A stretch of DNA of 64,000 nt from Argopecten irradians (lineage: Eukaryota > Mollusca > Bivalvia > Pectinida > Pectinidae): contig NC_091134.1 in assembly GCF_041381155.1 (NCBI RefSeq), positions 15,502,008-15,566,007 of the forward strand. Direction: 5' to 3'. The notes beneath the pieces were generated by a model. It saw nothing but the letters and a program-made list of their open reading frames with translations, did no database searches and was not told where the DNA came from. The translations under genes and the position numbers were made by a program. Below are positions 1 to 64,000 of the stretch, piece after piece (position 1 is the stretch's first letter; each line of letters begins with the position of its first letter).

Positions 1-1105
1 TGAATTGTTATAGGAAATCAAATAAGATTTTTAAGCTTGGATTATTTCTCCCTTCTTTTATTTCCCAAATAATTAAGAAAATATGTTAAGTTTTCACCCA
101 TAAAAATTGTATGACATATTCAGTTTTAAAACAGGACTGCTAATTTAACTTTACAACTTTTATATAGCTATATTTGTCGTACCATGGCTGGTCCATCTGT
201 GATGTTTTCTTTTAGTTTCTGGGTCTTGCGAATATTTGCATGATAAATATTATAGAATGTTTACAGAGTATGTCATCCTAAGAACGAGTAGACTGTTTGT
301 AAATCTAAATACATGTATATATACAAGGAGCCTTTAGTTGCAATAAATTTTGTTTCACAATTTGTATTCAATCCTATTCCTTTTTCTTTAAATAATATAA
401 AAAATAAAACAAATGCATTTACATTAGCACTATGTCCACTTATTTTGCCGAGTATTCATATTAAAAGGAAGTCATTTTCTTTGGTCATGTCTCTGGGTCA
501 ACTGTCTACAGGAAACCATTTTAAATGCATGACCACTCACTCTATCTTTTTTTTTTATTAGTCTTTATGACACTCCAATTACTTGTTTTGTTAACTATTT
601 TGTTAGAAATGGCATGACAGTTTGTTATATTCAAAATGACAACCTTTATTTTGACATCTTTTTTTACTTTAAGGAAGTATTTAATTCACCTAGGTTGTAC
701 CGTCATTTATTCCTTTAACTTGGGGTATTGTTATGAGAACTGACATGTTTTCTGTTGCATCTAGTTGTAAGGATATAGGTATACTGGCTACCAGGCCCTA
801 AGTTGTTAAGACTTTCTCAGAAGAGTTCTTTACTCGATTATTATTATTATCTACCCCTACTGGTAGTTTGAAATATAGAATCAGACATGTAGTAGAGACA
901 ATTATTAATCAAACCAAATTGTAGCTATTTTTTTTCTTTTTCAAAATTTTGGTGACCAAAGAGATCCATTTGCTTCGTTATCTTATTTCACCTTGGCTGC
1001 AGGTATTCCTGTTAATTTCCCCATAACAGAAATCTTGGTAATGAAACTTGTTTGAAGATGCTTTAAAACAGAAGAAACATTTAACTTATATTCTTACAAA
1101 AAATC
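1..1105. other. Non-coding flank, nothing recognised
   Basis: This stretch is AT-rich with no convincing exon. The longest open frame (313-561, plus) has no recognisable domain and AT-driven codon use. It lies beyond the predicted polyadenylation signal of SSR3, so it is probably intergenic or the 3' flank of a neighbour outside the window. Confidence 0.5.
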
Positions 1106-1111
1106 TTTATT
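1106..1111 (-). terminator. Polyadenylation signal of SSR3
   Basis: An AATAAA hexamer is read on the minus strand about 160 bases past the SSR3 stop codon. It is the first canonical signal downstream and gives a short 3' UTR. The cleavage site cannot be seen directly. Confidence 0.55.
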
Positions 1112-1269
1112 ACTTTACCAGATGACTGAAAACATTCATGATGAAATGTACTGAAAAGTTGTCTACACAGACAATAAATAGTCCAACCCTCTGTCACATG
1201 GATGAGGATTATCTATATCTAGTTTTCTCGCGTCACATTCTTCCCATATTCCTTTTGACGAGTCAATAT

Positions 1270-4081
1270 TTACTTAGTGCTGGTTGAAAAAAGTGCCAAC
1301 AATCCAGCTGCCAGTCCAACGGAACACAGGTAATTACTGAACATGGGGTCAAGGTTGATAACAACATACAATAGGTGAAGAACAGCAAAGAATATTAAAA
1401 GTGTGAAAAATAAGGATCTGAATATGGACCAAACTGATCGAACCGACAGATATTGGATGATCAAGATTTTTAAAGGAGTTTTATTTCCAAAGCATATTAT
1501 TTTATTGTGTCGGTCATATGAACCAGTGGTTGAGCTATACATATGTGTAATCACATATTTTTAATCATTACAGTCATGAAATTCATATATCGGTACTTGA
1601 GATTATTTCTACTATAAATACAGAATGATAAATGAAGGGGCCATAACTCTATTAATGTCAAAAGTATTTTTCAACTTAGTTAAATTTTTTGTTATTACTG
1701 TTAGACCAATTTTGTGAACCAGAATTCAACTGTTTTTGTAAAAAGGATACAATGTAGGGTTGATACTCCTCAGAACGTAGAAGGAAGCAATTACCAATAA
1801 TACCAGGTAAAATGCATTATTGTAGAAAATGGAAAAGGTTGTAGCTTCATAATCTGCCACTTCGTTTTTCTTCCAAAGTATTCTATAAAACAGAAATATA
1901 GTAAATAATGGTAAGAATTTTTTGTTACAAATAGGAAAGAATTCAGAAGAGCATCTGGATAGTAAATTTATATTTCATGACATTTCCTGATCTTGAATGA
2001 AACTGAAAATGGCATTGAATTTTGTTTGTCTCTACCGAATGCAATGCATGCAAACATTTTAAACCTGTTAAACTTGAATATTCAAACAAGAATTAAAGAT
2101 TTTTCTTAATCAATTTGGATCTCATTATGAGAGAATTAATTTAGAAATCCAACGTATGTTAAACATTCAAGAGGTTTAATGAAGCATTTCTTCTTATTTT
2201 AACAAAAAGTACCTTTCATCCTTTTCTTTCTTTGTCATACGTTTATCGTCAGCAAATTTCTTAGTCATTTCTTTGGATACAGCATCCTCTCTTTTTAATG
2301 CAATTCTGTCAATAGGAACAACATCGATATTATAAGATGTTTAAATAAAAATACTTAAATAATATCAAATATGAATTTCTACAGAAAATAATAATACTTC
2401 TATTTCTGTTACACGAAGGGCTGAAACTAAATACTGTTTATTTCTACAGATATACCTTTTGCACATAAACCAAAATAATAAGACTATGGAGTTATTTCTG
2501 TTGTTAATGTTTTCCAAATGCCAGGTAGCTAAATTTTGTCCATCTAAACATAATGGTACTGTCTATTTAAAGATGCTCCACCGCTGACAGAGCATAAATG
2601 ATATTCATCATTTGAACAATAATTGGTGTTTAATCGTGTATATATATGTACAATTAACACAAAAAATAGTATAAAATAATTTACTTCGCCTTTGGTGCAT
2701 GCGCAATCAGTACTTCATTCCATATAGGATATAGTGGCACGGATTTTTTTTCGGGATGCAATTAATTATTTTTTATATTTTTAACTTGAAGTAAAATTAG
2801 AAGCTCAAACTTTTCAATGGTGGTAATGGTCTGAGGTTAGTAACTTTTGTAACTGAAGAAAAATACTAAATCGTCTGCTCCTGTTTTTAACAGTGAAAAA
2901 ATACTATTTGTCAGCGGTGGAACATCTTTAACTACATGAGTTAATATTAAATTCAGCTTAATGAAAATATCTTAGGAAAATTTTCTTTGATTGTTATATT
3001 TACTTGTGTTTGAGGACAAATTTGACGTTTTTGTATGCCAGGGCTACCAGATAGGTGCTGATGATGGTTCCAACAGCAAACAGAATACCAGACTGATATA
3101 GATCCATCTGGTGTATCCTCCAAAACAGCCCTGGACAAGAGACAAACATTCATGCAATATGGAATGATAGCAGTTATTTAAAAAAAAAGGGTTCAATATG
3201 AATTATTGAGGAAGAAATATCTCTTTTATGATGATATATGATCATTTTGCCACTGTCATACATGTCACAATAAGTTAATGGTATCAATCAGTCAAGTTAT
3301 AACACAAGTCATACACTTGCAGGGGCCTGTGTGTACCATTGTTAATATATTTATGTCGCAAGTCAACCAGTTTCAATATCATACAAAGTCAACTTATAAG
3401 ATCCATGATAACCAGCTATGATAATATTTCTTAACTTCAATGTTTGCAAGTCATTTAGTCAAGTTTTCAACCTCAACTAAAATAATTAACTTGGTTTTAT
3501 TTGAATCAAAAGCTAAGTAACTTACAACTTACGCTCAGCTCTTTAGATGGATTGTACACTTTGTATTTATTTTATTATTTGAAATGATGTTTAAATTACG
3601 TAATTTCAATTTGATGGAAAATCGGCATGCGATCAGTGATCATACTGACTAATGTACTGCAGAATTGTTTACATTACATCAAATACAAAAGTAACAAGCT
3701 GTTTAGTGTCAGATTTAAATTATATGTAAAACATTTAGAATATAATAAAAAACGCACTTTCTCAAGTAAATATATATATCACTTTATAAACCTTTCAGAT
3801 TATTTCATTGTTGTTCTGAGATTTCTAAATTCGTAAAACCAAAAAGAACGCTAGCCAGGCTTAGAGTTTTTGGCAACGTGGCATACATCGGTTTCGTACC
3901 GGCAAATTTCAACCGTTGTTTTTTATCAATCAGGCGACTTACAGATCGGAATCGCTGATACAATTAAAGCGTTTCCATAGAAGAGAGCTGAAGACTTTGT
4001 TGATACATTCCTGCTGAAGTCTTGTAGCAGGAGTTCCTCCTCTTTTGTGAGAGATTTGGGTGTCTTGCTCTTGCTGGCCAT
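1270..4081 (-). CDS. SSR3: Translocon-associated protein subunit gamma (SSR3/TRAP-gamma)
   Basis: Five coding exons on the minus strand: 3943-4081, 3004-3130, 2213-2305, 1751-1882 and 1270-1336. All junctions are GT-AG and the phases agree. The product is 185 residues, the same length as I recall for the human protein. Landmarks match TRAP-gamma: an N-terminal [20 protein letters not shown] in the first membrane segment, [40 protein letters not shown], and a C-terminal tail ending in STSTK. TRAP-gamma is a four-span ER membrane subunit of the translocon-associated protein complex, which sits beside Sec61 and helps signal-peptide-dependent translocation. The start ATG at 4081 gives MASKSKTPK, like the basic vertebrate N-terminus. 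Intron 2 (between the second and third exons) holds a MITE at 2567-2931. The last exon is short: an open frame reaches upstream to 1554, but that part is intron, because only the AG at 1337-1338 gives the right phase and the conserved [11 protein letters not shown]. Confidence 0.95.
2567..2931. mobile_element. TTAA-flanked MITE, family A, copy 1
   Basis: This is a 365-bp element with terminal inverted repeats of about 20 bp (AGATGCTCCACCGCTGACA at one end and its near complement at the other). TTAA lies at both outer edges. It is in SSR3 intron 2. Full-length relatives lie at 27509 (same orientation) and at 37601 and 47743 (opposite orientation). It has no coding capacity. The TTAA flanks fit piggyBac-type target duplication, but TTAA also extends the inverted repeat, so the superfamily is an inference. 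Confidence 0.85.
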
Positions 4082-4229
4082 TTTCTTCCGGAAGTGAGAC
4101 AGATTAAACTCGGAAGCTAATAAAGAGCGCCCTCTTCAACAAGGGAGATAATTTATAAATCTCATTTTCCCGCGAAATTTTAAATACTTTACGGTAGGTG
4201 TCGGATTATTTCCAATCTAAATAAATTAA

Positions 4230-4387
4230 ACTTGTAATTTAGCTCCCACTACGATACTCTACGTTACGCTTCAATACAAGATCTAACGATACCCCGTTCG
4301 GGGTCAAATTTGAAGGCCAATGAAAAATTGTCAATGTATTGAAGCGTAACGTAGAGCATCATAGTGGGAGCGGAATATATTACAAGT
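4230..4387. repeat. Foldback (hairpin) element
   Basis: Two arms of about 48-52 bp, 4230-4277 and 4336-4387, are near-perfect inverted complements. Shared cores are CTACGTTACGCTTCAATAC and its complement. A loop of about 58 bp separates them. It is a short non-autonomous foldback or MITE-like element in the flank upstream of SSR3. No clear target duplication was seen. Confidence 0.7.
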
Positions 4388-5257
4388 GTAATTTTCATTA
4401 GGGGGGGGGGGGGGGGGGGTCACGGGGGCAATTAAAAAAAAATCTCATATGCGCGTAATATATTTCTTTCCCGGGGATATTTCTTTCCCGGGGAGACCCC
4501 CGGATCCCCTATTTAACACCAAAGACTCACGGCTTCGGCGCTTGCACGCTAAATATGCGTACAAAGTTTATTAATTTTCCGTTAGCGACGCCACTGTCTA
4601 TAGATGAGTACAAGGTATAATGATGTATTAAAAAAGTAATGTGAAAAAAGTATATAAACTAAATATGGTTGTGTGTTGAATTAATCTCCTGATCCTCTCA
4701 TAGATTTTGAATATTAAAATAAAATTGATTTTCAAACCTAAAAAGTACCAACCTAACCTAGAAGATAAATTGGATATGTCCGAATTGAAGGGATGCGGGA
4801 GTGTTGTTAAAACATCTTGAGGAACTTTGCCACGCCCCTCCCACATTAAGTTTCATCTTCCAACGCCACTGGACATTTTAAACAACCACACCGACTACAC
4901 CGTGAGTGATTTAGTTGGGCGCCAAATTTGTAACAGAAGAGAAGAAAATGCCCCAGTAGCGGCCTGACCAGGGAACGAATGTTCTACCGACTTGGTCACC
5001 GACCTAGTTCAATCCGACCTCGTAAGATATACCTTGTGCCAAATCCATTCGCTATTTATGACAATAACATTTTGAATATGTTTAGATAATTCAATTTTGC
5101 TTGTTACTAGAATGCTCAAGCGAAGTCTCGTTTTAGAAATGCATTATTACGTCAGATAACATTATAAATTGTGACGTCATAATACATTTAGTATCTATGT
5201 CCACTTTGCCGCAATACTACCGCGTTGAGCTGATTGAAACTCATTCTTTGTGCGAAA
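4388..5257. other. Intergenic region between divergent genes, with a G19 run
   Basis: SSR3 (minus) and the MGC-start gene (plus) are divergent, so their promoters probably lie within 4082-5257. A run of 19 G residues lies at 4401-4419. I could not assign a TATA box or initiator with confidence. The small open frames here have no recognisable product. Confidence 0.4.
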
Positions 5258-6912
5258 ATGGGATGCAACAATTCCAAATCAGATGAACATGTACAAGAAC
5301 GATTACGATTGTTCTTTTGGAGAAAAAGGAACAAGGTAAAGTATTTTCAAGTTTTCGAGATTTCGCAATGAATGTTAAAATTTTGTGTTATATATATGCA
5401 GTTGAACAAAGCTACCTGTAGTATATATACAGGATATGGAAGATGTTTCGTTAATATTTATCATGATTTCTCTTCAGGTCATGCCTATGAGAGCCGAACA
5501 CTTCGTGGAATCTGATGCCGAAAATACCGTTCGCAGAACACAAGCAACCGTGCTGCTGCAGCTGAAAGCTGAAGGTATTGTCCCCAAGAAAGGAAACGGG
5601 GGAGTAGCTTTCGTTGTAAATATGTCAGAGCCCTCCCCCTCAACTATTCTACCTGGTATTCCTGAATGTGAGTGTCAGTACACAACGTACTCTCAAACAT
5701 CGTTTCCGTCTGGAAATCTTCCTCCGAGGCGTCTGCCTCCCATCAACAGCAGGGATGGGTTCAATTACATAGCAATGTAATTAATTAAATTACACATTAC
5801 ATTTTAAAATGGCATTACCATTACATGTATTTTGCAATATAATTAATTAAATTACCATTACTTTACCAATGTAATTAATTAAATTACACATTACTTTCAG
5901 TTTTTACTAAAAGAAAAAGACTTGGCACTATTGTAAAAATAGCTATCTTTATACAATACATATCCATGTACATTTGTATACTAATTTAAGATATGCATTC
6001 ATTAATAATGTACTTTAAATATCCAAATATTACATTTAAAAGAACAGTCCATTGTCGATACAATCATATCAAAGTACATTTAATTTTTTACGTTACATGT
6101 AACTTTGCCACTTTTGAAATTCTATAAATGTGACGGTCAATGTAATGTATTTTACCCCATATTTTTGTCTATATCTATATAAATGTATATTAATTTTCTT
6201 AAACTAATTTGTGCTGGAAACTAAATCTTTTATTAAGCCATATACCTATAGTATCACTTTGAATTTCACATTAGGTGTGATTCTAACATTATACCTTGCT
6301 CTGCAATAGTGAAGGTAACGACCAATTGTTCATACTTCAGCTGTTTGCCCCAAGGTATGATTATCTATAATTACCAGGTAGCTTGTCTAGACCCCATGTT
6401 CTTCAAACCAAACTTTATTTTGAACCTGATTTAATACAATTAAGGGCATATGTGGGAAAGACATTGTTCTAAAGAACTTTTATCAAACTATATTGTAGAC
6501 ATGCATGTTAACTAATCATAAGAATACTAAAGCTAAAATGAAGACAAAAACATTAGGAAGAACAGAAATATGGAAAATGTAATATGACAAATCTATCTAT
6601 ATTCATATCCTTAAAAAACATCACATGTAATTGAAATGTAATTGAAAAGTAATGGAGCATTACATGCATTTTTGTAATGTAATTAATTAAATTACCATTA
6701 CATATAATTGAAATTTGCTTCAATTACACATTACATTCAATTACTTGAAAATTTGTAATGCATTACAATTAATTACCATTACATTTTTAATTACCCCATG
6801 CCTGATCAACAGAGCCTCTATGGACGCAAAACAGGAGCGGGCAAGAAAAAACAGAGAAAAGAAAAGAGCAGAGAAGAAAGCCAAATGTACAAAATTATCA
6901 TACAGGAAATAA
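5258..6912 (+). CDS. Small N-terminal MGC (acylated?) protein, STMND1-like, with transposon-derived intron
   Basis: Exons 5258-5335, 5478-5758 and 6813-6912 join in frame to give 152 residues. The protein begins MGCNNSKS, a strong N-myristoylation and palmitoylation signal. A helix-like stretch follows (RRTQATVLLQLKAEGIVP, then GGVAFVV), then a proline-rich PPRRLPPI, and a very basic charged tail (KQERARKNREKKRAEKKAK). The layout recalls STMND1 (stathmin-domain-containing 1), but that is only a tentative resemblance. It is probably membrane-anchored and cytoplasmic. The second intron is unusual: it is almost exactly a 1,055-bp hAT-type element. Its donor lies 9 bases inside the element's left end, and its acceptor is the CAG of the second target-site copy. 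Without splicing, translation would stop at 5780. Deleting the element and one target copy also gives an open frame, with one residue in place of four. An AATAAA follows at 6961. Confidence 0.65.
5750..6804. mobile_element. Non-autonomous hAT-type transposon inserted in a coding exon
   Basis: The left end reads CAGGGATGGGTTCAATTAC and the right end, on the complement, reads CAGGCATGGGGTAATTA. Both are typical hAT-like termini. Exact 8-bp copies of ATCAACAG flank it at 5742-5749 and 6805-6812, the target duplication length of hAT elements. The interior is AT-rich, full of ATGTAATTAATTAAATTAC-like motifs in both orientations, and has no transposase. The insertion point is inside a protein-coding sequence: reading across the empty site keeps the frame open. 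Confidence 0.88.
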
Positions 6913-6960
6913 CTCGCAATATATATACATGTATATATATATTTATTTTATTTTCTGTTA

Positions 6961-6966
6961 AATAAA
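6961..6966 (+). terminator. Polyadenylation signal of the MGC-start gene
   Basis: AATAAA lies 49 bases after the predicted stop codon at 6910-6912. This supports the third exon as the true 3' end of the gene. Confidence 0.6.
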
Positions 6967-7854
6967 GGTTACTAATGTAATATTATTTTTTGAGTTATGT
7001 TTTTTTGTTTATGAACAATGTTAGAACTTTAAAACAAAGTTTTTATTAAAATATCCCCGGTTATGATACTTTTATTGCGTTGTAAACTGTTGCCTAGTTT
7101 AGATCTAATACCATCTACTGTTTAACCTAAAACATCAATGGGTTCGTTCTGTTGTTCCTATCAATTAATATCGCGTGTGGGAACTTCCATGACTACCCTA
7201 TATATTACAGTATATTGTTATTGTTTAATTCTTAGAATTACTGTAAAAGTTCGTGGTTCCACCGTAAAACCACGAAAGCAAAGAACGTTTACACGACAAA
7301 TAGTTAATTATATACAGTATGTAAGAAATGACTGACTTCAGATACTCTGTACTCAACAAGAATGGTTCACACACTGTCAGGGATTTACCATTGGTAAATA
7401 TTTCTCTATGGTTTATGGTTCTAAATAAATACCTCAAGTTATATTCCAACCTCAATTAAGTTTGGTGATATACATTTAAGATGCAACAACATCATAAAGA
7501 CGTTCCGAAATATTATCAAACGCGTTCGGCAATTCAGCTGCTTGCAGCAAATTATTCCAACCTAATCTGGAAGAAATATGTAATGGTTACCCCAAATCAC
7601 CAGGTCCTTGATCTGGATGGTCAGTGCAAACGGCGACATCTGAGGTCCGCCGTAAGGTACCGGGGTTTTGGGGCTTACTTGATGGTCATCGATAAACCAC
7701 TCACGAAGGTTCACATTCGACTAAATGGTCAGCGAATATGACGCCGTGTGATCATCATAATTCACCGGAATGGTCCACCAAGCTGCAAGCGTAAATGGCA
7801 AGGTCTCATGGTCACGGAGAAGTTTAGAGTTGAAACGTGGGAACAACGGTAACG
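6967..7854. other. Unassigned region with an 86-codon open frame
   Basis: The stretch at 7481-7860 is less AT-rich than its surroundings. An open frame at 7481-7741 (plus) resembles no family I know and has no evident domain. A small hairpin (TTCGTGGTT / AACCACGAA) lies near 7247-7278. The segment abuts two hAT-type MITEs, so it may be repeat-derived. I do not propose a gene. Confidence 0.35.
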
Positions 7855-8171
7855 TCATCCTCGTTACCCCAGGAGTTACTACTGGAGGCAGTTCAAGAAA
7901 AAAACGCTTATATCATGATAAAACTGGAGGCAGTTCAAGAAAAAACGCTTGACCAATCACAGGTCTGCAGAGACTTCCTTTGAAGATTACAGAGAGAGCG
8001 ACGCCTAACTTCAAAGCCACATACTGAACCACAGTGTACCGTTTTTCTATTCTTTTGATGTACATCAAAGGACAAAATTACATGTGTCTTCTGTTGTCCT
8101 CAAATTTGCTATGTCATATTCCAGGGGTACATATAACGTCAGTAATAGTAAACCCTGAAGTATCGAGAATG
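7855..8171. mobile_element. hAT-type MITE, family B, copy 1 (degenerate)
   Basis: The left end, TCATCCTCGTTACCCCAGG, pairs imperfectly with the right end, which is CCTGAAGTATCGAGAATG. Flanking 8-mers CGGTAACG (7847-7854) and CGGCAACC (8172-8179) match at 6 of 8 bases and look like an aged target duplication. The interior shares phrases such as ACTGGAGGCA and CTTTGAAG with the copy at 21554. There is no coding capacity. Confidence 0.65.
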
Positions 8172-8241
8172 CGGCAACCTTTGGCGACTTAAAATTCACC
8201 GACAGAATAGTGTAAGCATTGTTATCATATTAGCATAACTC

Positions 8242-8511
8242 TTATCCTCGAAATCACAAGGGGTACAATCGCTGTCGTTATATGTATATCCACACTTGGG
8301 CTATGTCATAGCAAATCCGCAGGAGGAAGAAACTGACCTATCACAGGCATATACAGACTTCCTTTGGATATTACAGACAGAGATGAGACGCCCATCTTCA
8401 AAGCCACACAATGTGGAGATCAAAGTCGCACACAGACCATTCAGATTTGCAGTGACATAATCTAGGGATTTACATAACGATAGTGATGTAACCCCTAGAA
8501 CATCAAGGATA
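8242..8511. mobile_element. hAT-type MITE, family B, copy 2
   Basis: This element has imperfect inverted ends (TTATCCTCGA and TCAAGGATA) and is flanked by 8-mers CATAACTC (8234-8241) and CATGACTC (8512-8519), which differ at one base. It shares inner motifs with copy 1, about 70 bp upstream, and with the copy at 21554. It is 270 bp and non-coding. Confidence 0.7.
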
Positions 8512-8519
8512 CATGACTC

Positions 8520-9742
8520 AATTCCCTCTCTCAAGGACGCATGGTTTTTAATTATTTAATAAAAATAATAGAAATACTTAAGTTTCCTCGATTTATTTCA
8601 AGTTAGGTAATCACAAACAGGTATTAACATACAAATAGCTCGTTGTTCACAGCATTACCCTGTCACAACGGTTACCATGACAACGACTGTAAAGACGGAA
8701 CGGTCGTGAAATACAAATATGGCGACGATCGTCTTTGTCTGAGGAGGAGAGGAATTCAACATCTTTGAGAAAAAAAGGTACAGATATATCCATATATTAG
8801 ACACATAGGGTTCCATTGATATGCTTATTTTAACATGTTTTATTTCAATTTTATATCTGCTAGAAGAGGCGAGTATAAATGTATAGGATATAAGTATATG
8901 GTTTTATAAACTGCTATTTTGATTGTGAATGCTGTCGAAGTAAACATGAAATTCTTTTGATATTCATGACTGAATAGACATTTATCTTGTCACAATTGCA
9001 TTATATACATATATGCATATCAATATAGTCGTTATCAAATGTTTACATTATGCAATGCACATACATATATGTATTCCTTGTGATTTGTCAAAGCGAGTTT
9101 AGTTTCTGATGTTTATGGATAAATACATGTACTTATGCAATATCATGACCATTTTTAAATGTTTGAAATTCTAACTTGGAAATACGAATGACGTTAAAAT
9201 ATGTTAAACTCATTTTATACGTTCATTTTTAATTCACCATATGCATGGTTAACAAATGTAACCCATGTATACTGCACATGCAGTTATTAGGTTGGCGCAT
9301 GAATATTAACGAAAAAACCTCTTTTTTAGAGATAAAGAAATAGGATATTTTAAAAGTCGACATTGCTACTCTTTGTAAACTGTGATTATATCATACTTGT
9401 GTCGAATAAGGTGTGCCCTACACCGAGAGATAATTCGCTCTGAACTAACCAGGGATGGTCATCCCAAGATGGCGGACAAAATGTTTCAAGAATGTAGGTC
9501 AAAGTTTGAAATATGTTTCTAGTAATTATAAACAAATGGTGACAATGATTTTTGCATTGTATTTTTTGACTGATTTTCAACTTTTCTTAATCCCTACGGT
9601 TGTTTCGATTTGATAATGGCAAATCCTGCTGATCTGTGCAAAACAAAGTGAGCGATCATTTTGAGCTTCTTTCAAAATATGCGACCATCACAACCTTTGA
9701 TTCTATATACACAGATACGCAGTGAATACATTACTCATGCTT
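8520..9742. other. Non-coding region with possible 5' exon
   Basis: Mostly AT-rich with no gene assigned. Around 8690-8780 the composition rises in G+C, with ATATGGCGACGATCG near a purine-rich stretch that ends at a GT donor-like AAAAAAAG|GTACAG. This could be an untranslated first exon of the cyclase gene at 11453, but nothing in the sequence proves it. Confidence 0.3.
8671..8684. promoter_or_regulatory. X-box-like (RFX) palindrome
   Basis: GTTACCATGACAAC (complement GTTGTCATGGTAAC) differs at one position from the palindromic RFX X-box GTTNCCATGGNAAC. X-boxes lie upstream of many ciliary and sensory-neuron genes. This one sits 2.8 kb upstream of the NIT-cyclase start codon. Function is inference. 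Confidence 0.35.
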
Positions 9743-9837
9743 CAGGTCTTGTAAACGTTACCAGGTCTTGTAAACGTTACCAGGTCTTGTAAACGTTACC
9801 AGGTCTTGTAAACGTTACCAGGTCTTGTAAACGTTAT
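9743..9837. repeat. 19-bp tandem repeat, five copies
   Basis: Five head-to-tail copies of CAGGTCTTGTAAACGTTAC, identical apart from the end of the last unit. It is a young minisatellite in non-coding DNA. Confidence 0.95.
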
Positions 9838-10124
9838 AAATGCACTAGATGATTAGGATGTGTGAAGGAGTGGTCTCGATAAAAATAATTAATACATTTT
9901 GAATTCAAGTTGAACACAAAGATTGGGCACCATTTAACAAAGATTCGAAATATTGATTAATTTCACGATTAGAAAACGTACAGAAAGCGTCGTCATCATT
10001 GCATGGTCCCATCAAAGTCAGTAGATGTTGAATGACTTCAACAAAAGGACAACAAGACGCCAAGGAGAGCTTTATATATGCAGTGATGGTTTAAATGTAA
10101 TGACTTTAAACTCAGCACATCGAA

Positions 10125-10524
10125 CAGGATGGATTGACCATCAGACTGGTAGATTGACCAGGATGGATTAACCATCAGACTGGTAGATTGACCAGGATGG
10201 ATTGACCATCAGACTGGTAGATTGACCAGGATGGATTGACCATCAGACTGGTAGATTGACCAGGATGGATTGACCATCAGACTGGTAGATTGACCAGGAT
10301 GGATTGACCATCAGACTGGTAGATTGAACAGGATGGATTGACCATCAGACTGGTAGATTGACCAGGATGGATTGACTATCAGACTGGTAGATTGACCAGG
10401 ATGGATTGACTATCAGACTGGTAGATTGACCAGGATGGATTAACCATCAGACTGGTAGATTGACCAGGATGGATTGACCATCAGACTGGTAAATTGACCA
10501 GGATGGATTGACCATCAGACTGGT
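10125..10524. repeat. 34-bp minisatellite, about 12 copies
   Basis: About 400 bp of tandem units, each holding CAGGATGGATTGACCATC followed by AGACTGGTAGATTGAC. Units differ by single bases (TTAACC, GACTATC, GAACAGG), so there is some divergence between repeats. No open frame suggests coding use. Confidence 0.95.
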
Positions 10525-10902
10525 TATACATGTAGCCATCTAGAGATCAACTAATACAAAATTGCACGATAGTAAGACGTTATAGGCATGTCATGTATGT
10601 GTCTAATTTTAGGTGTGTATTGTGAAATCATCAAGTTTTGGTATTTTGATAGCGAAATCTTATTGTTGACAAGACCATTCCATTGCAAAGACTAAATAAT
10701 GTTTTCGGTATTTTTGTAAAATCTACACAATATGAATCACCTATAGTGGATTCACAGCATTCGACATATTCGTGGATATAGAATTAAAGGCGGCAATGTT
10801 CACACTCCAAAAGAAGGCTAGGTGATGTTGTCACTTGCTTCGATTTAGTTTTGCTCAGATCTATCATTTTTGAAATACAAAATGCTAACATTTGTTACTA
10901 TC

Positions 10903-11068
10903 AATTAAGGATAAACTTGAATAGATTTTTTATGTTATGGAGATATAACACAAAAATCTGAGTGTACTCTAAATAAACCGCGAAGAGGTTTATGATGAGA
11001 GTACACTCAGATTTTTGTGTTATATCTCCATAACATAAAAAAATCTATTCAAATTAATCCTTATAATT
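10903..11068. repeat. Long near-perfect foldback
   Basis: Arms of about 70 bp (10903-10970 and about 10998-11068) are almost perfect inverted complements, sharing GAGTGTACTCT, TGTGTTATATCTCC and ATAACATAAAA cores. The centre also pairs (ATAAACC with GGTTTAT around GCGAAGA), so nearly the whole 166 bp can form one hairpin. This is typical of a foldback MITE. No target duplication could be fixed. Confidence 0.8.
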
Positions 11069-11452
11069 CAATTTACTTAAGATAATCTCTTCAATATTCA
11101 AAATTCATTTTGGGACTCTTTTGTCTATGAAATCATTACGCCGTCATCTCAGCCAATCAGAAGCAACGTTATAAACGGCGACGCCATTTTTTCCTTTATG
11201 GGCTGATAAAGTAAATTTTTAAGCCAATGAAAATGCTCGTAACAAGCAAAATTGAATTATATTGAAATAACTTTTAAGTAAGAGGGAAAAAACCCAATCA
11301 ATTTTCACAACCCTAAAGGTCACTCTATACATAGAATTTCAAACATACCTGCTTAAAGCGTTTTGTCCGTCCTCTTGGAATGATCAGGAGTAAGACAGTT
11401 TTTAACATTTGCTTTTAATTATCACGGACAGTGAATTTATGAACATCCGACC

Positions 11453-14400
11453 ATGGAAGAAAAACAGAGAAGGGTTTCATCCGGACGAGGAAAAAGCAGA
11501 TCTAATTTACTTTTAGGGTCGGTCGTATATGACAAAGGTACGTAATCTACCTGACAGATGCATGTTAGAAAACGATGGTATCCAATATTGTGAGCCAATC
11601 TATTTTCATGGGAATTTTAATCTCGCAATTTACTGTCTTTATTGTATAGTAAAATGTAGTCGAATATTTTATGGTGATTATTTATTTGTATTTCCTAATT
11701 GGTCACGATAGATGCTAAACGGAATCATACCGGAAATAATTTGGTTTACAAATGCAGAATTTGATTTTTGTATACAATTGTTAATTTACCAAAAGTTTTA
11801 GTGTTTCAAACAACTTGATACTTAGTCAACTAAACTAACTTGTTTAAATGATAAAATTGAGCGATTTAAAATAAATTTCGAGGCTAAGTTTTGCACTTAT
11901 TTCATTAACCTCGTTCAAAGCCCTCGTTCAATACGAGAAGCTTTTGCAGATGTGAACAAAATTTGATATAGATTCCTCTAGTAATAGTTAACAATTTTGT
12001 TTCTTTATTCTTTCTTGCACTTTAGTTTTAAAATGTATTATTTTGATAAATCAAAGGATAAAACTGGCAAAATTTGGATTTTTGTTTTGATCTAATTTTT
12101 ATTGTGACCAAATTTAACTTGTTAAATTACTAATATAAATATATAAAAAAGCATCATCATGTTGTATTTTTTGTCAAACTCACAACATTATAAAACATAT
12201 CAATAATATCGATAATACCCGATAACGTTTGTGCGGGACTATTGTTTCTATTGGTGATGGAATGACGTCAAATGACGTTATCGCGGGATAACGTCATTTC
12301 AGCGCGAAGATTTCAAAGAGTTACGTTCCATCACCACTGGAGATACTAGTCCCGCACAAACGTTATCGGGTATCACGTGGTACGTGAATTAGTCCCATTT
12401 CCTTTCTTGGCCATCCTTTTATAGCATTTAATCATATTACCAATTTCTAATTACAGATATAGGTATTCAGTTTACTACATTTTAAAAAAAAAAATTTTAA
12501 TATGGTTATTCTCAATAATAAATAATCTGGACTACAGATAAGATCCCAGACGGGCCAGTGACCATGTCTGGTAAAAGGGTTCAGATGACCATCATGTTGT
12601 GTCTCACGGTCTTACCTATCCTGGTTCTGTGGGCCTACAGCGTCTTCACACTCACCGACACAATCCACAAGAAAATTGAAAATCAGAGGGTAAGTCAGAA
12701 CTACACTCAATATGTATGGAATATAACGTACACAATCTTTCTTTCGCGGCGTGTAAAACTTCGCGATTCCCATTTCAAAACAAGTTTGCGAATTCAAGAT
12801 TAACATTCGCAGTTTAATTATGGTATAATTCGCGTAGCGGATTCTCACAAAAGTTTGCAAACAAAATTTCTTTCATACCCCGATGAAATTAAAATTAGTG
12901 ACTTCAATGCTTATAATTAATTTTCCAATCTACTTTATAAAATGAATAACGTTTCCACTTACGATTCCATTGATTTTTTTCCAATGGATTATTTTTTTTC
13001 AAAATCAATACGCAACGCCAATGTTTCTATTGTGACGTCACGATAACGTCGAGATTCCGCGCCATTTTCGATTTTTTTTTTCATCGTGGAATGAAAAAAA
13101 ATAATATGCCAATCATAATGCCAGAAACAAAGAAAAAATAATTATTCAGATTTGAAAGCATTGGTTTATATAATGATAAACAATTATCACACAACCAGTG
13201 GAAGTTTCATTGTGACGTTTTGATGACCCAGTACGACGTGTACACTGTCACCTTCTTTAAAAAATAACCTTCAGATACAGTGCCTAAAGAAATGATAGGA
13301 TTACTCGTTATAACTCCGGCGTCATTGGCTTATTTTACTTTTTGATGAGATGAATAAAAATGCACGGAACTTGAATGCTATCGACACTATAACATAATTA
13401 TAGAGCGATTAGGATTTGCGAAAATTGGTCGTCGCAAGAGACTTTAAATATTGTAAAATTAAAAACTTAATTAGGTGTACAGTCGTTGACACGAAATTGC
13501 GAAATCAAGCCGACTTGAAAATGAATTGGTTTTATTGCGGAATCTTACGTTCCATATCATGCTTATTTTATCGATCCAGTAATTTGTCCTTCTTGGACAA
13601 ATTTCTAAGTTAAAATGAGAAATGTTTCTTTATTACATATTTACTTTGGGGTTTTTTTCAGACGAAGAACAACGTGCAACTTAGCGTAGAGCTTGGCAAA
13701 CTGGTACACCACCTCCAACAAGAACGAGACATGAATATTCTATACCTTAGTGCCCTTGGACCTCAGACAAAGATTTTCCTTCTCACAGAATACATCCAAA
13801 CCGACAGGGCAATATACTCCTTGTCGAAATGGCCGGGTGATTTTGATGATAGAAAAAGAGAACAATTCCAGTCTAAGGAACATCTACAAAAGCACCTTTC
13901 TCTACACAGACAAATCATTAGCAAGAATAACTATGATTTAAATGAAGAAATCGATTTCTACACGAGTATAATAGATGCTGTGATCGTGTGGCTCTACAAA
14001 TCAATAACGGAGGGCAAGGTGGCGCAGATCTGGAAGACGCTTGTTGCCTATCTAAAATTAACAAGCGGCAAACAAAACCTTGGAATCGAGCGAGCGCTTG
14101 GCACACTTTTCTTCATCGACGGGCGATTCCAGTCTCAGAAAACATTTGAAATGTACAATAACAGAATAAATCGTTTCCGGGCATTTCACACCACAGCCGA
14201 GCTATACTCCAGTAGGGTCAATAGTCTGTATACTGCTGGTGTTAAAAAGTTCGGAGCGAATGTTACCCAGGTCATCAATTACTACAGACATGAAATCCAA
14301 CATTACACCGAAACGAAAATGATTGCCGATATTCAGACGGCCAGGTTCTGGTTTGATAACATGACACTGTATCTTGACACACTTTTAAATGTTCAGAGGG

Positions 14401-17400
14401 ATTTAGGCTACGAGATTATACAGAGTTTAGACGTAGTTATAGAACAGTCGACACAAGACATCACAATTGGTGCCATATTTCTGGTAATTGTACTTCTCAT
14501 GTGTCCCTTAGTGATATTCGCCACAGAAAACCTTACCAGCGTCATACAGAAGAACTCCCGTTACCTTGCTGTACGTACAGCAGATCTCGCAAATGCAAAC
14601 ATGAAAATTGACCGTGTCCTCTCGGAAATGATGCCCTCAGTCATTGCAGAAAAGATCAAAAGCAATCAAAAGGTAGATGTGGAATACTTTCGGTCGGTGT
14701 CTATCTTGATGGTCGGTATTTATGGATTTAAGGAAGGGTGCGAGCGTACTCCGAAGGAGATTGTGGAGATCGTGGAGAGCCTGTACACCTTGGCAGATTC
14801 CCTTGTCTTACAATTCCAAGTGAACAAACTAGACGGCGTGGATGGATCATTCATCGTTTTCTCTGGTATTTATACATACATATAAAACTACCTTAACCTA
14901 ACACTGACTCAACCAATAGTTGTTTTAGTAACCAATAACCCTTTTAGCTACCTACATCGACCACCGTTATGCAACTGAATATGTTGACCTATTGCATAAT
15001 GCATGTAACTGGCCATAATTTCTTGACCACATCCATTATTGTATACACTCTCTTACTTTGACCACTGACTTAAGCTAATTGGTTTTACGGATATCATGTT
15101 TGGCATAACGCAATTCTATAATCGACAACTCTGTTCTGATCGACTACTTGTAAAACCAAACGTGACAGTAAAGTTCATTAAGATATTTTGAAGTAGTCAA
15201 GTAAATAACGGCGAATGATACGAATAATACAGCGACTACATCAGAAACTCATTACATAGTTAACTTCATGGCACGGCAACAACAAAACGGATAACTATAT
15301 GTCAATAATTTTAAAGGATAATTGTTCAGCGCCGATATCAAGTGGGAATTGTTTAAATAAATGCACATGTAAGAATAAAGCGCTTTTGAATAATTCAAAG
15401 ATTAAATCTTACTGTGTTTAAGTGTCTTTTCATTTTACTTGGACATGCGTATGCTTTTTATTCGACCAGTTTTGTACCGTCGGTTTTAAATGAATGTTTT
15501 TTTTTCTTTCTGTCGCCAGGTTTTCCGAGACGAAATAACATGGAACACTTAACATTAATCGCAGACATTGCATTAGAACTGGTGTCAGAAGTGAAGAATC
15601 GCACAAAGTTTAAAAACAATCTAACTATTAAATGTGGAATGGATACTGGTAAATTTCTTTAATGTCTTCATATCTGTTTACGGTAATTGTTTAATATTGA
15701 CTATTTTACAGGCATTTGACATAACTGACAACCGTGCTTTCAAACAGGTTTGTGTTCTTTTTCGTAACAGACGTATTAATTGTTATCCTATTTGATCTGC
15801 TGTACACCACTGATACCCATTCACGAACGAATAATTTCACAGAATGCACGAATATATAACTGTGCTTATGTTTGTTATTTTACAAATCTTACAGGATATT
15901 GCATAGCTGGAGTGATGGGGAAACAGTTACCAAAATATTTTATGATTGGAAACACAGTCCGTACGGCCAAAAAGCTACAGAATCACAGTAGCAGTAAGTG
16001 TTAACCTGTCATTGTGTTCGAGGATCAGAATCACAGTAGTTGTAAGTATCAACCTGTCATTGTGTTCGAGGTTCAGAATCACAGGAGCAGTAAGTATTAA
16101 TCTGTAATTGTGTTCGAGGTTCAGAATCACAGTAGTAGTATGGATTAACTTTATCAGACCTTTAGATGTATTTTATATCCTCTTTATGTGTGCTAAATTT
16201 TTAATTACTGATATTTGTATATTTTATATTTATCTTGACTATGTGTAAGACGAGCTGCTAAGCTCAACATGTAATCAAATTTAAATAAAGTCTATTATTA
16301 TTATTTTTTTCATTAATAAGTATTAATCTGTCTTTGAGCTCGAGGTTCAGAATCACAGTAGCAGTAAGTATTAACCTGTCTTTGTGTTCGAGGATCAGAA
16401 TCACAGTAACAGTAAGTATTAACCTGTCTTTGTGTTCGAGGATCAGAATCACAGTAGTCGTAAGTATTAACCTGTCTTTGTGTTCGAGGATCAGAATCAC
16501 AGTAGTCGTAAGTATTAACCTGTCTGTGTTCGAGGATCAGAATCACAGTAGTCGTAAGTATAAACCAGCATGATACATTTGTAACTCGTCACTCTGCATT
16601 TATTGCATCCTCGCTTCGCTCGGGTGTATTAAATCCTTTATAATTCGAAAGCTGTGCAAGAACCTTTACTTACACTGTATACTTCCAACCTCTCACAAAA
16701 GAAAAGTGTGTGCAATAAAACCCTCGCTATCACACACGAATCGCATATATTTATACATCTGCGACCAAGTATGTTGATTATCATACCGTTGGATTACCTC
16801 ATCCAAATCAAAATCCTCTCTCAGACTCGTTTCCGTTAATTCTCTAACGATCGACACTTCACCGCTCAGATGATTATCATGAATTTTCTTTTATATCATC
16901 AGACTACCATTTTAAGTTATTGCATGTGATTAAATTTTGGGTATTTGTGCACCTTAGCTCGGTTAATTATTTATTCATTTGACGTTTTCGACATTTGTTT
17001 ATGGTCGCTAACTATCAACCTTATTGTTTTTGTCTGGCAAGTGGTACAACAAACGAATAATATTGTGTAGTAGATTTTATAAATTCGATGAGGATAAAAT
17101 ATCATTCTTTTTGGAGGTCAAATTAATTTCTGAGAAATTAGATTAAAATGAAAAGATAGATTGGCTTTATTAACATATTCATGTTAAAAATTGACAAATT
17201 ATGTCAAAAATTGACAAAAAATCGAACATAAGTAGAAGAGGAGATCGTCTCCCTGCCAAATTAACTACAGTATACATGTACCGTAGCTTATAATAGTTCA
17301 AATATCATTTTTGTTTTTCTTTGTAGATAATCGCATCAACATAAGTAAGGATACGTACGATGCACTGAAAAAGGAGAACGTGTATATGGTAGAGAAATTA

Positions 17401-17897
17401 GCAAGGGTCGAAGGGGAGGTAATGTATTTATTGTGTTTAAGTCCACTTAGCGTCATCTGTTTATACTGATCATTGTGAGAGGTCAAAATAATTTCATGTC
17501 TTTTCGATGAAATATCGGTATGATTATCTAAAATTAGTTATCCTTATAAGGTGTTATCGATGTATAGGATTTAGCGATACTTTTCTTATATAAAATCAAT
17601 GCTGTTTTTCCTTTTGGTAAAAAAACATATCAACCAACATTAACAGAATAAGATATTTATTACGAAGATATGATTATTGAAGCCAGATTATATGATTTTT
17701 TTTTGTCGTTTTAGACATCGCATACATATATACTACACGAGAAGCTGAAGAGCATAACCGCCGAGATGAAACGTCCATGTGGTAACGCCGGTGTTTTCCA
17801 GAGCGTCTCGGAGGACCTGTACGCCATGCCAACAGACCACAACAACAGTGACGTCACATACGAAGTTGCGAGCTCAGCTGGCAAAGAGAGCACTTAA
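11453..17897 (+). CDS. NIT-domain receptor guanylate cyclase homologue, predicted pseudocyclase
   Basis: Seven exons (11453-11537, 12538-12689, 13662-14865, 15520-15648, 15895-15993, 17327-17418, 17715-17897), GT-AG and in phase, encode 647 residues. In order: a short basic cytoplasmic N-terminus; membrane span about 45-67; a large outside domain (about 70-345) resembling NIT nitrate/nitrite-sensor domains; span about 346-368; a coiled linker (VLSEMMPSVIAEKIKSNQ, like the cyclase-associated HNOBA helix); a class III cyclase homology domain (about 422-560); and a C-terminal tail. Known NIT-cyclases in marine invertebrates make cGMP in sensory cells. Here the catalytic residues are gone: the first metal Asp of FSDI is Gly (MVGIYGF), the GDAYM motif reads DGSFI, GDTVN reads GNTVR, and the usual TASR reads TAKK. 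The reading frame and splice sites are intact, so this looks like a working gene for a non-catalytic partner rather than a pseudogene. The ATG at 11453 is the only one in frame before the first span. Confidence 0.88.
12212..12395. mobile_element. Inverted-repeat MITE, family C, copy 1
   Basis: Arms with the core CCCGATAACGTTTGTGCGGG and its complement surround a centre containing GATGGAATGACGTCA. The right arm extends to GGTACGTGAATTAGTCC. The left arm lacks the matching outer part, so the left end is truncated. It lies in intron 1 of the cyclase gene. Relatives lie at 25119 and 47022. Confidence 0.75.
15979..16565. repeat. 48-bp minisatellite copying a 5' splice site
   Basis: Tandem units of 48 bp contain CAGAATCACAGTAGCA directly followed by GTAAGTATTAACCTGTC and GTGTTCGAGGAT. 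The first unit straddles the real end of cyclase exon 5 (donor at 15994), so every unit repeats the last 16 or so coding bases plus the donor site. About eight units are seen, broken by an inserted retroposon tail at about 16139-16310. Units vary at GCAGTA / GTCGTA / GTTGTA. Confidence 0.9.
16139..16310 (+). mobile_element. LINE-like 3' tail inserted in the minisatellite
   Basis: A segment of about 170 bp unrelated to the 48-bp units interrupts the array. It ends in AAATAAAGTCTATTATTATT, a microsatellite-type tail like those of non-LTR retroposons (CR1/L2/RTE groups). It is short, with no coding part. Family assignment is a guess from the tail. Confidence 0.45.
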
Positions 17898-19945
17898 CTT
17901 GTAAAGACAGAGGTTTTTATCCAAGACTGGATCCTATGGTCATAAAAAGCTTTAAAAGGAAGAGAAGTTGTGATTATCACTCTGACACAGTGTTTATAAT
18001 AATGATTTCAGTCCGGATTCAATATCACGAACTTGTGCATGCTAAGACATTGCTTCATTTGTTATGCACGGTATCGACATTACTCTATTTAAGCACTAGG
18101 GATACCTCGAAAGGTTTTGGTTTTAGGTTAAAGGTATATTTGATTTTTATCGTGTGATCCGACTACAATTTCCTCTTCTCTTTTATTTTGTTCTCCATTT
18201 ACCTAATAATCCTCGAAACTAGTTACGTTGCTTATGTTTTGTATATACTTGTATATTTTTCGCTCTTCCTGGGGCTTTCTGTTCTCTTTGTATAAGAATA
18301 TTTTTCTGCTTTAATCGAAATCGATTTCGTACCATTTTTGAAGTATTTGTCTCACGTCATTTCATAGCCCAATGCTTCTTGTGATTTACATGAGATTTAT
18401 TTTATGAGATGATGTTGTTTGTAATGCTAAATTATAATACCCTGTATGAATTGATGTATAGAGCAGGATTATTTTGTAAAATCAATTCAACTTCATATAT
18501 ACGATGTTTTATGATGTTACATATTTAATGTGCTGTAATTGAATTAATGATTGTAATGACTCTAATGTCATGTCTGTATTCTACCGTAATTATTCTAATT
18601 CACAAGCGGTAAATTTTCAAAATCGAAGAATTAATATGTAATTGTAGTCAGAAGGAAGTGCTTATTTTATGTGATCGTACAACTTAATTATGGATGCGAT
18701 CAACTTTTGTATGTTTTATGTTCTCTAATTCGCAAAATCCGTAATATTCAAGACTGGGTCGTACTACCTCCTGATCTTTTTATATGAAAGCAATATACTA
18801 GTTACTGCTTTAAATCTCGTCTTTCATCTCTAAATTAATATCATTTTCTAATATATACCTATACATAGTCAAATGTTTTCCAATATCGACATGATCCTCA
18901 ATACGATAAATAGACGAATCGTATATTTTTTTTATTCGTTATCTATATTTCAGTACTCGCAGTACTTTGATAATTATGAAATATCCCCGATTTAATTTTG
19001 ACCTGGATTTTGACGCGTATGAATGGTAAAATATAGGCCATTATTTTTCGTTAACATTTGATTGATAACTTCTTGTAAATATTCAGGAGCATCCGAGCAA
19101 ATGATTTTCCGCTAAACATCTGTTATTTGTTGTTTTATAGGACACCATCATCAAAGTACTGAAAGTACTGCGGTATAAAGTTTATTCTATATCGTATGTT
19201 CCTTTTTGTATGTCCGTTGTAATAAAAAAAATAATACTATACTTTAATCCGTATTTTCCACCTTATTTCGATGGAATTAACATGTAAGAGTTAATTTTTG
19301 CATATGCCCCCCTCCCGTCTAAGAGGTTTCGAGCTGATTCCGGCAGCTTATCAACAAAGGAAATTTACTTAGTTATATTTACCGACTAAAATACTAGTAT
19401 TTCACTGAGTGAACAAAAGTTGTCTTCTATACGCAACATTTCATAAACTCATTTAAAGTTCGATTTTGGTCTTTATGATTTAAAATCGAAACATTTACAA
19501 TTGTGACATATTGATGATAACATTTCAGGAAACTCGTCTCGTTATTATAGACATTTATTTTACCAGAGTAACAGAATGAAATAATGTTTTCAAATACTCG
19601 AATTTATTAAATCAATAAGTCTATAACTATATGATATATTAAATTCAAATGCTGAGTCATCGATAATATAAACATAAATAGGCAAAACTGAGCGTCGATG
19701 ATTGGTTTAATTCGATCTTATAAACGACCTCTTTATAGATGTGGTCATTCAAGGACAGTCTCCTTTATTTATCTTTTATTCGTATGTGGGTATTTAGTAA
19801 TTTCTTAATCAAAACATACAAATTAAAATGATTATTTCCCTTCGTAGTCTGATATTATTTGATACATATTAAAAATGAAGTATTGATGCGTGATATTTTG
19901 TTTAAAATTGCAATTCTTTAAGTTCTTCACTCTGATCTATCAGAG
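17898..19945. other. Probable 3' UTR and flank of the cyclase gene
   Basis: No further exon is certain. The sequence is very AT-rich. An AATAAA at 19221-19226 is one candidate polyadenylation signal, which would give a 3' UTR of about 1.3 kb. The small open frame at 17936-18157 follows the stop codon and has no recognisable content. Confidence 0.4.
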
Positions 19946-20077
19946 TTCTTCCACCGAAGGGAAGTTACTTTGATGAATCAGAATGGCAGTAGTGTGGCTG
20001 ACAATCCACTCGATAACTTCCAAGGGGACGTAACCAACGACATCGCGTCAAAAATACCTACATGGAACACATATTAA
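19946..20077 (+). CDS. Possible alternative last exon of the cyclase gene
   Basis: After a pyrimidine-rich tract and CAGAG, a frame of 43 codons plus stop (FFHRREVTLMNQNGSSVADN...) has codon use more like the true exons than the surroundings. In phase 0 it could join the end of cyclase exon 6 and replace the tail from exon 7. No family was recognised and the acceptor is not ideal, so this is a weak candidate only. Confidence 0.22.
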   Translation, partial: FFHRREVTLMNQNGSSVADNPLDNFQGDVTNDIASKIPTWNTY

Positions 20078-21553
20078 TAGATGTGTTTATCGAGACATTC
20101 TTGTAAATAAGAAGTCAATTTTGGAGCTACTGTACCCGTCCGTGTAAGGCAAGATCGGAATTATCTAATTAAAGTATATGTAGAAATACAAGTTGATAAA
20201 AACATAGACATACAAATATAACATTTAATACCGTTACTGTTAATACGAAAGCCGAATAGTGTCACGAAGAAAAAAAAACAACTGAAAGCTTTAATTACGA
20301 CATAATTAGGTGTATCTCGGTATAACGGGATAGTTATTATACGAGATGATTTTCTTCTAATTACTAAGAATAAAAATTCACGTGTTTCTATCCGGTTTGT
20401 ATACGTTGTCATGCAATAAGCTACAATATGTTTAGTTGTATAACCGAATGTCAAAACAAAATTTGCTGATTTGCTAATTTCATAAATTAGTTGCGCTTAC
20501 ATTCGAAACGTTTAAAGTGAAACAAAAAATATACGTACAGTCATGTCTATGGTACAGAAATGTATTTATAAATCGGTTCACAAGTGCTCAGTTGGAATAC
20601 ATATAGTTTAAAATAGGCTATTTAGCATGCAATGAATGGATTCCTTGGAGTTGATCGGTTAGAGGACTACAGACAGCTGGCCAGGTGTTTGTTGAAATTG
20701 ACACGATTGACAACTGATAATCAAGGAAAGGTGCGAAATAAACATTGTCCATAGATCAAAACTACTGGTATAGTTATAACACTATCAGTGTTCATTGATA
20801 GTGTGGCATAGTTTTGACACGAGACTGTGGATTCCATTTCAATCGTTTTATTTGTTATCCTTCAGTATGAAAAATTGTATAAAAGACAATTTTGAATATC
20901 CTAGAGAAATAACTGAATAAAAAAAGAAGTTAGATTTATATAAATGTGTGTTTAATTGTTTATGTTATGTCTAAATATCATGCGTAGTTTGAAAATCTTT
21001 GAATAATAATAATACATGTAATATAAAAAAAACACATCGAAGCTGAAATCAATGGACAAGTTTATCTGTCGCTATGTCGCGTGCACGTGTTGGCCTGATC
21101 GAGGGTTGGTCAGAACTGACCCCATAGTGTCTCGGTTCTGAGCTGGGCCAAGGATTTGTAAATGAGTATATATGCCATACTAGTTATTCTTATAGTAGAT
21201 TCAGAAAATTGGTTAATAGCCTTTAAATCTAAGACAATATAAATATATCGTATGTCCCTACTACATGTAATCATTCAATCGTGCATGTGTTTCGTCCACT
21301 CTTGGCCCTAGACATCCACTTCCTGCACACGCAATAACAACTTGTGAGTTAATTTAATCATTTGATAAACTTCTCTAAGTAATTTAATTTTTAATTTCTA
21401 TCCTATCTAATTTTATATTTTCAAACTACATAACTAAAAATAATTGATGACATTTGTTATGCTTCAATAAGGTGCAGCGGTGGGTCAGGACTGTAGAAGT
21501 ATAATGTACGATACAGCCTGGCACTTAATATCTTCTTCTAAGGTATGCTTGAA
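20078..21553. other. Intergenic, nothing recognised
   Basis: AT-rich sequence without a supported exon or repeat, apart from a small hairpin near 20777-20800 (ACTATCAGTGTTCATTGATAGT region). Open frames here lack coding character. Confidence 0.45.
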
Positions 21554-21873
21554 TCATCCACGATATTCCAGGGGTTCCGATCACTTACGATCTCTACACC
21601 CCTGGACTACCTCATAGCAAAACTGGAGGCAACAGAACACTTAATTAGTCCTTTGGTGCACATCAAAAGATCCGTATAAAGATGCACTGCGGCTGACTGC
21701 GTGGCTTTGAAGTTGGACGTCGCTCTTTCTTTAATCTTCAAAGGAAATATTTGCTGGCCTGTGATTGTTCAGATTTTTTTCCTATGCGCTGCCTTCAGTT
21801 TTACTATAATGTATGAGATAATCCAGGGGTGTAGAGATTGTAAGTGATCGGAACTCCTGGAGTATCGAGGATG
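21554..21873. mobile_element. hAT-type MITE, family B, copy 3 (best preserved)
   Basis: A 320-bp element has terminal inverted repeats of about 55 bp, with outer ends TCATCCACGATATTCCAGG and its imperfect complement, and inner parts such as GATCTCTACACCCCTGGA. Exact 8-bp target copies TGCTTGAA flank it (21546-21553 and 21874-21881). It has no transposase. The 8-bp duplication points to the hAT superfamily. Confidence 0.88.
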
Positions 21874-21881
21874 TGCTTGAA

Positions 21882-22548
21882 TATACTTATATAATGTGTG
21901 AGAACTTATAAGTTATGTAAGATGTTTTTGTTCCTAAATTTTGAATCAATCTGAAAGTCTAAAATCTTGAAATGTAATATAACAATAAATATGACGGCAC
22001 TATCAAAGACTACATTACTGTTATATTAGTGATTATTTTAGCGTAGATTGTGTGCGGAATTTCAAAGGTTGAAATTAGTTGAAAAATGTTGGTTTTTTTT
22101 TTTTTTTGCAAATTATCGAGATTTAAAAAAATCTATATGTGCAGTTCATACTCACGAATTAAAAAGAACTTTTAATATTTTATTTACAAATAAAAAACAA
22201 CAACATTATTTTGAGAATTACAATATATATGTACTTATCATATTTTTTTTTCATTTTACAAAGTACATTGTGAAACGAGTACATACGGTCACACGAGAAG
22301 CCAAATTGTGGTCTACAATTTCTTTTTCACATTTTGTGTTATTAGTAATTGCAATATCTCAAGTAAATATACAATCTCAAGTACAGTACATTATACATAG
22401 AAAGGATAAGCAACTGTTAAACAAACAAACAAATAAATTATTAGAGTCGATGCAAATCTCGTTTCAAAATGTTTTGAAAACAAATAAGTCAGTTTAGATC
22501 TGCAGAATATCTAAAAAAAAAAAAAAAAACAACAACAACAAACAACAA

Positions 22549-22582
<34 letters not shown>

Positions 22583-24972
22583 AGAGTTACCATATCCACA
22601 AGTATTATTCTTCAGTTGATTCAATCTGAAATGTAGCATACATGTAATCATGTACAGAATTTTTTTATAATCCTATAATTTAGTCAACTCTTGGAAATCT
22701 ACAGATTTCTTTTTTTTAATTTTTTTTTTATATATATATGTGTACGCACATGCAGAATGTATCAATAACATTACTAAAACAATGTAAATGTATCGTCGAT
22801 AAAATTGTCTGTAGAAAATATAGATTTTTAAAGTTACATGATTTAAAAAATATTTGACGTAAGTAAAGTCTTGACATTCAAAGAAATGCTCTAAAATCCG
22901 GATCAGACCGGCCGGGACCACACCTAATTTAGTCTCGCCTTCAATTGACAACAATGGTGTAAATTGAGCTTCCGGTATGTAAATCCAGCATCTGAAACAA
23001 GCGATTGTTCGGGAGGATTGACGGGTCTGCTGCAAAATCCTGATTTGAAGGTTTGTAAATTACATAAAGCTTTTACTTATAGTGATTTGTAATATACCTT
23101 GCATGGATGCTTTTATCCAGAAACTTGAAGTTTTTCATTCTGTCAAATAGATCGATACTTGTGCTCGCACCTAACGTTATTCTACTGATATAGTAGGCCT
23201 ACTGCCAATGTGACATTTGCGTGTCTTTAGAGAATTTCCTTAGATCAGTGACACCGATTTGATGTCATTTTGTAGAATCAATGCCATTCCGTACAATTGA
23301 ATACTCTAGTAGTTTATTGGCACTCTCTGAATCTCGGTGTATCTTCTCTACAAAGCAACAGTTAACAAGACTTGTGGTTGTTAGCCCAACGTTACACGAA
23401 TCTGATTTCAAATTCAGGTCATATTAGGCCTATTTTTGTGTAATATGAATTGGAACTATGTATGTAACTGTTCGTTTATTAAATCAATTTGTTTTTTTTT
23501 TGTATCATTTTGTTAATAGGAAATTAAGATATAAAATAAAATACAGTTTAGCTAAATTATCATATTTTGATATTACAGTGATCTGCTTTAAAGGCCCAAT
23601 ATCGGTATCTTTCTTATTTTTTTCATGCTTTAGAAGAATGTTGAAAAAAAATCCTGTTGTAAATCATGCAGAGACAGGACTAAATTGAAGTCAAGATGTT
23701 CGATTATTATTCGGATTATTTGATAAAAATCAAATAAATATTAAACATCGCTAGGTGAGTCAAACACGAGAACGTCGTGTGACTATAAACGTAACTATGT
23801 AAAGTCTGTCCGAACTCTTCCAAAAACAGGTCATGAACTTTGCTACTTCCATTCGGCAATAATCGTAACTTCTATGGCGACCAGTTTAAAATTAAGGCAT
23901 GTTTACGTGTATTGACTATCAACGACTGCTATACCAAAGTTATTAAAAAAAAACATTATAAATGTTCTTTAATATATCTTAATTTCAACTACATCTACAA
24001 ATACTAACAATATCGGAGTCAAATTTAACTTAAATTTTTGTTGATAGTTACGTATAGTGTGGCTTTAAGAAATCTAAAAAAAATGCCTACAGGTACATGT
24101 ATAAACTAAAAGAATTAAATTACCTGTATATTCTAGCTGTCTGTTATAATTATAACTAAAGCATTACAATTAACATTTCTTCCCAGCCATTTATACAATT
24201 GTATATTATCCCAACATATATATATATGCACACAGAATTGTATTGTAATTACAGTATAGAAATTGTTACAATAACACCTCTCGTATGTGTAGTAAACATG
24301 ATTTTGTTACATTTTTACAATTCAGCTGATTATCACATTTATTAGCTGTTGTACACGCATGTTCATGCAGGTGTGTATGTACATACAATGTACGAATGTA
24401 TATGGTATAAAGTAGATGTGTACAGCTTGTATTATGTATAAGTTGTTACGTATAGCAATGTTAAATTGATATATTTTATATATACTGTGCAAACATTGTA
24501 TTTGTGAAACAAATTGAATTATATGTGACTTAAATCATTGCAATAATTTATACTTAAAAGAGTTTTGAGTTGTCTTGGACCCAAACACTTAAAAGTTATT
24601 GCTTTTTCTGGTGATGAAGTTTATAAATTTTACATGTATTCATGTCCACTTCGTAATAGGTTTTCAATTACAAGACCTCTTTGGGTTGGGCTAGCTGTCT
24701 CAAAGATTTTCAAATTTTGGATTGGTAATATTGAAAAAAAAATTTAAAAAAAAAAAAATTTAAAAATTGAATTGATGCAGCGCAGTATAGTCTTATAGCT
24801 ATATATATGTAACCACTTCTGTAAAGACCACCTGGTTTCCCTGACAGGGTCTCAAATGCAAATGATCAATTTCAACATATTTTGGGTATAAAGACCACAT
24901 ACAGTGCATGAAGACCAAAACTTATATCTCTGAGATCAGATTTATGATGGTTATTTATCTGTTTGTTTGCAG
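21882..24972. other. Intergenic, AT-rich, with A-rich tract
   Basis: No supported gene. A frame at 22048-22497 (plus, 149 codons) is low in complexity and probably chance. An A-rich run with AAC units spans 22512-22582. The segment near 22890-23050 is richer in G+C and ends in GATTTGAAG|GTTTGT on the plus strand; it might be an untranslated exon, but this is unproven. Confidence 0.4.
22512..22582. repeat. Poly(A)/(AAC)n low-complexity tract
   Basis: About 70 bases of A, broken only by AAC and CAA units. It may be the tail of an old retroposed sequence on the plus strand or simple slippage. Neither can be shown from the sequence alone. Confidence 0.85.
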
Positions 24973-25008
24973 GAAGAATCAACATCATTAGTTATGGACT
25001 GTTTGCCT
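24973..25008 (+). CDS. Candidate micro-exon or extra first exon of the ECE gene
   Basis: A good pyrimidine tract plus GCAG precedes 36 bases that read EESTSLVMDCLP and end at a GTATGT donor in phase 0. That phase would fit the ECE common exon at 39948, either as an upstream micro-exon or with ATG GAC TGT TTG CCT as a short start. There is no other support. Confidence 0.2.
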
Positions 25009-25118
25009 GTATGTATTTAGCATTGCAATGTGTGAATGGAAATGCTTTTAAAAATGTGATCAGAACTTAGACTGCATACATTTCAATTCCTTGTTTTGAA
25101 AAAAATATTAAATCGCTT

Positions 25119-25338
25119 TCCAATGGGATTTATTCACGTACCATGTGATACCCGATAACGTTTATGCAGGACTCTTGTTTCTATTGTTGATGGAATGACG
25201 TCATATTGATATCCCACGTTAATGTCATTTTAGAGGGAATATTACAAATAGTTACATTCCATCACCAATGTAGATACTATAGCTAGTCCCGCACAAACGT
25301 TATCGGATATCACATGGTACATGAATTAGTCCAATTTT
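25119..25338. mobile_element. Inverted-repeat MITE, family C, copy 2
   Basis: Long inverted arms share CGTACCATGTGATACCCGAT and TAACGTTTNTGC(A/G)GGACT with their complements; both arms are complete. The centre includes GATGGAATGACGTCATA. It is about 220 bp and non-coding. It is the most complete of the three family members in the window. Confidence 0.8.
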
Positions 25339-25550
25339 TTTTCAATATTTTGAACTTATAGCAATACTGTTTGAAGTAGATTTTGTAATATGATCTTGAT
25401 CATTGGTGTCCCCTTTAACACATGTTCTCATATCCCTAACTGGCTGTTATATGTCCTTATCAGATGAATTTAACCGTATACGTAGGTGATCATGACCATG
25501 TCCAGATCAGTTGCCCCTTTGTACTAAGCTGGGTATACCTGTATACGTAC

Positions 25551-26091
25551 ATGTCCTCATATGACCCTGACTGTTGATGTCTCATTAACATGTCCTCATA
25601 TGAACCTGACTGTTGGTGTCTCCTTGACACATGTCCTCATATGACCCTGATTGTTTGTCCTCCTTGACAATTGTCCTCATATGACCCTGACTGTTGGTGT
25701 CTCCTTGACACATGTCCTCATATGACCCTGACTGTTGGTGTCTCCTTGACACATGTCCTCATATGACCCTGATTGTTGGTGTCTCCTTGACACATGTCCT
25801 CATATGACCCTGACTGTTGGTATCTCCTTGACACCTGTCCTCATATGACCCTGACTGTTGGTGTCTCCTTGACACATGTCCTCATATGACCCTGATTGTT
25901 GGTGTCTCCTTGACACATGTCCTCATATGACCCTGACTGTTGGTATCTCCTTGACACCTGTCCTCATATGACCCTGACTGTTGGTGTCTCCTTGACACAT
26001 GTCCTCATATGACCCTGACTGTTGGTATCTCCTTGACACATGTCCTCATATGACCCTGATTGTTGGTGTCTCCTTGACACATGCCCTCATA
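25551..26091. repeat. 41-bp minisatellite, about 13 copies
   Basis: Tandem units contain TGTCCTCATATGACCCTGAC and TGTTGGTGTCTCCTTGACAC. Variants (GATTGTTGG, GGTATCTCC, CACCTG) alternate along the array in a way that suggests higher-order duplication of two- to three-unit blocks. Confidence 0.95.
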
Positions 26092-26879
26092 TAAAAACCC
26101 CTATTGGTCTCCGAGGATGCTGTTTATATGTTGCATTGGAAACTAAAATTGGAGATAAAAATATATATATATAACTAACTTTTCTATGTTAGTAAAATAT
26201 TATCAAGACAAACTGGAAGTGAATGCAGACTAGGTTTTGGTTTAAACAAGTGATTGCAATTGTTTATGCTTAATGATACCACTTTCTGATTTTACTGCTG
26301 CAGTTGGATATAACATGATTGGAATAAGAATGGAGAAAGTAAGGCACTAATTGTTACCCAGTGTTATATATACTACACTCCTCCCCTGATAACCTGTGTA
26401 CTGTGTCTTGTCTGTAATAAGCCCAAGATCTATGTAACTTAGTTATCTGGATCAAAATATTATATATGTCACATATATATGCATGCAATAAGAAATACAC
26501 TCATGGTTGATAAAAACAAATGCACAAATGGAATGCACAGCGAGTTTAGATATATGAAAATCTTTTAACAAATTCTCAATAAAGGAAAGACCTACATAAG
26601 TCGGACATTAGGCTTGTACCATTAAAGTGTGTTTTATACAACACTTTCAAGTTTGTTTACTTGAATGACCTTGACCTACTTCCAAAGTAACAGTGGTCAA
26701 ATATATCAGAAACTAACCATTCAAAATTACAGTGGTCAAAATATATTCCTATTATACAATATCTGAAATTTAATTAGTTGAAGCAGATGTGAGCATTTTC
26801 AGCCCTTATGATTCTTTTCCCACTACTATATACTATGACCATGTTGTGTTATACTAATAGTCAGATGGACCTTAATGCC

Positions 26880-27480
26880 CATTAGGTTCTTGGCTGCAAG
26901 GCAGCCATCTTGGATTTTGATAGTTAAAGTTTGTTACCGCTATTTCTTAGAAAGTGCTGAAGGGATTTTTCTCAAAGTTCACATGTAGGTTTCCCTAGGG
27001 CCCTAGTTGTGCATATTTCATTTTGGGACTGATTGATCAACAAAATGGCAGACAGGCCGCCATCTTGGATTTTGACGATTGAAGTTTGTTACCGCTATTA
27101 TTCAAAAAGTACTGAAGGGAGCTGTCTCAAATTCCATGTGCATGGTCCACTAGATCCCTGGTTAAGCATATTACATTTTTGTACCGATCGGTGAACAAGA
27201 TGGCCGACAGGAAGCCATCTTGGATTTCTACAATTGAAGTTTGTTGCCACTATTTCTCAGAATAACTGAAGGGACTCAAGGGAGCTGCCTCAAATTTCAT
27301 GTGCACGTGAAGTTTGTTACTGTTATATATCTCAGAAAGTACTCAAAGGATCTTTCTCAAAATTCATATGTAGTAATATGTAGTACCAGTTTGAAAAGCA
27401 GAGAAAAGATCCCGCTACCGTTTGTCAGACGTAGATCATTCTCAGGTGGGCGCCAAGATCCCTCTGGGATCTCTTGTTTG
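26880..27480. repeat. Tandem ~155-bp repeat, pearl/Helitron-like
   Basis: Three full or near-full units and a partial one each carry GCCATCTTGGATTTTGA, GAAGTTTGTTACCGCTATT and CTGAAGGGA. The units start near 26906, 27058 and 27213, a spacing of about 152-155 bp. The block ends near AAGATCCCTCTGGGATCTCTTG, a short hairpin followed by a CT-rich end, as in Helitron-type termini. Bivalve 'pearl' elements with tandem cores of similar size are a likely relation, though I cannot confirm it. Confidence 0.6.
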
Positions 27481-27508
27481 TCTATCTTTTTGTTTAATTG
27501 TCTGCTCC

Positions 27509-27870
27509 TTAAAGATGCTCCACCGCCGACAGAGCATAAATGATATTCATTATTTGAACAATAATTGGTGTTCAATCGTGTGTATGTATGTCTAATTAAC
27601 ACAAAAAATAATACCAGTATATAAATTTTCATTTTGGTGCATGCGCAATCAGTACTTCATTCCATATAGGATACAGTGCCACGGATTTTTTCGGGATGCA
27701 ATTAATTGTTTTTCATATTTTAACTTGAATTAGAATTAGAAGCTCAAACTTTTCGATGGTGATAATGGTGTAAAATAAGTAATTTTTGTAACTGAAGAAA
27801 AATACTTAATCATATGCTCCTGTTTTTAATAGTGAAAAAATACTATCGGTCAGCAGTGGAGCATCTTTAA
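27509..27870. mobile_element. TTAA-flanked MITE, family A, copy 2
   Basis: Same family and orientation as the element at 2567: the ends are AGATGCTCCACCGCCGACA and its near complement, with TTAA on both sides and about 362 bp length. Internal landmarks shared by all copies are CAATAATTGGTGTT, GGTGCATGCGCAATCAGTAC and CGGGATGCAATTAATT. It sits directly after the ~155-bp tandem block. Confidence 0.85.
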
Positions 27871-30800
27871 ATATTGAATCAATTTCAATAAAAACTTTGC
27901 AACAATGTTTAGGTTACCCTCTATAGATGTGCGTGTAGGTTTTTTTGTCAAAGTTTTTGTTGTCATGGTAACCAAATTAAGAATGGTGTCGCATAGTCTT
28001 AGTAATAATAAACACACTGATTGGATTAACTTCAATTACAAAAACATGTATTTCTTGGGCTTATCATACACAAGATAGGTACCATATATTGTGTACATAT
28101 ACATTTTGTGGACTAACCTATTTGCACTGAAAAATGTACAGTGTTTGTCATTCTATATTTTACATAGAACTGATGGCTCTTTAAACAAAATTTAGTGAAA
28201 TATAAACTTTTTGAACTATAGAGCAACAAGACCTTCAATTATTTGGTAACTGTAAAGCTATAGGTTCAATTTCTTTTGAAATACTAAGAATTCAACTAAT
28301 TCTTTGGCTTATGCAAGCTTGATGAGTTAGCAAGCTAGTTTGAGTTGTGTAACAATGATTGCAGTTCCTCACATGTTTTAAGGGGATTGGGGCACTCTTA
28401 AAGGTCTGGAACTCGAGATTCCCATACTAAGATATTTTCAGTCAAAGATGCAGGAAAATTATATATATATAATTATGTCAGGGGAATTGTAAAGCCCTAG
28501 TGTGGAATATATCTGCAATCAGGCAAGGCTAGACAGTTGCATGTAATGCATAGATAAAATTACAAAATAAAATAAGTACTGCACAATAAAATATACTCTG
28601 AATCTGAATTGAATGTACTGTCAAACCTATCGTAGTGACCATCTTGGTATAAGTAAATACCACCTGTTTATTCAGACCGCTTTTTCCGGGTCTCAATTTC
28701 AGCACAATTTCCCCCGTGTACATAATAAAAGACCTGTAAGCACCATTTTTTCTTATCCCTTGGAAGGTCTTTATAGACAGGTTTGACTGGACATATGCTT
28801 TTTCTGTGCAAAATAATTATAGCTTATGATTTTTTTCTCAAATTTCTCCACTACTTATATATAGCTAGAGCTAGCTTAAGCTTGTGGAACATATTGTGAG
28901 TATCTTACATCCAGCAAAAACAAACAAAAACATTATCAATTAAGTAAATTATTTACATGTGTCCTGTAGAAGTATTTATCAGATTGTGTTATAAAGATTA
29001 TCATAGGTTTTCTCTGAAACATATAAACCTTTATTCCTAATTAAATCATTATCTTGATTTGCCTAGCTAGTTTGTGATAAAGATACATGCATATGTACGT
29101 GATTTGCATAATATAAGGACAATAAATTTGCATATCCTTTATGTGAAACCTTGAATATTTATATATAATGCACAGACGTTGTTGGACGAAATGATACCTT
29201 ATATCCACAGATGTTGGTAACAGTATCCCTACACTGCATGTATATAGCTTTCACTGTTGTTTTGTTCATTATATGATTAATGTTATATTAATGCACAGGG
29301 GCATGTCACCTTGCAGGGGCTACTGTGTTGTAAAATTGTATGAGGTAATACAGTATAATTTATTGCCCATCTCCCCATACATGTATAACGTTTCATGCCC
29401 CTGTGTGTATCAATCATTAATGGTAACTGGAAACAATGTTGAAAGATCAATATTTTTCATTTTTCGCAGTGTATATTAATAAGGTTATGTAATTTGAAAA
29501 TTTGTATAGAAACCTATACCAAAATTGCTAAAATGTCATTTCAATAAAATTGCTAAAATGTCATTCCCATTTGATGAGCTTTAATTGGATTCAGTCAAAA
29601 TCCTGCATATGTGATCATGTTCAAATTCTGAAAAATGAGAACCAGGAAGGATATCTGTAATGATATACAAATATATCATGCTATACATATTTTATGTATA
29701 TATGTTTATTTTCATAAATGTGAAAGAAGTAAAATAAGCATTAAATCTGAATAATTTATCTTTCAGGGCAATTTTGAGTTGCAAACATATTTTATACTGT
29801 AATTTCATGTAGATGGCTGATTGCATGCTGGAGCACTAGTAACAAAGTCACTGGTGTCAAAAAGGATAAATTGTATGATCACTCCTTAAAAATGTTAAAT
29901 ACAATGGTCATGTGATATTCCATGGTTCTAGTCTTCAAGATCATGCTGGAGTGTAGTGTTAATTTTGATTTGCATTCATGTAAATTAACGACATTCCAAT
30001 TGATAATTGAAAGTTACAAATGGAACACTGGCAAGAGATGGAAAAAATTAAGAAAAATAACAAAAGTAAAGATTTTTCCCTAGATCTTTAGTTCAGATAT
30101 GCAATTACGTCCCATCTTTTTGGATTTCATATGTACATCAGCTATAATCAAGTTTATGAGCTTTGTGAAAACACAACATTTCCAAAGATTGCCATGGAAA
30201 CATCAAATTAAAGTTGGATATATATATATATAGGTGTCACCCTGGTATAAATGTCAAATGACCACCTCCCTTAATTGACATGCATGGATATTTCGAACTG
30301 GAGATCAAAGCAAATGATAAAATGCAGAGAAATTACATAATGCTATAGACTGATATTGATTATTTAAGCCCTGAATTAGCTGCATATGCATGTTCAGTAA
30401 TCAGTTAGCTTTGACCTAAGCTGTGGCGGGGAATGCCGATAACAGAATTATACAGATGTACATGGAATGATAAAATATGCTCACGATACATGTATGTGCT
30501 TTACCTTAAATTTGTATAGAGTTATACTGGGTAAGAATAATCGTTGGTGCTTTCTAAATATTTAGTGGGTATATAAATCACTGACGACAATGCCATATTG
30601 ATATTTAAGTATATATGTTCAGATTACAATGATCCAAACGCCTTCAAAATATTTTTTGTTTAAAAGGTAATACGTACAGAATTTTTGGTATATAAAATGT
30701 ACTGGCGAATTGTTTTTTGTCAGCATTGTGTCTTTATGATAAAAAATATTAATGGCTAAAAATGACTGATCAAGACTATTAAATGTGAAAATATTTTTGT

Positions 30801-31229
30801 GGCAATGACAGTTTACATGGAATTTTCTTATTATACCTATATATATCCATATATATAGCACCAAACTATTTCTATAGGGTCTGACCTCCCAAAAAAAGGG
30901 TGTAGCATATTTTGAAATGGTAGGTCAGCTTCAGGGGTGTGAGACACTTTGAGCTCCCAGGGGCGTGTAGTATGACATAATCTATAAGATTGACTAAGTA
31001 GTCAGGTGCTATAAGTGTGGAGAATATCTCGTAGTGATCTGTAGTATAAACTGTCATTATTTCAAAATGATTGATAACAAAAAAAGGAAAAAAAGAATTA
31101 AATAAAATATTTAATGGTAATCAGTGGTCTGGATGTCCCCTGTAAATGTATATATGTACAATAAAGATCTTATATAATTGTTGGAAGAAATCAAGCTACA
31201 GTGACTGAAGAAAACTCGTGTAATTTTTA
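27871..31229. other. Non-coding, nothing recognised
   Basis: AT-rich sequence with scattered short open frames of no recognisable content. One palindromic X-box-like site, GTTGTCATGGTAAC, lies at 27959-27972. A small repeat (TTGCTAAAATGTCATT twice) occurs near 29525-29565. No exon with both splice sites and coding character was found. Confidence 0.4.
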
Positions 31230-31231
31230 TA

Positions 31232-31423
31232 CCGTATTTGACACAATGCTTAGCGCCCATATCCCATTAAGCATCCCTCCCCTTATTGAGGCCTCATTTC
31301 AATTGCCTATGCATAGGACCAAAACTATCAAAACTGTATAGGTTTGCAATGATTTTGTCTTTTTAAGCACCTTTTCATTTTTTCAATTTTTTAAACCCTG
31401 GGCGCTTATTAGGTCAAATACGG
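31232..31423. mobile_element. TA-flanked MITE (Tc1/mariner-like ends)
   Basis: The ends read CCGTATTTGACACAATGCTTAG... and, on the complement, CCGTATTTGACCTAATAAGC, with GCGCCC in both arms. TA dinucleotides flank it at 31230-31231 and 31424-31425. It is 192 bp and non-coding. TA target sites and short inverted ends fit Tc1/mariner-derived MITEs. Confidence 0.75.
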
Positions 31424-32447
31424 TAAGTATCCCCAGCCTAATGACATGCCCTTTTTTTGTACAATGTACATGTCTTTATATGCCAGGAATGGAACCTCAG
31501 ATGGCGAGCTAGGTGATCATGACAGCTCAGCTATTTATGTAGGATTTTTTAAGACAAGTCCAGAACGCTAATTTTCAAATTTTGATGAGTCCCAGTACAA
31601 AGAAATATAGAGGGTTCTAAAATTTTGGTGAGTCCCACAAGAAAATCATGAGGGCAGGACTCGTCTCGGCGAGTCATGTAAATCACTGCTGAGCTAGGTC
31701 AATTCCTTAATTTTCATAATATGCAAACCCTGGAAGATGTGGCATTTCAAAAATTTGCAGGAGCTAGGGCATAAGGCACCTGGTACAGGATTGAGGGTGA
31801 GATTACCTCTCTGGGATATTTGTGTGACATTTTCTAAAACTGACCTGGTCAGCTTAATTGCTTGACTTTATAGTCAATATTTTGTCTATAATATGTCTCA
31901 TATTAACTGCATATACCTCCCTTGTACTTGGTCCAATGTCTCTCAAATTGTATGTACATGTATTTCCTATAGGGCTAGCTGCCACAGGCACTTCATTGTC
32001 CTACCTATCTTAGATATGCTGATTTGACTGCAGGCACCTTATGCCCTATGTAATATTACTTTCCTAAATTGTCATTTATATTTTGATAAAGCCATGGTGA
32101 TTGCTTGTGCATACTAGTTTGTAGATATGTAAACATTAAAGAAAGTTTGTACTTCATGTATATAAAGTACTAAAGTCCATTAGTGAAATCTCACTTAAAA
32201 TCCTGTTTGTTGGATGAAAATAACCGGGGGGCATTTTCTTACTGACTTCCATTATTTCCTTCTTAAAGATACTCTCTTTAATTGTTTATGTTCATATTGT
32301 ACGCAAAGGGTCAAAACTATTTATAATTAGGCAGTCTTAAAAGTTACATTGGAATTGTTTTTTGCTTCTCTGACTGAAGTTTACCTTTCGAAGATTTTAA
32401 GACTGAAGTAAGGTTTTACAATAATTTGGGAGTTGTATTAAACTGTG

Positions 32448-32516
32448 ATGATGGCCGAGCTGTTACCTGAAGATCAGGAGTCATTATGGAGACATAACTA
32501 CGGTTCTACTTCACCT
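32448..32516 (+). CDS. ECE alternative first exon a
   Basis: ATG to donor CCT|GTAAGT encodes 23 residues beginning [10 protein letters not shown] and ending STSP. It ends in phase 0, so it joins the ATG-bearing common exon at 39948 without a shift. The tail is acidic, with LL and other possible sorting determinants. It would give the longest cytoplasmic N-terminus of the three. Confidence 0.65.
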
Positions 32517-35500
32517 GTAAGTCACATATACTGTACAGTTATTAAACTTTGCGGATGTAAAATTTCTCTATTTACTGTTTGGAATTTTTTTCAATGGGAC
32601 TTATTTTCTTGAGTTTTTTTTTATATATATAAGGCTTTGAAATCATCATTCAAATGATCCGTTTCGCTATGCACAGGCGTCTGCTTCTAGTTTGATAAAA
32701 ATATAATTTGCCTTACCCAACTATTAAGTAGGGGTAGGATATTTTATTTTTCCAAAACCAGATGCAGACGCCTGTGGGCTATGATATGTAAAACCATGGT
32801 TTTAATAAAAAGATATGAATTTTTGCAAAATTCGATGAATCAGCAAATTTAGCATAATTAAAACCCCTGCAAATATTAGCAACCCTCTTGGGACCATGTA
32901 TAGCTAGCTTCCAGTAGTCATGAAGGAACAGTAGTCGTGATTTGGGAAAAAAATAATTGCTTGCATCTCACGAAACACAGTATTTCTACATAAACAAGAC
33001 AACACCATCATGAGGTATTTGTCAACTGCGCGCTCCAGACATTCGGAAATCTGGACGCACAGTAGAATTTGCACACAATCATGACTACTCTTCTGACACG
33101 AATACTGGTTGGGTCCCAGTACAGCATAGTAGAACAATCATACTAACATGAGGTAGAGAAAGAAATTCTGAACTTAAGGTTGTGGTATTTCCCCTTAATT
33201 GCAAAATATCCATTTGTGCTTTGCTTTGACAAAATCAAATCAAGGTCACAGGGAAGAGATAATTACTCAAATCTACTCTTGTAAATGAAATCGAAAACTC
33301 TGACACTATATAGACCTTGTTGATTGTGTCAGAGATATATGATATTAGACATTAACCCAAGAGGTCTTTAAGATTGTAGCTTATATAATTATCGTTAATT
33401 TGGTCTGTGGTATTCCAAGATGAAGTATGCCATAAATGTGGTTCAGACGGATGACCTTGGATTCATTACAAATGAGGTATATACATATAAAATGTCCTAG
33501 ATCTTTTTACTAAGTAAGATTATAATGATATAAAGCTAAGGCGATTGTACTGCCATGCAGTGCCATGGAGTCATGCTATGTGTAAGGTTAATCAGCTTTC
33601 CTATCTTGATGATGTTGTACACATGTACCTAAATAGGATGGTTTGTTTGTTGTTCATTGAAAAATCCAGTGGCTAGAGTTCTAGTCTTTTCACTTGCTTG
33701 TGTTCAAATTGAATTTGTTTCAAAGTTGTAAAAGGATGTGATTGAAACATCTTCCTTGGAAAGAGGATAACGTAATACTGTTCTGAATACCTACTGGTGT
33801 CCATGGATTCATCACAGGGCCTCTAAGGAAGAAAAGCGAAATTCAGGAATAGAGGTATCTCTTGTTGGAGGGTAGGAACATCAATAGAGCATTGACCCTA
33901 TGTATGGAGGTCCTAGGTTAAAGTCATGGTTTGGTGGCTACTTTTTCTCCTCTCCTTCATGTTACAAAATTAACACACAACTACATCCACAATGGTGGTA
34001 TATATTGTCTTGTTTGTCTTCGAGGGGAAATGATGGAAGAATATACTGTACAACGGATTTGGACTTGGTCAATCAATTGGGACTTTCAGGTTACTTCACA
34101 TCTGACAGCATTTAAAGGTCCCTGGTTCGAGACCTATTCTGTTTGCTATACCTTTTTGCCTTTCCATTTACAATGTAAATTTAAAAAAAACCCAGGAAAG
34201 ACCAATTTTATACATGGGATATAGTCATATGTACTCCTGCAATAATTGAATGATTCATCTCCTTATAAATCTTAATTTATTAGGCAGGTCCTTGAATATC
34301 AATACTGGAATTTCAAGATGATAATATAAAATGGCATGGTTTCCATGGGTACAATTAGTGCTGCCTTCCAGTGATTGTGAAATTAATTTTGTTTGGAGTT
34401 AATTAATTTATAATGAGGTCACAGCTAATCTTCACCGGACTCGTAATACTTAATACAAAATCATGATCATATTATCTCGATACTGCTGTTGCTGTATACG
34501 TATGGACATATGTGTAACTTGACATGGCTATATAGCTATATATATATAAAGCTATGAAGAATATATTATCTGGTATTTATAAGATACAGACAAGGGGTCT
34601 TTATAAGGAGAGTTATTAGTGGTAATAAAATATCAATGGAGACATTACCATCTGGTATGTTGTATCAGTAGATATATACAATGGGATTGATCAATATCTT
34701 TATGTATACATGTACATATCTTAAGGTTCAGCTAGTTCTAAATGCGTCCATTGTACACATATTAATACGACGGTCAAGTTCTTAGTTTCCCAGTTCTGAC
34801 CATTTAAGAAAATTGAAAGCATGAAAGCGAGGCTGCGTGGAAATGTAACCACGGACATAGTGAGCCGGGAGACGTTTTGAATTTCCAACTTTAAATTAAT
34901 TTCTTGGTACGCAGACAGATTTTGACGAGAGATTTTATTTTTCCATTTCATAGAAATTATACTAGATACATTCACACCATTTTTACCGACTTTAGCCTTC
35001 CTTGCCCAACTGTTCACTTTAATGAAAGCTCTATGAAACTAATTCATAGAAAAATGGCTTTGAGTTTTACATTTCCGAATACACATATAGCTGATCTCAA
35101 TGGAGCTGGTATTGTAAGCAAAATTTAAAAAAAAAAAAAACTTTTACAAGTTAATCGGATGAGATTTGAACGCACCAATTTGAATTTCATACACATTCTC
35201 AACTGAATTTCATTTCTTGTTAAAGGGGACCTAAGAACTACCCGGTAAGTGAAAAATCATGTGGTCATAGATACAGATCCCAATCCATAATTACATATAT
35301 TTAATTTTACTCATTTGAAGAAAAGTGGCCCCGAACCCGGCATCGGAGTTTGGTCCTCACGGGCCATGTGCGGCAACGCAAAGGAACTCGGAGACATCCC
35401 TGGTATACCATATTTGACATATAATTACCACCCCTCCCACTATACATACCTCTCCAAAAGACTCTTCAAAAGGAGTTGAAGTCAACAGGGTTTAAAGTGT

Positions 35501-38500
35501 GTTTTACAACTTTTTATTGCATTACAATTGTTCTTGTTATAACATATGTACATTATATAACTTGCACAAGTCTTTTCACATGAGAATCATGACGTAATAA
35601 TGTGTCTCAAAAAGGCATATCATTGTTTACTGTGACAGATTAATGTGCCATGAGTACATACAGAAAAAGATAAAATATGGCTGGCATTTTGTCCACAGCT
35701 TTCATTTTAGTTCCCTAATAAGGACCCAGGGACCCCTTTGTTACAATTTTTAAATCCCCAATGTACTAATTACAGCAAAATACTAATTAATATACCGCTG
35801 TTTCGAAGAGGGATAAACCTCTTATATGCAGCAACAACAGAAAAGTGATAATTTTAACATAGGGATGAAAATATCAAAGTGGGGTTGATAATATTAGGGA
35901 AAGACATTAATTTTTAAAGATTTTGTTAGAAATTAATGATATGATAATTCTGCTAAAACTTGATGGAAATTGACAGTTTTTACATTGGTTTGAGCTGGCA
36001 AAATTATCACATTTGAGATAACATATAACCAGATGTGTAAAACATATTAAACTTTGATATTTCTTTTAAAAACTGAAAGACAATAGTAGCACTAGTGCCA
36101 CATACCTGACTTAATTCACCTGAACAGCTGATAATAATGATAAATTGGCAATAACAATTATATATTAAATTTCACTCTCCAGCTTGATCTTAAAGCTCCT
36201 ATAAAACTTAACACTGTTAAAAAGGTTAAAATCAACATCACGATAAACATATTTTGCCTATTGATGTCATATTATATATAATTAAGTGACAGTCACATTT
36301 GAAGCTCAGATTTTCAAGCCATCTTTACACAATACAATTCGAGTGTTTAACCATATTGTTTACCTTTAGTACCAAGGTAATATATACGAAGACTGGTCAA
36401 TGTATGTGTGTACCCGAAGCTTCATGGTCTAATAATTAACTGGTACAGCACACTGTTGACAAACCTATAAAATGAAGTTGTCTTGTGACTTTATATTCAT
36501 GAGGTGGGTATATATACATGTATATATGCACACATATGGGTGTACATGTGATTACACATCGATACCTTCCTGTTACTTGAACTTTTGGTTCTGAAGGCAT
36601 AAATTGTCTCGGGTTTTTGTTTTATTAGGATATACCCAATGTCGACGCATTATCGTGTGTGTATTTAAACACCATAGGGTTTAATTTCTTAGAAGATATC
36701 ACAGTTTGGTTAAATACCTTGACAGGGTAAGAACTTAATTGTCATCGTATAAATCAGCGATGGATCCAGCTGAATATAATGCTCAGGTGAGAGGAAATTG
36801 TGTGTCTGAGATATTGAGTTATGATTTATTTGTTTTTGTTAGAGTTCATTTGATAAACCATTCTAAGGAGTTGGGGTCCGTGCTGAGGGGGATGGGGGTA
36901 GGGAGGGGGGGTTGGATGTAGTGAATTGGAGGAGACAGGGGCAGAGATGAATGGGTTGGTGCTGAAAGGGGATGAAGGGAGGATATGGAGAGGGGGACAG
37001 GTGATTCAGGGCGTGCTATTGATAATGCCTTACCTGAGGCTGCCTGAATCTACTGATACAATTACAATAGCTGCATCGTAAGTGTTTTGGCTTTAGAACT
37101 ACACTGTATATCAGATGTATAAAGAAGCTGACATATAATTTTGAAAAAGTAAGCTTGTATGGATTTCTAGGGTAGTAAAATTCAATTATTACATTGAATG
37201 ATGAATTGTTTGATTACTGAAGATGGGGTTTCTGCTTTATTGTCTTACCTGAGATTGTCTGTTAGCACACTGTAACTGAGTTCGGTTTTAGTAATGGGAA
37301 GACTATCGATCAATTTAAATGGCTAACAGGGAACTAAAATGTAGCTAGAACAAGTTCAGAATTCTAGTGTAGTGAAGTCCATCCCATTACTACCTTTATA
37401 GGATGGTATGGTCACAGTTTTGAATATATGTATGTAAATGTAGTGACTGTTTCTGTCTCCTAATTACTGTATGAAATCAGGTCCATCTTTGTCTGTATTA
37501 ATTCAGGATTCATTTTTGGGCTCTGGATTAGAAGATATAGTGATACATGTATTGTGTAAATATGCTTTATTATAGGTAGATCTTTAGACATGTATGTGTA
37601 TTAAAGATGCTCCATCATGGACAAATGATATTTTTTCTCTCTCTCGAAAACAGGAACAGACAATATTTTTCTTCAGTTACAAAAGTTACAATGTACTTAC
37701 TTTACACCATTACCACCACTGAAAAGTTTGAGCTTCTCGTTTCACTCAAAGATGAAAATGTTAAAAATAATTAATTGCATCTCAAAAGAATCTGTGGCAC
37801 TTATGTCTTATATGGAATGAAGTACTAATTGTGCATGCACCAAAAGCAAAATAAATGATCTTGTATGATTTTTTTGTTTGTTAATTAGACATATATATAT
37901 ATAGACATATATATACATAATGTATATATGCACGATAAAACACTAATTATTGTTCAAATTGTGAGTATCGTTTTGACTCTGTTGGTGATAGAGCATCTGT
38001 AAATTAAGATTTGAGATTTTGTAAGAAGACTTACATAGACAATGCCTGTTGTCTTATTCCTTTGACATTGACGCCGACATTGTCAATGAAATTGTTTGAA
38101 AAATTTAATTACCTATAGGATAGGTAACCTGGATGCTTATTTGAGCTATGTGTTTAAAGGGTCCATTTAGTAAATTACCAGCTTAAAATTATTCTCAAAT
38201 CACACCAAAGGCTAATCATCGGCTCATATTTTCTGTATAATTCTAACGGCAAGACTTATTCATGCCTTGCATGCATGGTCTTAATTATCTGTCCTAAAGC
38301 TGCAAAGTTTCTACAGAAATAACATATTCATAACCATGCAGGTCTTGAGAGATCATTGCAAGGCAGGCCTATATTGGGGTGTCAAGAAAAAAGCAGCATT
38401 TCTATCACAGATATCATGTGCTTGCATTATATTGTTGAGGCAAAACACAGTGTGGATCAGGGGTATGGACATACATTATAAGCCCATATGGTACAAAAAC

Positions 38501-41500
38501 ACTTAAAGCTCCCCCAGACTAAAGCTCCTAGGACATGAAGCCCCTTAAGCTTGTACAAAAGCACCTCCATACTGTGGAATAATGTACAAATCCCTTCTGG
38601 ACAAAAGCCCTTTTGACATTACCCCTGTGCACAAAAAAACTTAAATACTATATTGAAAAAGAGAACAAATGCCCTTTTATATTTCAAAAACTGTAAAAAT
38701 GGATAAAAAAAAGGGGAAAAAAAAGACATACATATTTGGATGAACACGTTGATGTGCATGGGATGCTTAAGATTAGCTGTTTTATAATATTAAACAACAC
38801 CTATTTTAGTTCCTTGGTTTACATGAGGTTGACCTCTGGCCTCAGTTCTAACAAGATTGTCTAGGGGGTGCTGTTGACAGTCGATGCTCATGATTTATCA
38901 ATATACCAATGAAAGGAAGTCTTTGAGATGTCGACTGTAGTGGTGAAAGAATCTGTGTAGAATGGTTGGGCGTTAGTATTGACATCGTCAAGTCTAATCT
39001 TCGTGGTTTTTATGGGGACTTACAGCAGTATTGATGAAATGATTGTCACCCATGGATACATGTACAATACAGTATGTTGAATAAGACAATTATGTTTATT
39101 TTATTGTGTGTGTTGATTTTAAAATGTCCTATTTAAATGTTCTATTTAAAAGAATAGTTAGAAAAAATGTACAGTATGCTAAATAGTACACATACTTTAA
39201 TTCTATACAATGCAATTTTTGTATAAAACATTGTGAAGATAGATAATATTAAATAATTGAATTCCATTCAGAATTCAAATTAGGATAAACAAATAAATGA
39301 ATTGTATTAAGATTAACTGTAATACATTTTTTAACATTTGAAGATTAACATTCAATTTGATAAAAACAAAGTTTGTCAATATATTGTACAGCATACAGCT
39401 GCCATTATGTACATGTACATGCCTTATAATGATTATTCTAATTCTCTTCATTTCTGAACAAACAGATGAGCACTCAGGGTTAATTCTAATTCTCTTCATT
39501 TCTGAACAAACAGATGAGCACTCAGGGTTAATTCTAATTCTCTTCACTTCTGAACAAACAGATGAGCACTTAGGGTTAATTCTAATTCTCTTCACTTCTG
39601 AACAAACAGATGAGCACTCAGAGTTATAATTCTAATTTTCTTCGTTTCTGAACAAACAGATGAGCACTCAGGGTTAATTCCAATTCTCTTCACTTCTGAA
39701 CAAACAGATGAGCACTCAGGGTTAATTCTAATTCTCTTCATTTCTGAACAAACAGATGAGCACTCAGGGTTAATTCTAATTCTCTTCATTTCTGAACAAA
39801 CAGATGAGCACTTAGGGTTAATTCCAATTCTCTTCACTTCTGAACAAACAGATGAGCACTCAGGGTTAATTCTAATTCTCTTCATTTCTGAACAAACAGA
39901 TGAGCACTCAGGGTTAATTCTAATTCTCTTCATTTCTGAACAAACAGATGAGCACTCAGGGTTATAAACGAACCAACTTTGAGGAAGATGACATTTCAAA
40001 CACCAGCAACCCTCCAGCCCTCGACTTTAACGCCGGCGTCGTCTTCAAGGGTGGACTGTCGCTATGGCAAAAGAAATCCATCATGGAAAGAGTCCTTCTA
40101 ATTCTAACCATCGTCTTGTCAATCACCGTCATCATTCTGGCCATAGTACTGGCCTCAAAACAGGCACACATCACCTATCTTCAGAATTCATGTGAGTATA
40201 ACAGGTGTACAGTAAAACGTATGTTTATAACGAACACATTTTCAACAAATTCATGGTTATAATGGAGTCATTTTCATTCCTTTGTTTACAATATTTCTTC
40301 GTTTATCTCTTATGATTTTGTATCTGAAGAATTAATTCTGTTTTTCTATTAATATATTATCTGCACATGAGAGCAGGTTTTCATTGGTGCATCATTAACT
40401 TTTTATATAATATATCCATCATTTTCGTTTCTTTTTTATGCATTTATACTGCCCACAAGGGGAGATAATTTAGCCATGAATGACATTACATTAGATTGTT
40501 GTAAATTTTGACTTATTTTAAGTACCATATTCGCCATAATTACCTCCCAGGGCACTTAAAAAAATTGTAACACCTACAGGGGTGTTTTTATTAGTGAACT
40601 AAAATGTAACTCAGCAATATTTTAACTTTTTCTCTTCTGCAGCTGTTTGTTTGGAGGCGTCATGTGTACAGGTGTCGAGCTCCATTATAACCGCCATGGA
40701 CAGGTCCGTAGACCCTTGTGATGACTTCTATCAGTATGCCTGTGGAGGCTGGATGAAATCCCACCCGATCCCCTCGGGTCACTCGCGCTTCAGCACCTTC
40801 AGTGTCCTGTGGCAGTCTAATCAGGTCATCATGAAGCACGCCATAGGTTTGTACAATAATATAACCATAGCACATACCTCTTGTGCAGCAAAATCTGTTG
40901 GTTTTCATTTAAAATGAGGAATTCAAATTTCAAAGAATTGAAATTTTATGGTATTGTTTAAGGATTATCATGTAAATTTTTAAAATTGTAAAAAATGTAA
41001 TTTCCATTAAAATAGCTGTTGATTTGGTTGTCTTAGTTTGATTATATACACATTATGGGTTACATCAACTGTTCATGCATTCAGAATAAAATAAATGTTT
41101 TGTATTTAGGATACATCAAATAGCCTTAACTTTCTGTTACTCCTGTGCTAGCATGTTACAAACTGTATATTTCAGAACAACCGGTGAATAAGTCGATAAA
41201 TCTGTCGGAGTGGAAGGCCAAGACCTATTATCTGTCGTGTATGGACGAGAATAAGACGATAGAGGATCTCGGGGCCAAACCGTTACAGGATATACTTCAG
41301 GTATCACAGCTGTCCTTTAACTCTTGCAACCAAACCTTTACTGGACCTAATATATATATATTTCATCAGTATTTGTGAATTTAAGGAGTTTCTTAAATAA
41401 ATTTCTCCAAAGAAAATTAAAAGCATTATATAGGTTAAGGAAAAAATCTTAAGTCTGTGATCTCTAAAAACTTGTATGTTTCTTTTGCTCTTATCAATTA

Positions 41501-44500
41501 GAAGATCATTTCTGGATCATAGGTTCTTAAAAGGATTCATGTCTATCGTTAATAGATCAAGGTAACCTATTTATAAACCATTAATAGAAATACTTGTATG
41601 ACAGTGTGTACCTGAGGTTAATTTTCTGTTCCAATGAATTTGTGTTACAGAAGGAATTTCCAAGTTGGTCTATTTCTGTAATAGATTCCAACTTTGACCT
41701 CCAGGACCTACTGGAAAAGAGTAAGAAATATGGCATATCCACTTTGTTTGGTGTGTGGGTCGGAGAGGACGATCGGAACTCTGCAAGAAACATATTAAAG
41801 GTTTGTCAGCACTATGATGCTCTCAAGACTTTAAATTGAGAAGATGAGTTACATCTGTTTTGTTTGAAGTTATTGTTTGTTATGATGACCAATTTAATAT
41901 AATCACAGGAGAGATTTAGTACAAGGCATTACATCTCTTTAACAAAATCAGAATCACCTTTGGTATTTTGTCAAAGCTGTGGAAAGTTTGGAAACATTTT
42001 CTGTGTTCATATTTTTAAAAGCCTGTCAGTCATCATCAAGGACATTTTTTTATGAACCTTCTATTGTCAAAGAACAAAAAAAAAAACAAAAAAAAAAACA
42101 AAACCGTACAATACATATGGTTCTAGCTATGAATATCTTAAACATTTTTTTGTGAATTAGCAAGAATGGTTTACGTTTGCAAGTTGTACTTAAAGTTTTA
42201 AGGAAGGTGTGGATGGTAATTATTTACAAACAGATATATGTATAATTAAAGCTATACTTTTATTGTTTCCAGGTCGACCAGTCCGGGTTAGGTCTACCTG
42301 ATCGAGACTACTACCTCAACAAAAGTATTGAAAATGACACAGTAAGTGATGAATGCATGGGTTATAGGTATATTCTCATCATGAAATCACCAATCTTGAA
42401 ATAAAGCTATTTCCCCAACAGATTATGGGTAGAAAATGTGAGCTAGGAAAAAAGACAGATTCCTTTAATTAAATTGGCTTCCTGTACAATATTTAATTTC
42501 TAGTTAGTACTAGAAGGGTCAGTGTGCTATATGATTTGCTTTACTTTTTAGTAATAAAGATGATTTGCACAAGGTTAACTAAAATTCTGTAGGAATTTGT
42601 ATGTGCTTTATCTGTAAGATTTTTGTTTCCCTGTAAGATTTTGTTTCTCCCCTGTAGGTGCTGACGGCCTACCTAGAGTACATGACACAGGTTGGCATGT
42701 TACTCGGCGGAGAAGAAAACAGTACTCGCTCTCAGATGATTGACGTTATCATGTTTGAAACAAACCTTGCCAATGTAAGTAATTACATAAACTTCTGCAA
42801 TTATCTTCTCCATGTATGAACGGTTTATTTTCATATGATAAAGCATTTCTGTAGTCATCATGATTAAATATGTACATAATAATACAAAAATGTAATAACA
42901 AATCACTATAAGATTTATCTAATGACCGAAATCGCATCAAATATAAGCTATTGTTATGAAATAATCATTGTGTATATAAATTTTTAGTTGTTTCCATATT
43001 TGCTCTGTTACCACAAATATAAAAACAATGAAATATGTTCAATGGAGTCAATGTACTTCCATGTGGGCCAAATGATGAATATTTTACATAATGTATGAAA
43101 TACTTAATACTTTGAAAGCTTCAAATCGAGAAAGAAATTATACACAAATATTTAATGTTTTAGAATAGGGCTAAGAAACGACTTGTGTTGGGTACAATCA
43201 ATGTATTATTTTCAGATCACCATCCCTTCAGAGGATCACCGAGATGAGGAGAAGATGTATAATAAACTTACCATCCAGCAGCTGCAGCAGAACGTAACAC
43301 TGGTAGGTCTACATTTCTCTCATGTAAAAAGAAGTAGAACAGAATAAACAAATTTGATATTGGTTGGTCTTAATTTCTGCCACTTCCAAAAAAGGCAATA
43401 CAGAATAGTCAAATCTATGGCAGTGTGTCTCTGCTTTTGTATGATTTGGTTTGTTTTGCAGTAACTTGATGTGACAAGTATGTCAACAAGTAGAGTTATA
43501 TATAATTATAACACCATGCAGTTGTTGAGATACTGACTGATGTCAGCATGATGTGTAATAAGTTGACTTGCCGACATTAGTCTGGGTTTTACTTGATTAA
43601 CTTGTTGACATATATTACTTGTCAGGTTAAGTTACTGTGATATGACCTAAAACTACATTCTGGAAAAAATATGCCAGTTTCAAAATTAACATGCCCTGTT
43701 ATTAACTTTTTTGTCATCTGTGTCTGTTTACAGTTTAACTGGCTCCACATCATCAACTCCTGTCTCTCTCCAGCTGATCTACAGGTCACGGCCTCGGAGG
43801 AAATCGTATCATACGCTGGGAATTATCTACACGACATGGCCAACCTTGTCAACGAAACAATGAGTACAGAGAAAGGCAAAAGGTTATTGTTATGTCACTC
43901 AAACGACCTTCAGGGGTGGGGGTTGTGGGTGGGGGTTGTGGGTCAGGTGGGATAGTGGCCCATTCACATGCTTTACTTGATATCATTATTAAATTCCACA
44001 TTAAGAATTTATTTGGCTGTCTTTTAATTACTAATTTTGAAAAGGACATGTTTAAATCATGGATATATCCAGTCATGATTAAAGAACTCATAAATTCTTT
44101 TTAAGCCAAACATAGGGGAGACAACTCTAAAGTATATTATAATTTTAGAGATGATGATATAATTTTATGTTGTTAAATGATACTGTATACAACTGGTAAC
44201 TATAAAAATATTTTCTATAGGACCCTATACAACTATCTGATGTGGCATATCATCAAGTCTACGACGTCCTATTTATCTAAGCCTTTCCGTAATGCACAGA
44301 AAGTACTTTCTGAGGCACTGTCAGGTAAGGCAACCTCCTTCTGCAAAATGTAGATAATACAGTAAAACATGCTTACAGTAAATTTATGGTTATCACGTTA
44401 AACTATATATGTTTATAACAAAATGATTTTCTTGGTCCAAAGAAATTTGTTATATCTGTGTTTTACTAAATTGTAGGTATGCCATTATTGTGGGCCTCTG

Positions 44501-47500
44501 TCCATCTCTCTCCTTCTTTCTCTGTATCATACCATATATATATGAACATATATTTTCTCCTAAATTAATGTAATTATGGGAAAAATAATTTAAGAATTAC
44601 TACATTAAACACATTCTAGTGCCTTTGATAAACATTTGTTGTGGTTTCTATAACCATATATTAAAAATATTTTTTCCCTATTGTAATCATTTGTTGTGTT
44701 TGGTTTCCATGGTAACCAGGTACCACAGGAGGCGAGGAGTTATGGAGAGACTGTATCTCAGATACAGATGGAACGCTCGGCTTTGCTTTGGGTGCCATGT
44801 TTATCCGAGAGGCATTCAAGGGTGACAGCAAGGATAAGGTTTGTATATAAGCTAATGATATTGACCTCTATTCAAGGTCACAGGGGTCAAATATGCTGAC
44901 ATCTCATTTAAGAATAGGGTCAGGAACATTCTATTGAACCTGTAATATCAATAAGTAATTGAAACTGCAAAACAGGCTGATTTATACATCTAATTATCAA
45001 ACATCTACAGCTAATTATCAAGCATCCAATATTGTTAAATATCCTGGAAAATAAAATAGTTAGACTAAAAGTAGTGTAAATTTTGAAATATTTCAAGTTT
45101 CAACTCAGAACTTATACATATAAAGTCCATTCATTATTTTTACTTGGTAGGCGGAGCATATGATTGATGAAGTCAAGGCAGCTTTTAAGAACAATCTGCC
45201 AAATCTGAGCTGGATGGACAAAGAAACGAGAGCCGCAGCTGAGGATAAAGTAAGTCATACTGGCCTCACTCTGTTAGAGAATACGTCAAATGTACTATTG
45301 AATTCCATAGTAAATTCTTATTCTACTATTTCTTCAATAAAAAGTTCGTGTCATGATGTTTTGTACAGTATATACACTACTTGGATTGTTAGCAGATTGA
45401 ATACCAATATTTTTCAAATCAAAAATCATAAAAAATTGCCTATGCCTAAATAAATCACAGCTAAAAGAAATTACCATTGTGATTTTGAGTTGATTATTTT
45501 ATTTCCTTAGGAGTCATATAAATCAATTATTGATGAATATCAATTTCAAGTTATGATTTCTGAACATTGGATTAAGTTTTACCTCTATGAAGATTAAGAG
45601 TTTCACATGTTTATTTGCTTTGTCACGATTACTTTTTGCTCTGATAATTTCAGATTTCAGATAAATTACAATAAACAACAATATAATATGAATTTGTTTA
45701 TTATCTACAGGCAAATGCTGTGATAAATATGATTGGCTTCCCAGATTACATCCTGAATGTTTCAAAATTAAACGAGGAATACAAACGTGTAAGTACCAAC
45801 TGGATTATAACTTCTTGATTACTCAATAAATTAATAAGCAACATTCTGATTTGATGCAGATCCATACTGTACATTGAAGGCAAGAAAGTTCAAAACCTTC
45901 AAAATGGAAGTGATAAGTAAAGAACAATTATTTTTCTCCGGTAATACTTGAGCACAATCCTTTATCATGGCTGTTCATACAATGTCAAATATAACCTTTG
46001 TTGGGTTAATCAAGCTGAACAGTTTTAAAACATTTGTTCAGTAGCCCAAGAAATAAGAAATGCTAAGTTACATAGCATGTATCTTCCTGATACATTAATA
46101 AGTTTGTCTTTGACCAAAATAAATCTTTACTTATTTCCTGTCATAGCTACAAGTATGTAAATTCCAATGTACCAATAAGAATTGCCCATTGTATATAAGC
46201 TCATTGTTATTATTATTGTGAATTGTCTTTTTATGCTGAGAACAACTAAATAATTTCCATGAGATACTGTTTTGGAATAATGATAAAAAAATCATAACCA
46301 TTGTCAATACAACTTCTAAGTGTTAAAGTCATTTTGGCTATGTAAATGGACAGTGAATTCTCCATCAGAATGTATCATATGATCTTATCATTCCAGTTGG
46401 AGATAAAAGTAGATGAGTACTTCGGTAACAATATCAGAAGTACAAAGTACCAGCTCAGGAAGAACTTTGCAGAATTAAGGAAAGCGCCAAAGAAGAACAG
46501 GTAAAATCCTAAGGATTATGTGCTCATAACATTGGTACAACTATGATATATTTAAGCAATTTCTTTACCACGAACCGAAATTAATTTGTGATTAGAATGG
46601 ATCAGTTAAGTTGTCATTTGAGTTTTTTTCAGCCTATTTATATGATTTTCTTGATAACAGGAAGACTATTGAGATATATATGTGAAACCTTGTAAGAGAA
46701 ATAAACCTTAAATTACAGATGGAGTATGACGCCACCGACTGTCAATGCCTACTACACACCCACGAAGAACGAGATAGTCCTCCCGGCTGGTGTCTTACAG
46801 GCACCTTTTTATGATGCCAGCTTTCCAATGTAAATGTTTCTTATATTATCATTCCCAACTTTTAATATACATACAAATATACTTATGTCAAGTATACTGC
46901 ATGTTTTGGTATGGAGTTTCTTTATTTGTTTTCTTTTACAAAATTACTTTCAAAGTTTATGAATAGGCATGGAATTGGAATGATGATTTATGCACACACA
47001 TGAAATATCTTTAAAAACAATGGACTAATATTAATTCATGAATTATGTGATACCAGATAATGTTTGTGCGGTACTAGTATTTGCAATGGTGATGGAACGT
47101 AACTCTTTGTTATCTTTCCGCTGAAATTTGCTTAGGATATCATCTTTTAGGATATCATCTTTTAGGATATCGTTTTTTCATTTAATCATTCAATCACCAA
47201 TAATTAGATAACAGGGAAATTATAATTTTTTTTTTAAAGTTATGATAGTGTTTTGGTGAGATTCATGATAATTTTGTGGCGATTGTAATGATTGTAAACT
47301 TACATTTTTACAGGTCGTTAAACTTTGGGGCCATAGGTGTGGTGATGGGACATGAACTCACTCACGGGTTTGATGACCAAGGTGAGTATTTATCAACAAC
47401 CTGGTAACGGTGGCTGAAATTCAACCGCAAGATCTCTTGTTTTTTCATGTCCCTCCATCAGAAAGGAGGCAGATAAAGCCTAGTAATAAGCAGAGTGATG

Positions 47501-50500
47501 TAGGCGATAAACCAGTTACGAACTAACTAAAGAAAGGGGGTAGGAGGTGCAGGGTATATAGTGTTACCCATTTCCGTCCAATTCTGTTCCATTTCATCAA
47601 TAACTGGCATCTACTCCACTTGATTTTTAACTGAAAACACAAAGGTAAAGGACTAAAGGTAGAATATAGTAGAACTTGTCTTAACTGACCATTGTCTAAT
47701 ATGGATCCCTGTGTATTACGAAAGTGTATGGCGTTTTCCTTCTTAAAGATGCTCCACCGCTGACAAATGGTATTTTTTCACTATCAAAAACAGGAGCAAA
47801 CAATTTAGTATTTTTCTTCAGTTACAAAAATTACTTTACACCATTACCACCATTGAAAAGTTTAAGCTTCTAATTTTACTTCAAGTTAAAAATATGAAAA
47901 ATAATTAATTGCATCCCGAAAAAATTCCGTGTCACTATATCCTATACGGAATAAAGTACTGATTGCGCATGCACCAAAGGCAAAATAAATTATTTCATAT
48001 TATTTTTTGTGTTAATTAGACATATATATACACGAGTAAACACCAATTATTGTTCAAATGATGAATATCATTTATGCTATGACGGCGGTGGAGCATCTTT
48101 AATTTATAATGATTTATACTTATATAATCCTGAATCCTGACTTTACCGGCTACATACCTTGACAAGTTAGACTTCATGTATCAGGACACCTTAACCACTT
48201 CAGCACTTCAGCCCTACCTAGATATCTAACACATAGTTAGGATTTGCAGGACTGAGTGATCTTTTTCATTTTTTCACCATCTTTCAATTGTTTTGGATAT
48301 GAGATACTTTCTTGATGGTTTTTAACAACAATGATAAAATTGATTGATCACATTGGAATAAATTTTCCCGAAAAAACAAGCTTTGCAGATGCCACATCAT
48401 GTGAAAAATATTGTGCTTTGGTCAGATTTCTTTCTATCCAATGACCTCCAGTTTTCACAATTAGTGTTTATTTCAATATTTATATTCATTGATACTACCT
48501 ACACTGCACTTCTAGGGATGCTTTGCACAGGCATGTATTTTATACAAAGAAAAAACTGAAAAAACTATTTTTGATTGTCAGGTCGGGAATATGACAAGAA
48601 TGGTAACCTCCGACCTTGGTGGAACAATCAGTCTGTGATAAAGTTCAAGGAGAGGGCTGAATGCATACAGAATCAATATTCCCAGTATAAACTGAATGGT
48701 GAAAATGTACGAACATTATAGATATTATAATAACTGCTCTAAGCAAGGATTTATAAGTAAGAAGGATTTGTCACTTGAGGTTTTGGAAGAATATGTCGCG
48801 AAAACTTTTATGTTTGTGCACTGAACATGACGTTGGGCAAAGACTTATTTTCCTTTGATGTCATGCTGGCGCAACCTTTGATGTAGCTTGCAGGTACCAG
48901 GCTTACTGTCTTGCTTTCTGAAGTGGGCTGTTATTTCATGAAATGAGACATTTCCTTTTAAATTTTCCGTCATTAAAACAAGGAATATACATTGTGAAAT
49001 GTATCACGCTTTACATTGTTGTTTCTTTTGACTCAATAAGACAAGTATTTGTTGAGGAAAATGGTTTTTATTCCCGGTTCATAGGTGTCCCGCATGGTGT
49101 TTAGTAGTGTAAAGAGACAGTGACAAATCCTTCTTATTTATAAATCCTTGCTCTAAGTTTAATTCCCACATGTAGTAGATGCTATTAGATTGAGTTGTGG
49201 CCAAGTAATTAACTTAAAAAACACAACTTTTTGTTATTGTTGTACAGTACAGTTTGAACTGATGTTCATGAAACTTTGTGAAGATACTCAGTCAGATTAA
49301 ATTTACCTATTTGGATGGACCTTATAGATTAGAGTTATGGCCCTTTGATTAACGAAAATAATGATTTCTACCGTTTCATAAGTCAAGAGTTAACTGCAGA
49401 CATTATTAAAGAACATAATATTGTTGAAGTTGTTTCTCTTAATACTTTTAATCGTAAATAAGACCCCACCTAACATGTTTTGTAATTTTTTTTCTGTTAA
49501 CCTTATGAGCAAAATTACTTTTATATGTTTTAAACTCTGGAGGTATGAATTCCAAGATTGTGTGTGTTGAATTTAAAGTGACAAAGGAAAGAAAAAGAAA
49601 TGATATTACTATTTTACTGTTTCTGTTTTGATAGGTCAATGGAAAGCTGACATTGGGAGAAAACATAGCTGACAATGGTGGTCTCAAATCTGCCTATCAT
49701 GTAAGTCTTTATTTTCATATATGTCATGTAAATCTGCCCTGCCACACGGATATTGAAAAATAATGTGGCTTGAGTTTGATTACTCTTGATTTCTGAACAT
49801 CATATAGTCCCACCAAAATATGTCAAAATCATCCCAAGGTTTTAAAATAATTTTTCATTAATTTATTTAAAATCGTGAGAAATGTGTAAGTAATGAAAAT
49901 GTTTTCTGTATTGTTTAACAGGCGTATACAGATTGGGTGTCACACAATCAACAAGAGCGCCCTCTACCGGCTTTGAATCTCACACACAAACAGCTCTTCT
50001 TCCTTGGCTTTTCACAGGTATTAAAAAACTGATGTCTTTAAAGAAACACGTGATTGTTTGTTACATGTCTATAAGGAAGGGGAGAGTTCAAGAAAGTTTA
50101 GAACGTTACATAATTTTATGATCTCATCCATCCTCAATCTCCATCGATTACACTCGCTTATGCTTTCTTCATCGAGATCTTCATATAAGATCGTAACCCC
50201 TGCAAATCGAAGATGGATCTCTCCCTGTAATGGTTTTTGTCTTAAAAAAATACCAATATTCATTGTGTCATGTTTCATCATGTGCAGTTACATCCTGTCG
50301 CTTTTGGATGTCATATGGAGGTGGTCAAATTTATGTGCTTTAGACGTTTTCAGTTAAACCGAAAATGATAAAAAATTACATAGATTCTGTCAAAAACAGA
50401 TTAATTTTAAAATCTTTTACTAACAATCTGTATTCTGCCAATACTAATTTGAGTATCTGCCCTTTATTGTAACAAAGATACTTTTAGTGGGTTTTTTTTT

Positions 50501-51124
50501 CTTCTCTAAAAATATAATGTTACCTTCATGATATAGCAATCAATGCAATAATATGACCATTGTCGTTTTGATGTATTTTACAGGTGTGGTGCTCTAATAG
50601 TCTGAAGCAAGCTGACCATCTACAGCTAGTGGGTGATCCTCATAGTCCGGCCAAATACAGGTCAGTCACTGGACATTAAAACCATGTAATTCGTATAGAA
50701 TAAAAAGATAAAAAAAAAAATCATCTGATGTTGGAAATAGTGTCCTTGATAGAATTTTTGTTGTGTTTTGTCCCAATTGTCTATCATTAATGGTTATCTA
50801 ATCAAAATGGCAACTGACTCACAGAGGTCAAGGTCACTGTTACTGAAAAAGAAATTTTGGTTCCACAACTCCACTTCTGCAGAATTCTTGTATGGTTGTA
50901 GGATTGAAGGTTCCTTATTTTGGTCTTGTATAGGTTTTATCTTTGACTATTTTTCTTTATAGTAGGAATTGTTATTGACTATTGTTGCCTTTTATTAATT
51001 ATCGAATGATTTTGCCTGTTTTAGGGTTATCGGGACATTATCCAATTCCAAAGAGTTTGCAAAAGAGTTCAAATGTCCTGTGGGATCAAGGATGAATCCA
51101 AAGAAGAAATGTGAGGTATGGTAG
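32448..51124 (+). CDS. ECE1: Endothelin-converting enzyme-like M13 zinc metalloprotease (ECE1-type)
   Basis: Common exons (20): 39948-40191, 40643-40846, 41176-41300, 41651-41800, 42273-42341, 42658-42774, 43216-43302, 43734-43882, 44221-44324, 44720-44838, 45151-45249, 45711-45788, 46397-46500, 46719-46829, 47314-47381, 48582-48706, 49635-49700, 49922-50017, 50584-50660, 51025-51124. All are GT-AG and in phase, 763 residues, plus one of three alternative first exons (32448, 33420, 36760). It is a type II membrane protein with a short cytoplasmic tail, one span (about residues 48-70 from the exon-2 Met) and a large outside M13 domain with many Cys. Catalytic features: HELTH at 600-604 (two zinc His, catalytic Glu), ENIADNGG with zinc Glu 660 and Asp 664, [16 protein letters not shown] for substrate binding, and the C-terminal CEVW. 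The His-to-Glu spacing of 60 equals human ECE-1. The MST-YKR start of the common exon recalls human ECE-1. The family cleaves peptide precursors at the surface and in endosomes. Confidence 0.95.
33420..33476 (+). CDS. ECE alternative first exon b
   Basis: ATG to GAG|GTATAT encodes 19 residues, [19 protein letters not shown], in phase 0. The donor is weaker than those of exons a and c, but the open frame, ATG and phase all fit the pattern. Confidence 0.55.
33860..34150 (+). repeat. Possible tRNA-derived SINE fragment
   Basis: Within 33860-33925 the order ATAGAGCATTGACCCTATG then GGTCCTAGGTTAAAGTC looks like the anticodon-to-T-arm half of a tRNA-like promoter with a worn B box. A second B-box-like GGTCCCTGGTTCGAGACC lies at about 34115. 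No full cloverleaf can be drawn, so this is a weak call and no tRNA gene is claimed. Confidence 0.25.
34151..36759. other. ECE 5' intron region, mostly featureless
   Basis: AT-rich intronic or upstream DNA. The exception is an exon-like, G+C-rich segment at 35321-35402 that I could not assign. Nothing else above 300 bases stands out. Confidence 0.4.
35321..35402 (+). other. Orphan exon-like segment
   Basis: After GAAG, 82 bases are clearly richer in G+C than their surroundings and read without a stop as [20 protein letters not shown]..., ending before GTATAC. It could be an exon of an unrecognised or alternative transcript, or a piece of an interspersed repeat. The minus strand is also open ([15 protein letters not shown]...). 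No family was recognised. Confidence 0.3.
36760..36786 (+). CDS. ECE alternative first exon c
   Basis: ATG to CAG|GTGAGA encodes the nine residues MDPAEYNAQ in phase 0. It is the first exon closest to the common exon and has the cleanest donor, so it is the simplest default start. Confidence 0.65.
37601..38002. mobile_element. TTAA-flanked MITE, family A, copy 3 (inverted, older)
   Basis: This copy is in the opposite orientation to those at 2567 and 27509. It starts TTAAAGATGCTCCATC and ends in a worn GAGCATCTGTAA. It is more diverged than the others and is expanded by AT-rich TATATA repeats near 37890-37930. It lies in the intron between ECE exon c and the common exon. Confidence 0.75.
39432..39964. 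repeat. 48-bp minisatellite copying a 3' splice site
   Basis: About eleven head-to-tail 48-bp units each contain a pyrimidine-rich TTCTAATTCTCTTCATTTC, then AACAAACAG, then ATGAGCACTCAGGGTTA. The last unit merges into ECE exon 2 at 39948 (CAG|ATGAGCACTCAGGGTTAT). Every unit therefore repeats the acceptor and the first 17 or so coding bases. In all earlier units the frame would run ATG AGC ACT CAG GGT TAA and stop after five codons (one unit reads GAGTTATAA instead). Confidence 0.92.
43459..43637. mobile_element. Inverted-repeat MITE in ECE intron
   Basis: CAGTAACTTGATGTGACAAG at the left and, on the complement, CAGTAACTTAACCTGACAAG at the right form imperfect inverted repeats of about 35 bp. 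It is about 180 bp long with no coding capacity. CAG ends recall hAT elements, but no target duplication was found. Confidence 0.55.
44703..44716. promoter_or_regulatory. Perfect palindromic X-box motif at an ECE splice acceptor
   Basis: GTTTCCATGGTAAC matches the RFX X-box consensus GTTNCCATGGNAAC fully and ends four bases before ECE exon 11 (common exon 10, at 44720). It overlaps the acceptor region, so it may be chance. A near match, GTTGCTATGGTAAC, lies at 51228-51241. Confidence 0.3.
47022..47115. mobile_element. Half copy of MITE family C
   Basis: Only the left half of the family is present: CAATGGACTAATATTAATTC, then GATAATGTTTGTGCGGTACT and GGTGATGGAACGTAAC. It is a diverged fragment in an ECE intron. 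Confidence 0.6.
47743..48102. mobile_element. TTAA-flanked MITE, family A, copy 4 (inverted)
   Basis: A 360-bp member in the same orientation as copy 3, with TTAA at both edges and intact ends (AGATGCTCCACCGCTGACA and complement). Shared landmarks such as the complement of GGTGCATGCGCAATCAGTAC are present. It lies in the intron after the exon bearing HELTH (47314-47381). Confidence 0.85.
48744..49150. mobile_element. hAT-like MITE in ECE intron
   Basis: Inverted ends CAAGGATTTATAAGTAAGAA and its near complement extend about 35 bp (through GGATTTGTCACT). Direct copies of CTCTAAG flank it at 48737-48743 and 49151-49157. A 7-8 bp duplication and CA...TG ends fit the hAT group. It is 407 bp and non-coding. 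Confidence 0.75.
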
Positions 51125-51401
51125 TGACCTCGTCTATTAGCTCCCGTCCATGGCCATTCTGGTTGCCATGGAAGCAGCAATAGCATAGTCATAGTCTCCA
51201 TCGTAATGTTGTTGTTTATTAAATTGGGTTGCTATGGTAACCGCTAAAATAGGTACAGAGATATTCAAACATTGAAGGTTGATATGTGTAAATGAAACCT
51301 TGTAGTACTATGCTGTTATAAATTTGTAGTATTTGGTGACATTAGATTAAGGAGTTACAATATTATATCTAAAAATAGCCTCTTTATTATATTAACCATA
51401 C

Positions 51402-51536
51402 CATCCTCTGATTCTCAAAGATTGTTACGAGAAGAATACATTGTCTTCAGAAATTTTAATTTAAAAATCATCCTCTGATTCTCAAAGATTGTTATGAGAA
51501 GAATACATTGTCTTCAGAAATTTTAATTTAAAAGTC
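51402..51536. repeat. 67-bp tandem duplication
   Basis: Two nearly identical 67-bp copies start with CATCCTCTGATTCTCAAAG and differ at about two or three bases. They are a recent local duplication just downstream of the ECE stop codon. Confidence 0.9.
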
Positions 51537-53071
51537 ATAATAAGTAACAAAGAGACAACAGAAATATTCATTATGACTTTATCAGTAATGTTTAAAAAAG
51601 ATATAAGAATCATTCAACTTTTACGGTTTTACTAAAGGTTATTAGATGAAATAAGTTAAAATGTTGATGATCTTTGATGACCTTTATCAATTTTTGGAGG
51701 GCATTGTTGTTGTTAGAAGATAAAGACTGTACCCAGGGTAAGATTTTATTAGTGTAAAGTGTGTTGATGAATTTGAATTTTTGGAAAATGGCAAAATAGG
51801 GCTGAATTTTGTACTCTTAAGGCAGTATTTAATATTTGTACTGGATGTTGTGTAATGTCAAGGTCGCATTTACTGCCACTCATCACAGGCTGTGAGAAAA
51901 TAAAATACCGTAATATGTTGTGAAAAGTAAGAGTGTCAAGGTCACAAAATATCAATCTAATTTCTCTTTTAAGGTGCTGTGAATTAATAAGAGTTATTAA
52001 AATAAATCATTGAGCATTTAAATGTTTTTTATGATAATATATACAAATGTGTTATCATCTTTGCATGTTACAGAGTTATCTGTTCTTGGTAGAGATCTTT
52101 AATTTGACAATTTATGTTGTTTTTTCTGAAAAATGTGTGACCTATTCAAATCACACGCAAATGGACTTCAAAATCAATATCTACCAGAAAGAGGAGTAAC
52201 TATGTAAGATGTACAGAATAACATGTCAGATTTAAATGGCAATTAGTAATTAAATCAGCATTTATTTTTCATAGATACAAAAACACTTTTATGAAAACAT
52301 TATTGTAACTGGCTTCATGTGATATGTTGTTATACATGGCAACGTCATAAACATTTCAAGAAAATAATTTAATATCACACAGGTTGAATGTAATAAAAAC
52401 ACTAAGTCTTGTACTGATGTCTCATGAGTACTTATTAAGATGTCATAATATATATGTAATTTGTTTGATTGCTTCAGTATACGAAAACGTTCCCACCTGA
52501 GTTTGACTTTGTCAAATTTACATAGACATAAATTTGTTTTTTTTTCCCTGTGTTTTCTGATGAATATCATTTCATGGAAAACTGGTTCTATGATGGTTTT
52601 GTGATATGAAATTTGTTGATATCACAAATGAATCATCAAAAAGTTTATGGGAGATCGGATTTATATATTTGAACTGAAATTTATATATTTGACTCAATAG
52701 TTTATGAATTCCATGCCACTCACTTTGATTTATTATAGATTCAGTGCTGAGGGAGTGAAACAAAGGGAAGTAACTCTGATATACTAGAATGCACACTACT
52801 TAACCAAATAATATCTATATGTCATTTTATTTAAAATATATTTTGTTTATTTAAGGCTGTTAAACATTTAGAAGGTTTTAAAGACTTTTAAATATATAAG
52901 ATGTTACTGGAAGGTATTCCATCTGGGGGATTCATTGCTTCTTAGTTTTCAGATTTTATTGTAGTTTTTGAAATTTGATCTCATTTTTTTTTGAAATCCA
53001 TTTTATTTGACCATAGATGTTTTAATTTCATGTACAAGTTGTAATTTACTGTTGCTTTAAGTTTTGTCTTA

Positions 53072-53196
53072 GTTTGTGTACTAAAGAAATAGTTTGTGTA
53101 CTAAAGAAATAGTTTGTGTACTATAATTTGTGTAAATAGTTTGTGTACTAAAGAAATAGTTTGTGTACTATAGTTTGTGTACTAAAGAAATATCTT
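53072..53196. repeat. Short tandem repeat around TAGTTTGTGTACTAAAGAAA
   Basis: A 20-bp motif, TAGTTTGTGTACTAAAGAAA, repeats about five to six times with some truncated units. Confidence 0.85.
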
Positions 53197-53955
53197 ATAC
53201 TTAATGATCTGTTTAGTCTATTTTGTCTTATTTTGTGTACTTAAGAAATGTCTTTTAGAAATGGTCCATTTAGTCTAAGATGACAATCATGTCATTTTTG
53301 ATGCTTCATTTTTTAAATGTAATCCTAATATCGTGTTGAAATTATGTATATAGTTAATAAGAGAGTTGTCACAACCATTTCCTACGCAAATATTTATATT
53401 TCCTACCGTCATCTTTGATATTTGGCAATGTGTTGATTCCCTTTCAAAGACTTTTTAATATGCTGTAGTCAAGAGAAAGAGCAAAACAAAATAACAAGTT
53501 TTGATTATGATTTTGTGAAATTCCTATGCCATCTAACTCTTTCGGTATGAGTGTGTTTTTTTTAGAAAATTATATCCCTTATAGTTTCTGGGCTAATAAA
53601 ATATACCCAGTTATTATATATTGGTGTTTACTTTCACTTCACATGAGTCTATACTTATATCAGATACGAATGTTTGGAGAAACAAATACATATTTCTAAT
53701 CATTCAAATATGTATACCCAGGTTAGGATAAATAAATAAATGACTCCTTAAATATAATATAATATCCTCCTTTATGTCATTTATAAGTAGAAATACTAAT
53801 GCAATGATTTAAACATGCTTTACATTCCATAAACCATTGAAGTTTTTTTTTATTGATGACGGCAACTGCAGATGTACCGGTACTCATATTAGCAAAATTC
53901 ATTATGTGCAATGATGATTTGATGATATTGTGAATTTATAATGATTAATACATAT

Positions 53956-54119
53956 TTAGTAAACGATGTACAGAAAGTTGTCCGTCAAATTTCAGAACAA
54001 ATGTGTCAGGGCTAAATTCACAGCATTCCTACTGATTAGTAAATGATGTACAGAAAGTTGTCAGTCATATTTCAGAACAAATGTTTTAGGGCTAAATTCA
54101 CAGCATTCCTACTGATTAG
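53956..54119. repeat. 80-bp tandem duplication
   Basis: Two 80-bp copies begin TTAGTAAACGATGTACAG and TTAGTAAATGATGTACAG and differ at only a few positions. This is another recent duplication in non-coding DNA. Confidence 0.9.
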
Positions 54120-56761
54120 GAATAGATCCATTGTGTTTCTTTTTTTATGTGTTTGATTTCTTTGGTTATGATATGTGAGAGATAGGATGTGGGAGGGGAA
54201 AAGGAGTCGACATGTAATGTTACCCATAGGGTTCGGGGGAGGGGGAGTCATGTAATGTTACCTATATACATCTACGTTGTGTTACATTTTATAACGTCCT
54301 GGTTTGATATGAAGCTGGGGATTTCTTCACAATTGATTGCACTGCACTATGCTGCATTTATCAGCTACCAGTGATCAGTGAAGCGTATGTAGCATAGTAC
54401 AATCAAATGTGGGTCTCCCTCAAGGAAGGGGATTAGTCCTGTTTTATAGACAATTTTAGTTTAATACTAACTCACTCTGTAACAACACCTTCAGATGATA
54501 AGGCTGCAGATTCTGGCAAAACAGAATCATGTTGTAGAATTAAAATCAAAATAACTTGTATTTCATAAATTACAATTACATTTAGATTATTTTTGATATA
54601 TGTTATCAAATTCTGGGTTTTTTTTTGTGTTTTTTTGAGGAATTCCTTACTTCTAAAAAATATTTTGGCTTTTGTCAGATTATATTAGATTATATATTAA
54701 GTACTAATTTGATAAGCTTCACTGACTGGGAACAACACCACTTTATATATTATAACTACTTTTGTTCTCAATTTACAATGATTGATGAATAATGATACTA
54801 ATTACCAGTGCAGTTTTGTATATACCATTATCATAATCATGTCTGAAAATGACCAAATGGATTAATTTCCCTTTGTCTAAAGTAAGAGTTTTATATAGTT
54901 GTTTGATACATTAATGGAGCAGCTCCATTCAGCTATATATTTTAGCTCATTTCTGAATTCTTATACATAATCAAATCTTTCTTAATAACGGTTACACATA
55001 ACTATATAATTATACATATACTTGGGTTACGTTGAAATTGTGTGTCTAATAGTGGAAAGTGTCTCACTAACTGTCAAGTGTGCAATCATTAAAATATAGA
55101 TATAGATCTGAATGAATCAATGCATTTTTTGCATCCCTGATGAAGCTTGTACATTGTATATGTATATGCATTTTCCTCTCTGAATTCCAATACATTTTAT
55201 TATCATAATTGTATGTTTCTTTTTTTTATTTTTTTTTTTTTGCCGAACAATCAATTCTTCTTTGTTTTCTTTGATTTTAATCAGTTCATAGTTTTAATAT
55301 TTAATGATAAAATACTCAAAATTGTGTCAGAATCAAATACATGCATATGTCATCCGCAATAGAATATATCAATGTTTCCACAAAGACTCTCAAAGGCTGT
55401 GATTTGTATATATTGTACCTAATGGTTTACAAGAGATTTTCATACAATAGTAGATCTGGGAATGACTATAGAGTAAATATGTCATACATTATAAAACTAT
55501 TTAATTGATAACTCAGTTTTTCATTCAGGCTTTATTGCTAGATAAAGCTTTGTATACACTACAGAGATAGATATTTGACCTTGGATACCTGGAGTGTGTT
55601 TTTAAGGGTAAATTTAACATTGTCATACATTCTAATTTTTTAAAATGTGTTTTTTTTTCTTCTGAGGTTATGGATATCATTCATTATCTATATGAAATGA
55701 TAATATGTGTATATTCTCTTTTTATATTTATGTATTGTACTAGAATCTATCAGAAATCCTTTACTTGCAGAAAAAATCCAGTTTGAATTTTGAAAATTTA
55801 CAAAGAACAAATCCATTTTGAATTTATTTGCCTATTTTCTTCATTAGAACAAAACCCACATTGAAGTTTGCCTATTTACATATATACTTGACAATCTCTC
55901 CGATGTTTTTTTTTATAATATCTTACTTCAGAATCTAGTTTTAACTTTTCTGACTCTTTGTTGGTTCTGTTTACAATGCATTATTTTAATAATAATTATA
56001 ATTTATGAGCTTACTGTACCATACACCTAGTTATTCTAGAGGGCTGTTAATTTCTTGGGATGCTGTTGAGTCTATTGAAATCTTAACTGCAAAATGATGA
56101 GTGATAAATAAAACATTAAGCCTTATCAGGAAATTTCAATAAATTGTTTGTGATCTTACGAAATAAGAAAAAATCCATAGCAGTTCTAGTAAGTACTGTG
56201 AGATTATTGATGTAGTGTAGATCATGTCATCTACATTTGAGCTGACAATAAGATCTTAGTGTTTGGGAAACTTAAGCAGGCTTAAATTGTGAATGATACG
56301 TTTGTTGAATAAAGTGTTAGTAGATGTTGTTAATTACTGCGTTACAATAACTTCCATTAAACATGTTTTGGTATGATATAGTCACATTTTGAATCAGGTT
56401 GACCTGTGTGATGTATTTTTTTATATTGATATGCTTTGTAGAAGTAATATGATCTTGTTATATATTAGAGTATGATTTAAACTCGTTCACCCCTGATAAG
56501 AAGTTTGGACTTTTCCTGATCTAAGGCTGGAAGAGTTCATTAAAATAATCAGGGATGAATGCTCCTTTTGTAATATTATGTTGATGCAATGTTTGTAAGA
56601 TGTTGACTTTTATTTAATCGCTGATTACTTCTTCATGTGTTAATTAATTGATATGAAAATCAGTTTGTATATATGAATTGTAACTTCTTGGCTGTGATGT
56701 GATTAAAAGAATATCTGAAGAAGGAACAATACACGTTCATTTATTTTTTCTCAGTAAAATA

Positions 56762-56949
56762 CTGTAAACAAACTTTCTATCGCGTGCAATTTATTTTCGC
56801 AAATGTTTATCTCCGCGAATTCATATCTACATCATTTATAATGACAGGTATTTTCATTCATTTTAAATCCGCGAATGTTAATATCTTCGCGAACTTGAGT
56901 TGAATTAGAAATCGCGAAATATAGTAGCCGCAAAAAAGTTGATTGACAG
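56762..56949. mobile_element. TA-flanked MITE with CTGTAAA/CTGTCAA ends
   Basis: Starting CTGTAAACAAACTTT and ending, on the complement, CTGTCAATCAACTTTTTTGC, with TA on both sides. The interior has repeated TTCGCGAA-like phrases (TCGCGTGC, CCGCGAATTC, TTCGCGAAC). It is 188 bp, non-coding and mariner-like. The family name is unknown. Confidence 0.65.
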
Positions 56950-58325
56950 TAAATCTTACTTGAACGGTTCTCATCTTGCTCGCTGGTATATGTCATCCGG
57001 GCTTGAAGACAAATACAAGTACTCTTTAAACTTACCATTTGGATGTATTGTAAAGTAAAAAACAAAATGTATTTTCGGTGATATTTCAAGGGTTATGTGA
57101 CCATTTCTTGTTCAAAGTGACTTTATCTATGTACAGGACTGTCAAAGACACATATCAACTCAATTGTAATGCAACGAAGTTTTCTATTCACACAAAGATA
57201 TTTTTTATCTTACACTGTATATGAGGAGAATTTTGGATCCACGGACATTCATTCAAGAAATGTCATGTCGACCAACTTCCTATTCTGGATGATTTGATAA
57301 ACGTGTTTAAGATCTGCAACGGAATATATTATAGACAATTTCACGTGATCCAAATGGCTGAAAAACTTTTTGGTATCGACTGAACACAACCTGGACTATA
57401 TTGATATATTTAGAATTAGAGTCTGACGCCATCAACTGGGATTTAAATGACCTATTGAATACTAGGACGTAACACAAAATTTTGTCAAATAACAAAGCTT
57501 TAATATCAATTATGTCCTTGTCTACACATCTGAATATATACTTTGAATATAACTAGAGTCTATGGACATAAAAATTCGTTTCCGAATTTCAGAGCATCAT
57601 TTACTTTGGCTGGAAACAACATGAAAGTGTTTATACGAGCTTTACAAGTCACAATTTTGTTAACCTATCAATTTGATTTGACATAAATGGAGGAATCCCG
57701 TTGTATAAATGCTTTATTAAGTTTAAGGTACCACATTGTTATCGCAATTCAACAGTATCCAAACGGTTCACAAATAAAAAAAATCATCAATAAAACTCGT
57801 CAATACAACGTTATATGCCTTGTGAAACATATGATCATATTCCATAGTTCTTGCTCTGACAAATAACAAAACTATATATTTACGTTTAAGGGAACTGTAA
57901 CGATTATAACTACGTAATGTATCTTTTCTTGTATGGACTCATTTAACGAATTGAAATGAGCTGTAATTTTGTCTCTTCCTCTTGTTTCTTTTATAACCGG
58001 CGTTCTTAAGATGACAGCAATGTTTTTTATTATATTATTATAAAAAGGCATGTCACTAGCAAATGGACAAATGTCGGATTTCATTGTTGAAAATGTCAAT
58101 AGACGGTAAAGCGATGTATTTTCTTTAAAATTTCTATTGAATTCTATTTGGCTATGATAATAGCACCTAGCTACACCTATCTTCTCAATTTCCTAACAAT
58201 ATCAATATAAAACTCATTTAAAAGTGAATGTGGTATAATGTCATTAGACATTTGAAATATGTTTGATAATAAGTTGAGGTAAGACTAAATCTTGTTCGTT
58301 TTTGGTCTAGTTTTGAATTACACAA

Positions 58326-61300
58326 TCATAATCTAATTCCTTCAATATCTTGTGGAGTGATAACTACCGTGCTGTCTCCATGAGAAGCGAAAGTTACTCT
58401 GTTTTCTCCATGCGAGGCGACTTTTGCATTGCTGTGCCCGTTTGTGGCGTCAGCAACCTTGTTGTCTTGTCTTTGGGCGATAGCTAGTTTGCTTTCTCCC
58501 TGTGGGGCGACAGTTGCCTTGCTGTGCCTGTTTTTCACGACACCATACTTTTCCTGTCTTTTGGCGGCAGTTATCGTTACTATGCTCTCTACCTGTAGAG
58601 ATACTGTGAATTTGCCGACACCTACGTGCTCATGTTGAACAACCGTTAAACTGCTACTTTTACTGTTTTCCCAAAATCGCTTCAACCATGGCATACTGAA
58701 TATTGTGTCTTTATCGCTATACATGTCATTATCATCAAAAGTAGAACCACCTGTCGCACATCTTGTCACTAGCATGATGACCAACCCACAGAATCCCACA
58801 CAATGGGAAATTAATGCGCTGAGTGCTGGTCTCTCTGGTAGAAGCAACGCTGTCTGCAGATTCCATACTCCTCTCCAGCTTGTCACAGTAACGGCAGAGG
58901 CAAGGAAAAGGTAGCATTTCGCTATGCAACTTTTGAAAGCTTTCATAGCAATGTTTGTTTCTTTTTTCTTACAGTAATTTCGGATACTTCTCTCTCCTAG
59001 AAGGAGAGGAAACGCAAAAGTGACGCACATGAAAAAAGAGATATAGGCGGAAAGGGCCGGGTCTTCCGGAAGTAGGTAATCATCTGCGAGGTTCCACGAA
59101 AGTCGCCAAGATACAACTATCAAGAGATTGAACACAACGGAATCATAGAGACCATATATGAACAGCCAAACCCAGTCCCTTATGTGCTGAAAATACAAAA
59201 GTAACAAGACAGTATTTAAAAAAATGAAAAAAACCTACAATGTATCAAACACATTCTGTATAAAATTTACTAAGTGAAATACGAAACGGTCCACATATAG
59301 GACATCAGCTCCGTAATTTATTTTTTTATTTTCGAGTCAAAATTAAAAAATAATAATTATACCCATTAAATCATTGTATCAGCGTGGAGTAACAACTTAA
59401 TGATTAAGTGGTCAATCAAAGACCGTCAAAATTCCATCTCTGGCCAAATGCACACATGGGCCATTTAAAAAATCTACATTTCAACTCGGCATACGCAAAG
59501 GTTTTTTTTTACAAAGGCGATTTTCTGCCAAATTCATGAGAGGACCATTGCAATAGCCTCTTAATAAAGTATACACCTATTATGTAAGTATCTTGAATGT
59601 CTATTTTTAATCATGTATACATCGCATCGAAAGTCTATTTTCATTCGTTTAATTGTTTTGTTCCTTTTACCATGTATTGACATAGCTTGTTTGTTTGTTT
59701 GTTTGATTAATTAACGTCCTATTAACAACTATGGTCATGTAAGGACGGCCTCCCATGTATGCTGTGTGTTGCGTGTTAGTTGTGCGAGGTGCGTGTTTTG
59801 GGAGACTGCGGTATATTTATGTAGTGTCTTCTTGTATAGTGGAACTGTTGTCCTTTTTATAGTGCTACATCACTGAAGCATGCCGCCGAAAGACACAAAA
59901 TAACACACCCCACCCAGTCACATTATACTGACAACGGGTGAACCAGTCGTCCCACTCCCTGTATGCTGAGCGCCGAGCAGGAGCAGAAACTACCTCTTTT
60001 ATAGACTTTGGTGTGTCTCGGCCAGGGGACAGAACCCAGAGCCATCCTTACAGTGACGAACACTCAACTCAAGGCAAAAAGTGAGGCGGTGCCAAGGGAG
60101 GCATTAGGAAGGATAAAGTAAGTTAGAAAGAAGAGAAAATATAAAATTTTTAATTTAGTCGTCTTTTACGATCAAGCAATAGGGGCAGCAGGTACAAATG
60201 TAACGCCCTACCTGCAGGGACCATTGACATAGCTCTCTCACTAAGATATAGTACACTTTGTATCGTTATGTCATTAATATAATGTCCCATTTATTGATCC
60301 AGTGATGATAACTTGTTACCACATGACTTTAAGTGGAGTTATCATTATAGTACAACATTGCGCTTGGTCCATGGGGCAGCACTTCTGGCCCCGATTTCTC
60401 GAAACAAACTTAAGTCCAAAACTGGCTTAAGTTTTCATATAAGTTACATAAGGAGAAAAAAACTTAAGTTTTGACTAAAGTCTGCACTTTTTTTTTCGAG
60501 AAATCGAGGCCTGGTCCATGGGGCAGCACTTCAATAACGTATACAATTAAATTCATTGTTGTTGTATTCGGGATTCAACAACAAACACACAAACAACGAT
60601 AGTTTCAACACGGCGGCAAATATCTTAAATTATACAGTATACAATTGATCCATTACGTCTTTTACAACAAAGTTACCGAAGGGACCATTTCAGAAAACTT
60701 ATTTATCTTTGTTCGCTATTGACATTAATTATCAGCGATACACTATATCCCATCCACTTCTATGTAGGACTCTGATGTCATCATTCATAACTTATTTATC
60801 TGTTGACCTGATGTGTTGATATTTGTTTGATAACATCATCTTATCATCGAGTGCCTTAAAATCAAACAACATCGTGTTATACTTAAAGCCTTACCTCTAT
60901 AAAATGCATATCTAATACTAACAGTTCATCAATCCACATCAGTTCGTTATCTAACGTTAGTTAGACATTATATTTAAAATAGGGTATGAAATATTAACCC
61001 TCAGCCCATTTCATGAAACAGATGTCAAATTTTTTACATTTTTTTCAGTTTTAACTGTTCGATAAATCAGTGTTAGGATGTATTTGATTAAAAAAAATAG
61101 AACAAATACCTCAATGATATAATGAATCAATTAAAAACCAAACAGTGATAAAAATAATTATAACGCAGTTATATCGAAAGTACAATTGATTTATATGTCA
61201 TTTATTTATTTTTATTTACCTATTATTTATTCAGCGTCAACGAATAGATTTATAGACATACTTACAGAGTTGAAAAGTTAAATGGTGACGGTAACGTAAT

Positions 61301-62289
61301 CAAAATATATGTTCATTTCCGATTTTAAATATAAACCATTGAAAATGTTAAAAGAAATAAACACATTTATAATGTTTCGTACAGATGTGTATTGAGGCTT
61401 ATTTATTACTTTGATAACGAGATAAAAGCAAATGTGTTAATGTGTTCTATTAATGTATTATTTACTTCCTTGAGGATAGAACAAATGCACTGTCAAGGCA
61501 GGTGTAATCGATTTCCTAAGACATTACACTAATGAATTAGAAGAAATATGCAACCAGGTATGACACCGGTGATGAATTAATCAAGGTTTTATAGAGGCAG
61601 AATCGTTTAAAATAGACCATGCCAGGTATAATTCGCTATAGTCAAATAAGCTATATGTACAAATTTGAATAACAACATCGTGTAATTATATTTCCTCAAC
61701 TTGCCTGGTGATAAAATAAATTATTAATGAACTCTTTAACTGATTTTGTGTTGGATTAGAACCAAATTTATAAGGAACTACTCACTTGTATTTGTCTACT
61801 GATTTCTGTGACTGTGAAGTAATCTTCTGTGTCAAAGTCATGCTGCAGACATGTAGGTTGTCCAGCGATGACATTAATTTTTCCAAGTCCTGATAGGATG
61901 AACATTCCAATCAGCCCGCCTAGGAATGAGTTAAGCCATTCTGTGGTGAGATAAAGATCAAACAGCCCCCAGTACCCCCTCCATTGGAGTATCGTGGCGT
62001 TACCAACGACGTAGGCATGTACACGTGAGACAATGAGGAACAAAACGGGGTATTTATCTGGTAATAAAAATCTGTTCAACGGGATCTGCAACAGGGTAAA
62101 GAACGATAATATGAGAGTACCTACACAAAAGGACACCCACAAGCTAAGTTCATAGTCCTCTGGCATGAAGTATAGGTCAATTAGATCCCACGATCCTCTC
62201 CAAAAGAAGTACACAAGAGGTGCAATTATAACAAAATTGATGAATGTATCAATAGATGAGAGTAATGCGTCTCTAGTGTAAGGCTTCAT
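58326..62289 (-). CDS. Fuseless-family multipass membrane protein
   Basis: Two coding exons on the minus strand, 61786-62289 and 58326-59186, join in phase 0 to give 454 residues. Four related two-helix repeats are visible, each with a W-x-x-x-W core followed by acidic/proline residues: WRGSWDLIDLYFMPEDYELS, WRGYWGLFDLYLTTEWLNS, WRLSWNLADDYLLPEDPALS and WRGVWNLQTALLLPERPALS. That implies about eight membrane spans, as in Drosophila Fuseless, a presynaptic protein linked to calcium-channel placement. Two repeats lie in each exon. The tail after about residue 330 is hydrophilic and made of imperfect 10-11-residue units (ASHGENRVTF, ASHGDSTVVI). The open frame extends nine codons upstream of the ATG at 62289 but contains no other ATG before a stop. 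Whether there is an upstream exon cannot be excluded. Intron 59187-61785 holds a SINE-like element. Confidence 0.8.
59187..61785 (-). other. Intron of the Fuseless-family gene
   Basis: The intron is 2.6 kb, with donor CAA|GTGAGT and acceptor TTTTCAG|CAC on the minus strand. Apart from the retroposon at 59688-60222 it holds AT-rich sequence and a short near-repeat of CTGGTCCATGGGGCAGCACTT-type phrases (near 60363 and 60512). I see no other gene in it. Confidence 0.6.
59688..60222 (-). mobile_element. SINE-like retroposon with 12-bp target duplication
   Basis: ATTGACATAGCT flanks the element exactly (59676-59687 and 60223-60234). Read on the minus strand it starts GGTCCCTGCAGGTAGGGCG and ends in (CAAA)n, seen on the plus strand as TTTG repeats. 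The length, tail and target duplication fit a SINE-type or other short non-LTR retroposon. A widespread mollusc family is likely, but I cannot name it. No coding frame. Confidence 0.82.
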
Positions 62290-62620
62290 ACTGATCGGAG
62301 TTTTCTCATAATACAATACTGATTGTACTCCGTATCAGATTAGAAGTCCACAATGTAGATATAAAGCACTATTAAATATCAAAGCAGTTAATACACTGTT
62401 GAATTATATTCGCGTTTTCATGACCAACGACATGTAGAAGAGACTACCTTCATGATTTAAATTAATGCATAATTTACTGGGTGAAATCGTCCGTTAAATA
62501 TAACGCGAAAGTTGAAAGCAAGCAAGTTCATAATACAATTTGTAATTATATCGATTATATTCACACCTTTCTCTTACTGCTGATTGCATATAAAGTAGCG
62601 TTTATGCAGTCTAGATAATA

Positions 62621-62805
62621 TTCCGTCTTTGCATATTACAAGTTAACTCCCTTGCGGGTAGGTATCGATTGTTACGTCATTATTTTGTGAGCGCAATTCA
62701 AGTCATTTTCTCCGAAAAGTGTGACGTTACGCTCGAAAACACATGACGTCACAATTAATACCTACCCGGCAAGTGCAAATAACTCTGTAATATGCAAATA
62801 CGGAA
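62621..62805. mobile_element. TA-flanked inverted-repeat MITE
   Basis: The left arm (TTCCGTCTTTGCATATTACA... CGGGTAGGTAT) pairs with the right arm, whose complement reads TTCCGTATTTGCATATTACA. Arms are about 45-50 bp and TA flanks both ends (62619-62620, 62806-62807). The centre contains two TGACGT motifs in opposite orientation. It is 185 bp and non-coding. Confidence 0.78.
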
Positions 62806-63822
62806 TAGTAACTATGGTGACCGTAGTTACCATCTTTCTTCTTTCTAAAACCAGAACAGGGATATAAATATAAGGAATCCTTCAGTTAATTTTTCTTACG
62901 TTTAAGTTGGTTTTTTAATTGTTTGTTCAAAAAAGGCTTTAATATGTCACTTTCTATATAATCGATTATTTTCACTCCTAAGTCTGTAAATATACATGTA
63001 GGAATCTACCGTGGCATGATAGTATATTGTATGTCTAAAAACAAAACAGAGATGTGAATATAATGATTGATCTGCAATATGACACCGAATATGGTAATAT
63101 GAACTCAGTTGATAACGGACAAATTTATTTATGTAGCGCTATCGCGCACTATATTATATAATATATGATAATATTACCAACTGCATTTACATTATCGTAC
63201 ACCAGTCAAGATGAAGATCAATCCTGAAGAATTTTCGATAACAATATGTAACATCTTTATAAACAGAAGAAATAGTAATCCAGGTAAAAAACACGCAGTT
63301 CAATGCAACAGTGGATAAATGCATGTTCATGTTCATCAATAAAAAAAAACCCGTTATCACATTCAACGTTTAGTACTTTAAGCACTTCTTCAATGTGTTA
63401 TTCTCTTTATGATTTTACCAAACTAAGATTATGTTCTTAGTCACAAGTTCCAATGAAATTATTGATTAAGTAAAACTAGATAACAGCCAATTGCAACAGC
63501 AGCAGCAGGACGTCATTGTCACAACAACAATCCAACCGTCTGCAGCAGCAGATTTTCAAAGAGATTTTAGATAATTTACATTAGAATTGATTGAAAGCGA
63601 TAGACCGTAATAATTATGATCTTCATCGACCAAAAGTGTCTATAGAATAAGATCCATTCAACTGTCCACAAATGCAACGGAGTCAAACGATGTGTGTGAA
63701 CTTCCTCAGCTCGATAACCCATAATCCTGAAACAAAGAAAGAATACATCGATTTCTGCATTATTCACTCAATCAAGCCTGGGAACATTTCAATGGAACCT
63801 GTACCACTGGTACATATATTTC

Positions 63823-63841
63823 GGGGGGGGGGGGGGGGGGG
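63823..63841. repeat. G19 homopolymer
   Basis: Nineteen consecutive G residues. The same length occurs at 4401-4419. Homopolymers of this type are prone to sequencing error, so the exact length is uncertain. Confidence 0.8.
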
Positions 63842-64000
63842 TGTATTTATTTTAGGGTGATGTCACCGGAAGTACGGATATCTTTGTCTGATGGGATAGA
63901 AAACTTTTCTCTTTCCCCGGACCAGGATTTTTCTATCTCACCGTAGAATAAAGGCAAACTGGGTGAAAGTTTGCGATGCAACACAATATAATGCAATGAC

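Follow-up and report, generated by a model that had tools for sequence, protein, structure and literature searches.

Does a transposable element that lies inside a coding exon of a scallop gene act as a new intron, or does it truncate the protein? The question is raised by a locus in a 64-kb stretch of Argopecten irradians DNA (the whole stretch analyzed, here called the window), where a gene whose product starts with MGC carries a 1,055-bp element in its last coding exon. An earlier note on this DNA had proposed an intron role for the element, with a truncating insertion allele as the alternative. We find that the alternative fits better than the intron reading. To our mind the probability is about 0.7 that this is a non-autonomous hAT-type insertion, probably of the Ac group, in the last coding exon and that read-through truncates one member of a scallop family of small proteins. 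The element, its target duplication, the open empty site, the stop within the element, and a deposited protein with that end are all directly seen. The features of the locus are as follows.

5258..5335, + strand: coding exon 1 (MGCNNSK...RNK), whose translation matches the deposited protein P0001 at 100% and also matches relatives
5336..5477, + strand: ordinary intron 1 (AAG/GTAAAG ... CTCTTCAG/GTC), required to yield P0001
5478..5749, + strand: coding exon 2, portion 5' of the element
5742..5749, + strand: target duplication, copy 1 (ATCAACAG)
5750..6804, + strand: probable non-autonomous hAT-type element, 1,055 bp, with ends CAGGGATGGG / CCCATGCCTG and subterminal repeats
5759..5760, + strand: proposed donor TGG/GTTCAA, weak, at -3.45 bits and the 27.6th percentile among the 3,715 GTs of the window
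5777..5778, + strand: alternative in-frame donor AAT/GTAATT, better (2.62 bits, 83.4th percentile; three of four consensus bases)
5778..5780, + strand: in-frame stop TAA within the element, which ends the read-through protein and agrees with the end of P0001
6805..6812, + strand: target duplication, copy 2 (ATCAACAG), ending in the AG that could serve as acceptor (5.8 bits, 94.8th percentile among the 3,193 AGs)
6813..6912, + strand: coding exon 2, portion 3' of the element, open in the empty-site frame and aligning with P0002 to P0010
6961..6966, + strand: AATAAA, a poly(A) signal-like hexamer

The structure of the insertion is as the earlier note described it, coordinates included. An exact 8-bp duplication, ATCAACAG (8 of 8 bases identical; 5742-5749 and 6805-6812, + strand), flanks the 1,055-bp element at 5750-6804, and the left end of the element, CAGGGATGGG, agrees at 9 of 10 bases with the reverse complement of its right end, CAGGCATGGG. 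CAGGG-type ends are typical of hAT elements. A GTAATTAATTAAATTAC-like motif recurs several times in the subterminal regions. Inside the element no stop-to-stop frame reaches 90 aa, and each of its + strand frames contains 24 to 27 stops. We scanned the 64-kb window for exact 8-bp duplications, with copies 100 to 3,000 bp apart, flanking inverted ends that agree at 9 or more of 10 bases. Three pairs were found; CAGG ends occur in one of them, the element at 5750-6804, and the other two are AT-rich or T/A-rich. First-order Markov sequences of window length gave 0 to 2 pairs per run (20 runs, 11 pairs in total), and none of the pairs in a further 10 Markov runs was CAGG ended. A duplication with inverted ends is not rare on its own; together with hAT-like ends it is.

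The target duplication has T at position 2 and A at position 7 and so fits nTnnnnAn, the consensus of the Ac group; it has AA at positions 4 and 5, where the Buster consensus reads nnnTAnnn (both consensuses as given in excerpts of PMC8961557 and PMC3517528). Because of the duplication length, the short inverted ends, and the fit to nTnnnnAn, the element is probably a non-autonomous hAT-type element of the Ac group, a placement drawn from a single insertion. According to the part of PMC3517528 used here, hAT elements have an 8-bp duplication, terminal inverted repeats of 5 to 27 bp, and a length below 4 kb, and the 8-bp duplication, short inverted ends, and length of less than 4 kb are shared by the present element and non-autonomous, MITE-like Ac-group hATs. 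Its duplication likewise fits the Ac pattern (PMC8961557, in part), and it has no coding frame of note. It differs from them in that neither an autonomous partner nor a second copy of the element was found within the 64-kb window. A 24-base subterminal pattern had 0 matches among viral contigs. The 19-base left end had two matches among bacterial genome contigs, which we take as chance, since similarity stops after 19 to 29 bases. A predicted RNA fold pairs both ends of the element; it was obtained without shuffled controls at that length and is given no weight.

That the insertion falls within the coding sequence of the MGC-start gene and that the empty site is open, both claimed previously, also held. 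The flanks joined through one target copy give an unbroken frame of 149 aa, and the original stop of the host gene is the TAA at 6910-6912. The MGC start is possibly lipid-modified. Searched against proteins, the empty-site product matched 11 of 16 candidates at E up to 1, every one of the 11 from a scallop: four from A. irradians (P0001, P0002, P0006, and P0011), three from Pecten maximus, three from Ylistrum balloti, and one from Mizuhopecten yessoensis. Nine of them (P0002 to P0010) align across the insertion point, the exceptions being P0001, which is truncated, and P0011, which is rearranged there. As the alignment indicates, the exon that received the element is a conserved coding one and its gene belongs to a multi-copy scallop family, since the 149-aa empty-site protein aligns across the junction with 9 of the 11 matches.

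Two relatives carry extra residues exactly at the insertion point (window 5749/6813), four in P0010 (SKSI) and one in P0002, which reflects either length tolerance or an exon edge in those paralogs. P0011, which lies on a contig as long as the one that bears P0001 (75,513,862 bases), keeps the core QTVLMQLKAEGIVPKKGNGGVAFVV and a tail, AEKKAKCTK, like that of the host gene, with GRTGKG-type repeats in place of the family sequence around the insertion point; it may be a degenerate duplicate, or its model may be doubtful.

No known domain was recognized with confidence in the host protein by Pfam, PDB profile, or Foldseek searches. Pfam returned 0 families at E up to 10 for the 149-aa empty-site protein and only scattered weak matches for the 12 members of alignment A1 (VGCC_beta4Aa_N in two, best E 0.33; DUF630 in one, 0.0052; DUF6321 in one, 0.16), and a PDB profile search found no match with an E of 10 or below. 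The structure model of P0003 is of low overall confidence (mean pLDDT 63.5, pTM 0.26). It contains a helix at residues 127 to 164, with block means of 85 to 96 for residues 121 to 160, that begins directly after the insertion position, and a low-confidence linker precedes this helix at the insertion point. Foldseek matches to this model numbered 19 at an E cutoff of 10 and 0 at 0.001. A stathmin-like hairpin and helix was considered; it was backed by no tool and is not claimed.

The fate of the interrupted gene is suggested by P0001. This deposited A. irradians protein of 126 aa, the best of the 11 matches, agrees with the read-through product of the locus at every residue, even those that the element encodes; its C terminus, ...PPINSRDGFNYIAM, is the unspliced reading up to the TAA at 5778, which lies at element bases 29 to 31. 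No spliced tail from the locus is present among the 11 returned proteins. Because P0001 is a predicted model, it weighs against splicing of the element without settling the matter.

In the course of events that we favor, a hAT transposase supplied from elsewhere would have inserted the element by cut-and-paste, duplicating 8 bp. The transcript would run into the element, and translation would end at element bases 29 to 31, giving the 126-aa protein. This product would be without the conserved basic C-terminal helix; the loss itself is given by the alignment, and its consequence we infer. The truncated product would presumably be the main one, and the allele would amount to a reduction or loss of function that may be tolerated through paralogs. 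Loss of one gene is plausible because A. irradians has four family members. Besides the status of P0001 as a predicted model, further observations speak against truncation. Downstream of the element, 6813-6912 has kept an open, conserved frame, a state compatible with a spliced allele as well as with a recent insertion. There is also a fair acceptor (6812), together with an in-frame donor of moderate strength (5777).

These two sites lead to the reading in which the element is removed as a new intron, from the donor at 5777 or 5759 to the AG of the second target copy, yielding 158 or 152 aa compared with 149 aa. We regard such removal as unlikely; its product would be a near-normal protein with a few added residues ahead of the basic helix. 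The parts of the proposal are real: as the earlier note had said, the transposon has a GT nine bases in from its left end (5759-5760), the second target copy ends in CAG, and joining 5758 to 6813 keeps the frame and turns one residue into four. The change is from R to SRDG, giving 152 aa in place of the 149 aa of the empty site. Joining the donor at 5777 to 6813 also restores the frame, with 158 aa, and removes the stop at 5778 as well. The surroundings might accommodate the added residues: in the P0003 model the insertion coincides with the beginning of a helix that follows a low-confidence linker, and two relatives tolerate one or four extra residues at this point.

The candidate sites are of unequal quality. 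Splice scores were computed with vertebrate-type weights, not scallop-trained ones, and their calibration is thin: on this scale the donor and acceptor of host intron 1 reach the 98.0th and 99.3rd percentiles of window GTs and AGs, respectively. For the neighboring cyclase gene, the best GT or AG near four exon edges reached percentiles of 99.8 and 87.1 (donors) and 96.7 and 100.0 (acceptors); these four were picked by score in intervals taken from P0012 matches and are not independent controls. The acceptor at 6812, at the 94.8th percentile, favors splicing. Its 5.8 bits compare with 10.2 bits for the AG of copy 1, which scores higher because the pyrimidine-rich CGTCTGCCTCCC stayed beside copy 1. 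The donor at 5759, matching 0 of the 4 consensus bases at +3 to +6, is very weak; the one at 5777 is no more than moderate. The donor of host intron 1 has 2 of 4 of these bases despite its 98.0th percentile; therefore, the count at +3 to +6 cannot by itself exclude a donor. The donors at 5759 and 5777 would both face competition from four stronger ones (98.1st to 98.8th percentiles), one at 5668 within the exon and three within the element (6315, 6355, and 6378), none of which restores the full protein.

The in-frame layout could appear to argue for the intron, and its weight was assessed by placing the element at trial positions in this coding sequence. A frame-restoring GT-AG layout, defined as a donor at 9 or 27 with an AG in or adjoining the second target copy, arose at 93 of 410 positions. 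With a donor nine bases in, any duplication ending in AG keeps the frame, and 34 of the 410 trial duplications end in AG. The pattern nTnnnnAn is matched by 22 of the 410; 3 of these have a terminal AG, and 4 have the frame-restoring layout. The layout is a mild coincidence and not a sign of adaptation. Given this frequency, a donor at the 27.6th percentile, and the read-through end of P0001, intron function by way of the GT at 5759 is not supported. We give little credence to a more general version, in which splicing through 5777 would yield the 158-aa protein and this hAT family would be predisposed to form frame-preserving mollusc introns whenever target position 8 is G. Such a predisposition would arise because the number of retained nucleotides (9 or 27) is divisible by three and because A is favored at position 7 of Ac-type duplications.

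Precedents exist for removal of such elements. Maize Ds, also a hAT element, is reported to be spliced as introns (titles cited in PMC3260210), and Ds1 carries donors 12, 22, or 33 bp from its end (excerpted from PMC5432752). The present element resembles Ds and Ds1 in being a hAT in a coding exon with donors near its end, at 9 and 27 bases; it differs in that splicing is published for maize, whereas here there are candidate sites only and the deposited product is unspliced. A second comparison is with introners. As described in the portions of PMC9860276 considered here, some introners bring their own 5' splice site and rely on the target duplication for the 3' site, four amino acids are added by one of them, and many families, though not all, bear signs of DNA transposition (a duplication and/or inverted ends). 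Inverted ends and a target duplication are shared by the transposon-derived introners of that survey and the scallop element. Introners occur as large families whose copies are spliced, the median length per family being 30 to 654 nt in the same portions of PMC9860276, whereas this is one insertion of 1,055 bp whose deposited product is unspliced.

As it stands, the locus is a clean but ordinary transposon break of one family gene in which the empty site remains readable. Were splicing shown, the locus would stand as an animal equivalent of the Ds introns of maize, and the birth of an intron from a hAT element could be studied in it directly. It would then be a mollusc case of interest as well, since the consulted portions of the PMC9860276 survey place introners, among animals and land plants, in two groups only, both of them animals. 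Even so, splicing here would be of a kind already described in maize Ds and introners.

A different outcome, which we consider improbable, is mixed cryptic splicing, in which the donors at 5668 or at 6315, 6355, and 6378 would be joined to the acceptor at 6812 and the resulting frameshifted or early-stop transcripts would perhaps be decayed. All four donors stand at the 98.1st to 98.8th percentiles of GTs; joining 5668 to 6812 yields a product without the original tail, and the donors in the element lie 3' of the stop at 5778. Against this, the deposited model has no such intron ahead of its stop, and the case for these donors rests on scores. The site at 5668 is a near-consensus donor, AAT/GTGAGT, within the coding exon (98.4th percentile), and it might be active only where the insertion provides a downstream acceptor. 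That the element inserted within a pre-existing intron is very improbable, and we reject it: the extra residues of P0002 (one) and P0010 (four) might lie at an exon boundary of these paralogs, but nothing except the element and one target copy separates the coding halves, and their removal leaves an unbroken conserved frame. Truncation by the hAT-type insertion remains our preferred reading.

Other features were observed in the window. A dispersed repeat of about 360 bp is present at 2567-2934, 27509-27873, and 47743-48102, with a partial copy at 37694-37874; at least three copies and one partial copy thus occur, in both orientations and 80 to 95% alike. Four tandem arrays, at 10017-10592, 15925-16567, 25578-26192, and 39339-40015, have units of 34, 48, 41, and 48 bp, respectively. 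The neighboring cyclase gene, at 12522-15662 (+ strand), joins a nitrate/nitrite-sensing (NIT) domain to a guanylate cyclase domain. Among the matches listed for it, the best overall is P0012 from Pecten maximus (76%) and the best from A. irradians is P0015 (52%), with no near-identical A. irradians protein among them. Finally, 40603-40917 (+ strand) and 58326-59234 and 61768-62334 (- strand) contain exons of two genes, one for a peptidase M13 (neprilysin-type) and one of the Fuseless family.
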